Of a stretch of DNA of 40,318 nt, positions 1 through 40,318 are shown piece by piece. The translations under genes were made by a program, and so were the position numbers. The notes under the pieces were generated by a model. That model did not search any database and was not told the origin of the DNA. It saw nothing but the letters and a program-made list of their open reading frames with translations. Source of the DNA: a virus. How positions within the stretch are numbered: position 1 is the stretch's first letter; the number at the start of each line of letters is the position of its first letter. The DNA lies in IMG/VR virus record IMGVR_UViG_3300028800_000946, positions 1 through 40,318 of that record. One strand, 5' to 3'.

Positions 1-1161
1 CTGTGCAACTTGTTGTTGCGTTCCTGTGTTTGAAGTAGACCCATTAACTGCTCCATTAGCTAATTGTAAGGTATTAATACCATGTGGTGCTACTTCTAAA
101 GTGGTTCCTGCAAAATCTAAAGTAACGCCATCTGGATTAACTTGGACTGTAGTTCCACTACTAATAAGTCCACTACCAGCTGTATCAAATTTTGTAGCTA
201 ATTGGCTGAATATTGAACCAATTTCTCCATTTATAAAAACAATTTCTCCATTTATTGAGCCAATTTCTCCATTTATTGTACTGATATCCCCATTTATTGT
301 ACTGATATTCCCATCAATTGTATTAAATTGTGTTTGTATTGAACTTGTTGTACCATGAACAAATCCAATTTCAGTTGCAGTTGTACCTCCATTACCAGCT
401 GTTGTAGGAACACCATGAGTATCAGTTACAACAACCTCCTGACCAGACATTATATTTGGATTACCTGCAATAGTATCTCCTGTAGAAGGATAAAGAGCTA
501 ATTGATACTGTGCTCCAGGCACAACATTTATAATAGAAACTAATCCAGGTAAAATTGTATAATATACTCGTCCTATCTGAGAAATATTTACCAAAGTAAC
601 AGCTGCACCCGTTGTAATAACAGATGCTAGGAATATAGAATTGGCATCAGGTGGAACATTTGTAGTTGTAACTCGAATATTATATCCATCTGTCTGTTTG
701 TAAAAAATCTTGGCATTTGTAATTTCATTTAATGTAAAGGCAGATGTATCAGTCGTAGCAAGATAATTTATCCAAATATAATTTGTAGAAGACTGTGTTA
801 CTGGGATATTTATAACACCAGATGATTGTGGAGTAAGAATTAAATTTCCAAGGCCGTCATTTGTTGTGGCTGTGATATTAGACTCATTATATAAAGTAGT
901 ATCCGAAGAAGAAATAAAAATTCTATTTCCTAAAGGATCATAAGCAATACCACCTAAAGTAACATTTACGGTAGGGGCGGCACTCGTATTATTTGTACCT
1001 GGAACAACAAGAAAACCCTCTCCAGATATTGTTGCCTTATCAATACCGCTTGTAAATGAATCTGTAATAAGATTTGCGGTACGAGTTTGACCACTTGATT
1101 GTAGCCATTCAAATACTTGTGCTATAATACGCTGTGCGTTGCTAAAAAATACTGATGCCAT
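1..1161 (-). CDS. Phage tail fibre / baseplate-attached fibre protein, C-terminus beyond window
   Basis: The minus-strand frame opens with ATG at 1161 and stays open for 387 codons to the window edge, so the C-terminus is missing. The N-terminal half is a beta-rich region typical of baseplate-attached fibres. Residues about 264-278 carry the fibre motif TEIGFVHGTTSSIQTQFN, which recurs as TELGYVHGVTSAIQTQLN in the fibre encoded at 25527-27509. Directly after it come five heptads built on INGE/INGD (residues about 279-313), which look like a short trimeric coiled coil, then a threonine/glycine-rich stretch. The gene follows the gpI-like gene by 20 bp, the usual place for P2 gpH-type fibres. 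Fibre identity comes from motifs and position; the receptor-binding tip is not visible. Confidence 0.8.
   Translation of the reverse strand, partial: MASVFFSNAQRIIAQVFEWLQSSGQTRTANLITDSFTSGIDKATISGEGFLVVPGTNNTSAAPTVNVTLGGIAYDPLGNRIFISSSDTTLYNESNITATTNDGLGNLILTPQSSGVINIPVTQSSTNYIWINYLATTDTSAFTLNEITNAKIFYKQTDGYNIRVTTTNVPPDANSIFLASVITTGAAVTLVNISQIGRVYYTILPGLVSIINVVPGAQYQLALYPSTGDTIAGNPNIMSGQEVVVTDTHGVPTTAGNGGTTATEIGFVHGTTSSIQTQFNTIDGNISTINGDISTINGEIGSINGEIVFINGEIGSIFSQLATKFDTAGSGLISSGTTVQVNPDGVTLDFAGTTLEVAPHGINTLQLANGAVNGSTSNTGTQQQVAQ
223..327 (-). repeat. Five 21-bp tandem repeats encoding INGE-type heptads
   Basis: Five consecutive 21-base units encode FNTIDGN, ISTINGD, ISTINGE, IGSINGE and IVFINGE. 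The 3n unit length keeps the frame, and the isoleucine spacing fits a trimeric coiled-coil rod. Unit number could vary between relatives by slippage. Confidence 0.75.
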
Positions 1162-1181
1162 AAATGCCTCTTTATGAATCT

Positions 1182-3923
1182 CTATTCAGTTACGAGAAAA
1201 TATGTCTTTACTGAAGCTGGAACAAGCTGATTTACTATACTTTCAAGAGTTGACAATAATGGAAGTATAAATTTACCTGGATCAAAAACATTAATAATTA
1301 CACCAAAAGCTAATGTACTAGCATCCCAAAGAACAGGAACTGGCAATTGAACATCAGTATACTGTAATCCGTAAGCTATCCCTGTCTCAGTTGGACCAAA
1401 CCATTGATTTGTCAGAATTAAAGATGTATTTGAAACAATCTCCAATATAGTACCTAAATAAATACCATTTGAATCAGTAATTTCCTGACCAATAACTAAT
1501 TGAGATATAAATTGTGTACCTATAGTAAAAGAACCAGACGGAACAGTTACAGTACCAGCACTAGGGAATGTTATTGATGTTGCAGAGGGGCCATAACATA
1601 ATGCTCTACCATTAAGAACACTGGCAGTTGCGAATGTAATAGAAGTACCAGCAAGAATGTTACCATTCACTGTATTATTGGCCCCAAATGTGAATGTTGT
1701 ACCAGTTACGAAGTAAACATTATCTGCTGTGGCACCATTTTCCAATACAACTGTTGCATTGGCTGGTAAGGTGAGAGAAGATCCAAATGAAAAAATATAA
1801 GTACCTGCTCCATTCAATGTAAGTGGACCTGCAGACCATGTTCCTGCTGAAGAAGCATTATAATGTCCTGGTGTAGCTACATACCCACCAAGATCAGTAG
1901 ATGATATATTAGTCGTAATTGGAGTTGCCACTAATGTTGTTGCTGCATTAGTGGCATCAATATGAGCCTGAGCTGCTGCTGCGTCACCATTATGTAAAGT
2001 ACCACTAAATGTTCCTGGAGGAAATCCTGTAACACTACTGCCAGGAGAAACACCTAGATCTCCAGTTAAAAATGTACTACCTGTATTAGTAACTGCTGTC
2101 CCAGCTAAAACAGCATAAGTATTTGCTGTTAACAAAGGTGCTGGAAGAACAGTGGCATTTCCAGTTACAATATTGCTACCATTTGTAAAAGTAACTAATC
2201 CTGTTAAGAGTGTTGCACCCTGTAAAGAATCAAATATCTTAATAGGATTTCCAATATCAAAAGTAGCCTGAAGAGTATGTGTTGTTGGAGTATTCATTGT
2301 CCAATAACCCAATATTCCATTTGTTGTATAATCAGATGGTGGAACAATCAACCCAGAACCTGGAACTGAACTTGAAGGAACAGTTACTGTTCCTGCACTA
2401 GGGAATGTAACAGTAGTTCCAGAAGGACCGTATGTTAATGCACGTCCATTAAGTACGCTATTAGAAGCAAAGGTAATAGAAGTACCAGCTAAGATGTTAC
2501 CATTAATTGTATCATTGGCTCCAAACGTAAATGTTGTTCCAGTTACGAAGTAAACATTATCAGCTGTAGCCCCACCAGTTAAAACTACATTACAATTCGC
2601 ACCTACTGTAAGAGCAGTTCCAAACAAGAATACATAGGTTCCTGCTCCATTTAGAGTTAAATCACCAGTAGCTGTCCAAGTTCCAGCAGCTGTTGCTGAG
2701 TAAACACCTGGAGTTGCTACAAATCCATTTAAGTCAGTACTAGAGATATCTATACCTGGACCCATTGCCTGAAGAGTAGTTGCTGCAGCAGTGGCATCAA
2801 TATGAGCCTGATGAGCAGCTGCATCAGTGTGATGAAATGTACCAGTAAATGTTCCTGGAGGAAAACCAGTTACTGATGTTCCTGGATAAATACCCAAATC
2901 TCCATGAAGAACAGTGAATCCAGTGTTAGTTACGGCGGTATCACCTAAAACTGCAAATGTAGAAGCTGTTAGAAGGTAAGGATTTCCTAAGTCTGGTGTA
3001 ACATCTTCCACTACTAATGTTGAATCTATAAATGGTTGAGAAGTATAAAATACTGATTGCAAACCTGTTGGAGTAATGGGTGCATCTTGAATTGTAGTTA
3101 AAATAAAATTATTAATATCACGTACATTAGTAAACGTTGGAGGAACACCAGTAAATGCCTGAACTGCTAATATAACCGCTTCATTAGTACCACCAACTAA
3201 AGAAGCTAAAAATAAATTCATCAAAATCCAACGATAATCCACATACTGCATACTAAGAGGCTTAGGAAAATTAAACAATACCCCAAAATTTTGATATAGA
3301 TCCTCATCTACACATAAATCTACAAAATTATTTGTACGTGTAAGATAGGTTGTATAATAAACTTGATCTAATTGATTCCCGTACATATTCTCTACAAGCC
3401 ATAAATTAGTCTTGCGCTGGTTAACAGGTTTTAAAAGATCTCCTTTACCATACACATGATAATCTGGCAAAGAATTCATTAAAGCTTCAGCTGACAATTG
3501 TTGTACACTCATTGGAATAGTCCAAGTCAAAGTAGCTGACCAATCTGAGGTAAAAGCTCCTGTTACTGTTCTTACTCTAGCATACCATATTTGTACAACT
3601 TCATTTATACGTGCAGCTACTGGAACAGCAAATCCTTTCCTAACATTTCCATTTTGAAATGTAATAGCTGTAAGTTGTGTAAATGTAACTAAATTTGGTG
3701 AATCAAACAAGGGACTAGTATCTAACTGTAATTCAAAATCTGCTAATGTCAAAGCAGGAGTAATAAAAGCTGGATCAAATCCCCACCAAAAAACATAAAT
3801 TCCATCTTGACTTGTTCGATAAAAACGTAAGTCTAAAGGAATATTCTCATCTTCTGCAGATGTAGCTCCCTCATAGAAAGCACCACTATTATAAAAAGTT
3901 CCCGATCCGTAAAAAGTTACCAT
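1182..3923 (-). CDS. gpI-like baseplate protein carrying two DUF3494 (ice-binding-like) domains
   Basis: The 913-residue protein starts with an FN3-like beta domain (about 25-135). It continues with a region resembling P2 tail protein I (about 138-290), with the motif SLPDYHVYGKGDLLKP and a Trp/Tyr-rich helical stretch. Two DUF3494-type ice-binding-like domains follow at about 316-521 and 598-798. Each has the hallmarks FAVLGDTAVTNTG, SVTGFPPGTF, LNGAGTYVFLFG, NVYFVTGTTFTFGAN and NGRAL. The second copy appears inserted into a small beta domain, whose halves (TFTNGSNIVTGNAT and FISQLVIGQEITDSNG) lie on either side of it. gpI proteins usually run to about 200-250 residues, so most of this protein is added material. 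The gene follows W- and J-like genes, as in P2-type baseplate operons. The gpI assignment is inferred from position and fold pattern; the DUF3494 calls are strong. Confidence 0.8.
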   Translation of the reverse strand: MVTFYGSGTFYNSGAFYEGATSAEDENIPLDLRFYRTSQDGIYVFWWGFDPAFITPALTLADFELQLDTSPLFDSPNLVTFTQLTAITFQNGNVRKGFAVPVAARINEVVQIWYARVRTVTGAFTSDWSATLTWTIPMSVQQLSAEALMNSLPDYHVYGKGDLLKPVNQRKTNLWLVENMYGNQLDQVYYTTYLTRTNNFVDLCVDEDLYQNFGVLFNFPKPLSMQYVDYRWILMNLFLASLVGGTNEAVILAVQAFTGVPPTFTNVRDINNFILTTIQDAPITPTGLQSVFYTSQPFIDSTLVVEDVTPDLGNPYLLTASTFAVLGDTAVTNTGFTVLHGDLGIYPGTSVTGFPPGTFTGTFHHTDAAAHQAHIDATAAATTLQAMGPGIDISSTDLNGFVATPGVYSATAAGTWTATGDLTLNGAGTYVFLFGTALTVGANCNVVLTGGATADNVYFVTGTTFTFGANDTINGNILAGTSITFASNSVLNGRALTYGPSGTTVTFPSAGTVTVPSSSVPGSGLIVPPSDYTTNGILGYWTMNTPTTHTLQATFDIGNPIKIFDSLQGATLLTGLVTFTNGSNIVTGNATVLPAPLLTANTYAVLAGTAVTNTGSTFLTGDLGVSPGSSVTGFPPGTFSGTLHNGDAAAAQAHIDATNAATTLVATPITTNISSTDLGGYVATPGHYNASSAGTWSAGPLTLNGAGTYIFSFGSSLTLPANATVVLENGATADNVYFVTGTTFTFGANNTVNGNILAGTSITFATASVLNGRALCYGPSATSITFPSAGTVTVPSGSFTIGTQFISQLVIGQEITDSNGIYLGTILEIVSNTSLILTNQWFGPTETGIAYGLQYTDVQLPVPVLWDASTLAFGVIINVFDPGKFILPLLSTLESIVNQLVPASVKTYFLVTE
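2362..2985 (-). repeat. DUF3494 cassette copy, near-identical in blocks to 39297-39903
   Basis: This segment encodes the first ice-binding-like domain of the gpI-like protein. It contains a 113-bp block (2617-2729) that reads identically at 39545-39657, and a block of about 78 bp around 2827-2904 that matches about 39755-39832. Intervening stretches differ at scattered sites. Identity at third codon positions points to recent duplication or gene conversion. Confidence 0.85.
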
Positions 3924-3941
3924 TATAATAAATCCTTATTT

Positions 3942-5456
3942 TTATCCAATTATAGACCAAACGGAACCATTCCACCCGACCCATTGATGAATATCTGTAG
4001 CATAAATCATTAGCCCTTCTGCAGGACTACTAATAGAATTCATTTGCGTAGAAGTCATTCTTGGAGGAAGAAATCCTTTAGTTGTGGAGTCTAATTCCAA
4101 AATAGCACTTGCAACTGTTGAACTCGTGCCAACTCCAAGAACTCCAGCAACATAAACATTATTGGGAAAATTAAAATTAGCCGATATAGATGTTGTAATC
4201 ATTGCAGGTGTAATTACACCATTGGAAATAGTAGCAACTTCTATTCCTCCAGCACTAGGAGGAACAGTAATTGTATTATCATTTAATGTCACTGCCCCAG
4301 TTAAAGCAATAGCTCGACCTGTGAGGCTTACTCCTGTATTGATAGTAATACTAGTTGTAGCAATAAGTGTTCCTTGAAATGCTGTACTTGTTCCTAGTGT
4401 AGCAGAACTACCCATTAACCAATAAACATTGTTTGTACTTCCACCATTAATAATAATGATAGAAGAACTACTAGCTGTAGTAAGAGCACTACCAATCTGG
4501 AATACCCATTCAGCACTAGGATTACCCCCTGCATCTAATGTAAGTGTACCTGTTAACTGCGCTGTAGTAGAAAATTTATAAACTCCTGGAGCGAGAGTGG
4601 GAATAACTCCTCCCGTTCCTAAAACCATTCCTGATAAATCTGTTGTAAAAGGGAGAGCTGCTAAAGTTGTATAAGCTGAAGAAGCATCTGTTTGGGCTTG
4701 TGAGGCAGCTGCATTAGCAATATTCTCTGTGCCACTAAATGTTCCTGGAGGAAAACCAGTAACTGATGTTCCTGGATTTAAACCAAGATTACCTATAAGA
4801 ACACTACCTCCAGTATTTGTTACAGTAGATGCCCCTAGAACAGCATATGTAGCTGCTGTTAACAATGTAGGATTAGAGGAACTAGTAGTAACTTCACCCG
4901 TTAAAGCAGTTATTCCACCAGAAGATGAGGCTGCAGTAATTGTAATAACTTGTCCTACCTGAGACAGAGCAATGTTGCCACCAGAAACAAGTTGAACATT
5001 TCCAGTTATTTTTGCGTTAAAATCTGATTTTAATGATAAAACTGCTGCAGTAGGAGCTATTGACCAAACCTCTGTTGGTGCAGAAGGCCAATTATACGTA
5101 GTAGTTAATTGGGCAATAGTATTAAGAGGCTCTTGAAGCTCATTGATATCTTCAGCAGCAATTTCAGAACCTAACCCAGTGTAAGAAACAGATACAGAGG
5201 TTCCATCTAAAGCAGTTGCAAAACTAATAACTCCATTTACATAGTCAACTAAAAATTGTGTACCTGTTGGTATACCTCCTGGAATTTCAGTATAACCAGG
5301 AATAATAACAGCAGGATAAGGTCCTTGAGGAACTTCAACTAAACGAATTAATCCAGGCAAGTAGGTTGCTATGCCAACTATTCCAATTATATGATTCTCA
5401 GCAACAATGGATGCTGGAATAAGACGTTCATTTATTTTTTCGGTATATGGGATCAT
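3942..5456 (-). CDS. Tail fibre-like protein with an internal DUF3494 (ice-binding-like) domain
   Basis: This 504-residue protein lies between the J-like and gpI-like genes. Residues 1-185 form a beta-rich N-terminal region that probably attaches to the baseplate. A canonical DUF3494 domain spans about 197-402, with TYAVLGASTVTNTGG, LAPGVYKFSTTAQLTGTL, WVFQIGSALTTASSS, NVYWLMGSSATLG and a closing NTITVPP. The C-terminal 50 residues (from ELDSTTKGFLPPRMTS to WVGWNGSVW) are a fibre-end motif also seen at the end of the protein at 24379-25032. The domain seems to split a fibre repeat, between TALTGEVTTS and ATISNGVITPAMI. This copy and the sheath copy are the closest in the window to bacterial DUF3494 proteins. 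A host-binding or surface-adhesion role is inferred; ice binding is untested. Confidence 0.8.
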   Translation of the reverse strand: MIPYTEKINERLIPASIVAENHIIGIVGIATYLPGLIRLVEVPQGPYPAVIIPGYTEIPGGIPTGTQFLVDYVNGVISFATALDGTSVSVSYTGLGSEIAAEDINELQEPLNTIAQLTTTYNWPSAPTEVWSIAPTAAVLSLKSDFNAKITGNVQLVSGGNIALSQVGQVITITAASSSGGITALTGEVTTSSSNPTLLTAATYAVLGASTVTNTGGSVLIGNLGLNPGTSVTGFPPGTFSGTENIANAAASQAQTDASSAYTTLAALPFTTDLSGMVLGTGGVIPTLAPGVYKFSTTAQLTGTLTLDAGGNPSAEWVFQIGSALTTASSSSIIIINGGSTNNVYWLMGSSATLGTSTAFQGTLIATTSITINTGVSLTGRAIALTGAVTLNDNTITVPPSAGGIEVATISNGVITPAMITTSISANFNFPNNVYVAGVLGVGTSSTVASAILELDSTTKGFLPPRMTSTQMNSISSPAEGLMIYATDIHQWVGWNGSVWSIIG

Positions 5457-5468
5457 ATTTTTATCCTC

Positions 5469-7331
5469 TTATAATTCTACAGTAATAGTAAGACTATTAG
5501 TAACTGTGTAAGCCTCATTACCAACAGAAATTTGTTGCCCAGGTGGAATAGTAGTAGTTACATCACCTTCAATACTTTGAAGAATAAGGCTAGTTAAATC
5601 GACTTCTGATACTCCTGGTACATTCTGTGCAATAGAAACTAATTCACTCAAAACAACATTTGCCCCAAGGCCCAATGAATTTATATATGTCGAAAGTGCT
5701 GTTTGAACATTCGTAACTACAGTAGTTGGTACATAACCTGGAACTACTAAAATTCCAGCAGTAAAATTAATCAAAGCCTCAGTAGCTTCTACAACCAAAA
5801 TATCTGATCCTACAATATGATTAGAATTATTATCAAGAAGGGCTTGAAGAATTGGGATTAAACTATCGTATGTGTAAGTAATTGTAACAACTGTATTGTT
5901 ATCAGGAATAAACCCCCCAAAGGATGCTGGACCCACAACAAAACCAGCTACACTAGCAACTGCAACAGTATTAGAATCTATAATAGAGGAAATTAATGTA
6001 TTATTCGTTGATTGATTAATAGAATCATTCACATTCATACCTGTAGTAGTAGATACTGATAACTGATTAACTGAACTATCAGTTGCAACTGCCCCACCAC
6101 CAACCCAACCTAGTGTGTTATCAACAACTAAATGCGTACCATCTGTAATAGTTGTAATAGTTGTTGGAAAAGTACCTTGAATAATTGTATCACCAGTATG
6201 CATCCCAGAGGTTGAAGAAATAATTAAATGGGTACTATCTGTAACAGTTGTAACAATAAATCCAAGACCTACAGTTGTAATATTGAATAATGTCTTCACG
6301 GCAAACGTAATATAACTAGCAGCCTCAATGCTACCACCAAGTAAACTATTTGGATTTAACACAAAAGTATAATCTGTATTAGGAACAAACGTGTAAGGAT
6401 TACCACCTACAATACCAGTTACAGATCCAACTGATAAAGCTGGTTGATTAAGTAAAATATATTGCTGAGATCCAGTTGTAGAATATGTAAAAGTCTCTGT
6501 GACAGTTACAGGTATCTGACCTCTTATATAAACATTTACACTGCCACCATATTGATTCCTAGAAGGTGGGTTTGGATCATTTGGTCCTACAACAAGGGCT
6601 TGAATAACATTTGGATTAGTCTCCACAAGACTTTTAATTCCATTTGGAGTACCTACATTATTCCCCTCAAGTTTAATTTGTATACGCCCTGCAAATTGAA
6701 CATTAGATTCAACATTAGTTCCACCACTAGTAATAGCAGTATTTGTAACAGCATCAATCCCGATGCCAGGGCCAACAAGAGAAGTAATTGTATTTACACT
6801 AACATTACCTACTGTACCAATTGTCTGTGCTATAATTGTTGTGCTTTGCTCGTAAAAACCTGTAACTGGATTAAAATAACTTGGAGCAAGTGAAGGAATA
6901 AACGTTACAGTTGCTGTAGTAGCAAATGACACAGCTGGAGAAGCAGATGTAGATAAAGTAGAAACAGTAGTACCAGAAGGAACACTTACAATGGGACTAG
7001 ATGTTGTATAATTTCTAATACGAAATGTAACAATGCCAGTAGCCTGAGTGCCAGGAAGACGAGTCATCCCATAATTATTACCAATAGCATCAAGATCTGC
7101 CATAGATATGGTGGCAGCATTAGCAACAAAGGCTTGAACATTCTGAACATACTGAATTGCTGGATAAACTCCCGTATCTGTTGTACCGTTTTCTGGAGAA
7201 AGTTCATTAGCAACTGTTGAACAAACTACATCATTCACAACACTTCCAGTTTGAGTTGCAATGTCTGGACGAGAAGCTTGTAAAAATGAAAGCATGTTGG
7301 AGAGAATTTGACTAAATGTTGGAAGAGCCAT
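5469..7331 (-). CDS. Baseplate J-like wedge protein (gp6/gpJ family)
   Basis: The 620-residue protein has the N-terminal pattern of baseplate J proteins: an initial helix, the 'GSVVNDVVCSTVANEL' segment, and LDAIGNNYGMTRLPGTQATG at about 79-98. A beta region with VPSGTTVSTLS and a middle segment GGTNVESNVQFAGRI follow, a known J-family signature. The C-terminus (about 510-620) has the usual alpha/beta part with VLSELVSIAQNVPGVSEVDL. The family forms the wedge ring that joins tube, sheath and fibres. The protein is larger than P2 J (about 300 residues), partly because of an inserted stretch at about 362-465 holding two or three THLI-type repeats that recur in the sheath and in an FN3 protein. 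It lies directly downstream of the W-like gene, the classical W-J order. Confidence 0.9.
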   Translation of the reverse strand: MALPTFSQILSNMLSFLQASRPDIATQTGSVVNDVVCSTVANELSPENGTTDTGVYPAIQYVQNVQAFVANAATISMADLDAIGNNYGMTRLPGTQATGIVTFRIRNYTTSSPIVSVPSGTTVSTLSTSASPAVSFATTATVTFIPSLAPSYFNPVTGFYEQSTTIIAQTIGTVGNVSVNTITSLVGPGIGIDAVTNTAITSGGTNVESNVQFAGRIQIKLEGNNVGTPNGIKSLVETNPNVIQALVVGPNDPNPPSRNQYGGSVNVYIRGQIPVTVTETFTYSTTGSQQYILLNQPALSVGSVTGIVGGNPYTFVPNTDYTFVLNPNSLLGGSIEAASYITFAVKTLFNITTVGLGFIVTTVTDSTHLIISSTSGMHTGDTIIQGTFPTTITTITDGTHLVVDNTLGWVGGGAVATDSSVNQLSVSTTTGMNVNDSINQSTNNTLISSIIDSNTVAVASVAGFVVGPASFGGFIPDNNTVVTITYTYDSLIPILQALLDNNSNHIVGSDILVVEATEALINFTAGILVVPGYVPTTVVTNVQTALSTYINSLGLGANVVLSELVSIAQNVPGVSEVDLTSLILQSIEGDVTTTIPPGQQISVGNEAYTVTNSLTITVEL

Positions 7332-7341
7332 AATTAAATTC

Positions 7342-7818
7342 CTATATATTACTAATTAGAACGCCTGTTGTTATTTCCTGCCCATTTGCTGCAATAACTG
7401 TAAGTAACGAGGAAACACTAGTCTCATTCTGAACAGTTGTATTTAACGAATAAAGAGTTTGCACAATCTCTGCTGGATTAGATCTATTTTGAGTAAGCAA
7501 ATAAAGAATCTGAAGAGCTTGAGTAATCTGCTGCTGCACTGTACCGCCAATTGTATTAGGATTTACTTTATTTCCAATTACAGATTGAAGCGTTGTACCA
7601 TATAATGGAAATAAATCATTAGCACCTTGTTCAGTAAGCAAAATCTTTAATACATCCTGAGTTGTTTCTTGAAGACCACTAACTAATGTAAAATCATTAT
7701 TACTTCCAATTTGGAGATCATTTGTCTGCTCACCAAAATATTCAGGCGGGTTGCCTTGTTGGGGAACACTCTGAGGGATTCCAGGGGTATTAATGGTAGT
7801 AAGTAAAAGATCTGACAA
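7342..7818 (-). CDS. Baseplate wedge protein, gp25/gpW-like
   Basis: The 158-residue product fits gp25/gpW-type wedge proteins. Segments such as LVSGLQETTQDVLKILLTE and NDLFPLYGTTLQSVIG match the family's conserved 'tEpGsrpmrPeyGs.l' region in spacing and character. The start is a TTG at 7818, preceded by AGGAG at a 7-nt spacing. Its place immediately before the J-like gene supports the call. The family connects the J-like wedge ring to the central hub. Confidence 0.78.
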   Translation of the reverse strand: MSDLLLTTINTPGIPQSVPQQGNPPEYFGEQTNDLQIGSNNDFTLVSGLQETTQDVLKILLTEQGANDLFPLYGTTLQSVIGNKVNPNTIGGTVQQQITQALQILYLLTQNRSNPAEIVQTLYSLNTTVQNETSVSSLLTVIAANGQEITTGVLISNI

Positions 7819-7831
7819 AGGAATTCTCCTA

Positions 7832-8314
7832 TTAGGAATTACAGATTTGATCTATAAGAGTCAAAAATGCATTAGCTGTATTAACGAAATTTTGTAATTG
7901 CTTAACTTGGCTCGAAACTGCATTTGCCAAATACGCACGTCTGTTATAAGTGTAAATAAGATTCTGAAGTCCTGCTAAGGCCTTAATTGTTGCACCACTT
8001 TCTGCTTGGGCAATAAATTGGCTAATTGTGGGACATGTTGCATAAGATTGCATTGGTCCAAGAACAACATTTAACTCTGCTTGAATTTTATTCTGTACTG
8101 CAGCAAGTGTATTAATTTCTAATTGAGCAAATTCATTCAAAAGATCAAGCCTAGCAATCTGTGCTCCTAATGTTGCAATCTCAAGATCAGCAGCAGCTAT
8201 CTGCGTCTGTAAAAAAGTCTTAAAAGTTGCTTTAAGTATAGGCGATTGACACAAAATTTGCCTAATAAAATTAATTACACAAATACTTAACGCTACTGGG
8301 GTAGATTGTGGCAT
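7832..8314 (-). CDS. Small helical baseplate-region protein of unknown function
   Basis: This 160-residue, mostly alpha-helical protein has a coiled-coil stretch (about 35-85, rich in Ala/Leu/Gln with regular hydrophobic spacing) and four cysteines. Its ATG overlaps the stop codon of the upstream GIY-YIG gene by one base (TAATG), which suggests translational coupling. I recognise no family. Lying between the spike and W-like genes, it may be a baseplate component or chaperone, but this is only contextual. Confidence 0.7.
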   Translation of the reverse strand: MPQSTPVALSICVINFIRQILCQSPILKATFKTFLQTQIAAADLEIATLGAQIARLDLLNEFAQLEINTLAAVQNKIQAELNVVLGPMQSYATCPTISQFIAQAESGATIKALAGLQNLIYTYNRRAYLANAVSSQVKQLQNFVNTANAFLTLIDQICNS

Positions 8315-9138
8315 TATAAATTACCTACACTTATTTTTTCTTTTCGTCGTTTTAATACCAAAATTCTTAGACATTCTATACATTGATAACCTTTTGTTCT
8401 ACCACAAATAAAGGTATCATGCCCCTGTTTACAAAATTGTTTTCGTTTTTTATGCGGTTTTCCTGTAACTGCTTTTACACGTTTCTCTGTTAAAGATTTT
8501 ACACGAGGATCTTCATTAGTTAACCCAGTATTCCAAGTTTTCCTGCCTCTTGCAGCATGATATGCAATATACCTTTGTTTTTTATACTTCATTACCACAA
8601 AAGTTTCTGCACATCCACAGGCACAACTACGAATTTCCTCAACAAGATCTTCAGGAAAATGCTTTCTTAATAAAAAAGCTAAAGTTCTTTTTTGTATATG
8701 TTCTGGGGTAAAGGGTGCTCTCTTAACACCTAAATGGGCTAATCGTTTCTTTTCGCAAGTTTCTTTTGATTGAGGACCATTTTTTAAACCTTTTCTTGGA
8801 TTAGGTTTTAAACGCTTTACACCACGGCAACTTTCTGCCTTTGGATTAATATTGTAACCCTTATCTCTTTCATAGCTTTTATAGTAATCCATCCAATATT
8901 GTTCTCTTTCAATAAGCTTATTTTTATCTTCTACCAATTCAAGTATTACGAATTCAAAGGCTTCTTCACCATATTTATTCCAGGCTCGTTGCAAATAAGA
9001 ATTAGCATGAATATTTTTCTTTAAATCTTTCTTATGGGAAGACCATCTATTTCCGATATCAGCAGCACTTCCAATATAAACTAAGCCTCTAATTAAATTA
9101 GTAATCTTATAAATCCCTGATTTTTTAAATGGTAACAT
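8314..9138 (-). CDS. Free-standing GIY-YIG homing endonuclease with zinc-binding C-terminus
   Basis: The 274-residue protein has an N-terminal GIY-YIG nuclease domain: GIY at 8-10, YIG at 21-23, a catalytic-type Arg at about 31 (GNRW), a conserved block NSYLQRAWNKYGEEAFEF and the Glu of REQYWMDYYKSYERDKGYN. Two cysteine clusters follow, CACGC and a C-terminal CKQGH...CIEC, probably zinc-binding DNA-recognition elements. It sits in a 2-bp gap between the spike gene and a small structural gene, with no clear Shine-Dalgarno site. The family makes site-specific breaks that copy the element into homologous sites. Nothing suggests an intron, since the flanking genes are intact. Confidence 0.9.
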   Translation of the reverse strand: MLPFKKSGIYKITNLIRGLVYIGSAADIGNRWSSHKKDLKKNIHANSYLQRAWNKYGEEAFEFVILELVEDKNKLIEREQYWMDYYKSYERDKGYNINPKAESCRGVKRLKPNPRKGLKNGPQSKETCEKKRLAHLGVKRAPFTPEHIQKRTLAFLLRKHFPEDLVEEIRSCACGCAETFVVMKYKKQRYIAYHAARGRKTWNTGLTNEDPRVKSLTEKRVKAVTGKPHKKRKQFCKQGHDTFICGRTKGYQCIECLRILVLKRRKEKISVGNL

Positions 9139-9140
9139 GG

Positions 9141-10181
9141 TTAATTTCCCGCTGTTACAGTTACACTTGAGGTAGATATCTTAGAAGTCAAAGAAGGTGG
9201 TGCGATAGGTGACTGAGCTAAAAATGCAAGTCCTAATGCCCCAAGTTCAGAATGTAAAACTGGAGCACCACCTGCAAAAGCTGACAAAGCTGTAAAAAAA
9301 ACTTGAATTGCATTTACGAATGCCCAATAAATAGGATCTATACTGGTATTAGAAATAGTCAAATCTCCTAATCTCGCAACTCCTTGCCCCAAACCGCCAT
9401 TAAGAGAAATAGTTGTTCCATTTAAAGCGATCTCCCCAGTAGGATTCATTGTTAAAGAAGCAAGAGGTACACCAGTACCTAAAATTGTATTCTCAAGAAC
9501 TATATTTCCTATAGTATCCATTGTCAACTGAGAAATAGGAATATCAAGGGCCGTTGTTGGAACAGAAATTTGCGTAGCTATCTGAAGTCCTTCAGTTAAA
9601 CCTGTTAAAGAATTTGTGGTATAGTTAAAAGTACTTTGTATATTATCAGTTCCAGTATTGGATTCGAAATAACCATTATCTGCAGATAAAATAACTTCAT
9701 GATCGTCAGAAGTACCTTGTCCACCAATAATTAAACGTTCCCCCATTGATCCTGATTCAATCTGCGCAACCCCGTTATTCCCTAGATATAAATGAGCACC
9801 AAATCCAGGTGTACCTTCTCCTATTGGAGATGAAGGTCCTGTTGCTTCCATGAAAATTTCCCCATCTTGAACAGGGTTAGCCCCAATAGCAATATCCTGA
9901 CTAGCATTCCCTGTAGAAGGAATAGCACCACGGTACTGGTTATTAGCAGTAACAAAGGCATACGGTTCCCGTATAACCATAAAAATATAAGATTGGTATG
10001 CATCCAGTTGAATAACTAGTACAAGACTGCCAAGCAAGGGGGCACTTTGATCTTTTAAAGCACTACCAAGTTGAACTCCAACAAGTTTCTGACCATTTGG
10101 AATTTCAATAACAGAATATTGTCTGGGAGTTGTTGGATCTTTGGCTAAAATTTGAGCTTGGAATATCCTATAAGCAGACAT
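9141..10181 (-). CDS. Baseplate central spike protein, gp5/gpV-like OB-fold
   Basis: The 346-residue protein begins with a beta-barrel region (about 1-110) with the sequence character of phage spike OB-folds (GQKLVGVQLGSAL, GSLVLVIQLDAYQSYIFM). A repetitive beta section (about 115-265) follows and includes MTMNPTGEIALNG-like triple-helix repeats. A VARLGDL motif lies at about 267-273, reminiscent of the family's 'aaRvGD' segment, before a hydrophobic tail. It lies next to the hub gene and upstream of W and J. The family forms the trimeric membrane-piercing needle at the tail tip. No lysozyme domain is visible. Confidence 0.75.
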   Translation of the reverse strand: MSAYRIFQAQILAKDPTTPRQYSVIEIPNGQKLVGVQLGSALKDQSAPLLGSLVLVIQLDAYQSYIFMVIREPYAFVTANNQYRGAIPSTGNASQDIAIGANPVQDGEIFMEATGPSSPIGEGTPGFGAHLYLGNNGVAQIESGSMGERLIIGGQGTSDDHEVILSADNGYFESNTGTDNIQSTFNYTTNSLTGLTEGLQIATQISVPTTALDIPISQLTMDTIGNIVLENTILGTGVPLASLTMNPTGEIALNGTTISLNGGLGQGVARLGDLTISNTSIDPIYWAFVNAIQVFFTALSAFAGGAPVLHSELGALGLAFLAQSPIAPPSLTSKISTSSVTVTAGN

Positions 10182-10183
10182 AA

Positions 10184-12511
10184 TTATGACCCCGATGAGG
10201 CAAATGAATTTTCTATATCGGTAAGAACAGGAAGAAGATCAACATTTATATCTGTGATTGCATTTGTACTATCATATGTTGGAACAGCATCTCGCACATA
10301 AGATAAAGAAAAACTCATTGTAGCTGTTCCAGCCACAACTACATGCTTACTTAAACCAACAATATAGCCAAATTTATATCTTGTCTCATCAATAAACGTT
10401 TGTCCTACCTGAATTGTATTATCCAAATCACACGAAATACTACCTGTTTTTAGCTTTGCATTAGACAAGGCCATTAAATATTCACACCAACCAAAAATTC
10501 CAGTTGTCTTACTATTGTTAGTGTTAGTATTTGACAAAGAAATAGTTGTAGTATTAGGATTTGCAGCTGTTTCCATTTCCAATAAACCGTTCTGAATAAG
10601 TAACTTACCATCACAGTATCCAAACTGCTGTAAACCAGGAATATTAGGAGTAATATTAGGTGAATATCCAGTAAGAAGTTTACTTACTAAATTTTCTACT
10701 GATTCTGTATAATTAGTGGAGATACCATTTAAGTTACTACTACGAATCATGGAAATATCAGAACGTCCTTTAACTGATGTAGCCATATTATTGTATTGGG
10801 GAGATCTCACTATAAATTGACCATTGGGCTGTTCATAAATCTCAACAAAGGTAATTTTTCTAATCTGATCCAATATCTCATAAGGAGTTTGTAGTTCAGG
10901 ACTAAAAGAAAGAAAGATATTATCTAAAAACTGAAAATAAGCTTGTAAATTCTGAACATTAGGATCAATAAATACAGGACTTGTACTTGTATAATTTATA
11001 ACTTGTCGTCCGACATCAGTAGTCTGTGTAATCTGCTGAAAGGTAGCAGGTGATACACCCCTTGTGGGACTGCTATTAGTTGAAGCAGAAGCTAATCTAT
11101 TTGCTTCAAGAACTATATCGTCTAAAACTCCAATATCAATAGGAACATCAATTGGTTCAATATAAGAAAATGGCCTCAACTTCATAACAGTAGATAGCAA
11201 ATATGGAGGTAATGTAAACAAATTTGCGGGAAATGAATTCCCAGCTATCAATGAGGTAATATTATAAAAACTACTCCCCAATGGGGGTAATGTTGGTCCT
11301 GCAAAGGGAGTAGAAGCTGCTGTAGGATTAGTAACGCCCAATGGACTGTGAAAAAAACCTGCCTGAGTTGCTGTAGAAGTACTTAAGTTAGTTGAATTTA
11401 AAGGATTTATAGGAGTAGAAGTTACAGCAACTGCAGCATCTGTAGTCGTATTAAAATCAATTTTATAAACTGTGTCAAATAAATCTTGTATGATACGCCC
11501 TATTGGTTGCCCAGCATATATAGTCTCATAAGGCGAAACATCATTTAAACCAGTAACTTGTCCTGCTTGATACAAAGCATTTGCGAATAAAGAAGTTTTA
11601 ATAGCCCTACGAGTTGAACCAAATAATCTACTCCACCCATTTCCACTTACTGTAACCTTATCAACCTGATTAATAGAGCTTGAAATATTTTTTCTCATTA
11701 CAAAGCCATTAAACTCATTAGAGAATAAGGTTTGACCATTAGGCATCTTAGTCAATAAAACAGATTCCTGTTGCAAATAAGGATCTACTGGACTTTGTAA
11801 TCCAACAGGTGGAACATCTGTAGTAGTAGAATACTGAAAAGTCAGTATAGGATTATTTTGTAATGTTTTTAATGGATTTAAAACAAATGATCCATAAATA
11901 TTTGTTATGGGAGTCTGATTTTTATAAAGAAATAACGAAATAAAGTCATACTCTTGAATCAAATCGCTAAGTCGTAAACCTGATACCGTAGAAAGAACGG
12001 TAGTTAAATTTGTATTCTGAACAGTCATTGGGCCTGATGACATACCTCGCTGTGACTTAGCTCCTGATATTGGTTCATTACTACCAAAATTATTGGGTTG
12101 ATTATTATTAAAAGTAAGGGCATTCGATTCATATTGAGACAATAAACCAATTGCGTCTTCACTATTAGAAAATGAAAGACCTTTTGTTAAAGTACTACCA
12201 GATAATGGCTTAACTTTCAAACTATTATCAATTGTTCCATAACTTAATGCCAAATCTTGTAAAGTAACAGCCCAGGAATAAGTTGTCTCATCAATACTTT
12301 GTTCAAAGGAATAATCAGTAACAAATCCAGAAATATCATATTTTGTAAAATAGGTTGTATCATCCAATGGTATAGAATAGGGAGTAAAAGTAGCCAATGA
12401 GAAATTACCAGCAGTAGCAGCAGCTGACTGTTGGGTAAAAAGGGGTGTGTATTTATAGAGAAAACACTTAATTAATAAATATTCCTGACTTACTTGACTA
12501 TTTTGTACCAT
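10184..12511 (-). CDS. Baseplate hub protein (gp27/gpD-like)
   Basis: The 775-residue protein lies between the tape-measure module and the spike gene, where the hub is expected. The N-terminal region contains a beta-rich domain (YDISGFVTDYSFEQSIDE, then TTYSWAVTLQDL) typical of hub N-domains. A middle helical part has the segment LDQIRKITFVEIYEQ. The C-terminal part (about 650-775: TGSISCDLDNTIQVGQTF, then a beta barrel) resembles the closing barrel of gp27/gp44-type hubs. The protein is larger than T4 gp27 (391 residues). Hubs are trimers that adapt the sixfold tube to the threefold spike. The assignment combines order and fold-like features, without a decisive motif. Confidence 0.75.
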   Translation of the reverse strand: MVQNSQVSQEYLLIKCFLYKYTPLFTQQSAAATAGNFSLATFTPYSIPLDDTTYFTKYDISGFVTDYSFEQSIDETTYSWAVTLQDLALSYGTIDNSLKVKPLSGSTLTKGLSFSNSEDAIGLLSQYESNALTFNNNQPNNFGSNEPISGAKSQRGMSSGPMTVQNTNLTTVLSTVSGLRLSDLIQEYDFISLFLYKNQTPITNIYGSFVLNPLKTLQNNPILTFQYSTTTDVPPVGLQSPVDPYLQQESVLLTKMPNGQTLFSNEFNGFVMRKNISSSINQVDKVTVSGNGWSRLFGSTRRAIKTSLFANALYQAGQVTGLNDVSPYETIYAGQPIGRIIQDLFDTVYKIDFNTTTDAAVAVTSTPINPLNSTNLSTSTATQAGFFHSPLGVTNPTAASTPFAGPTLPPLGSSFYNITSLIAGNSFPANLFTLPPYLLSTVMKLRPFSYIEPIDVPIDIGVLDDIVLEANRLASASTNSSPTRGVSPATFQQITQTTDVGRQVINYTSTSPVFIDPNVQNLQAYFQFLDNIFLSFSPELQTPYEILDQIRKITFVEIYEQPNGQFIVRSPQYNNMATSVKGRSDISMIRSSNLNGISTNYTESVENLVSKLLTGYSPNITPNIPGLQQFGYCDGKLLIQNGLLEMETAANPNTTTISLSNTNTNNSKTTGIFGWCEYLMALSNAKLKTGSISCDLDNTIQVGQTFIDETRYKFGYIVGLSKHVVVAGTATMSFSLSYVRDAVPTYDSTNAITDINVDLLPVLTDIENSFASSGS

Positions 12512-12532
12512 TTTTTAAACTCTCTTCTGCGC

Positions 12533-13030
12533 TTAGAATTTTTGTAATAAATTACTAATATTGGCACTTGCCTTATTCAATGGAATATTTAAAATATTCT
12601 CCAACCGACCAATAGCTCCTGCAATCACACCATTATTGGTAGTAGAAAGTGAAAAATCTTCAATAGCAAATTGCTGCCCGAAAAGTAATTGAAAATTGAT
12701 AGTGTAAGTAAACTCATTTAAATGACTAGTAGAAGCTTCTACGTCTAAAAGAGTCATAAAACCTTGATAAATTTGTGTTTTATAAAAAAGAGTAGAAAGC
12801 TTATTATTGGATTCAAAATTTTGTTTTAAAAACAAAAGCTCTTGATAGGCTGTTGAACCAGCCGATGCTCCATTCAAAACCAACATTTCAGGAGAGTTAT
12901 ACCAAATTTGATATTGTACTCCTCCCTGAGTTGGAAGTGTACCATAAGAAACAGCTTTGGTAATCTTCATGTTTCTAGGATTAACATAAAAATTAATATC
13001 ATTAAGTCGAACTGGATAGATTGTTGCCAT
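12533..13030 (-). CDS. Baseplate/tail-tube-proximal protein, unknown family
   Basis: This 165-residue protein is encoded 1 bp downstream of the tape measure and just before the hub. Its first 100 residues are beta-rich (PVRLNDINFYVNPRNM; VQYQIWYNSPEMLVLNG) and end in TYTINFQLLFG. This resembles the small tube-initiator or gp53-like proteins found here in many myophages, but no LysM motif is visible. The C-terminus is helical. A role in joining tube to hub is inferred from position. Confidence 0.65.
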   Translation of the reverse strand: MATIYPVRLNDINFYVNPRNMKITKAVSYGTLPTQGGVQYQIWYNSPEMLVLNGASAGSTAYQELLFLKQNFESNNKLSTLFYKTQIYQGFMTLLDVEASTSHLNEFTYTINFQLLFGQQFAIEDFSLSTTNNGVIAGAIGRLENILNIPLNKASANISNLLQKF

Positions 13031-13031
13031 T

Positions 13032-14798
13032 TTATTCGTCCTTCAATGCTGGAAATTTCTTTTTATCAATCTCTCGTTTAATATTTTTTTCAGTTACTTC
13101 TTTATTAGAAAGTGGTGCAAAAGGATTTATATGATTAACAGATGAAGTAATAGTTTGGACTCTAGCATCTAACAAAGTCCAAAAATTCTCAAAAAAGTTT
13201 TCAATTTCTTTAATAGGTCCAACTATTTCAGTTAACTTTTCCATTCCCTCAATGGACATTTGTTTTCCTGCTTTAGAAAGATCTTGTACTTTTTTAGCAT
13301 AATCTTCTTGTGTTATGCCTCCTGGTCCACCTTGTACCAATTGTTCAGAAAGTGCAAAAAGTTTAGGAAGATCTTGTATTTGAATTCCGAGATTAAGTTG
13401 TTTATTTAGAGCATCTGCAACAAACATACGCTGCATAGGATCTTTAAATTGGTTCCCTACTTTTTGTATAAATTGTCCCATCATGGAAAAAGGATTGCCA
13501 ACTATACCACCATTACTAGGGCCAATTCCACTGGAGGGGGCTCCAAACATAGCTTCAAAAGTAGGCATTTTTCCACCATTAACAAATGTTGCCATACCAG
13601 TCATTTGTGGGAGGGTAAGATTAGCTCCTGCCTGTGCAATACCAAGAGTCATTCGTGTTCTCTCAGTTTCACTTTTACCAATATCCTTAAAAAATCCTCC
13701 TACATTATCTAGGACACTAGCTGCAACTGTTCCGTCATTTGTAATATTACGAAGGGCTTTTTGCATCTCAATCTGAGTCGCAATAGCATCTAATTGTGTA
13801 ATTTTAAGATCTTTAGCATTTTTAGAAGATTGAAAAAATGTAGTAGAGATATCCTTTTGAGACATTCCCAAACTCTTAGTAGCATCTGTAAAAAGCTCCA
13901 TTTCTTTAGCTGCATCGGGAAGAACATTAGCAAAAAGTCCTAAATTACCACGAACTGCTTCCATACCACTAGTGCCAGTTGCCTGACTTATCATAGTACG
14001 AGATGTAGCCATTCCACCTATGATAGCTCGTTGTTCTTCAGGTGAAATAGCACCATTAAGACCTCTAAAAAGTCTTACGTCAAAACCAGTAGCTTTTGTC
14101 TGTGTAGTAGCAGCCCCCTCACCCAATTGACCAAAACCAGCACCAGCAAGTTGAATACCAGTTTTAGTAAAAGCTGCTCGTTTATTAGCTATTTCTATCA
14201 TAGCTCCAATAATAGCGGCAGGAATAGCTATTTCTGGCTCTGCAATGATATTTGCAACTCCAGACACCAATCCACCAATAGGGCCACCCACTTTATTAGA
14301 AACTGCCTGTATTTTACTTAAAAGCCCACCTTCCTGTTTAATACTTTTCTCAGTTTGAGTAACAATATTTTTTCGTACATTTTCAGCTTTTAGAGTAGTT
14401 TCTGTTTTCTGTTTTTCCAATTCTTCATGAGCCATCTGTCCTGCACGAGCTTTTTCTTCCAAACCTGCGATTGTAGCCACAGTTTCTGCATCTATAGCAG
14501 CTATAGCCTCATTTTTATATCTGGTGAGCATTGCTCTACGCTCACTCTCTTTGTCACCAATTGCTCTATAAAATCGTTCTTGTTTCTTTAAACTATCATT
14601 AGTAACATTTCCCCATTCTTCGCCATAACTTCTCATCATGCCAGTTAAAAGGCTTTGTAAATCTTCAAAAGCTTTCTTAGCAGATGAAGTATTTATAGTG
14701 ACATCACCCTTCAACCCAGTAGATTGACCAGGAAGGATTAAATTAGAAAAAAAAGGATTTTGTGGCTGTTGCCCAGAAGGGCCTTGAGTTTCTGCCAA
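13032..14798 (-). CDS. Tail tape measure protein
   Basis: The 588-residue protein follows the tail chaperone pair, the standard position. It has a long charged helical/coiled-coil segment (about 35-160, rich in Glu/Lys/Ala), a hydrophobic Gly/Ala/Ile segment (about 165-205, GGLVSGVANIIAEPEIAIP) and a further helical region. Such proteins set tail length and enter the host envelope during injection. At about 1.5 angstrom per residue it would specify a tail of roughly 90 nm. The start is TTG at 14798, with GAGG 8 nt upstream; no better ATG lies near. Confidence 0.85.
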   Translation of the reverse strand: MAETQGPSGQQPQNPFFSNLILPGQSTGLKGDVTINTSSAKKAFEDLQSLLTGMMRSYGEEWGNVTNDSLKKQERFYRAIGDKESERRAMLTRYKNEAIAAIDAETVATIAGLEEKARAGQMAHEELEKQKTETTLKAENVRKNIVTQTEKSIKQEGGLLSKIQAVSNKVGGPIGGLVSGVANIIAEPEIAIPAAIIGAMIEIANKRAAFTKTGIQLAGAGFGQLGEGAATTQTKATGFDVRLFRGLNGAISPEEQRAIIGGMATSRTMISQATGTSGMEAVRGNLGLFANVLPDAAKEMELFTDATKSLGMSQKDISTTFFQSSKNAKDLKITQLDAIATQIEMQKALRNITNDGTVAASVLDNVGGFFKDIGKSETERTRMTLGIAQAGANLTLPQMTGMATFVNGGKMPTFEAMFGAPSSGIGPSNGGIVGNPFSMMGQFIQKVGNQFKDPMQRMFVADALNKQLNLGIQIQDLPKLFALSEQLVQGGPGGITQEDYAKKVQDLSKAGKQMSIEGMEKLTEIVGPIKEIENFFENFWTLLDARVQTITSSVNHINPFAPLSNKEVTEKNIKREIDKKKFPALKDE

Positions 14799-14838
14799 GG
14801 GAATTACCTCAGAACTTCTAAGTAAGAAGAGTTTTTAC

Positions 14839-15539
14839 TTAAGCTTTTTCAATAATATCTAATTCAGAATAATGCTTTGGATCTTTCATTATGGCAGCTA
14901 ATTCTTCAGCAGTATATTTACCTTTCAGATCTTTAGACATTTGATCAAACAGAGTAGATTCAGTGCTTATAGTAACATCAGTCTTTTTACCATCAAATAT
15001 AACCTCAGCTGCTTTAGGATTTAAAAATCTACACAAAAGTTTTGTACTTTCGAATTCTTCTTCTATATCCTTAAAATGATTTATTAATATCCATGTAAGT
15101 TCAGAAGGAGCTAAATTAGTAATAATATCAGAGAAAGGAGATACATGGAGGGCCTTGGATGCTATCCAAAGTTCACGGAAAGGAATTAGATCACTTTTTT
15201 TTTAAGTTCTTCTAATGTCTTATCTTGTTCTTGTGCTATCACATCATAGCAATTATAGATTTCATTGAAAATAGGAGCTTGTAAATTCTGAATGAATTCC
15301 TTAATGAATTTAATGTCAACCTTCTCACCATTAATAGAATCTATAGCATAAATAATAAGTGCTTGTTGAAGAATAACGGCACGAAGGGCAGCATCAGATC
15401 CTAATGGGGAGGTGGGTAATTCGGCTAGGGCTTGCTGTTGCTGAAGAACAGACAAGGTATGCATTGAGATTTTCAAACCATTTACGACTTCAAATTCACG
15501 TTCAACTCGATTCAAACTACTAAAACTTTTCAAATCCAT
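14839..15539 (-). CDS. Tail assembly chaperone, long -1 frameshift product (G-T type)
   Basis: The upstream reading frame (start 15539) and a second frame that ends at 14839 are joined by a -1 slip on a run of nine A (15203-15195). After the slip the new frame reads SDLIPFRELWIASKAL and stays open for 118 codons to TAA at 14841-14839, giving a product of about 233 residues. The -1 frame has a stop immediately before the A run, so it opens exactly at the slip site. Without the shift, 14839-15185 has only a TTG-started 65-codon ORF with no ribosome site. Position between tube and tape measure matches lambda G/GT and P2 E/E'. The two products chaperone the tape measure during tube polymerisation. 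Confidence 0.85.
15186..15539 (-). CDS. Tail assembly chaperone, short unshifted product (G type)
   Basis: The 117-residue, largely helical protein starts with MDLKSFSSLNRVEREFEV. It ends in EELKKKVI when the ribosome does not slip. It is encoded downstream of the tube gene and a small membrane protein gene, and upstream of the tape measure. Most ribosomes are expected to make this form, as in lambda G. There is no strong family motif; the call rests on position and the frameshift. Confidence 0.8.
   Translation of the reverse strand: MDLKSFSSLNRVEREFEVVNGLKISMHTLSVLQQQQALAELPTSPLGSDAALRAVILQQALIIYAIDSINGEKVDIKFIKEFIQNLQAPIFNEIYNCYDVIAQEQDKTLEELKKKVI
15195..15203 (-). promoter_or_regulatory. 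Programmed -1 ribosomal frameshift site (nine-A slippery run)
   Basis: On the coding strand the codons read CTT AAA AAA AAA GTG ATC TAA. The heptamer A AAA AAA precedes G, an efficient bacterial -1 slip sequence. The zero frame stops three codons later and the -1 frame continues for 118 codons. I did not identify a downstream pseudoknot with confidence. Confidence 0.85.
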
Positions 15540-15556
15540 TTTAAAACTCCTTTTCT

Positions 15557-15766
15557 TTATCTTTTAATACGCTCTAACCATTCTTGTGTCACTATATACT
15601 GAACATGACTATTATTAGCATATTGAGCCATAGTATAACCAAGATCTTTTACAATCGTCTTTGTGTCCTGCCTATATTCTGCTGTCAAATGCAACTTTGT
15701 CAATATCCAATGAAGCAATTTATAAGTCTGAACCACTACTACTAATAAAATGAATAGTGTAATCAT
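15557..15766 (-). CDS. Small membrane-anchored protein between tube and chaperone genes
   Basis: This is a 69-residue protein with an N-terminal hydrophobic stretch (ITLFILLVVVV, residues 2-12) and a charged helical remainder. I chose ATG at 15766 rather than the ATG at 15826 because GGGAGG lies 9 nt upstream of it; the longer version would start inside an inverted repeat and a promoter-like region. I recognise no family. A membrane protein is unusual in this slot. It may act in lysis, superinfection exclusion or host takeover. Confidence 0.6.
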   Translation of the reverse strand: MITLFILLVVVVQTYKLLHWILTKLHLTAEYRQDTKTIVKDLGYTMAQYANNSHVQYIVTQEWLERIKR

Positions 15767-15774
15767 TTGATTAA

Positions 15775-15816
15775 TCCTCCCTTTCTCTACTATTAGTATA
15801 TCACATAAAGGGAGGA
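15775..15816 (-). promoter_or_regulatory. Inverted repeat that hides the ribosome binding site of the small membrane protein
   Basis: Arms TCCTCCCTTT (15816-15807 on the coding strand) and AAAGGGAGGA (15784-15775) pair perfectly over 10 bp with a 22-nt loop. The second arm contains the Shine-Dalgarno GGGAGG. The promoter-like -10 lies in the loop, so a transcript from it would lack the first arm and leave the site free, while read-through mRNA would fold and mask it. Confidence 0.55.
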
Positions 15817-15823
15817 ATTGCAA
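15795..15823 (-). promoter_or_regulatory. Sigma70-like promoter with extended -10
   Basis: On the minus strand a TTGCAA -35 (15823-15818) and a TATACT -10 (15800-15795) are separated by exactly 17 nt, with TGA before the -10 (extended -10). The same architecture is seen at 25424-25452 and 31550-31578. The predicted start near 15788 lies just before the small membrane protein gene. Confidence 0.55.
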
Positions 15824-15843
15824 CACTTATTTTGATGCTATTT

Positions 15844-16374
15844 TTAGGCTGGTTCTCCAACTACTGTAGAAGATGTATATCCAAAATCTACTGCTTCCAT
15901 AACTCGAAGATCTCCACCATTAATATTGTACGTTGCACCTACGCTATGAATCCAAACACCTGTAAAAATAGTTGATTTTGTTGGAACACCTGATCCTGCT
16001 GGTGCAATTTCTTGCTTTAGAATACCAATAGGAGCATTGTTATTTACAATATCGTCTCCAGAAATACCAAGTGTTTCCAAGACATCAGAAACATACAACA
16101 TAACTCGATCTGCATGAAGAGAATATTCATCTACTGTACGAGGTAGACGTTCAACTGGCTTACCCTGTTTATCACTATCTAATTCAAATCGAAAATCTGT
16201 ATTTCGGCGTTGAGTTTGAGTAAATGACTGTACAGCACCAATCTTTGAGCTTTGCTGGGCAAGAGCTAAAAGAGCTGCTGGGTTATTAAGAGTAGTCGCA
16301 TCCAATGTTTTTGGAAGGACAAAAAGTGATACTGATGTACTAAGTCGTGCAATGGTGTTTCCCAATTCGGCCAC
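15844..16374 (-). CDS. Tail tube protein
   Basis: The 176-residue product starts with VAELGNTIARLSTSVSLFV. I chose GTG at 16374 because AAGGAGA lies 6 nt upstream; an in-frame ATG at 16479 would overlap the 3' end of the HNH gene and add an unlikely basic extension. It is a beta-rich protein (RNTDFRFELDSDK; STIFTGVWIHSVGATYNING) of the size usual for myophage tube proteins (about 160-180 residues). It follows the sheath gene, separated only by an HNH homing endonuclease. The family stacks as hexamers to form the inner tube. Confidence 0.75.
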   Translation of the reverse strand: MAELGNTIARLSTSVSLFVLPKTLDATTLNNPAALLALAQQSSKIGAVQSFTQTQRRNTDFRFELDSDKQGKPVERLPRTVDEYSLHADRVMLYVSDVLETLGISGDDIVNNNAPIGILKQEIAPAGSGVPTKSTIFTGVWIHSVGATYNINGGDLRVMEAVDFGYTSSTVVGEPA

Positions 16375-16402
16375 GGTGGTTCTCCTTTTACTACTATATT
16401 CT

Positions 16403-17026
16403 TTATAAAATCTTATTACTTTTTCTAATATTATCAGGTTCCCATAAAGGCTGTAAATTAACATAATTACACGCTTCATGAAACTGTTCTATGTTGGCAA
16501 GATCAAAACTATCAAGAGGAAGTATATGATCTATATTCCATTTATCTCTGCCCTTACCATAATTATTCCAAGACATACCTGGAAGAAATTTAGATTCAAG
16601 ATAATTTTTTAAAAACTCTGGTGTGCATCCAAGAGATTTTGTAGAAGAAGCGGGTTTTATAGTACCTCTAATTGCTGAGGAAACTCTACTTCTAATATTT
16701 TGCATCATTCTATGCTGTGGATCTTTATTCAGATTCCTAACAGAAGCATTTCTACGTTCTCTATTATTTTCACGCCATTGCTGTGTAAGTAAAATATGGT
16801 ATTCTTTATTCTCAGTTCGCCATTTTTTTGAATTTGCTAATGAACGTTCTTTGTTATCTCTATACCATTTTCTGCCCTGCTCATCATTATATTCTTTATG
16901 CTCTAATCGCCATTTGGCCTTGGCTTTATTATTGCAGTCTCTACAATGACCAGCTAAACCATCCTTTCGTGTTTTATCAGGACTAAAATTATCTTTAATT
17001 GATTTACACTTAGAACAGTATTTCAT
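16403..17026 (-). CDS. HNH homing endonuclease
   Basis: The 207-residue protein has an N-terminal zinc-ribbon-like segment (C4, C7, C30 and C33: CSKCK ... CRDC). A long basic helical region with repeated W/R/E-rich units follows. The C-terminal HNH-type core is WNIDHILPLDSF (about 165-176), then EACNYVNLQPLW and DNIRKSNK. It lies between sheath and tube, starts 3 bp after the sheath stop and has no clear ribosome site. Both neighbours are intact, so it is free-standing. Confidence 0.88.
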   Translation of the reverse strand: MKYCSKCKSIKDNFSPDKTRKDGLAGHCRDCNNKAKAKWRLEHKEYNDEQGRKWYRDNKERSLANSKKWRTENKEYHILLTQQWRENNRERRNASVRNLNKDPQHRMMQNIRSRVSSAIRGTIKPASSTKSLGCTPEFLKNYLESKFLPGMSWNNYGKGRDKWNIDHILPLDSFDLANIEQFHEACNYVNLQPLWEPDNIRKSNKIL

Positions 17027-17029
17027 TTG

Positions 17030-19534
17030 TTATACTAAATTAAGACCCAATGTAATTAAGATGGTATCTAATTCCAAGACAGGCTGTATACCAACTTGTA
17101 AGAGAATTTGAGTTGGCTGACTTGGATTTACTGTTGCTGTTGGAGGTACAAAAGATTCAATAATATTTGCTTGTTCAATGGTCTGCATAATAGCTCCTGA
17201 AACAGTTTCAACCTGTGAAGGAGTATTAGCAAGCAATTTTTGCCCAATAAAAATTGGATCTAAGAGTCCACGAAGCGTCTGAGCACAATAATCTGTAATT
17301 TCTGTAACCTGATAAAGTTGATTCAAGATTGTATCAAATGCTGTGGTTGTTCCAAATACAACTTTAGGAGAACCACTGATATTATCCACAAGAAGTACAC
17401 CACCATTGGAAAGAATTACTTTCTCTGCCTGGGCCAAAGTATTTGTAGTAGCAATACCTGACACAACTTCACGAGTAAGAGGTTGTGCAACATCATATGT
17501 TGGATTTGTTCTTAGAGCTGCTAAAGCTGCAGCCATCATCGTTCCATCTACTGTAGAAGCAGTTGTATTTGTACCAATAAACATTGAATACGTTACATTT
17601 GTCTGATTAACCACAACCACACGATTACTAGAAGCAGCAGTTGCATATCCAAGCATTGTTGCATCACTTGGATTTGAACCTGCTAAGAAACCAATGAAAG
17701 TAGTTCTTTCTAGACGATTAGTTGTACTAGAAGCTGTTACGACATGTGCCGTAAGATCTGGAATAAGCATTGCATTATCTGCAGCGTCTAAAGAAACAAC
17801 AATATTAATATTAGGAATGAAGAGCTTTTGAAGAGCTGCACGAACCTGTGAGGCATTAGATCCATCAGCAGGATTCATTTGCATCAAACAAACAATACTA
17901 GCTCCATTCTGTTGAGCTAATTGAGCAGCAATAGGAAGAGTCCAAGCCCCATTCATATTAGCAGTTTGGCTATCTCCACCACCTACAGTTCCCACTATAT
18001 TTGTAATAGTACTAAAATTCTGTAAGAAAAAGAATTGGGGTTGGAAAGAATTCTGCCCGTCACCCAATGCTTTAGTCCATTCATAGTTCACAAAGTAAGT
18101 AACTCCAAGTGCTGGACGAGAAGGTGTAGAAACTAAAGAACCAGCAACAAATCCAAGAATTGAATTTGCAGTTCCATTTTCAATTGCTATAGAAGAATTG
18201 GAAGTAGCTGTAGTAGCAATTACCAAAGAACCAGGAGCAGAAACCCCAGCCACAACGGTATCTGTAGTATTATTCAATGTTACAGCTGCTGTAAGAGCAA
18301 ATAAACGCCCAGAAATTGTACTGCCACCATCGTCAGTAACACTTGCTTGAGCAAGAATAGTTCCCTTAAAAGATGAACCCGTTCCTAGTGTAGCAGAACT
18401 TCCAACTTGCCAATAAACGTTACCTGCATTTCCGCTATTAATCATAACTACTGAAGAAGCAGAAGCGGTTGTCAAAGTAGAACCAATCTGGAATACCCAT
18501 TGTGCATCAGGATTACCCTGACCATCTAATGTAAGTGTACCAGTGAGTGCGGCTGAAGAAGAGAATTTATAAACACCTGCATTAAGAGTACGTCCACCTA
18601 AATCTCCTGTTAGAACAGTTGCACCTGTAAGATTTTGAAATGCTGTATAAGCAGTAGTAGCATCAGCCAATGCAGTAGCAGCTGTGGCATCACCATTATG
18701 TGTGACCCCAACAACTGTAGGAGAACCTGTAATAGAACCAGCAGGACTAAGAGCGACATTTCCTGTAAGAGTAGTGCTTCCCGTATTTGTAATTGTGCTG
18801 CTTGCAATTACTGCATAAGTAGAAGCAGAAGCAAGTGCAGGTACAGTAACTTCTGTAGCAGAGGCTACTGCAGCAATAGAATGAGCTGTAAAATATGCAT
18901 TCATCGTAGCGGCAACTTCAGCAGCTGTTACTTCAGTTGTAAAAGGAATTGTTTGAATTGGACCATTTGCAATACTTACTTGGAAATTTTTCCCACTAAG
19001 ACTTGCATAAGGATCAGATGCAGTGCCAGTAAGTTGTGTAGCTAAGGAAATCCAAGTGATATCTCCAATGGAGGTATCAACTGCCTGTCCTGCAACCCAA
19101 CCTGTTGTACTACCGACAATTAAATGAGTACCGTCAGTGACTGTGGTAATAGTTGTTGAAAATATTCCTGCATTATTAATTTGAGTAATCTTATCACCAG
19201 CTGTAAGACCTGCTGTAGACAAAACAATTAAATGCGTACCATCTGTAACAGAAGAAACTGTGAAAGAAAAACCAAGCATGTAATCAATACCATTTCTGTA
19301 GACGGCATAATTAGCGTCAGTCAATGTGGTACCATCTAATGCAACTGCTGGATGTAGGAGAGTATCTGTATTGGTTGATCCACGAGTAACAGTTTCACCT
19401 GTAACTAAATTGGTTAAGCGACCTGTGCCGACATAGGCAACTACACGAATACCTCCTGATACAGAAGCTAGAAGCTGCTGCTGCACAATGTCGAATACGC
19501 CTGGGAGCACACTTTGTCCATTAATTGAAGGCAT
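17030..19534 (-). CDS. Contractile tail sheath protein with inserted DUF3494 (ice-binding-like) domain
   Basis: The 834-residue protein has sheath signatures at both ends: PGVFDIVQQQLLASVSGGIR at the start and, near the end, ITDYCAQTLRGLLDPIFIGQ and the terminal beta strand. Between them are two THLIV-type repeats (about 91-152). A small alpha/beta domain follows (from SGKNFQVSIANG; the rest is SLVIATTATSNSSIAIENG) and is split by a DUF3494 domain at about 231-430. That domain has STYAVIASSTITNTGS, LNAGVYKFSSSAALTGTL, WVFQIGSTLTTASASS and NVYWQVGSSATLGTGSSF. The sheath core downstream (about 475-834) contains the conserved alpha/beta part. Many sheaths have surface insertions, but I know of none with this domain. 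The insert would face outward on each of the many subunits along the tail. Confidence 0.88.
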   Translation of the reverse strand: MPSINGQSVLPGVFDIVQQQLLASVSGGIRVVAYVGTGRLTNLVTGETVTRGSTNTDTLLHPAVALDGTTLTDANYAVYRNGIDYMLGFSFTVSSVTDGTHLIVLSTAGLTAGDKITQINNAGIFSTTITTVTDGTHLIVGSTTGWVAGQAVDTSIGDITWISLATQLTGTASDPYASLSGKNFQVSIANGPIQTIPFTTEVTAAEVAATMNAYFTAHSIAAVASATEVTVPALASASTYAVIASSTITNTGSTTLTGNVALSPAGSITGSPTVVGVTHNGDATAATALADATTAYTAFQNLTGATVLTGDLGGRTLNAGVYKFSSSAALTGTLTLDGQGNPDAQWVFQIGSTLTTASASSVVMINSGNAGNVYWQVGSSATLGTGSSFKGTILAQASVTDDGGSTISGRLFALTAAVTLNNTTDTVVAGVSAPGSLVIATTATSNSSIAIENGTANSILGFVAGSLVSTPSRPALGVTYFVNYEWTKALGDGQNSFQPQFFFLQNFSTITNIVGTVGGGDSQTANMNGAWTLPIAAQLAQQNGASIVCLMQMNPADGSNASQVRAALQKLFIPNINIVVSLDAADNAMLIPDLTAHVVTASSTTNRLERTTFIGFLAGSNPSDATMLGYATAASSNRVVVVNQTNVTYSMFIGTNTTASTVDGTMMAAALAALRTNPTYDVAQPLTREVVSGIATTNTLAQAEKVILSNGGVLLVDNISGSPKVVFGTTTAFDTILNQLYQVTEITDYCAQTLRGLLDPIFIGQKLLANTPSQVETVSGAIMQTIEQANIIESFVPPTATVNPSQPTQILLQVGIQPVLELDTILITLGLNLV

Positions 19535-19555
19535 TTTGATTCTCCTCTAACAAAT

Positions 19556-20170
19556 TTATTTCTTATTTTTCTCTCTTATTACTTTCATAGCAGCTAAAGC
19601 TTTTTCCAATGCAGCTAATTTTCTCTTTCTTGTTTCAGGATTAGCAAATCGTTTACGCATCAATTCTCTATTAACAGGATTAGCCCACCATAATTTTTTA
19701 ATATTACTATTTATCTTATTATTTTTCTTTGTATGGTGCTTATTTTTAAACCCATTTTCAATCTGTCCGAGTCTATTTTTGCGTTTAAGTGTATCACTAA
19801 TTTTTTGTTTATTTTCTTCTGTTCTTTTTATACCAATAGGACTATCCGCAATTCTACAAGTATTATAACCTTTATCTCTTTCATAACTTTGGTAAAAATC
19901 TAGCCAATACTGTTCTCTTGCAATAACGTTTTCTTTAGTCGGATTCTCAATATATTCAATCACTTCAAACTGAAAAGCATCTTCACCATATTTATTAAAA
20001 GCATACTGCAACAATAATGAATCATGCTTCTCATGTCTAAGAGCATATAGATGATTATTCCATCTTTTCAATGTTCTTAAAGACGATCCAATATAAAGAA
20101 AGCTATTAAAAGTATTTGTTATCTTGTATATTGAAGGTTTATTCACTGCATTTAAAAGTTTCTTATTCAT
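19556..20170 (-). CDS. Free-standing GIY-YIG homing endonuclease
   Basis: The 204-residue protein has SIY in place of GIY (13-15), YIG at 26-28, the Arg-containing block RTLKRWNNH, AFNKYGEDAFQFEVIEY and REQYWLDFYQSYERDKGYN. A NUMOD3-like DNA-binding segment follows (KRTEENKQKISDTLKRKN), then a basic C-terminal tail. It is encoded 21 bp before the sheath gene. Its ribosome site AGGAG (20181-20177) overlaps the stem of an inverted repeat, which would limit translation. Ser for Gly in the first motif is a departure from the classic motif; activity is uncertain. Confidence 0.88.
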   Translation of the reverse strand: MNKKLLNAVNKPSIYKITNTFNSFLYIGSSLRTLKRWNNHLYALRHEKHDSLLLQYAFNKYGEDAFQFEVIEYIENPTKENVIAREQYWLDFYQSYERDKGYNTCRIADSPIGIKRTEENKQKISDTLKRKNRLGQIENGFKNKHHTKKNNKINSNIKKLWWANPVNRELMRKRFANPETRKRKLAALEKALAAMKVIREKNKK

Positions 20171-20176
20171 ATAAAA

Positions 20177-20226
20177 CTCCTAGGAAGTGGTAATCCACAA
20201 ATAGAAAGCTTCCTAGGTCTTTCTAT
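20177..20226 (-). promoter_or_regulatory. RNA structure (possible pseudoknot) masking the GIY-YIG ribosome site
   Basis: In transcription order, ATAGAAAG (20226-20219) pairs with CTTTCTAT (20208-20201), and CCTAGGAAG (20217-20209) pairs with CTTCCTAGG (20187-20179). The two stems interlock, giving either an H-type pseudoknot or two alternative hairpins. The last arm overlaps the AGGAG of the GIY-YIG gene. A small hairpin (TGG-ATTA-CCA) lies in the loop. Confidence 0.6.
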
Positions 20227-20337
20227 CTGCTTCATACCAAAGTTTATTTAAAATTATCAGAGTCACTACAAGAACGTAGTGCTCCTATATTAACGTAAAA
20301 ATATTATACTTTTTAGACTAATTGTATTCTTATCTAC
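20227..20337 (-). promoter_or_regulatory. Intergenic region with hairpin and -10-like box ahead of the GIY-YIG/sheath genes
   Basis: There is no gene here. The minus strand contains a perfect TATAAT (20308-20303) with a poor -35. It also has a 6-bp hairpin (CACTAC at 20276-20281 and 20264-20269 on opposite strands) with a 6-nt loop. This may hold a promoter for the sheath module and a 5' leader; support is weak. Confidence 0.3.
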
Positions 20338-21507
20338 TTAGGAAACTGTAAGAGTTAAACTCTGTGTTCCAGTACCTGCTGCATTAATAGCTGACAATGT
20401 TATATAGTAGGTGCCAGAAGGGGTAGGAACACCACTTATAAGGCCATTTGAAGCATCTACAATTAACCCCGTTGGTAATCCTATGGCAGAATATGAAGTA
20501 GGTGAATTTGAAGCTGTTATAACGTAACTAAAAGGTGCAACACCAGTATAATCAGCCATTAAGGGGCTATTTATAATTGGTGGGGCAGACGAATTAACAG
20601 GTACAGTTATTCCAATACTTGCTACATTTGTAATAGGTAAGAGATTATCTGACCACTCACAATAGACTCTTAAAATCATATGATTCTCAATATAAATTCG
20701 TTGATTCTGAGCGATTCTAGTCTCAGTAGGTATGCTACGATCAATCATCTCGATACCGTTTATTGCAAGCTGAGTCCTAATTTCGGACATATTATTATAA
20801 ATAAGATCAATAATTTTATCCCTAGCCAAAGTATCATCCACTACATATAATTTTATATCAACATTAACTATAAGGCTTGAAAAAATTTCATCTGTTGTAA
20901 CAATATTAGCATTATTCTTTACTTGGAAACTATCTTCAGGTCCTAAATAACGAGTCTCACTAGCACTAGCCGTATTAACAATAAGACAAGGCCAATCCTG
21001 ATAATCTTGTGGAACGGCATCTGAAATAAAAATATTAGAATTATCAAAATCAAACAGTCCACCATTAATAAGAGTGGGTGAAGAGAATTTCAATACTTTA
21101 GAAGTAGTTACTAAGCCAATAGAATTTCCAGAAACACCTGTAAATGTAGCCGTTAAAGTAATTTTATTCGGAATTGAATTGGTTGTAGCCCCTATGAAAA
21201 GAGTACTACTATTAGCATTTATATAAGCAACTAAATTTGCTAAAGTAATTTGTTGTGTACTGCCAATTTGAACTGTTACACCAAAAGTAATAGTATATGA
21301 ACTAATACTATTTGTTATGGTAATTGTATCCCCATTGACTGGATTACCATAAAATTGAAGTGACGCTGAAGATGGAGATTCTATATAACTGTACTCAAAT
21401 GCAGGTGATACTGCTGTATTATTAGCAGGAGAAAAAATATCTTTTAATTCTCGAATAACACTATTTCTTACTCGTGTAAGAATAAGATAAGGATTTGAAT
21501 TAGCCAT
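20338..21507 (-). CDS. Putative tail terminator/completion protein with inserted beta domain and C-terminal Ig-like domain
   Basis: The 389-residue protein lies just upstream of the sheath module and downstream of a neck-like gene. The N-terminus (NPYLILTRVRNSVIRELKDIF) and the helical/beta core after residue 165 (DWPCLIVNTAS ... RDKIIDLIYNNMSEIR) fit a tail-terminator-like protein. Residues about 52-155 look like an inserted module (GDTITITNS ... ANLVAYINANSS ... SGNSIGLVTTS) common in phage structural proteins. The C-terminal 80 residues resemble a He_PIG Ig-like domain (IGLPTGLIVDASNGLISGVP). A similar domain ends the protein at 39088-40017. The terminator role is inferred from order. Confidence 0.65.
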   Translation of the reverse strand: MANSNPYLILTRVRNSVIRELKDIFSPANNTAVSPAFEYSYIESPSSASLQFYGNPVNGDTITITNSISSYTITFGVTVQIGSTQQITLANLVAYINANSSTLFIGATTNSIPNKITLTATFTGVSGNSIGLVTTSKVLKFSSPTLINGGLFDFDNSNIFISDAVPQDYQDWPCLIVNTASASETRYLGPEDSFQVKNNANIVTTDEIFSSLIVNVDIKLYVVDDTLARDKIIDLIYNNMSEIRTQLAINGIEMIDRSIPTETRIAQNQRIYIENHMILRVYCEWSDNLLPITNVASIGITVPVNSSAPPIINSPLMADYTGVAPFSYVITASNSPTSYSAIGLPTGLIVDASNGLISGVPTPSGTYYITLSAINAAGTGTQSLTLTVS

Positions 21508-21509
21508 AA

Positions 21510-22076
21510 TTATAATCCACTAGGTAACTGATACACCACGCTACCACGTTCAATTTCAGACATATTAAATGATTGATGAAGGACATAGTGCTTCCATCTA
21601 TGAGGAAAAACTTCTGTGATAAAAAATCTTTCATTATTCCTGCGAACAACAAGATCTCCAGGAGTAAGAAGTGGTTCCCAAATAGTCCAATTTTGCATGG
21701 GAGCATAAACTTTCTGTTGACCATAATCTGTAAGAGCTAATTGATTAGGAGCACTCGAAATAAGACTCACAACAATCTCAATAGGCTGAAAATATCCATA
21801 GTATGGACCACCAGCTTGAGGACCAGATAAATTTGCATCAAGAGCTATCCAACCCGTACCATAACAAATAGTATCTTCATGTTGAGCATTTGTATGTCTG
21901 TCAATATCAAACAATGGGCAGCGTTGACCTTCATAACGTTTCTTATAAAGCAATACTCGTTCCCCTGATTGATTTAATATCCATTTGTCTTTTTCTCTTA
22001 TAGATAAAAAATACCATTCAAGGCTATTAGGCCCGAATTGAGATTGATCAGGAAGGATTTGAAAAGAATCACCCAC
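21510..22076 (-). CDS. Putative neck / head-tail connector protein
   Basis: The 188-residue protein starts at GTG (22076), with AGGAG 6 nt upstream. Its sequence is rich in aromatic residues, with beta-like parts (WYFLSIREKDKWIL, TICYGTGWIALDANLSGP, PGDLVVRRNNERFFITEVFP). The position just before a terminator-like gene suggests a neck or head-closure role. I recognise no specific family. Confidence 0.6.
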   Translation of the reverse strand: MGDSFQILPDQSQFGPNSLEWYFLSIREKDKWILNQSGERVLLYKKRYEGQRCPLFDIDRHTNAQHEDTICYGTGWIALDANLSGPQAGGPYYGYFQPIEIVVSLISSAPNQLALTDYGQQKVYAPMQNWTIWEPLLTPGDLVVRRNNERFFITEVFPHRWKHYVLHQSFNMSEIERGSVVYQLPSGL

Positions 22077-22088
22077 GATTAGCTCCTA

Positions 22089-22277
22089 TTAAAACGCATA
22101 ATTTGGACCAACAAAAACAGTACTGTTAAATGTATTAATATCAGTACTAGTAAAAGTTAAACTGGAATAAGAAGCTTGCTTACTAGCTAACAAAGCATCT
22201 ACTCCATCTCCTGAATAAACATCCTTTCCAATGACAACATTAGAAGCATTCGTTACAACAACATATAAAATAGCCAT
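22089..22277 (-). CDS. Small hypothetical protein
   Basis: This is a 62-residue protein in the same operon, with an AAGGAGAATTAAA ribosome site. It has a beta-like N-terminus (AILYVVVTNASNVVIG) and no cysteines or hydrophobic anchor. Small tail-tip or assembly proteins of this kind are common in fibre operons. The function is unknown. Confidence 0.6.
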   Translation of the reverse strand: MAILYVVVTNASNVVIGKDVYSGDGVDALLASKQASYSSLTFTSTDINTFNSTVFVGPNYAF

Positions 22278-22295
22278 TTTAATTCTCCTTATTCA

Positions 22296-23690
22296 TTATA
22301 GTAATGGATTTGGACCAATACCAAGTGCATTATCAAACCAACCAACAATAAGAATATCACAAGCGGTTGATGATGCATTTGTTATTTGATATCCAGCAGT
22401 CGGATCAGAAACAACTTGACTTCCACCAAGACTATTACAAGTCAACTGAATATAACGATAATTATTTCCGCTATTAGCTAAATAAGAATTAGTTGAACTT
22501 TGGAAATCCCAGACAGTAACTGCGATATTGATATTATTCGGCAAAACAGCACCAGAAGTTCCTGAAGCATATGCCCAAGACAAAGATGAAGCCCCAGCAG
22601 TAGTAGCCAATAAAATTCCATTTCTATTCCCTGAAACTGCAACACCACTATTCGCATTAGTTAATGTCATCTGATTACCAGCGGCATTGAAATCCAGAAT
22701 GCCAGTTGATGATCCACCTTGATCTCCATATCTGATAAGACCAAGATAAATCCACCCATTTGTTCCAAAGTTTGTATTTAGAGTAGAATAATTAGATTGT
22801 TTAGGAAGAACCGTATCCAAAACCATTACCCAATTAGCAGCAAATGTTGTTACCTTGACTGCGTAGCAAGCATACCAAGTATTTGCGGCAACAGATCCTG
22901 TTCTAAGTCCACCTTGATTACTCCCAAGAGCAGCATTATTAAAAACAGCATTTTGTGTGATAAATCCATTATAACGATTTGTAGAAGTTTCAGTTCTCAA
23001 TTGTCCATCAGGAAATAAAATGACAGCATCACCACTAGTGCCATCAAGTCCTGTTTCAACAGAAACAACAGTTGCAGAAGAAAAAACAAGAGTAGGTCTA
23101 CGATAAGCAAACAAAGGAGTCACTTGACCAAAGGCAACAGCATCAGTACTGGCTGTACCATTAGATAAACTTGTAAGCTTCGTATTATTCATACTGGCTG
23201 TTACACCAGATGTAACTGATGTAGAGCCGTTATAAACAGCTATTTGTCCTGATGTTCCACTACCAACAGTTCCAGATCCACCTGAAGCCCAAGTCGTATT
23301 ACCACTTCCATCGGTTTGTAAAAAGAAATTATTACTACCTGATGTTGTTGGTAATTTCAATGTCCAACTTGTTGTACTATTTGTTGCTTGCATTGTCACA
23401 GTATGGGTTGTATTATCCGTAAAAATTACTGCTTTGGAACTTGCCAAAGTAATACTATTACCAAATGTCCAAGTACCACCAATAGTATAATTACCTTGAT
23501 CTAACACCATATTGCTGCTTGAACCAGCATCTGGAATTGTTATAAGTCTTGAAGCAGAAGGTGCTACACTATCAATAGTAGTCGTATTAGTTGTCCCTAA
23601 TATTAATTGATTAGTTGTTGGTGTAATAGTTAACGATCCAGTAATAATTGTATTACCATTTGATTCATTTGTCTGGAATATTGTACCCAT
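22296..23690 (-). CDS. Tail fibre / virion surface protein
   Basis: The 464-residue protein is rich in Ser, Thr, Gly and Asn and shows the repeat style of phage fibres. The N-terminus has NTIITGSLTITPTTNQLILG and IGGTWTFGNSITL. The middle has a FLQTDGSGNTTWASGG segment, common in phage fibres. A larger C-terminal beta-rich region (about 205-464) is likely the functional head. The preceding GIY-YIG gene is separate. No catalytic motif is visible. Confidence 0.7.
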   Translation of the reverse strand: MGTIFQTNESNGNTIITGSLTITPTTNQLILGTTNTTTIDSVAPSASRLITIPDAGSSSNMVLDQGNYTIGGTWTFGNSITLASSKAVIFTDNTTHTVTMQATNSTTSWTLKLPTTSGSNNFFLQTDGSGNTTWASGGSGTVGSGTSGQIAVYNGSTSVTSGVTASMNNTKLTSLSNGTASTDAVAFGQVTPLFAYRRPTLVFSSATVVSVETGLDGTSGDAVILFPDGQLRTETSTNRYNGFITQNAVFNNAALGSNQGGLRTGSVAANTWYACYAVKVTTFAANWVMVLDTVLPKQSNYSTLNTNFGTNGWIYLGLIRYGDQGGSSTGILDFNAAGNQMTLTNANSGVAVSGNRNGILLATTAGASSLSWAYASGTSGAVLPNNINIAVTVWDFQSSTNSYLANSGNNYRYIQLTCNSLGGSQVVSDPTAGYQITNASSTACDILIVGWFDNALGIGPNPLL

Positions 23691-23712
23691 CGTGTATTCT
23701 CCTTAAAATTCC

Positions 23713-24375
23713 TTAAGCTTTTTTAGATCTATTTTTTAATGATTTACTAATTTTACGTCTTGTACTCAAAGATCGTTTTTTACCATTCCAATATCCTATT
23801 GGATTTTTCAGATGTGCCAAGCTCAATTTTTTCCTAATACTCTGGGAAAGCGTTTTTCCCTTATTCCAAGGAATATAATAATTATGAGCACAAACGTCTG
23901 AACAATATTTTTTAATTTTCATAAAACAACGAAGTCCAGAAAATTCTTTACCACATCTACAAATTTTAGATACTATAAAATCTCCATTTAGCTTTTTAAA
24001 TTTAGACCATCTTTGGGATTGTACTTTAGACATTAATTTTTTAGTTTTATTTGACCTTTTCAAACCAAAGTTACTAGAAGCTTCTTTTCTAATATTATAT
24101 CCGTACTTTTTATTTATGCTGTCAAACCTATCCATCCAATATTGTTCTAATTTTTCTAATTTCTGTTTGGTTGGCTTCTCAATAAATGCAATTAAAATAA
24201 ATTCAAAAGCATCTTCACCATATTTATTCCAAGCATTTTGTAAATAAGAATTTGGATGCTTATTTAATTTTAAATATCTTTTATGACAATTCCAACGTAA
24301 TCTAACATCAGTAGCAGAACCTATATAGACTTTATTATTTAGTAAATTAATGATTGCATAAATTCCACTTACCAT
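23713..24375 (-). CDS. Free-standing GIY-YIG homing endonuclease with NUMOD3-like repeats
   Basis: The 220-residue protein has GIY at 4-6, YIG at 17-19, the Arg block RLRWNCHKRYL, the motif NSYLQNAWNKYGEDAFEF shared with the protein at 8314-9138, and the Glu of LEQYWMDRFDS. A cysteine pair region (CRCGKEFSGLRCFM ... YCSDVC) and NUMOD3-like helices (SIRKKLSLAHLKNP) follow. It lies between two fibre genes, 3 bp after the upstream stop, without a clear ribosome site. It is the closest relative in the window of the 8314-9138 enzyme. Confidence 0.9.
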   Translation of the reverse strand: MVSGIYAIINLLNNKVYIGSATDVRLRWNCHKRYLKLNKHPNSYLQNAWNKYGEDAFEFILIAFIEKPTKQKLEKLEQYWMDRFDSINKKYGYNIRKEASSNFGLKRSNKTKKLMSKVQSQRWSKFKKLNGDFIVSKICRCGKEFSGLRCFMKIKKYCSDVCAHNYYIPWNKGKTLSQSIRKKLSLAHLKNPIGYWNGKKRSLSTRRKISKSLKNRSKKA

Positions 24376-24378
24376 AAA

Positions 24379-25032
24379 TTAACCAAGGATCACGTTGACA
24401 CTCCCATCATATCCGACCCATTGGCTGGTATCTGATCTAAACCAAAATTGACCTGCTGCTGGTGAAACTGGATCTGATGTTACCCCAACCATAATAATAT
24501 TTGTAACTGTAATAGCTGCAAAAGTTGGTGAGCTTGTTGTAGCAATAGCTTGAGGTAATGATAAAGTAACTGCTCCAGTTGATGCTGAGGCAATAACTTC
24601 ATTAGTAGTTCCTGTGATAGATGTTACACCAATTGTTGAGAGAGTTGTCCAAACTGGTAATGCACTAGCTCCAGCACTTACTAAAACTTGCCCACTCGTT
24701 CCAACTCCTGAAACTTGTTGTAAGGCTCCCGTTGAAGTTGTACCACCTGTTAAGAGAGCATATGCTGTTAAGGTAGAATCTCCCGTACCTCCATTTGATA
24801 CAGTGAGAGGAGCAGTAAGTGATAAAGCTGCAAATGTTGGACTAGATCCTGTTCCTATAGCTTGGGGAGTTGAAAGAGTTATTGTTGTACCAGAAGGTGT
24901 AACAATAATTTCATTGCTTGTTCCAGCTAATGTTAAGTAAACATCTCCAGTAGCACCACTATTCGTACCAACAAGTTGATAGGCGGTTACACTAGGATGA
25001 ATCTGGCTCACATGAACTTCGGTTTCTGCCAT
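24379..25032 (-). CDS. Short tail fibre-like protein
   Basis: The 217-residue protein has repeated elements SSPTFAALSLTAPLTVSNGG and SSPTFAAITVTNI, and an NGGTG repeat like those of many phage fibres. Its C-terminus (AGQFWFRSDTSQWVGYDGSV) matches the end motif of the fibre at 3942-5456. It is preceded by a hairpin and a GGAG ribosome site. Confidence 0.75.
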   Translation of the reverse strand: MAETEVHVSQIHPSVTAYQLVGTNSGATGDVYLTLAGTSNEIIVTPSGTTITLSTPQAIGTGSSPTFAALSLTAPLTVSNGGTGDSTLTAYALLTGGTTSTGALQQVSGVGTSGQVLVSAGASALPVWTTLSTIGVTSITGTTNEVIASASTGAVTLSLPQAIATTSSPTFAAITVTNIIMVGVTSDPVSPAAGQFWFRSDTSQWVGYDGSVNVILG

Positions 25033-25058
25033 AACAACTCCTGTAAAATAAATATAAC

Positions 25059-25087
25059 AATAGAACCTCCATATAGGAGGAACTATT
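25059..25087 (-). terminator. Hairpin with AT-rich tail, possible terminator
   Basis: Twelve-base arms (25087-25076 and 25070-25059) pair except for two T-T mismatches and enclose a 5-nt loop. The minus-strand sequence that follows is T-rich. It lies between the 87-residue coiled-coil gene and the next fibre gene. It may stop or pause transcription or protect the mRNA end. Confidence 0.4.
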
Positions 25088-25118
25088 ATTATAAATATAT
25101 TAAATTAATTTAACGGAT

Positions 25119-25382
25119 TTACTTTGTGGGAGGCTTTAACAATAATTCCAAACTTTCCAACGCACCTTCCAATTTCGTGCCCAAAATCTTTTTCTGCTCG
25201 AAATCTTGCTGCAGCTTTGTCATTTCTTTTTTTACATTATCAAGCTGTGCCTGAAAAGTTGCTTTTTGAGCAAGGATAGAAGCTTTAAATTTTTCTGCTT
25301 CACTAACAACTACTTCCTTAACTGTCTCAGCTGCCGTAACAACCTCTGCTTCTACTGCCTTTACTTCATTCTCAATGCTCAT
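25119..25382 (-). CDS. Small coiled-coil protein
   Basis: The 87-residue protein is almost wholly helical, with Glu/Lys/Val/Ala heptads throughout (EVKAVEAEVVTAAETVKEVV, then KATFQAQLDNVKKEM). It lies behind its own promoter-like site (25452-25424) and an AGGAG ribosome site. It could be a scaffold or an assembly chaperone, but its family is unknown. Confidence 0.7.
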   Translation of the reverse strand: MSIENEVKAVEAEVVTAAETVKEVVVSEAEKFKASILAQKATFQAQLDNVKKEMTKLQQDFEQKKILGTKLEGALESLELLLKPPTK

Positions 25383-25423
25383 TTTCTTATCTCCTATTAA
25401 TTAGTAATACTTCCCAATATTTA

Positions 25424-25452
25424 ATTGTATCATATCTTCTCTGTGTATGCAA
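25424..25452 (-). promoter_or_regulatory. Sigma70-like promoter with extended -10 before the coiled-coil gene
   Basis: On the minus strand the -35 TTGCAT (25452-25447) and the -10 TACAAT (25429-25424) are separated by exactly 17 nt, with TGA before the -10. The predicted start near 25417 gives a 35-nt leader with GGAG before ATG 25382. The architecture matches the other two sites in the window. Confidence 0.6.
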
Positions 25453-25479
25453 CTACTTTTTGAACTTATGTCTACATCC

Positions 25480-25510
25480 CAGTAGATAAGATTAGAAATC
25501 TTATCTACTG
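25480..25510. terminator. Perfect 14-bp hairpin
   Basis: Arms CAGTAGATAAGATT (25480-25493) and AATCTTATCTACTG (25497-25510) form a perfect 14-bp stem with a 3-nt loop. It lies between the stop of the 660-residue fibre gene (25527) and the promoter of the coiled-coil gene. There is no T run after it on the minus strand. It may be a terminator of an unusual kind, an mRNA stabiliser or a processing site. Confidence 0.5.
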
Positions 25511-25526
25511 AGTCTAAACATACTTA

Positions 25527-27509
25527 TTATTTCTGATAATTAACTAGAATGACACTGCCTGTTTCTGGTGCAACAACAAACGTAATTGTAGCCCCTGAAA
25601 TAGTATAGTCATTTCCAGCACCAACATTCTGAAGAAGACCATTTAAGAAAATACATTCAGTCCCAGCTATTGGAGTATTTGCAAGTGTGAAAGTAACATT
25701 ACTACCATTGATTGTCCCTGTTGGAACTTCACGAGTAACAAAATGTGTAGTCAAACCACCACTAATAGATACCACTCCAGCACTAGTGATTGCAGCATCA
25801 CCAGACATTGTTTCAAATGCAGGGTCTGAAGAAGCACCTTGAGATAAGAACAAGTTTCCAGCTGTGCCTGGGGCGGCAAATCCTACATTGGATGTACCTT
25901 CACCAAGCATTACATTATGTGCTGTTAGAGTAGCTAGACCAGTACCACCTAAACTTACTGTAACAGGATTAGTAAGACTAAAAACAGATCCTGTTAGTGT
26001 TAAACCTGTCCCAGCTGAATAGGTTGTTGGAGCAGTCCCTGAAGAAGCAGCAGTAATAAGTCCTTTTGCATTAACGGTAATAGAAGCATAAGTAAAACTA
26101 CCTACATTGCCATTTACTGTAGCAAGAGTTGCAACTTTAGATTGTGAACCCGAAGCAGGACCAGCTGTAACATCACCAGTTAATTGATTAATAGCATTAA
26201 CTGTAACTGCACCTTGGGCTCCATTAACAGAACTTACACCAGCTGCAGGAGTAACCAATACCCATTTAGTACCATTATAGATTACCAAATCTCCAATTTG
26301 AAAATTGACCATTGAAGGATCAGTTAAACCAGCTACGGGACCTGCGAAAGCAGCAGATACCCAATAAGTATAACCAGTAACACCAGTACCATCTACAAGT
26401 GTTGGGGTATTGGTGGTGGGGTCCCAATTACCTTGAAATTCCATAAGAGTTGCTGGAAGTTGTGAGAGAGGAACTTTTCCCCCACCATCTAACGAAGCAA
26501 CACCAGATGCTGCACCTATTCTGGAATCCAGAATATATATTGATGAAAGATCTGGAATATCTGCAGCAACTAAGGATCTGAATGTAGGTTGAGCAGCACT
26601 CCCAGAAGAGGGGCCAGAAAATACCGTATTTGCTGTTTGAGTCTTTAATGTAAAATCAAGTGTTCCAGAAGTAGTCACTGGAGAACCAGAAATGTTATAA
26701 ATAGGACTTGTAGAACCGTCCAACAATGCAACTGAAGTTACAGTTCCACTAAATGAAGGAGCTTGGAATGTAGGATCAGCAGAAGTACCATTTGAGGTTA
26801 AAACAAAACCAGCAGTACTTGGAGAAATCAAAGTTACATTTCCTGTACCATTACCAACTAATATATCATGAGCAGTTAAAGTAGCAAGTCCAGTTCCTCC
26901 ATTGGCTACAGGCAATATTCCTGTAACACCAGTAGTTAAAGGAAGTCCTGTAGCATTAGCCAAACCAATACTTGTGGGAGTTCCTGTAGCATTGGTCAAT
27001 ACCAAAGTTGAAGGAGTTCCTAAATTAGGAGTTGTTAATGTTGGACTTGTAGCTAAAACAACACTACCGCTTCCTGTTGTAGAAGCACTTGAAGCAGCTG
27101 TAATAAGTCCTTTTGCATTAACTGTAATAGAAGAAATAGTAAATGACCCAACATTACTATTTACTGTTGCTAATGTTAAAGCTCCAGTATCGGCTAATGT
27201 TGCATCACCACTTATTGTTTGGGCAGTAGCTACATTTGATCCATTACCAATCCAAATATTAGTGTCAGCAAGAGTTGTAGAAAGTTTTGCATTCAATTGC
27301 GTTTGAATAGCAGATGTTACTCCATGCACATAACCCAATTCTGTGGCAGTTGTGGAAGAAGCAACAGGCAAGCCATTAGCATCAGTAGCAACGGCACTAT
27401 TTGCCGTTACAGCTGTTTGAGACATTTTACCAGAGCTATCATTAGTTACCCAATCATAAGCTGTTCCTGGTTTTATTTGCGAATCTCGATCAATCTGTGT
27501 AAGTGACAT
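25527..27509 (-). CDS. Large tail fibre protein with NGGTG-type repeats
   Basis: The 660-residue protein has the motif TELGYVHGVTSAIQTQLNAK near residue 60 and repeated units such as VANGGTGLATLTAHDILVGN. NVGSFTISSITVNAKGLITA occurs twice here and once in the next upstream gene. The last 60 residues (IFLNGLLQNVGAGNDYTISG to the end) form a beta domain shared with the proteins at 27555-28499 and 28533-29885. These features are typical of trimeric phage fibres. No depolymerase motif is visible. Confidence 0.85.
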   Translation of the reverse strand: MSLTQIDRDSQIKPGTAYDWVTNDSSGKMSQTAVTANSAVATDANGLPVASSTTATELGYVHGVTSAIQTQLNAKLSTTLADTNIWIGNGSNVATAQTISGDATLADTGALTLATVNSNVGSFTISSITVNAKGLITAASSASTTGSGSVVLATSPTLTTPNLGTPSTLVLTNATGTPTSIGLANATGLPLTTGVTGILPVANGGTGLATLTAHDILVGNGTGNVTLISPSTAGFVLTSNGTSADPTFQAPSFSGTVTSVALLDGSTSPIYNISGSPVTTSGTLDFTLKTQTANTVFSGPSSGSAAQPTFRSLVAADIPDLSSIYILDSRIGAASGVASLDGGGKVPLSQLPATLMEFQGNWDPTTNTPTLVDGTGVTGYTYWVSAAFAGPVAGLTDPSMVNFQIGDLVIYNGTKWVLVTPAAGVSSVNGAQGAVTVNAINQLTGDVTAGPASGSQSKVATLATVNGNVGSFTYASITVNAKGLITAASSGTAPTTYSAGTGLTLTGSVFSLTNPVTVSLGGTGLATLTAHNVMLGEGTSNVGFAAPGTAGNLFLSQGASSDPAFETMSGDAAITSAGVVSISGGLTTHFVTREVPTGTINGSNVTFTLANTPIAGTECIFLNGLLQNVGAGNDYTISGATITFVVAPETGSVILVNYQK

Positions 27510-27554
27510 ATTTATCTCTCCTATTAATATTTTTTATTTTAAAAATTGCTTTTC

Positions 27555-28499
27555 TTAATGAGAATAAACAACCAAAATCTGATCTCCAGCTTTTAAAATT
27601 ATTCCTGCATTCAATGTTAATGTTGTACCACTCAATACATAATCAAAACTGGCACCCGATACCAATCCTATCCCATTGAAAAAAACAATTTGACTATTAG
27701 AAAATGGGGTAAATGATAAGGTAAATACATTACTACCACTATAGGAAAATAAATCTTGTTGATAGGTTATAGAAAAAGAAGATCCGTTAGATGCAGCTGT
27801 TATAAGTCCTTTAGCATTAACTGTAATATTGGCGTTAATAAAACTACCTACATTTGAATTAACGGTAGCAAGTGTTAATGTAGCACTTCCAGGACCAGAA
27901 GCCGTAGCATCTCCTGTTAATCCTGTGATATAACTTCCAGATGGTTGTTTATTATTAAATGTATTCCAATCTGTACTACTGAGATACCCAGATTGAGAAA
28001 TACCAGCTTGTTTTACATCAATTGTTGTACCACTACCTACAACAGCACCAATACCCCCAGTAATTGTTAAAACATTAGATATTGTTTCAGTTAAATTTCC
28101 AGTAGTAATTGGACTTGCTGCAGCTGCAATTGTAAGAGTATTTCCAGAAGGAGTGATAGTTACATTACTTCCAGCAGCTAATGTAACAGCACCTATTAAA
28201 CTATTAACAGATGATACACCAGCCGTTGCTGTAACAGGAACAAACGCTGTCCCATTATCAATAAGAAATTGACCTGTTGTTGTATTATAAACAACTCGTC
28301 CAACATTTCCTGGGGCAGGAAGTGTACCAGTCGTTACATTTTCAATTCTAAAATCTAAGGCTTGATGGGCATTAAAAGTAAGATTTCCATTAATGTTCAT
28401 TGTTTGAACAGTAACAGATCCTGGTGCGTAAAGTGCTGTTCCAAGACTTCCAGGGAAAATTTGTTCATTCCCATTAATATGGGCAAAATTTAAAGGCAT
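27555..28499 (-). CDS. Tail fibre protein, paralogue of the 660-residue fibre
   Basis: The 314-residue protein has an N-terminal segment with LDFRIENVTTGTLPAPGNVG and a middle with VNAKGLITAASN-type repeats. The C-terminal domain (VFFNGIGLVSGASFDYVLSG) matches those of its neighbours. It shares repeats with the 660-residue protein but is half its length. The two may form different fibres or one layered fibre. Confidence 0.8.
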   Translation of the reverse strand: MPLNFAHINGNEQIFPGSLGTALYAPGSVTVQTMNINGNLTFNAHQALDFRIENVTTGTLPAPGNVGRVVYNTTTGQFLIDNGTAFVPVTATAGVSSVNSLIGAVTLAAGSNVTITPSGNTLTIAAAASPITTGNLTETISNVLTITGGIGAVVGSGTTIDVKQAGISQSGYLSSTDWNTFNNKQPSGSYITGLTGDATASGPGSATLTLATVNSNVGSFINANITVNAKGLITAASNGSSFSITYQQDLFSYSGSNVFTLSFTPFSNSQIVFFNGIGLVSGASFDYVLSGTTLTLNAGIILKAGDQILVVYSH

Positions 28500-28532
28500 A
28501 CTATAATTTCCTTTTGTTTACTGAGAGCATCA

Positions 28533-29885
28533 TTAAAATTTTATATAAGACACCCGCAAATAGTCCGTTGGAAGTGGAGCTTCAACTAGTGTAAACTGTT
28601 GAGGTATATTTAAAATAAAATCTACTCCAAGCATAAGTTTTACTCCATTTAAATAAACATCAAGTGTGCTAGATTTAAATGGATATGCAGTGGTAAATAG
28701 AGTATTTCCCTGGATAAGCAAATCAGTTGAAGCCATTCCTGAAGTAGAAGAAACAATTAAATGTGTAGAATCTGTAACAGAAGAAACAGTGAATAAAATA
28801 CTTGCTGTTATATCAGTCGCTGCTCCAGTTATCCATCCAGCTGTACTACCGACAATTAAATGAGTACCGTCAGTGACTGTGGTAATAGTAGTAGATACAC
28901 CATTAAGGACTCCACTTGGAGTTTCATTATTAATAATGTCATTAATTTCAACAGTTGTGGGAAAGGGTTGTTCAACAAATTGTGAGAATGACATATCCTG
29001 TACAGGAGACGTTAAATTTAATGGACTCTCATTATTTCCATTATCAAGAGCTGTAATTTTATAATACCAAGTAATACCAAATGTATAAGGCACATTATCT
29101 ACAAACGAGGTAACATTGGCTGGGGTAGTTCCAATTACTTGAAAACTACTATTATCAGTTGGTGAACTACTTCGATATACTCTATATAAAGCTATATTAG
29201 GCTCAATATTTGCAGCCCATTGAATAATAAAACCACGGTTAGCTAATAGATTAGTTGCTCTGATACCCTGAACAGGGAAAGGTCCTGCAGGAGTAGTAAC
29301 TGATCCAAGAGTAACAAAGATTGTTTCAACTGAAACAGAATTACGAGCCTGTACTTGACCATAATAAATTGTATTAGGAAGAAGATTTGTAAAAATATAG
29401 GAATTATCAGTAACCCACCCACTATTTATAACATTAAAAATAAAAGCAGGATCTGTGGAGAGTTGAACATAATATTGTGTATCATCATTATTGAAATTAG
29501 GTAGCCAATTAGCTGTAACTGTCGTGGAATAAACTCCGCTAAAAGGTTGAAATAAAGGTTGAGCAGCTAATGTTGTAAAAGAAAAAGGAGGACCAAAACC
29601 TGTACTATTAGATCCTAATGCATCAGTTGCAGCAGCTAAATTCACACTATACAAAGTATTGGGAACAAGAGAACTAGCCATGAGAGTGGTAGCATTAATC
29701 CAAACTGGAATATCACTAAAAGTTCCATCAGATTTAAGATATTTTATCTGAGTTGCTAAATTAATATTATATGAAAATTGAAAAGCATAATAGGTGGCAC
29801 CTGAATTTCCATCAGAACCTTTTGTGATTAAGGCAGATGAAGCGGTAACACTGGAAATGCTGGGAGTTGTAGGTAGAAATGGCAT
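28533..29885 (-). CDS. Fibronectin-III virion surface protein with THLIV modules
   Basis: The 450-residue protein contains three FN3-like domains (about 1-112, 113-200 and 201-310, with patterns such as LVPNTLYSVNLAAATDALG and LLPNTIYYGQVQARNSV). Two THLIV-type repeats follow at about 331-383, then the VYLNGVKLMLGVDFIL C-terminal beta domain. Its first domain is paralogous to the N-terminus of the protein at 31601-32416. A 48-bp block at 28842-28889 is identical to 19106-19153 in the sheath gene. It is likely a surface decoration or adhesin. Confidence 0.8.
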   Translation of the reverse strand: MPFLPTTPSISSVTASSALITKGSDGNSGATYYAFQFSYNINLATQIKYLKSDGTFSDIPVWINATTLMASSLVPNTLYSVNLAAATDALGSNSTGFGPPFSFTTLAAQPLFQPFSGVYSTTVTANWLPNFNNDDTQYYVQLSTDPAFIFNVINSGWVTDNSYIFTNLLPNTIYYGQVQARNSVSVETIFVTLGSVTTPAGPFPVQGIRATNLLANRGFIIQWAANIEPNIALYRVYRSSSPTDNSSFQVIGTTPANVTSFVDNVPYTFGITWYYKITALDNGNNESPLNLTSPVQDMSFSQFVEQPFPTTVEINDIINNETPSGVLNGVSTTITTVTDGTHLIVGSTAGWITGAATDITASILFTVSSVTDSTHLIVSSTSGMASTDLLIQGNTLFTTAYPFKSSTLDVYLNGVKLMLGVDFILNIPQQFTLVEAPLPTDYLRVSYIKF

Positions 29886-29887
29886 AA

Positions 29888-30427
29888 TTACTTTACCTCT
29901 TCTGTATCAATTTTTTCAAGTTGATCTGCATTCACTGTAAGCAAATCAACATTAATTAAATCCAAACCAAGATGAGAATACTTATCAATGGCCTTATCCA
30001 AATCTGCAATCTCAACTTTGCCATCAGCAATTTTATTTATATAGCCTGTACTTCCTGCTTCAATATCTAATTCAATATTTTCTCCAACTACTTCCGATAT
30101 CTCTGTTTTTGCCCCAATAAATAAATAACCATCATCAGATAAAATATCAGCTCGAACCTTAATACTATCCTTTAATGAAACTGTATCTCCTATTTTTAAA
30201 ACTTTTTGAGCTTTCTTAGTAATTTTTTCAACAGATAATTCTGCAACCTTATCTACAAATCCAGTTCCAAATCCCCGTTCAAACCCTTCTGTAAGAGCTT
30301 GGGTCACATCAGACAATGCCAATTCATCCTGAGATTCAACTTTAATCTCAAAGCTCACTCTAAAGATTCCATTTAATTTGGATTCAATAGGCAATTCATT
30401 ATCATCAGGAAGATAGTTATAAGTCAT
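29888..30427 (-). CDS. Hypothetical protein
   Basis: The 179-residue protein is taken from ATG at 30427, because GAGGG lies 5 nt upstream; the in-frame TTG at 30439 would precede the ribosome site. It is acidic, with alternating beta and helix (FRVSFEIKVESQDELALSDV, then GTGFVDKVAELSVEKITKK and a Leu-rich C-terminus). I recognise no family. It is encoded just before a FN3 protein and after the membrane protein genes. Confidence 0.65.
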   Translation of the reverse strand: MTYNYLPDDNELPIESKLNGIFRVSFEIKVESQDELALSDVTQALTEGFERGFGTGFVDKVAELSVEKITKKAQKVLKIGDTVSLKDSIKVRADILSDDGYLFIGAKTEISEVVGENIELDIEAGSTGYINKIADGKVEIADLDKAIDKYSHLGLDLINVDLLTVNADQLEKIDTEEVK

Positions 30428-30485
30428 AGGAACCCTCAATTTACTCTAGGAGTTTTGGATTTAATTAGGACTACAGAAGTACTTT

Positions 30486-31049
30486 TTAGAAACGAACTTT
30501 CAAAAACAAACCAGGAACTTTATGATTGTCAATACTTACAGCGATACTCGTATTAGACCAAAAATTATAACTTAAATTTAAATCGACTCGTACATCTTTT
30601 AAATGTGAAGGATTTGTATCAAGTCCAAGTCCCAAATCCAATTTATGGAAATACCATAAATCAGCACCCACATGAACCCTTGGAGTCCCATCTAACGCCC
30701 CACCAATACCCAAGAAAGGACGAATTTCAGTTCCATATTTATGATCAATTATAGAAAGCTTACCATTATTATCTTCGGTAATTGAAGTAGGACGATCTGG
30801 TAAAAAGGTAGTTTGTGTTTGAGTTGTACCATCCGATTTTTTTGTAGTTATTGTAATTGTATGATTCTCAGGATTAACAGTGATCTTTTCCTTCTGATCA
30901 GGTGTTAAAACAGTGCTGGAAGCCTGTTTATCTTGCTTCTGCTGCACTTTTCTACAGGCTTTGAAGCCAAATAGCCCACCAACCACAATAAGGGCTAAAA
31001 TAGCCCATTTCTTAAGATTAACTTTGAGGCTTTGCAGAATCGTTTCCAT
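30486..31049 (-). CDS. Membrane-anchored protein, possibly spanin-like or periplasmic
   Basis: The 187-residue protein has an N-terminal hydrophobic anchor (about 15-29, WAILALIVVGGLFGF). A Lys/Gln linker and a beta-rich domain with strands such as YGTEIRPFLGIGGALDG and LDLNLSYNF follow. I chose ATG at 31049, not 31073, because AAGGAG lies 6 nt upstream. The gene overlaps the holin-like gene by 32 bp. A lysis role (spanin or membrane-protein partner) is inferred from this overlap only; the C-terminal beta strands would also fit an outer-membrane-like domain. Confidence 0.65.
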   Translation of the reverse strand: METILQSLKVNLKKWAILALIVVGGLFGFKACRKVQQKQDKQASSTVLTPDQKEKITVNPENHTITITTKKSDGTTQTQTTFLPDRPTSITEDNNGKLSIIDHKYGTEIRPFLGIGGALDGTPRVHVGADLWYFHKLDLGLGLDTNPSHLKDVRVDLNLSYNFWSNTSIAVSIDNHKVPGLFLKVRF

Positions 31050-31311
31050 TGTCGTCTCCTTGTCCTTGCACATCTAAGTTCGTTTCATTTGAGGAACTAT
31101 CTTGTGTTCCTTTCCATACTTTTATGATCTTATGTCCCGCAAATCCTGTAATCACAGTACTAAACATCATTGCTACACCAGTTGAAATCTCATGAGTCTT
31201 GTAAATAGAATATGCACTTCCAATAAGCATTACTAATGACCAAAGACCAATAATAGGTCCAGATGGAATATCAAAAATTCCTAAAAGCTTAGTTAAAATT
31301 TTCTGGTACAT
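31018..31311 (-). CDS. Holin-like small membrane protein
   Basis: The 97-residue protein has two predicted transmembrane segments (about 18-38, IIGLWSLVMLIGSAYSIY, and about 46-64, GVAMMFSTVITGFAGHKI) with a charged C-terminal tail (DDNGNDSAKPQS). Length and topology fit class II holins. It overlaps the next membrane-protein gene. No endolysin gene lies in the window unless the C92-like hydrolase serves that role. Confidence 0.65.
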   Translation of the reverse strand: MYQKILTKLLGIFDIPSGPIIGLWSLVMLIGSAYSIYKTHEISTGVAMMFSTVITGFAGHKIIKVWKGTQDSSSNETNLDVQGQGDDNGNDSAKPQS

Positions 31312-31317
31312 AATTTT

Positions 31318-31542
31318 CTATCCTTGTTTATTCTCTTCTATTTGAGTATAAATTAAATCAATCAGCTTATCGAAACGTCCTATCTGTATCATATCTCTTG
31401 GTGTAATACCCCCAAGTAAATAATTTTCAGCATTCATCCAAATTTCAGCTTTCACTATGTCACGAAAAAACATATTAACAGCTTTCACTGACGCTTTATA
31501 CTGACATTCATGGAGAGCTTTATTTTCTTTGGATTTTTTCAT
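31318..31542 (-). CDS. Small DUF2384/Xre-MbcA-ParS antitoxin-like protein, possibly leaderless
   Basis: The 74-residue protein has a C-terminal segment NYLLGGITPRDMIQIGRFDK that resembles the toxin-binding domain of MbcA/ParS/Xre antitoxins (the LGG-x-TP pattern). No RES or other toxin gene is visible. A promoter-like -10 ends at 31550, so the predicted start lies at or next to the ATG, and no Shine-Dalgarno site precedes it. It could be regulatory or an anti-defence antitoxin. Confidence 0.55.
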   Translation of the reverse strand: MKKSKENKALHECQYKASVKAVNMFFRDIVKAEIWMNAENYLLGGITPRDMIQIGRFDKLIDLIYTQIEENKQG

Positions 31543-31549
31543 ATCTATT

Positions 31550-31578
31550 AGTATACCATATTAAATACAAATCCGCAA
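31550..31578 (-). promoter_or_regulatory. Sigma70-like promoter with extended -10 before the antitoxin-like gene
   Basis: On the minus strand the -35 TTGCGG (31578-31573) and the -10 TATACT (31555-31550) are separated by exactly 17 nt, with TGG before the -10. The -10 and its flank TATACTAATAG are identical to those at 15795-15800. Start would be near 31543, directly at the ATG. Confidence 0.6.
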
Positions 31579-31600
31579 CTACTAACAACATTGTTATCTA

Positions 31601-32416
31601 CTAGGGAGCATTCCAGGAAAAAGCACTCCCAAGGGAAATTTTTAAAAATTGCCCAATTTGCGACTGGTAACGAGGCGTTCCTAAACCTACAGCACCAACA
31701 GCAAAAATTTGAGTTTTCTTATAATTTAAAATCATGTTCCTATAAAATTCAAGCATATTAGTATAAGACTGAGAAATCTTACCTACTTGATCCACATTTA
31801 AAGAAAGACCATTATCATTATACTGAAAGTCTTCCAAAGTAGCTCTAGCCTGAAGAAATAATTCTGTCATCAAAGAAATACCAAAATATAAAAGCTGAGA
31901 CAAAATAGGATTACCAGGAACGTCATTGATTGTAAAACCAGTCAAAGGAGGAAAACTATTAATTTCAGCTAAAATCAATTGGGCATATGCTAAAATCTTT
32001 TCATCCCTCGTATTACGGGAAAAAATCTCTGGCATAAGTTTTCGAGCTTGACTAATAACTTGCTGTTCTGCTGTTGAAAAAGTAGATGCAGCTTGACTAG
32101 TAACACCCGTTAAAGTAGTTATATTAGTTGTTGTACCAAAAGCAGTAGCATTTGTACCAATTGCATCATCTGCAGCACTTAAACGAACAGAGTAATTATT
32201 ACCAGGAGTTAGTCCTGTTACTTGAATTAATGTAGTATTAATCCACATTTGAACAGGTTGAACTATTCCCTGGGCAGTAACAAATCCACCTGTTCCATTA
32301 TAAATAACTTGGATAGCATAATATGTACCCACTGGGTTATCTGGTAATATATTAACCGTGAAATAATTAGATCCAATATTAGTAAGTACTGGGGGCTGTG
32401 GAATTACAAGACTCAT
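31601..32416 (-). CDS. FN3-domain virion protein
   Basis: The 271-residue protein has an N-terminal FN3 domain (about 1-105, with VTGLTPGNNYSVRLSAADDA), paralogous to the first domain of the protein at 28533-29885. The C-terminal part is helical (PEIFSRNTRDEKILAYAQLI and later SQSYTNMLEFYRNMILNYKK). This region may attach to the particle and the FN3 domain decorate the surface. Confidence 0.7.
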   Translation of the reverse strand: MSLVIPQPPVLTNIGSNYFTVNILPDNPVGTYYAIQVIYNGTGGFVTAQGIVQPVQMWINTTLIQVTGLTPGNNYSVRLSAADDAIGTNATAFGTTTNITTLTGVTSQAASTFSTAEQQVISQARKLMPEIFSRNTRDEKILAYAQLILAEINSFPPLTGFTINDVPGNPILSQLLYFGISLMTELFLQARATLEDFQYNDNGLSLNVDQVGKISQSYTNMLEFYRNMILNYKKTQIFAVGAVGLGTPRYQSQIGQFLKISLGSAFSWNAP

Positions 32417-32433
32417 ATTTTATCCTTTATAAC

Positions 32434-33078
32434 TTATAGTTCAAGTCCTACACCAACGCTAAAACTTGCAACCTGTGTTGCTGAACCCATGAAATTTGTT
32501 TCCCAATCGGAAAGAGTAGTAACGGCACTTGTGCCACCAGTTAATGCCGTTGGGCCTACTGTTACTTGCGCTACACCTTCTTTACCTGCGTCAATAACAG
32601 CGGAAACTAAGTAAGCTGCTGCTTGGGAATTAAATGTGGCATTCCCATTATAAGCATTCCATGCAGCAATAGCTGCATAAACCTGTTGAGCTGTTGAAGA
32701 TCCAGTTACAATATGGACAGTAATAGCATTTCCTACAACAGTTACAGATTCTTTACCGACACTAGGGGCATCACTCACATAGGCAATCGTAACAGATGAT
32801 GAACCATAAGCGGTTGCTGTATAAACAATATTCTGGATATGAGCAGATGCTAATGTTCCAGATGTTAAAGCTGCATAGGGTCCACTTGCAACTTTTGGAT
32901 CTCGATTAACTCCACAAAAGTAAATTGATTGAGCTTGAATAGGAGATGTTCCTTCTTCAACAATAAAAGGCACATACTGTAAATCATTCTTCAAATAATA
33001 TACAGTAGCAGCCGATAAAGTTGTATGAACAACTTTAAATGTGTTCCAGTCCATTTCTATTTCTTGTAAATATGCCAT
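32434..33078 (-). CDS. Hypothetical virion protein with common structural module
   Basis: The 214-residue protein has a middle module of the type seen in phage structural proteins (VTVVGNAITVHIVTG, then AAIAAWNAYNGNATF, then PTALTGGTSA). The N-terminus (DWNTFKVVHTTLSAATVYYL) has no family that I can name. A capsid decoration or tail component is possible. Confidence 0.6.
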   Translation of the reverse strand: MAYLQEIEMDWNTFKVVHTTLSAATVYYLKNDLQYVPFIVEEGTSPIQAQSIYFCGVNRDPKVASGPYAALTSGTLASAHIQNIVYTATAYGSSSVTIAYVSDAPSVGKESVTVVGNAITVHIVTGSSTAQQVYAAIAAWNAYNGNATFNSQAAAYLVSAVIDAGKEGVAQVTVGPTALTGGTSAVTTLSDWETNFMGSATQVASFSVGVGLEL

Positions 33079-33102
33079 AGTAGTTTCTCCTAAATTTCTA
33101 TT

Positions 33103-33273
33103 TTAATCTTCCGATTCTTTCTCAACCCAAGTATTTGTAACTTTTGATTTTCTAACTTCAATTAAATCATACTGTGTATTACAACTGAGACACTCATGAA
33201 CCATAAAATTACGCTTTGCACGTTTAATAATTTTTTCTGCATAACGCTTTCGATCACATTTTGGGCATTTCAT
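33103..33273 (-). CDS. Small zinc-ribbon protein
   Basis: This is a 56-residue ORF starting MKCPKCDRKRYAEK (ATG 33273, stop 33105-33103). It has CxxC pairs at 3/6 and 28/31, which form a zinc ribbon. It lies in an otherwise unexplained 195-bp gap between two genes. Its basic, zinc-binding character suggests nucleic-acid or regulatory binding. Confidence 0.75.
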   Translation of the reverse strand: MKCPKCDRKRYAEKIIKRAKRNFMVHECLSCNTQYDLIEVRKSKVTNTWVEKESED

Positions 33274-33280
33274 ACAAATC

Positions 33281-33781
33281 CTATTTTTTTAACATAAGTT
33301 CACCAACATGTTTAACTAATGGATTAGAAGCTATTTCATCTGGTGAAAATACCTTATCTCCACGTTTTGCTAATTGGACTTTAGAAGCTTTCCAAGAAAT
33401 AGCAACATATGTGCTACAAATTACTTCATGTTTTCTAGGAAACAAACCAAAAAATAATTTTCCAACATTATACCACAAACCTAAATCTTTATGTGCTTCA
33501 GCAACAGCTTTCAAACATTGTGCTTTAGTTGCATTTTTAATCCTAAAAACTTGTATCTTATTATTTCTAGATTTTATTGGGATAATATGGGTTTTAGGCC
33601 ATACAGCTTCTAACATTAAATCCGTATCTGTATCTATTAAAGCAGCATGGCAATAACTGGATCGTGTAAATTGTTTACCTAAAAGTTTTTCCCCAAATAC
33701 AATTAACTTATCATGCCAAGGACTATTTGGCACAACTTCAAATAATAAAATATCTCCTGGTTGTAATTTAATATTAGACAA
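33281..33781 (-). CDS. C92/YiiX-type permuted papain-like hydrolase
   Basis: The 166-residue protein has PGDILLF at 8-14, YCHAALID (His45) at 43-50, and VICSTYVAISW (Cys122), the circularly permuted arrangement of YaeF/YiiX enzymes in which His precedes Cys. The family includes amidases and peptidases related to NlpC/P60. It could cut peptidoglycan or a lipid/amide substrate. Its place among virion genes suggests a particle-associated enzyme, but a lysis or defence role is equally possible. Confidence 0.75.
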   Translation of the reverse strand: MSNIKLQPGDILLFEVVPNSPWHDKLIVFGEKLLGKQFTRSSYCHAALIDTDTDLMLEAVWPKTHIIPIKSRNNKIQVFRIKNATKAQCLKAVAEAHKDLGLWYNVGKLFFGLFPRKHEVICSTYVAISWKASKVQLAKRGDKVFSPDEIASNPLVKHVGELMLKK

Positions 33782-34397
33782 AGTAGTTCACCAAAATATT
33801 AGCATGAGTATCTGTTGTATCGGCATTAGCAGTGTTCAGAGTTACCCGAATTTTAACGGATGTGGGAAATACCATACTTTCTGCACTCTCAAATGAGACA
33901 GGTAAATTTGGAATCATATATGCTGTACTAACTATTCCTGGAACATACATTGCATTATTGGCAGCAATTAAAATATCAGCTTGAACATAATCATCAAAAT
34001 CAACATCTGCTGAAACAATATAACCGCCATGAAGATAAACTGTAGAACTAAAGGATACATCAACATACGCTGAAGTTTGACCAGCTGGAATAGTAAGTTG
34101 ATACCCTTTCCAGTGTTCTATTGTATTATCAGGTTGTGGAGATGCAGATATACGCATTGGACGACCTGCACCTGCCTTAATCTCTAAAGGTGCATTAGCT
34201 GAGGGTTTAAAATTAGTTTCAAAATCTGTTTGATCAGAACCACCATCCATAAGCATAGTATAATGCCACATAAATGATCCAGCTTCTGGCCCAAAAAGAT
34301 CATATGTATTAGTACCTTGTGTATACTGTATCAAGAGTCCCTTAGATGAAACAAGACTTTTAAAAGCTGCCCACGTTGAAAGTTCCATTTGTTGCAT
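33774..34397 (-). CDS. Hypothetical virion protein
   Basis: The 207-residue protein is taken from ATG at 34397, which follows the upstream stop by 1 bp and has GAGG upstream; a longer ORF from 34469 would overlap the 506-residue gene by 70 bp. The beta-rich sequence (GLLIQYTQGTNTYDLFGPEA, then YVDVSFSSTVYLHGGYIVSA) suggests a structural protein. Its 3' end overlaps the hydrolase gene by 8 bp. I recognise no family. Confidence 0.65.
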   Translation of the reverse strand: MQQMELSTWAAFKSLVSSKGLLIQYTQGTNTYDLFGPEAGSFMWHYTMLMDGGSDQTDFETNFKPSANAPLEIKAGAGRPMRISASPQPDNTIEHWKGYQLTIPAGQTSAYVDVSFSSTVYLHGGYIVSADVDFDDYVQADILIAANNAMYVPGIVSTAYMIPNLPVSFESAESMVFPTSVKIRVTLNTANADTTDTHANILVNYFV

Positions 34398-34398
34398 A

Positions 34399-35919
34399 TT
34401 ATGCCTCGTACCCACCGAAATTTGCTCTCCATGTGTAACTTGTTGCTGCATTTGGAGTACATGTAACACGAATAACAGTACCTGCAGCTATAGGTAATGG
34501 ATCAGAGAAAGGAAAAGTATTTGATGCATAATCGGCATGGAATCTTACATTTGTAATCAACTGTGTACCAGATGGATTTTCCAAACTTATAGTACCCAAA
34601 AGAACTGGATTCGTATTTCCAGGTACAGTTGTAATATAAGCCATGAATGAAACATATTCTAAATACAAAGTTTTTCCAGCTGTAACGGTATATGTCAAAA
34701 CAACTTGATTAGCGGTTGTAGCAGTTGTAACTAAAGAACCAGTTTTTGCTACTACTGTTTTAGCTGTGACAAGAGCATTTAAGGAAGTTATAAGATCTGA
34801 TTCATCCGATGCAATGGTTACTGGAATAGAATTAGCCATCGTCTTCTGCCCAACTGTAGGAGCAGTTGAACCAATCCAAGAAGACATATCCGTTTTTAAA
34901 TTTGCAGCAGCTGTTAACTGTAGGGGGGATGAATTACCAGACGTAATTGTTGTAGGAGTAGTATTAAATTCACCTAAAGTCAAAATACCATTAGCTGGCG
35001 TAGCTACATTTTGTGTAGAAGCAGCATCAATAGCTGCCCCTGTATTACCAACAATACCGACTTTTAAAACACCAGTAGCAGCAGTTACTGCTGTACTACC
35101 ATTAATCTGATTCAAGTTTACATTTTGCTCTGCAACAGCTGCAGCAACAACACGCAAATTGCCAGATAGATCTGTAGATAAAAGAACCTGATCTCCTGCA
35201 TTATATGTAGGAGCAGCAGAACTAGCAATGGCTGGTAATACTCCAATATTATTAGCAGCAGGAGCTGCGTTATTATTAGTGAGGAGTCCTGCGACTAGCC
35301 ATGGATCAGAAACTGCAGCCTGAGCTACTGATATAGCTGCAGAATTTGTAATAGTAACACGAATATTTCCTAATGTATCTAATGAAATAGGCTCAATAGT
35401 TCCATTTGTGTATGTAGGAGCAGCTGTTGTGACAGCTCCATTAATTTGAGTATTGAATGAGGCAGCGACAGGACTAATCGCTAGTATAGATTTTATTCCA
35501 GCACCAGCATTCCAATTTATAGATGCAGTACCAGAAGTAAAGGCAGTTGCAACGAGACGGATCTGTGACAGACCACCGCAAGGGACATCAAGTGACACAT
35601 CACTAGCAACAAACTCAGTGACGACATCTGTTCCCAGCACTACACCATACACAGCGAACCAGTTTGTTCCGTCTACTGTTCCTTGGATAGATATGGTTGC
35701 CACCCACACTCCAGTGATGTAAAAGTTAACTGATCCACAGCCATGTGTTGTAGCAACAACACTACCATTCAAGGCTGTAATCGTTCCTGTACCAGTTATG
35801 TCAGCTAATGTCTGCAATGAACCATTAGATGCAACTGCTACAGTAGAATATGGAGAAACTGCTCCTGTAATAACTACTGGTGTTCCACCCTCATCTGATG
35901 TAATTGGTAAATCAGCCAT
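34399..35919 (-). CDS. Repetitive virion protein, paralogue of the 455-residue protein
   Basis: The 506-residue protein is rich in Ala, Thr, Ser and Val, with repeated GNLRV-type segments and the block NNNAAPAANNIGVLPAIASS. The same block (with V for I) and DQVLLSEDLSGNLRV occur in the next upstream gene. A beta-rich C-terminal domain (from TYTVTAGKTLYLEYVSFMAY) may be the exposed end. The likely role is fibre or decoration; no enzyme motif is seen. Confidence 0.7.
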   Translation of the reverse strand: MADLPITSDEGGTPVVITGAVSPYSTVAVASNGSLQTLADITGTGTITALNGSVVATTHGCGSVNFYITGVWVATISIQGTVDGTNWFAVYGVVLGTDVVTEFVASDVSLDVPCGGLSQIRLVATAFTSGTASINWNAGAGIKSILAISPVAASFNTQINGAVTTAAPTYTNGTIEPISLDTLGNIRVTITNSAAISVAQAAVSDPWLVAGLLTNNNAAPAANNIGVLPAIASSAAPTYNAGDQVLLSTDLSGNLRVVAAAVAEQNVNLNQINGSTAVTAATGVLKVGIVGNTGAAIDAASTQNVATPANGILTLGEFNTTPTTITSGNSSPLQLTAAANLKTDMSSWIGSTAPTVGQKTMANSIPVTIASDESDLITSLNALVTAKTVVAKTGSLVTTATTANQVVLTYTVTAGKTLYLEYVSFMAYITTVPGNTNPVLLGTISLENPSGTQLITNVRFHADYASNTFPFSDPLPIAAGTVIRVTCTPNAATSYTWRANFGGYEA

Positions 35920-35943
35920 ATCTTTCCTTTTCTATTTTATTGA

Positions 35944-37311
35944 TTAGTGACTAAAGATTGTTGCGTAAACATCTTGAGCTGCTGTATCTCTATTTTTAAT
36001 AGTAATTTTTACAGAACTTCCAGTAGGAATCACATACCCATAAGGTAAGGCAAATTCAATGTCCTGGTTTGAGGCACTACTAAAACCATTCCAATAAGTT
36101 ACTTCACTACCTGTAATTCCGATAGCAACTGTAAGTTTAATTTCCCCTGATGCGGTAGCATCGATTTTATCCAAAGTAATTGGACCTGCTAAAGAATGTG
36201 TAACCGTAGCACTCGTTGCAACAGAGGCATCAGTAAAATATGTAAGAACAGGAGTGATGCTCGTAACAGTTTGTGCATCAACTAACAATCGCCCATTGGC
36301 ATCAACTTGCAAAGCTACTTGCTGCCCTGTTGTAAGAGTAGGAGGAGTAGAATTATATTGTCCTCCTGCCAATTGGGAATTAGCAGCTACTGCGCCTGGG
36401 GTAACTGGGCCATCAGCAGCATCTTTTGTATTCAAGGTAGATTGATTTGACGCAATAGTAACTGGCAAAGAAGCAGACATGGTTGTTTGACCAAGAGCTA
36501 TTGCACTACCACCAACCTGTGTTAAATTCTCAGCTACTGTACCTGTTACAACTGTGGTTGATCCAGATCCTGTAATTACACGTAAATTACCCGATAAATC
36601 TTCAGACAATAGAACCTGATCACCAGTTGTCCATGTTGGAGCAGCAGCGGAAGCTACTGCAGGTAATACACCAATATTATTTGCTGCTGGAGCTGCATTA
36701 TTATTAGTAAGATTACCAGCAACAGTAACTGTGCCTGTAATAGTTGTAGAAGCTAATGAAACAACCCAAGGAGAGGTAGACTGTGTAACTGCTACTGTAC
36801 CTGTGATTGTTGTAGAAGCTAATGTAACTGGAACAGTATTAGTAATAAAAGCGTTAACACCTTGAACACTAACAGCTCCTGGTGATGTACCATATGCTGA
36901 AGGACTTCCTAGTGCAACACCATTTAGTTGAGCTTCATTTATACTAAGGGGTGATTGGTTGGAAGCAATTGTCACTGGCAAAGAATTTGCCATTGTTGTT
37001 TGACCAAGGGCAAATGCAGCACCACCAACTTGATTTAAATTAACATTCTGTTCACTAACACTACTATCAATTGTGACACGAAGATTACCACTTGTGTCTA
37101 AAGATAATGGATTCGATGTTCCTGTTATATAGGTAGGAGCAGCTGTTGTAACTGCACCCATAGACAGAACACCATTCTGTCCAGAGGTAGTAGAACCTTG
37201 TGCATAATCCTCTGATGGATTGATCGTAGTACCTGCTGAGTTAGCTACCTCAGTTGTAAAATTTACGGCTAAAGCCCTGACGGGCTGTTGGGCATCAAAA
37301 TCAGCGCACAT
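35944..37311 (-). CDS. Repetitive virion protein, paralogue of the 506-residue protein
   Basis: The 455-residue protein is made of short repeats such as SLPVTIASNQS, seen at least three times, and TTMANSLPVTIASNQ. It shares the AAPAANNIGVLPAVAS block and DLSGNLRV with its paralogue. The C-terminal 100 residues form a separate beta domain (VTHSLAGPITLDKIDATASG). The pair is likely a duplicated fibre or decoration gene with exchanged repeats. Confidence 0.7.
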   Translation of the reverse strand: MCADFDAQQPVRALAVNFTTEVANSAGTTINPSEDYAQGSTTSGQNGVLSMGAVTTAAPTYITGTSNPLSLDTSGNLRVTIDSSVSEQNVNLNQVGGAAFALGQTTMANSLPVTIASNQSPLSINEAQLNGVALGSPSAYGTSPGAVSVQGVNAFITNTVPVTLASTTITGTVAVTQSTSPWVVSLASTTITGTVTVAGNLTNNNAAPAANNIGVLPAVASAAAPTWTTGDQVLLSEDLSGNLRVITGSGSTTVVTGTVAENLTQVGGSAIALGQTTMSASLPVTIASNQSTLNTKDAADGPVTPGAVAANSQLAGGQYNSTPPTLTTGQQVALQVDANGRLLVDAQTVTSITPVLTYFTDASVATSATVTHSLAGPITLDKIDATASGEIKLTVAIGITGSEVTYWNGFSSASNQDIEFALPYGYVIPTGSSVKITIKNRDTAAQDVYATIFSH

Positions 37312-37329
37312 AATGTTTCTCCTTAAAGC

Positions 37330-37530
37330 TTATTTTCCAAGTTTATCTATAGATTCTTGGGTCTTACTAATATCTAAATTTGTTGCTGCAATATTTTCAT
37401 CGATTTTTCGTAATTCTTCAGCAACTTCCATCTTACGAAGATCAAATCTTTCTAATTGCAATTTCATTTCGGTTACATGAACCTGTAAACGCTTTTTATT
37501 CAATTCTTTATTGGGATCTATATCTGCCAT
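37330..37530 (-). CDS. Small coiled-coil protein
   Basis: This is a 66-residue, highly charged helical protein (KKRLQVHVTEMKLQLERFDL and KIDENIAATNLDISKTQESI). It has a GGAG ribosome site. It could be a scaffold or assembly factor. No family is recognised. Confidence 0.65.
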   Translation of the reverse strand: MADIDPNKELNKKRLQVHVTEMKLQLERFDLRKMEVAEELRKIDENIAATNLDISKTQESIDKLGK

Positions 37531-37548
37531 TTTAATTCTCCTTAACTT

Positions 37549-38331
37549 TTACATAATCGATTCTGTAAGTAAATTCATTCTAAATGTTTGAGATGAAGAG
37601 GCATAATTTGTAATTGTAACAGCCACTATATCTCCAACCATTGCTACTATTGGAATATTCTGGTAATTAAGCTGAAGTGTACGAGCTGAGGGAGAACTCC
37701 ATCCACCACCCTTGTTTGCCCCATTCACAGTAATCAACCATTCCCCATCATATGTTCCCCAACCAATCAAACCATTAACATTATATGTTACACCAGCTGG
37801 AACAGTATATGAAAACATAGTAGTTGTGGAATTTGGGGCAACTGCAAGATTTTCGGCATATATATTATCTGGAGTACCAGCAGATCCAGTAGTTGTAACA
37901 ACAAGGGAACCACCACTAAAATTAAACTGTTCTAAAGTAGATAAAATAGATGTTGAAGTGGTTTCTGTAGCTGGTAATATTTCAATCCCACTTGAATCTC
38001 TTAAATTAACATGAAAAGCTCTATATTCAGTGAGACGAACAGCACCCGTTTCACCTAAAGATAATGTTGGATTAGTATCCTGATAAACACCACCAACTGG
38101 CTGTTCTAATGAAGTACCGTAGGTAAAACTACTTTCATCAGCAATACCAATCTCACCAATTGTTATTGATCCACTAAAGGTAGCATTGACATTAAGATAC
38201 CCATTTTCGGTAATAGAAAATGGAATATATTTATTACTAGGTGTAACACCATAAATCGGATAAAAAGGAAGTTCTGGATTTATCTGACTTTCTGATAGAG
38301 GTACGCCAAATTGTGGTGGTGGAAATCCCAT
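37549..38331 (-). CDS. Virion structural protein
   Basis: The 260-residue protein has an N-terminal segment typical of phage particle proteins (GVYQDTNPTLSLGETGAVRL, then TEYRAFHVNLRDSSGIEILP). A beta-sandwich-like C-terminus follows (VPAGVTYNVNGLIGWGTYDG). It may be a decoration protein or a fibre-attachment protein. Confidence 0.7.
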   Translation of the reverse strand: MGFPPPQFGVPLSESQINPELPFYPIYGVTPSNKYIPFSITENGYLNVNATFSGSITIGEIGIADESSFTYGTSLEQPVGGVYQDTNPTLSLGETGAVRLTEYRAFHVNLRDSSGIEILPATETTSTSILSTLEQFNFSGGSLVVTTTGSAGTPDNIYAENLAVAPNSTTTMFSYTVPAGVTYNVNGLIGWGTYDGEWLITVNGANKGGGWSSPSARTLQLNYQNIPIVAMVGDIVAVTITNYASSSQTFRMNLLTESIM

Positions 38332-38363
38332 AGCTTATCCTTATAAAATAATAAAGACTAAGC

Positions 38364-38960
38364 TTACATCTTTATTTGAGTAAGTCTTAAAGTTATATTG
38401 TTACGAAATTGGTTTGACTGGGTTTTACCTAGAATATCTTCCAATAAAGCAATATCTGCTGATTCTTTAATCCATCTTAATTTCAAAAAGTGAGACAATC
38501 TTTCAAAATCTTCATATGTCTTAACTAAATTTAAGTCATTAAGTGGCTCAATTATAGGAACCGAAACTTGCTCTACTACTTTTATTGCGTCAGGTAAAAT
38601 TGTTGGGGAAGGTGGAACGTCTATTTTTTCTAATACTTCAGCTGATTTAGCAGGGGCTAATTGAGCTGTAAAAACCATTTGTTCAGTAATAAAATGAGAA
38701 AGTGGTGTTGGAGATTCATTTTTGCTAATTATTTCAGAAATCTCTTCTATCCATTTATTCTCTAAATATCCTTTTAAAGATCCTACAAGCCATGACTTTC
38801 TCACATCTTCAGGATCACATACATCTAATGGGATTTCTTCTCCCTCTTTAATTTTTAAAATAGGAGAAAATCCGTTGGAATATTTCACACATAAATCAGC
38901 GAAAGTTAATTCAGTTCTATTTTCTTTTGAATTTTTAATTGCAACACGATATCTTCTCAT
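38364..38960 (-). CDS. Hypothetical protein
   Basis: The 198-residue protein has no signal or membrane segment. The N-terminus (RYRVAIKNSKENRTELTFAD) is followed by a helical, acidic region and a C-terminal segment with SHFLKLRWIKESADIALLED. It is encoded behind GGA-type ribosome spacing. Its family is unknown. Confidence 0.6.
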   Translation of the reverse strand: MRRYRVAIKNSKENRTELTFADLCVKYSNGFSPILKIKEGEEIPLDVCDPEDVRKSWLVGSLKGYLENKWIEEISEIISKNESPTPLSHFITEQMVFTAQLAPAKSAEVLEKIDVPPSPTILPDAIKVVEQVSVPIIEPLNDLNLVKTYEDFERLSHFLKLRWIKESADIALLEDILGKTQSNQFRNNITLRLTQIKM

Positions 38961-39027
38961 TTATTATCCTTCTCTTATCTTTTAAATATAAATTCAAATT
39001 CTATTACATATCTATAAAATATACACA

Positions 39028-39051
39028 GAGGGACCATATCTCAGATCCCTC
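39028..39051 (-). terminator. Short hairpin with T-rich tail, possible terminator
   Basis: Six-base arms GAGGGA and TCCCTC are separated by 12 nt (39028-39033 and 39046-39051). The minus-strand sequence afterwards is TGTGTATATTTT. It lies after the IBP-like gene and before the hypothetical gene. The stem is short, so this is tentative. Confidence 0.35.
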
Positions 39052-39087
39052 CTAGTATATTTTTTAAATACTAATCTATTTGCAAAC

Positions 39088-40017
39088 TTAGATTAATATC
39101 GTTAAGATCATTGTGCCACAACCTGCATCATTACAAGCTTGTAATGGAATACGAAATTCTCCAACACTGTTGGGGAAAATAGTCCCAGAAATTACTCCAG
39201 TACTATGATTAATAACCAAATCCCATGGCAAATACGTTGCATAGAATGCTGTAGGTGAATTTATAGCAGTAATAGTGTAGCTAAATGCAGATCCAGAGCT
39301 TGAAGGAACATTTACTATTCCTGCACTAGGGAATGTTACCGTTGTGCCCGAAGGACCATACGTTAATGCACGTCCATTAAGTACGCTATTAGAAGCAAAG
39401 GTAATAGAAGTACCAGCAAGAATATTACCATTTACAGTGTCATTGGCTCCAAACGTAAATGTTGTTCCAGTTACGAAGTAAACATTATCTGCTGTGGCAC
39501 CATTAGTTAATACGACATGGCAATTTGCACCCATCGTTAAGCTTGTTCCAAACAAGAATACATAGGTTCCTGCTCCATTTAGAGTTAAATCACCAGTAGC
39601 TGTCCAAGTTCCAGCAGCTGTTGCTGAGTAAACACCTGGAGTTGCTACAAATCCATTAAGATCTGTAGAACTAATGTCTGTTCCAGGTCCCATAAGTTTT
39701 AGAGCAGTGGCTGCAGCTGTTGCATCGGCATGAGCCTGAGCTGCTGCTGCGTCAGTGTGATGAAATGTACCAGTAAATGTTCCTGGAGGAAAACCAGTTA
39801 CTGATGTTCCTGGATAAATACCCAAATCTCCGTTAAGGACTGTATTTCCTGTATTCGTTACCGCAGTATCACCTAAAACTGCAAATGTAGAAGCTGTAGC
39901 AAGAACAGGATTATTAAGACTTACCAAAATTTCACTCGCACTATTAATAACTGGTGCTTTATAATCTGGTACTACTGATTCAATAATATTACCTTTTGTA
40001 ATGTAAATATTTGTCAT
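39088..40017 (-). CDS. DUF3494 (ice-binding-like) protein with C-terminal Ig-like domain
   Basis: The 309-residue protein has a short N-terminal part (1-38), a complete DUF3494 domain (about 39-240: ASTFAVLGDTAVTNTGN, SVTGFPPGTFTGTFHHTD, LNGAGTYVFLFGTSLTMGA, NVYFVTGTTFTFGAND) and a C-terminal He_PIG Ig-like domain (about 241-309: SYTITAINSPTAFYATYLPW). It has no signal peptide, which argues against secretion and for assembly into the virion. Its DUF3494 DNA is nearly identical in long blocks to copy one of the gpI-like gene. The protein is probably a surface decoration of tail or capsid. Whether it binds ice is unknown. Confidence 0.85.
   Translation of the reverse strand: MTNIYITKGNIIESVVPDYKAPVINSASEILVSLNNPVLATASTFAVLGDTAVTNTGNTVLNGDLGIYPGTSVTGFPPGTFTGTFHHTDAAAAQAHADATAAATALKLMGPGTDISSTDLNGFVATPGVYSATAAGTWTATGDLTLNGAGTYVFLFGTSLTMGANCHVVLTNGATADNVYFVTGTTFTFGANDTVNGNILAGTSITFASNSVLNGRALTYGPSGTTVTFPSAGIVNVPSSSGSAFSYTITAINSPTAFYATYLPWDLVINHSTGVISGTIFPNSVGEFRIPLQACNDAGCGTMILTILI
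39297..39903 (-). repeat. DUF3494 cassette copy, near-identical in blocks to 2362-2985
   Basis: This segment holds the DUF3494 part of the 309-residue gene. The block 39545-39657 equals 2617-2729 over 113 bp, and 39755-39832 equals about 2827-2904. The level of identity at the DNA level is far above that of the other copies. Confidence 0.85.
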
Positions 40018-40228
40018 TGTGAATCTCCTTATTTTTTGTCATATTTTTGCATATTCTTATCTAATACAACTCGTTTTTAATTCGCTTCGAGGCGTTTAGG
40101 TGAGGATACGAAATCTGTGCAATACCTATACAGGCTCTTCTGCACACATCTTACTGCATAGGACTTATTTGCAAAAACTGCAATAGTGGGGCTTTTTTAA
40201 AACCCCACCGATGCAATCTTTTATACGT
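40018..40228 (-). other. Intergenic leader of the IBP-like gene, no gene seen
   Basis: This 211-bp stretch has no supported ORF. It contains an AAGGAG ribosome site for the IBP-like gene, a near-palindrome around CGCTTCGAGGCG and a terminator-like hairpin near its upstream end. A promoter should lie here, but none of the TTGC/TATACT type fits with 17-nt spacing. It could hold a structured 5' leader. Confidence 0.5.
40186..40208. terminator. Rho-independent-like hairpin after the gene at the window edge
   Basis: Arms GTGGGG and CCCCAC are separated by 11 nt of T/A that can add four pairs. On the minus strand it follows the stop at 40231-40229 by 20 bp and has a TTTTT a few bases further on. 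On the plus strand it has no T run. Confidence 0.5.
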
Positions 40229-40318
40229 TTAGCTTAGTGTTGCAATGTATGTGGAGGATACTGTTAAAGTACGACTAGGAGCAGAAAGAGCAAGATGTAC
40301 TGTTCCAGAAGCTGAATC
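40229..40318 (-). CDS. C-terminus of an upstream gene, cut by the window edge
   Basis: One minus-strand frame is open from the edge for 29 codons, ending in VSSTYIATLS and a TAA at 40231-40229; the other two frames have stops. The residue composition (Ser/Thr/Ala/Val) fits a structural protein. A hairpin follows. The start and most of the gene lie outside. Confidence 0.6.
   Translation of the reverse strand, partial: DSASGTVHLALSAPSRTLTVSSTYIATLS

Follow-up and report, generated by a model that had tools for sequence, protein, structure and literature searches.

Why does the tail sheath gene of a phage carry a domain of the ice-binding family DUF3494, and what might this domain do on the virion? 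The gene lies in the window, i.e. the whole stretch of 40,318 nucleotides analyzed here, from a phage known from metagenomes only. An earlier note on this DNA had proposed an ice-binding-like domain at 18245-18845, nested in another inserted module between canonical sheath ends. The following features were delimited:

17030..19534, minus strand, tail sheath gene with DUF3494 insert (834 aa, ORF without internal stops)
19277..19534, minus strand, N-terminal sheath core, aa 1-86 (kept in all full-length relatives)
19061..19276, minus strand, first small insertion with TVTDGTHLIV repeats, aa 87-158 (in some relatives only)
18848..19060, minus strand, N-terminal half of the interrupted module, aa 159-229 (unbroken in L006, L013, L015 and L018)
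18230..18847, minus strand, whole inserted segment, about aa 230-435 (versus insert-less sheaths; edges good to a few residues)
18263..18811, minus strand, DUF3494 / Ice_binding domain (PF11999), aa 242-424 (Pfam)
18137..18229, minus strand, C-terminal half of the interrupted module, aa 436-466 (comparison with insert-less relatives)
17033..18136, minus strand, C-terminal sheath core, aa 467-834 (tblastn, PHROG matches of relatives)
5469..7331, minus strand, baseplate wedge J-like gene, contractile-tail context (Pfam 5.6e-18, phrog_6 3.5e-34)

The ORF encodes a contractile tail sheath protein. PF11999 was the single Pfam family found in it, and the window's own core gave no sheath match in the Pfam and PHROGs scans. 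The identity claimed in the earlier note was borne out by tblastn, by PHROG matches of homologues and by fold matches of an insert-less relative. All tblastn matches in phage records were annotated tail sheaths, bar one record without annotation; the annotated ones belong to Bacillus phage G, to Gordonia, Rhodococcus and Mycobacterium phages and to Tunturiibacter phage Tunturi_5. The PHROG 'tail sheath' family was matched by the homologues L063 (1.7e-43) and L040 (4.7e-34), whose C-terminal cores are 41% and about 55% identical to that of the window, respectively. The insert-less sheath L015 was modeled with low confidence (pLDDT 54); its best fold matches in the PDB were sheaths (best E 1.8e-10), namely those of phage 812, diffocin, prophages, pyocin, T4 and extracellular injection systems. 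Searching the PDB with a whole-sheath profile yielded the phi812 sheath alone (E 0.016), and a C-core-only profile found no PDB sheath. PF17482 stayed below the cut-off in L040 (E 0.012) and in Tunturi_5, and two scans for more distant sheaths returned the query loci only. A local blastp run without correction for composition was set aside; its matches overlapped and were of low complexity. The baseplate wedge gene sits downstream of the sheath gene, and terminase-like ORFs were present in three of the five relatives tested; together these indicate DNA-packaging phages and not injection systems. The genome scan with the sheath found neither a host nor a prophage. Two very large related sheaths without DUF3494 were also encountered, one of 1204 aa in Tunturi_5 (L066:2857-6471) and one ORF of about 1677 aa in LR745208 (L067:2023-7056).

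The DUF3494 domain in the sheath is complete, with PF11999 matched over profile positions 1-206 of 208 (E 2.6e-53, 181 bits versus a cut-off of 28.7). In L006, L013, L015 and L018 the module split by DUF3494 in the window stands uninterrupted. Both the proposed nesting and the proposed position were thereby confirmed, the latter agreeing with the segment 18230-18847 defined against insert-less relatives. This comparison, already envisaged in the earlier note, included C-terminal cores up to 91% identical to that of the window (L006, no DUF3494). Besides the window, the sheaths of L009, L010, L011, L012, L017, L007/L008, L020/L028, L021, L022/L031, L033, L034, L062 and L064 carry DUF3494; those of L006, L013/L014, L015/L016, L018, L040 and L063 do not. 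At the insertion site of L040 a different module related to phrog_28344 was found, and in L007 and L012 a phrog_28344-type module occurs together with DUF3494. A likeness between the interrupted module and the flagellin-hook IN motif found no support in a permissive Pfam scan. The small repeated module (TVTDGTHLIVxSTxG..AGxxxxT) was seen in the sheath (19061-19276), in the baseplate J ORF (5469-7331) and in ORF 28533-29885, with cross-matches of this type also in the relative G010; with it, these structural proteins have a mobile module besides DUF3494.

Could the ORF be a chimeric artifact of assembly that joins a phage sheath to a bacterial ice-binding protein? Nothing beyond the unusual combination speaks for it. 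The insert was found in at least 10 other contigs, and independent contigs from many other samples show the same architecture, for which reason a chimera was excluded for practical purposes. Also against it, the nearest bacterial and archaeal domains in the genome scan were at most 50% identical, and the frame is continuous. Where pairs allowed the computation, dN/dS was about 0.04-0.2, which indicates strong purifying selection on the domain-bearing frame.

The domain and the sheath around it have different histories. Between window and L028 the domain shows 93% protein and 85% DNA identity, against only 45% for the N-core and 54% for the C-core. Conversely, window and L007 are 87% identical in the C-core and 41% in the domain. 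The sheath domain of L007 falls, in the domain tree, into a second DUF3494 type, otherwise known from non-sheath proteins, i.e. two types occupy one sheath site, and the domains of the two sheath clades are intermixed. AU tests rejected monophyly of the sheath domains as a whole (p 7e-6), of the clade-A domains (p 1.8e-4) and of the clade-B domains (p 0.007). On the core tree, some branches of which are weak, gain or loss of the insert occurred at least five times, with L007/L015 and L012/L013 as plus/minus neighbors. The sheath site is a hot spot of DUF3494 gain, loss and swapping, and the domain was exchanged among these phages, probably by recombination in conserved flanks. GIY-YIG ORFs and an HNH-like ORF are dispersed in the tail operon (8314-9138, 19556-20170, 23713-24375, 16403-17026), two of them directly adjoining the sheath gene. 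The case for homing endonucleases as a cause of the insertion is weakened, since a GIY-YIG ORF also lies by the sheath gene of G010, which has no insert.

The sheath copy is not the only one: across four ORFs of the window, DUF3494 occurs five times. The further four are:

2433..2951, minus strand, first of two DUF3494 domains in ORF 1182-3923 (empty site in G010)
1596..2111, minus strand, second of two DUF3494 domains in ORF 1182-3923 (empty site in G010)
4266..4841, minus strand, DUF3494 domain in fibre-like ORF 3942-5456
39361..39879, minus strand, DUF3494 domain in the 309-aa ORF 39088-40017, followed by a He_PIG-like Ig stretch

From their place and weak similarity we infer that these other ORFs encode virion proteins. 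The Ig stretch of ORF 39088-40017 can be aligned with the He_PIG Ig domain encoded by ORF 20338-21507. The copies at 2433-2951 and 39361-39879, in different proteins, are 93% identical, which suggests copying within the genome or between close relatives. For comparison, G010 was used, the 151-kb record of L015, which is the sister of L007 on the core tree and collinear with the window's tail region. No DUF3494 was found anywhere in this record. One uninterrupted ORF in G010 is the homologue of ORF 1182-3923 and aligns with its aa 1-309, 523-583 and 802-887, i.e. both copies have clean empty sites, so that together with the sheath three such sites exist in G010. In the homologue of ORF 3942-5456 both ends match and the middle is unrelated. 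More generally, the examined records of this sheath family without a sheath DUF3494 (including those of 151 and 180 kb) have none elsewhere, and the four sheath-positive records above 100 kb have 2-5 copies each, a co-occurrence whose weight is limited by short fragments and shared ancestry. The earlier interpretation held for the sheath, the nesting, the complete and foldable domain and its site between the cores; it had missed the four further copies and the swapping hot spot. DUF3494 was also observed in non-sheath proteins of other viral contigs (L089, L090; ORFs of 2289 and 2730 aa, G024; 345 aa, G025), and among phage-like proteins it thus extends beyond this sheath family.

The AlphaFold model of the sheath domain was confident (pLDDT mostly 80-94) and superimposed on AnpIBP (7bwy/7bwx) with a TM-score of 0.93-0.94 and on EfcIBP (6eio) with 0.88 (rmsd 1.2-1.5). 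As modeled, the domain has the beta-solenoid fold of the solved DUF3494 members. The ice-binding B-face of AnpIBP is published (PMC7277481) and was mapped onto the sheath domain through the alignment. The predicted strands are aa 246-251, 326-331, 352-357, 379-384, 397-402 and 416-421 (STITNT, AAVTLN, ASVTDD, SSATLG, STLTTA and SSAALT). Of their outward residues 22 of 24 are T/S/A/G (P 8e-5) and 16 of 24 T/S (P 6e-5), with one Asp and no aromatic residue. Thr occupies column 4 in 146 of the 167 cases counted over 28 phage domains. By its sequence the domain carries a canonical Thr-rich ice-binding face. The B-face was not significantly more conserved than the rest (within types, the different tests gave p of about 0.05-0.18), and with both types pooled no excess was present; a higher conservation within types is at most suggestive. 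PF11999 also occurs in ice-free habitats (PMC12337378), so that for the phage domain ice binding is a prediction. Looking up the sample numbers in the literature yielded no habitat.

Taken as a whole, the best reading of these sequences is a swappable, tail-displayed module for ice binding or surface adhesion. The beta-solenoid is grafted into a loop of the accessory module between the N- and C-terminal cores. According to the survey PMC9230969, accessory sheath domains are located between these cores and away from the tube. The site between the sheath ends, as claimed earlier, is this known accessory-domain site, and because of the likeness outward display along the tail is likely, with one DUF3494 per subunit and six per ring on the outside; the total on a particle would follow from the length of its tail. 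The sheath core itself was predicted with low confidence in both AlphaFold runs (window, L015). Copies in other tail-region proteins would add to the display. The flat Thr/Ser/Ala face would most likely bind ice or the ice-water interface, and the particle could attach to ice crystals or survive among them; the benefit might be that particles stay close to hosts in freezing water films, or that freezing and thawing damages them less. We lean slightly toward such an ice-binding-type solenoid on the sheath and the other tail proteins. Against it stands that sister phages thrive without any DUF3494. Evenly balanced in our judgment is the broader proposal of a myophage lineage with ice-binding virions, in which multivalent DUF3494 would mediate ice attachment and the modules would be recombined as a kit.

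The solenoid might instead have been repurposed as a general surface adhesin for polysaccharides of host surface or matrix, or for soil particles, with swapping reflecting a change of hosts. The quick gain, loss and exchange at the site resemble those of host-range modules, other copies lie in tail-region proteins adjoining the baseplate, and adhesion is a published hypothesis for accessory, Ig-like sheath domains (PMC9230969). However, the Thr/Ser/Ala face is near-constant in composition across two domain types, unlike a face that diversifies with receptors, and the literature search found no glycan-binding precedent for DUF3494, so that we consider an adhesin rather unlikely. Cryoprotection of the virion only, against recrystallization that shears tails and without any role in attachment or placement, draws on the same fold and face evidence as ice attachment; copies in several structural proteins would then shield the whole tail. 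A copy on every sheath subunit would be a costly means to this end, and insert-less sisters exist; we regard this as unlikely.

That the domain is only carried along, as a tolerated and mobile passenger in permissive loops of structural proteins without a selected binding role, would agree with the many gains and losses, with several unrelated carriers and sites and with homing endonucleases in the same operon. An endonuclease gene is, however, also found beside the sheath gene of an insert-less relative, and the strong purifying selection, the preserved special face and the repeated use in large structural proteins make a mere passenger very improbable.

How does this putative ice-binding, tail-displayed module compare to known systems? 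Multi-domain (type 3) sheaths, such as T4 gp18, phi812 and those of large-genome phages, have an N- plus C-terminal core that is interrupted as here; their extras, for which a role in adhesion was proposed, are mostly Ig-like and point away from the tube, and Ig-like and helical domains are the ones named in the excerpts (PMC9230969). In the phages studied here, in contrast, the extra domain is a beta-solenoid of the DUF3494 family that sits within another module; some close relatives have it and others lack it, and divergent sheaths have exchanged it. AnpIBP (7BWX), EfcIBP (6EIO) and SfIBP_1 (6BG8) share family, fold and the Thr/Ser/Ala-rich B-face with the sheath domain; they are cellular proteins with measured activity, whereas the phage domain is built into a sheath and its activity is a prediction. 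Virus-encoded DUF3494 is known from PF11999 genes of Arctic viromes, interpreted as auxiliary metabolic genes for host cryoprotection (PMC11515562), and from Hyperionvirus, a giant virus (BFVD); unlike in these, the domain is found here inside virion structural proteins. In Marinomonas primoryensis MpAFP, an ice-binding domain held off the surface was proposed to attach its bearer to ice (PMC3492233, PMC4083281). MpAFP is a long bacterial repeat protein, the phage tail would carry many short copies, and the likeness concerns the working principle only, not membership.

Using both DUF3494 types of the window as tblastn queries, no match was found in 50,697 phage records; the same query matched 38 plasmid records, indicating that the search was sensitive enough. 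Strong matches in BFVD were Hyperionvirus proteins only. Synechococcus phage S-SKS1, named as a homologue carrier in the Arctic virome paper (PMC11515562), gave no PF11999 match. In the open-access literature, subscription papers being outside the scope, no paper contained both 'ice-binding' and 'tail sheath'. An earlier report of DUF3494 on a phage tail sheath was not found; accessory sheath domains as such are already known.

To our knowledge, no virion is known so far to bind ice, and the virions of these phages would be the first if the proposal of an ice-binding lineage were true. Natural plus/minus pairs (L007/L008 versus L015) make the question directly testable. The domains appear from their sequences to be ready-made ice-binding-type modules tolerated by a large moving assembly. 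If the domain binds ice, a contractile tail has been turned into a multivalent ice-attachment surface, ice joins the targets of phage accessory domains, and the finding bears on viral persistence, movement and host encounter in freezing environments.
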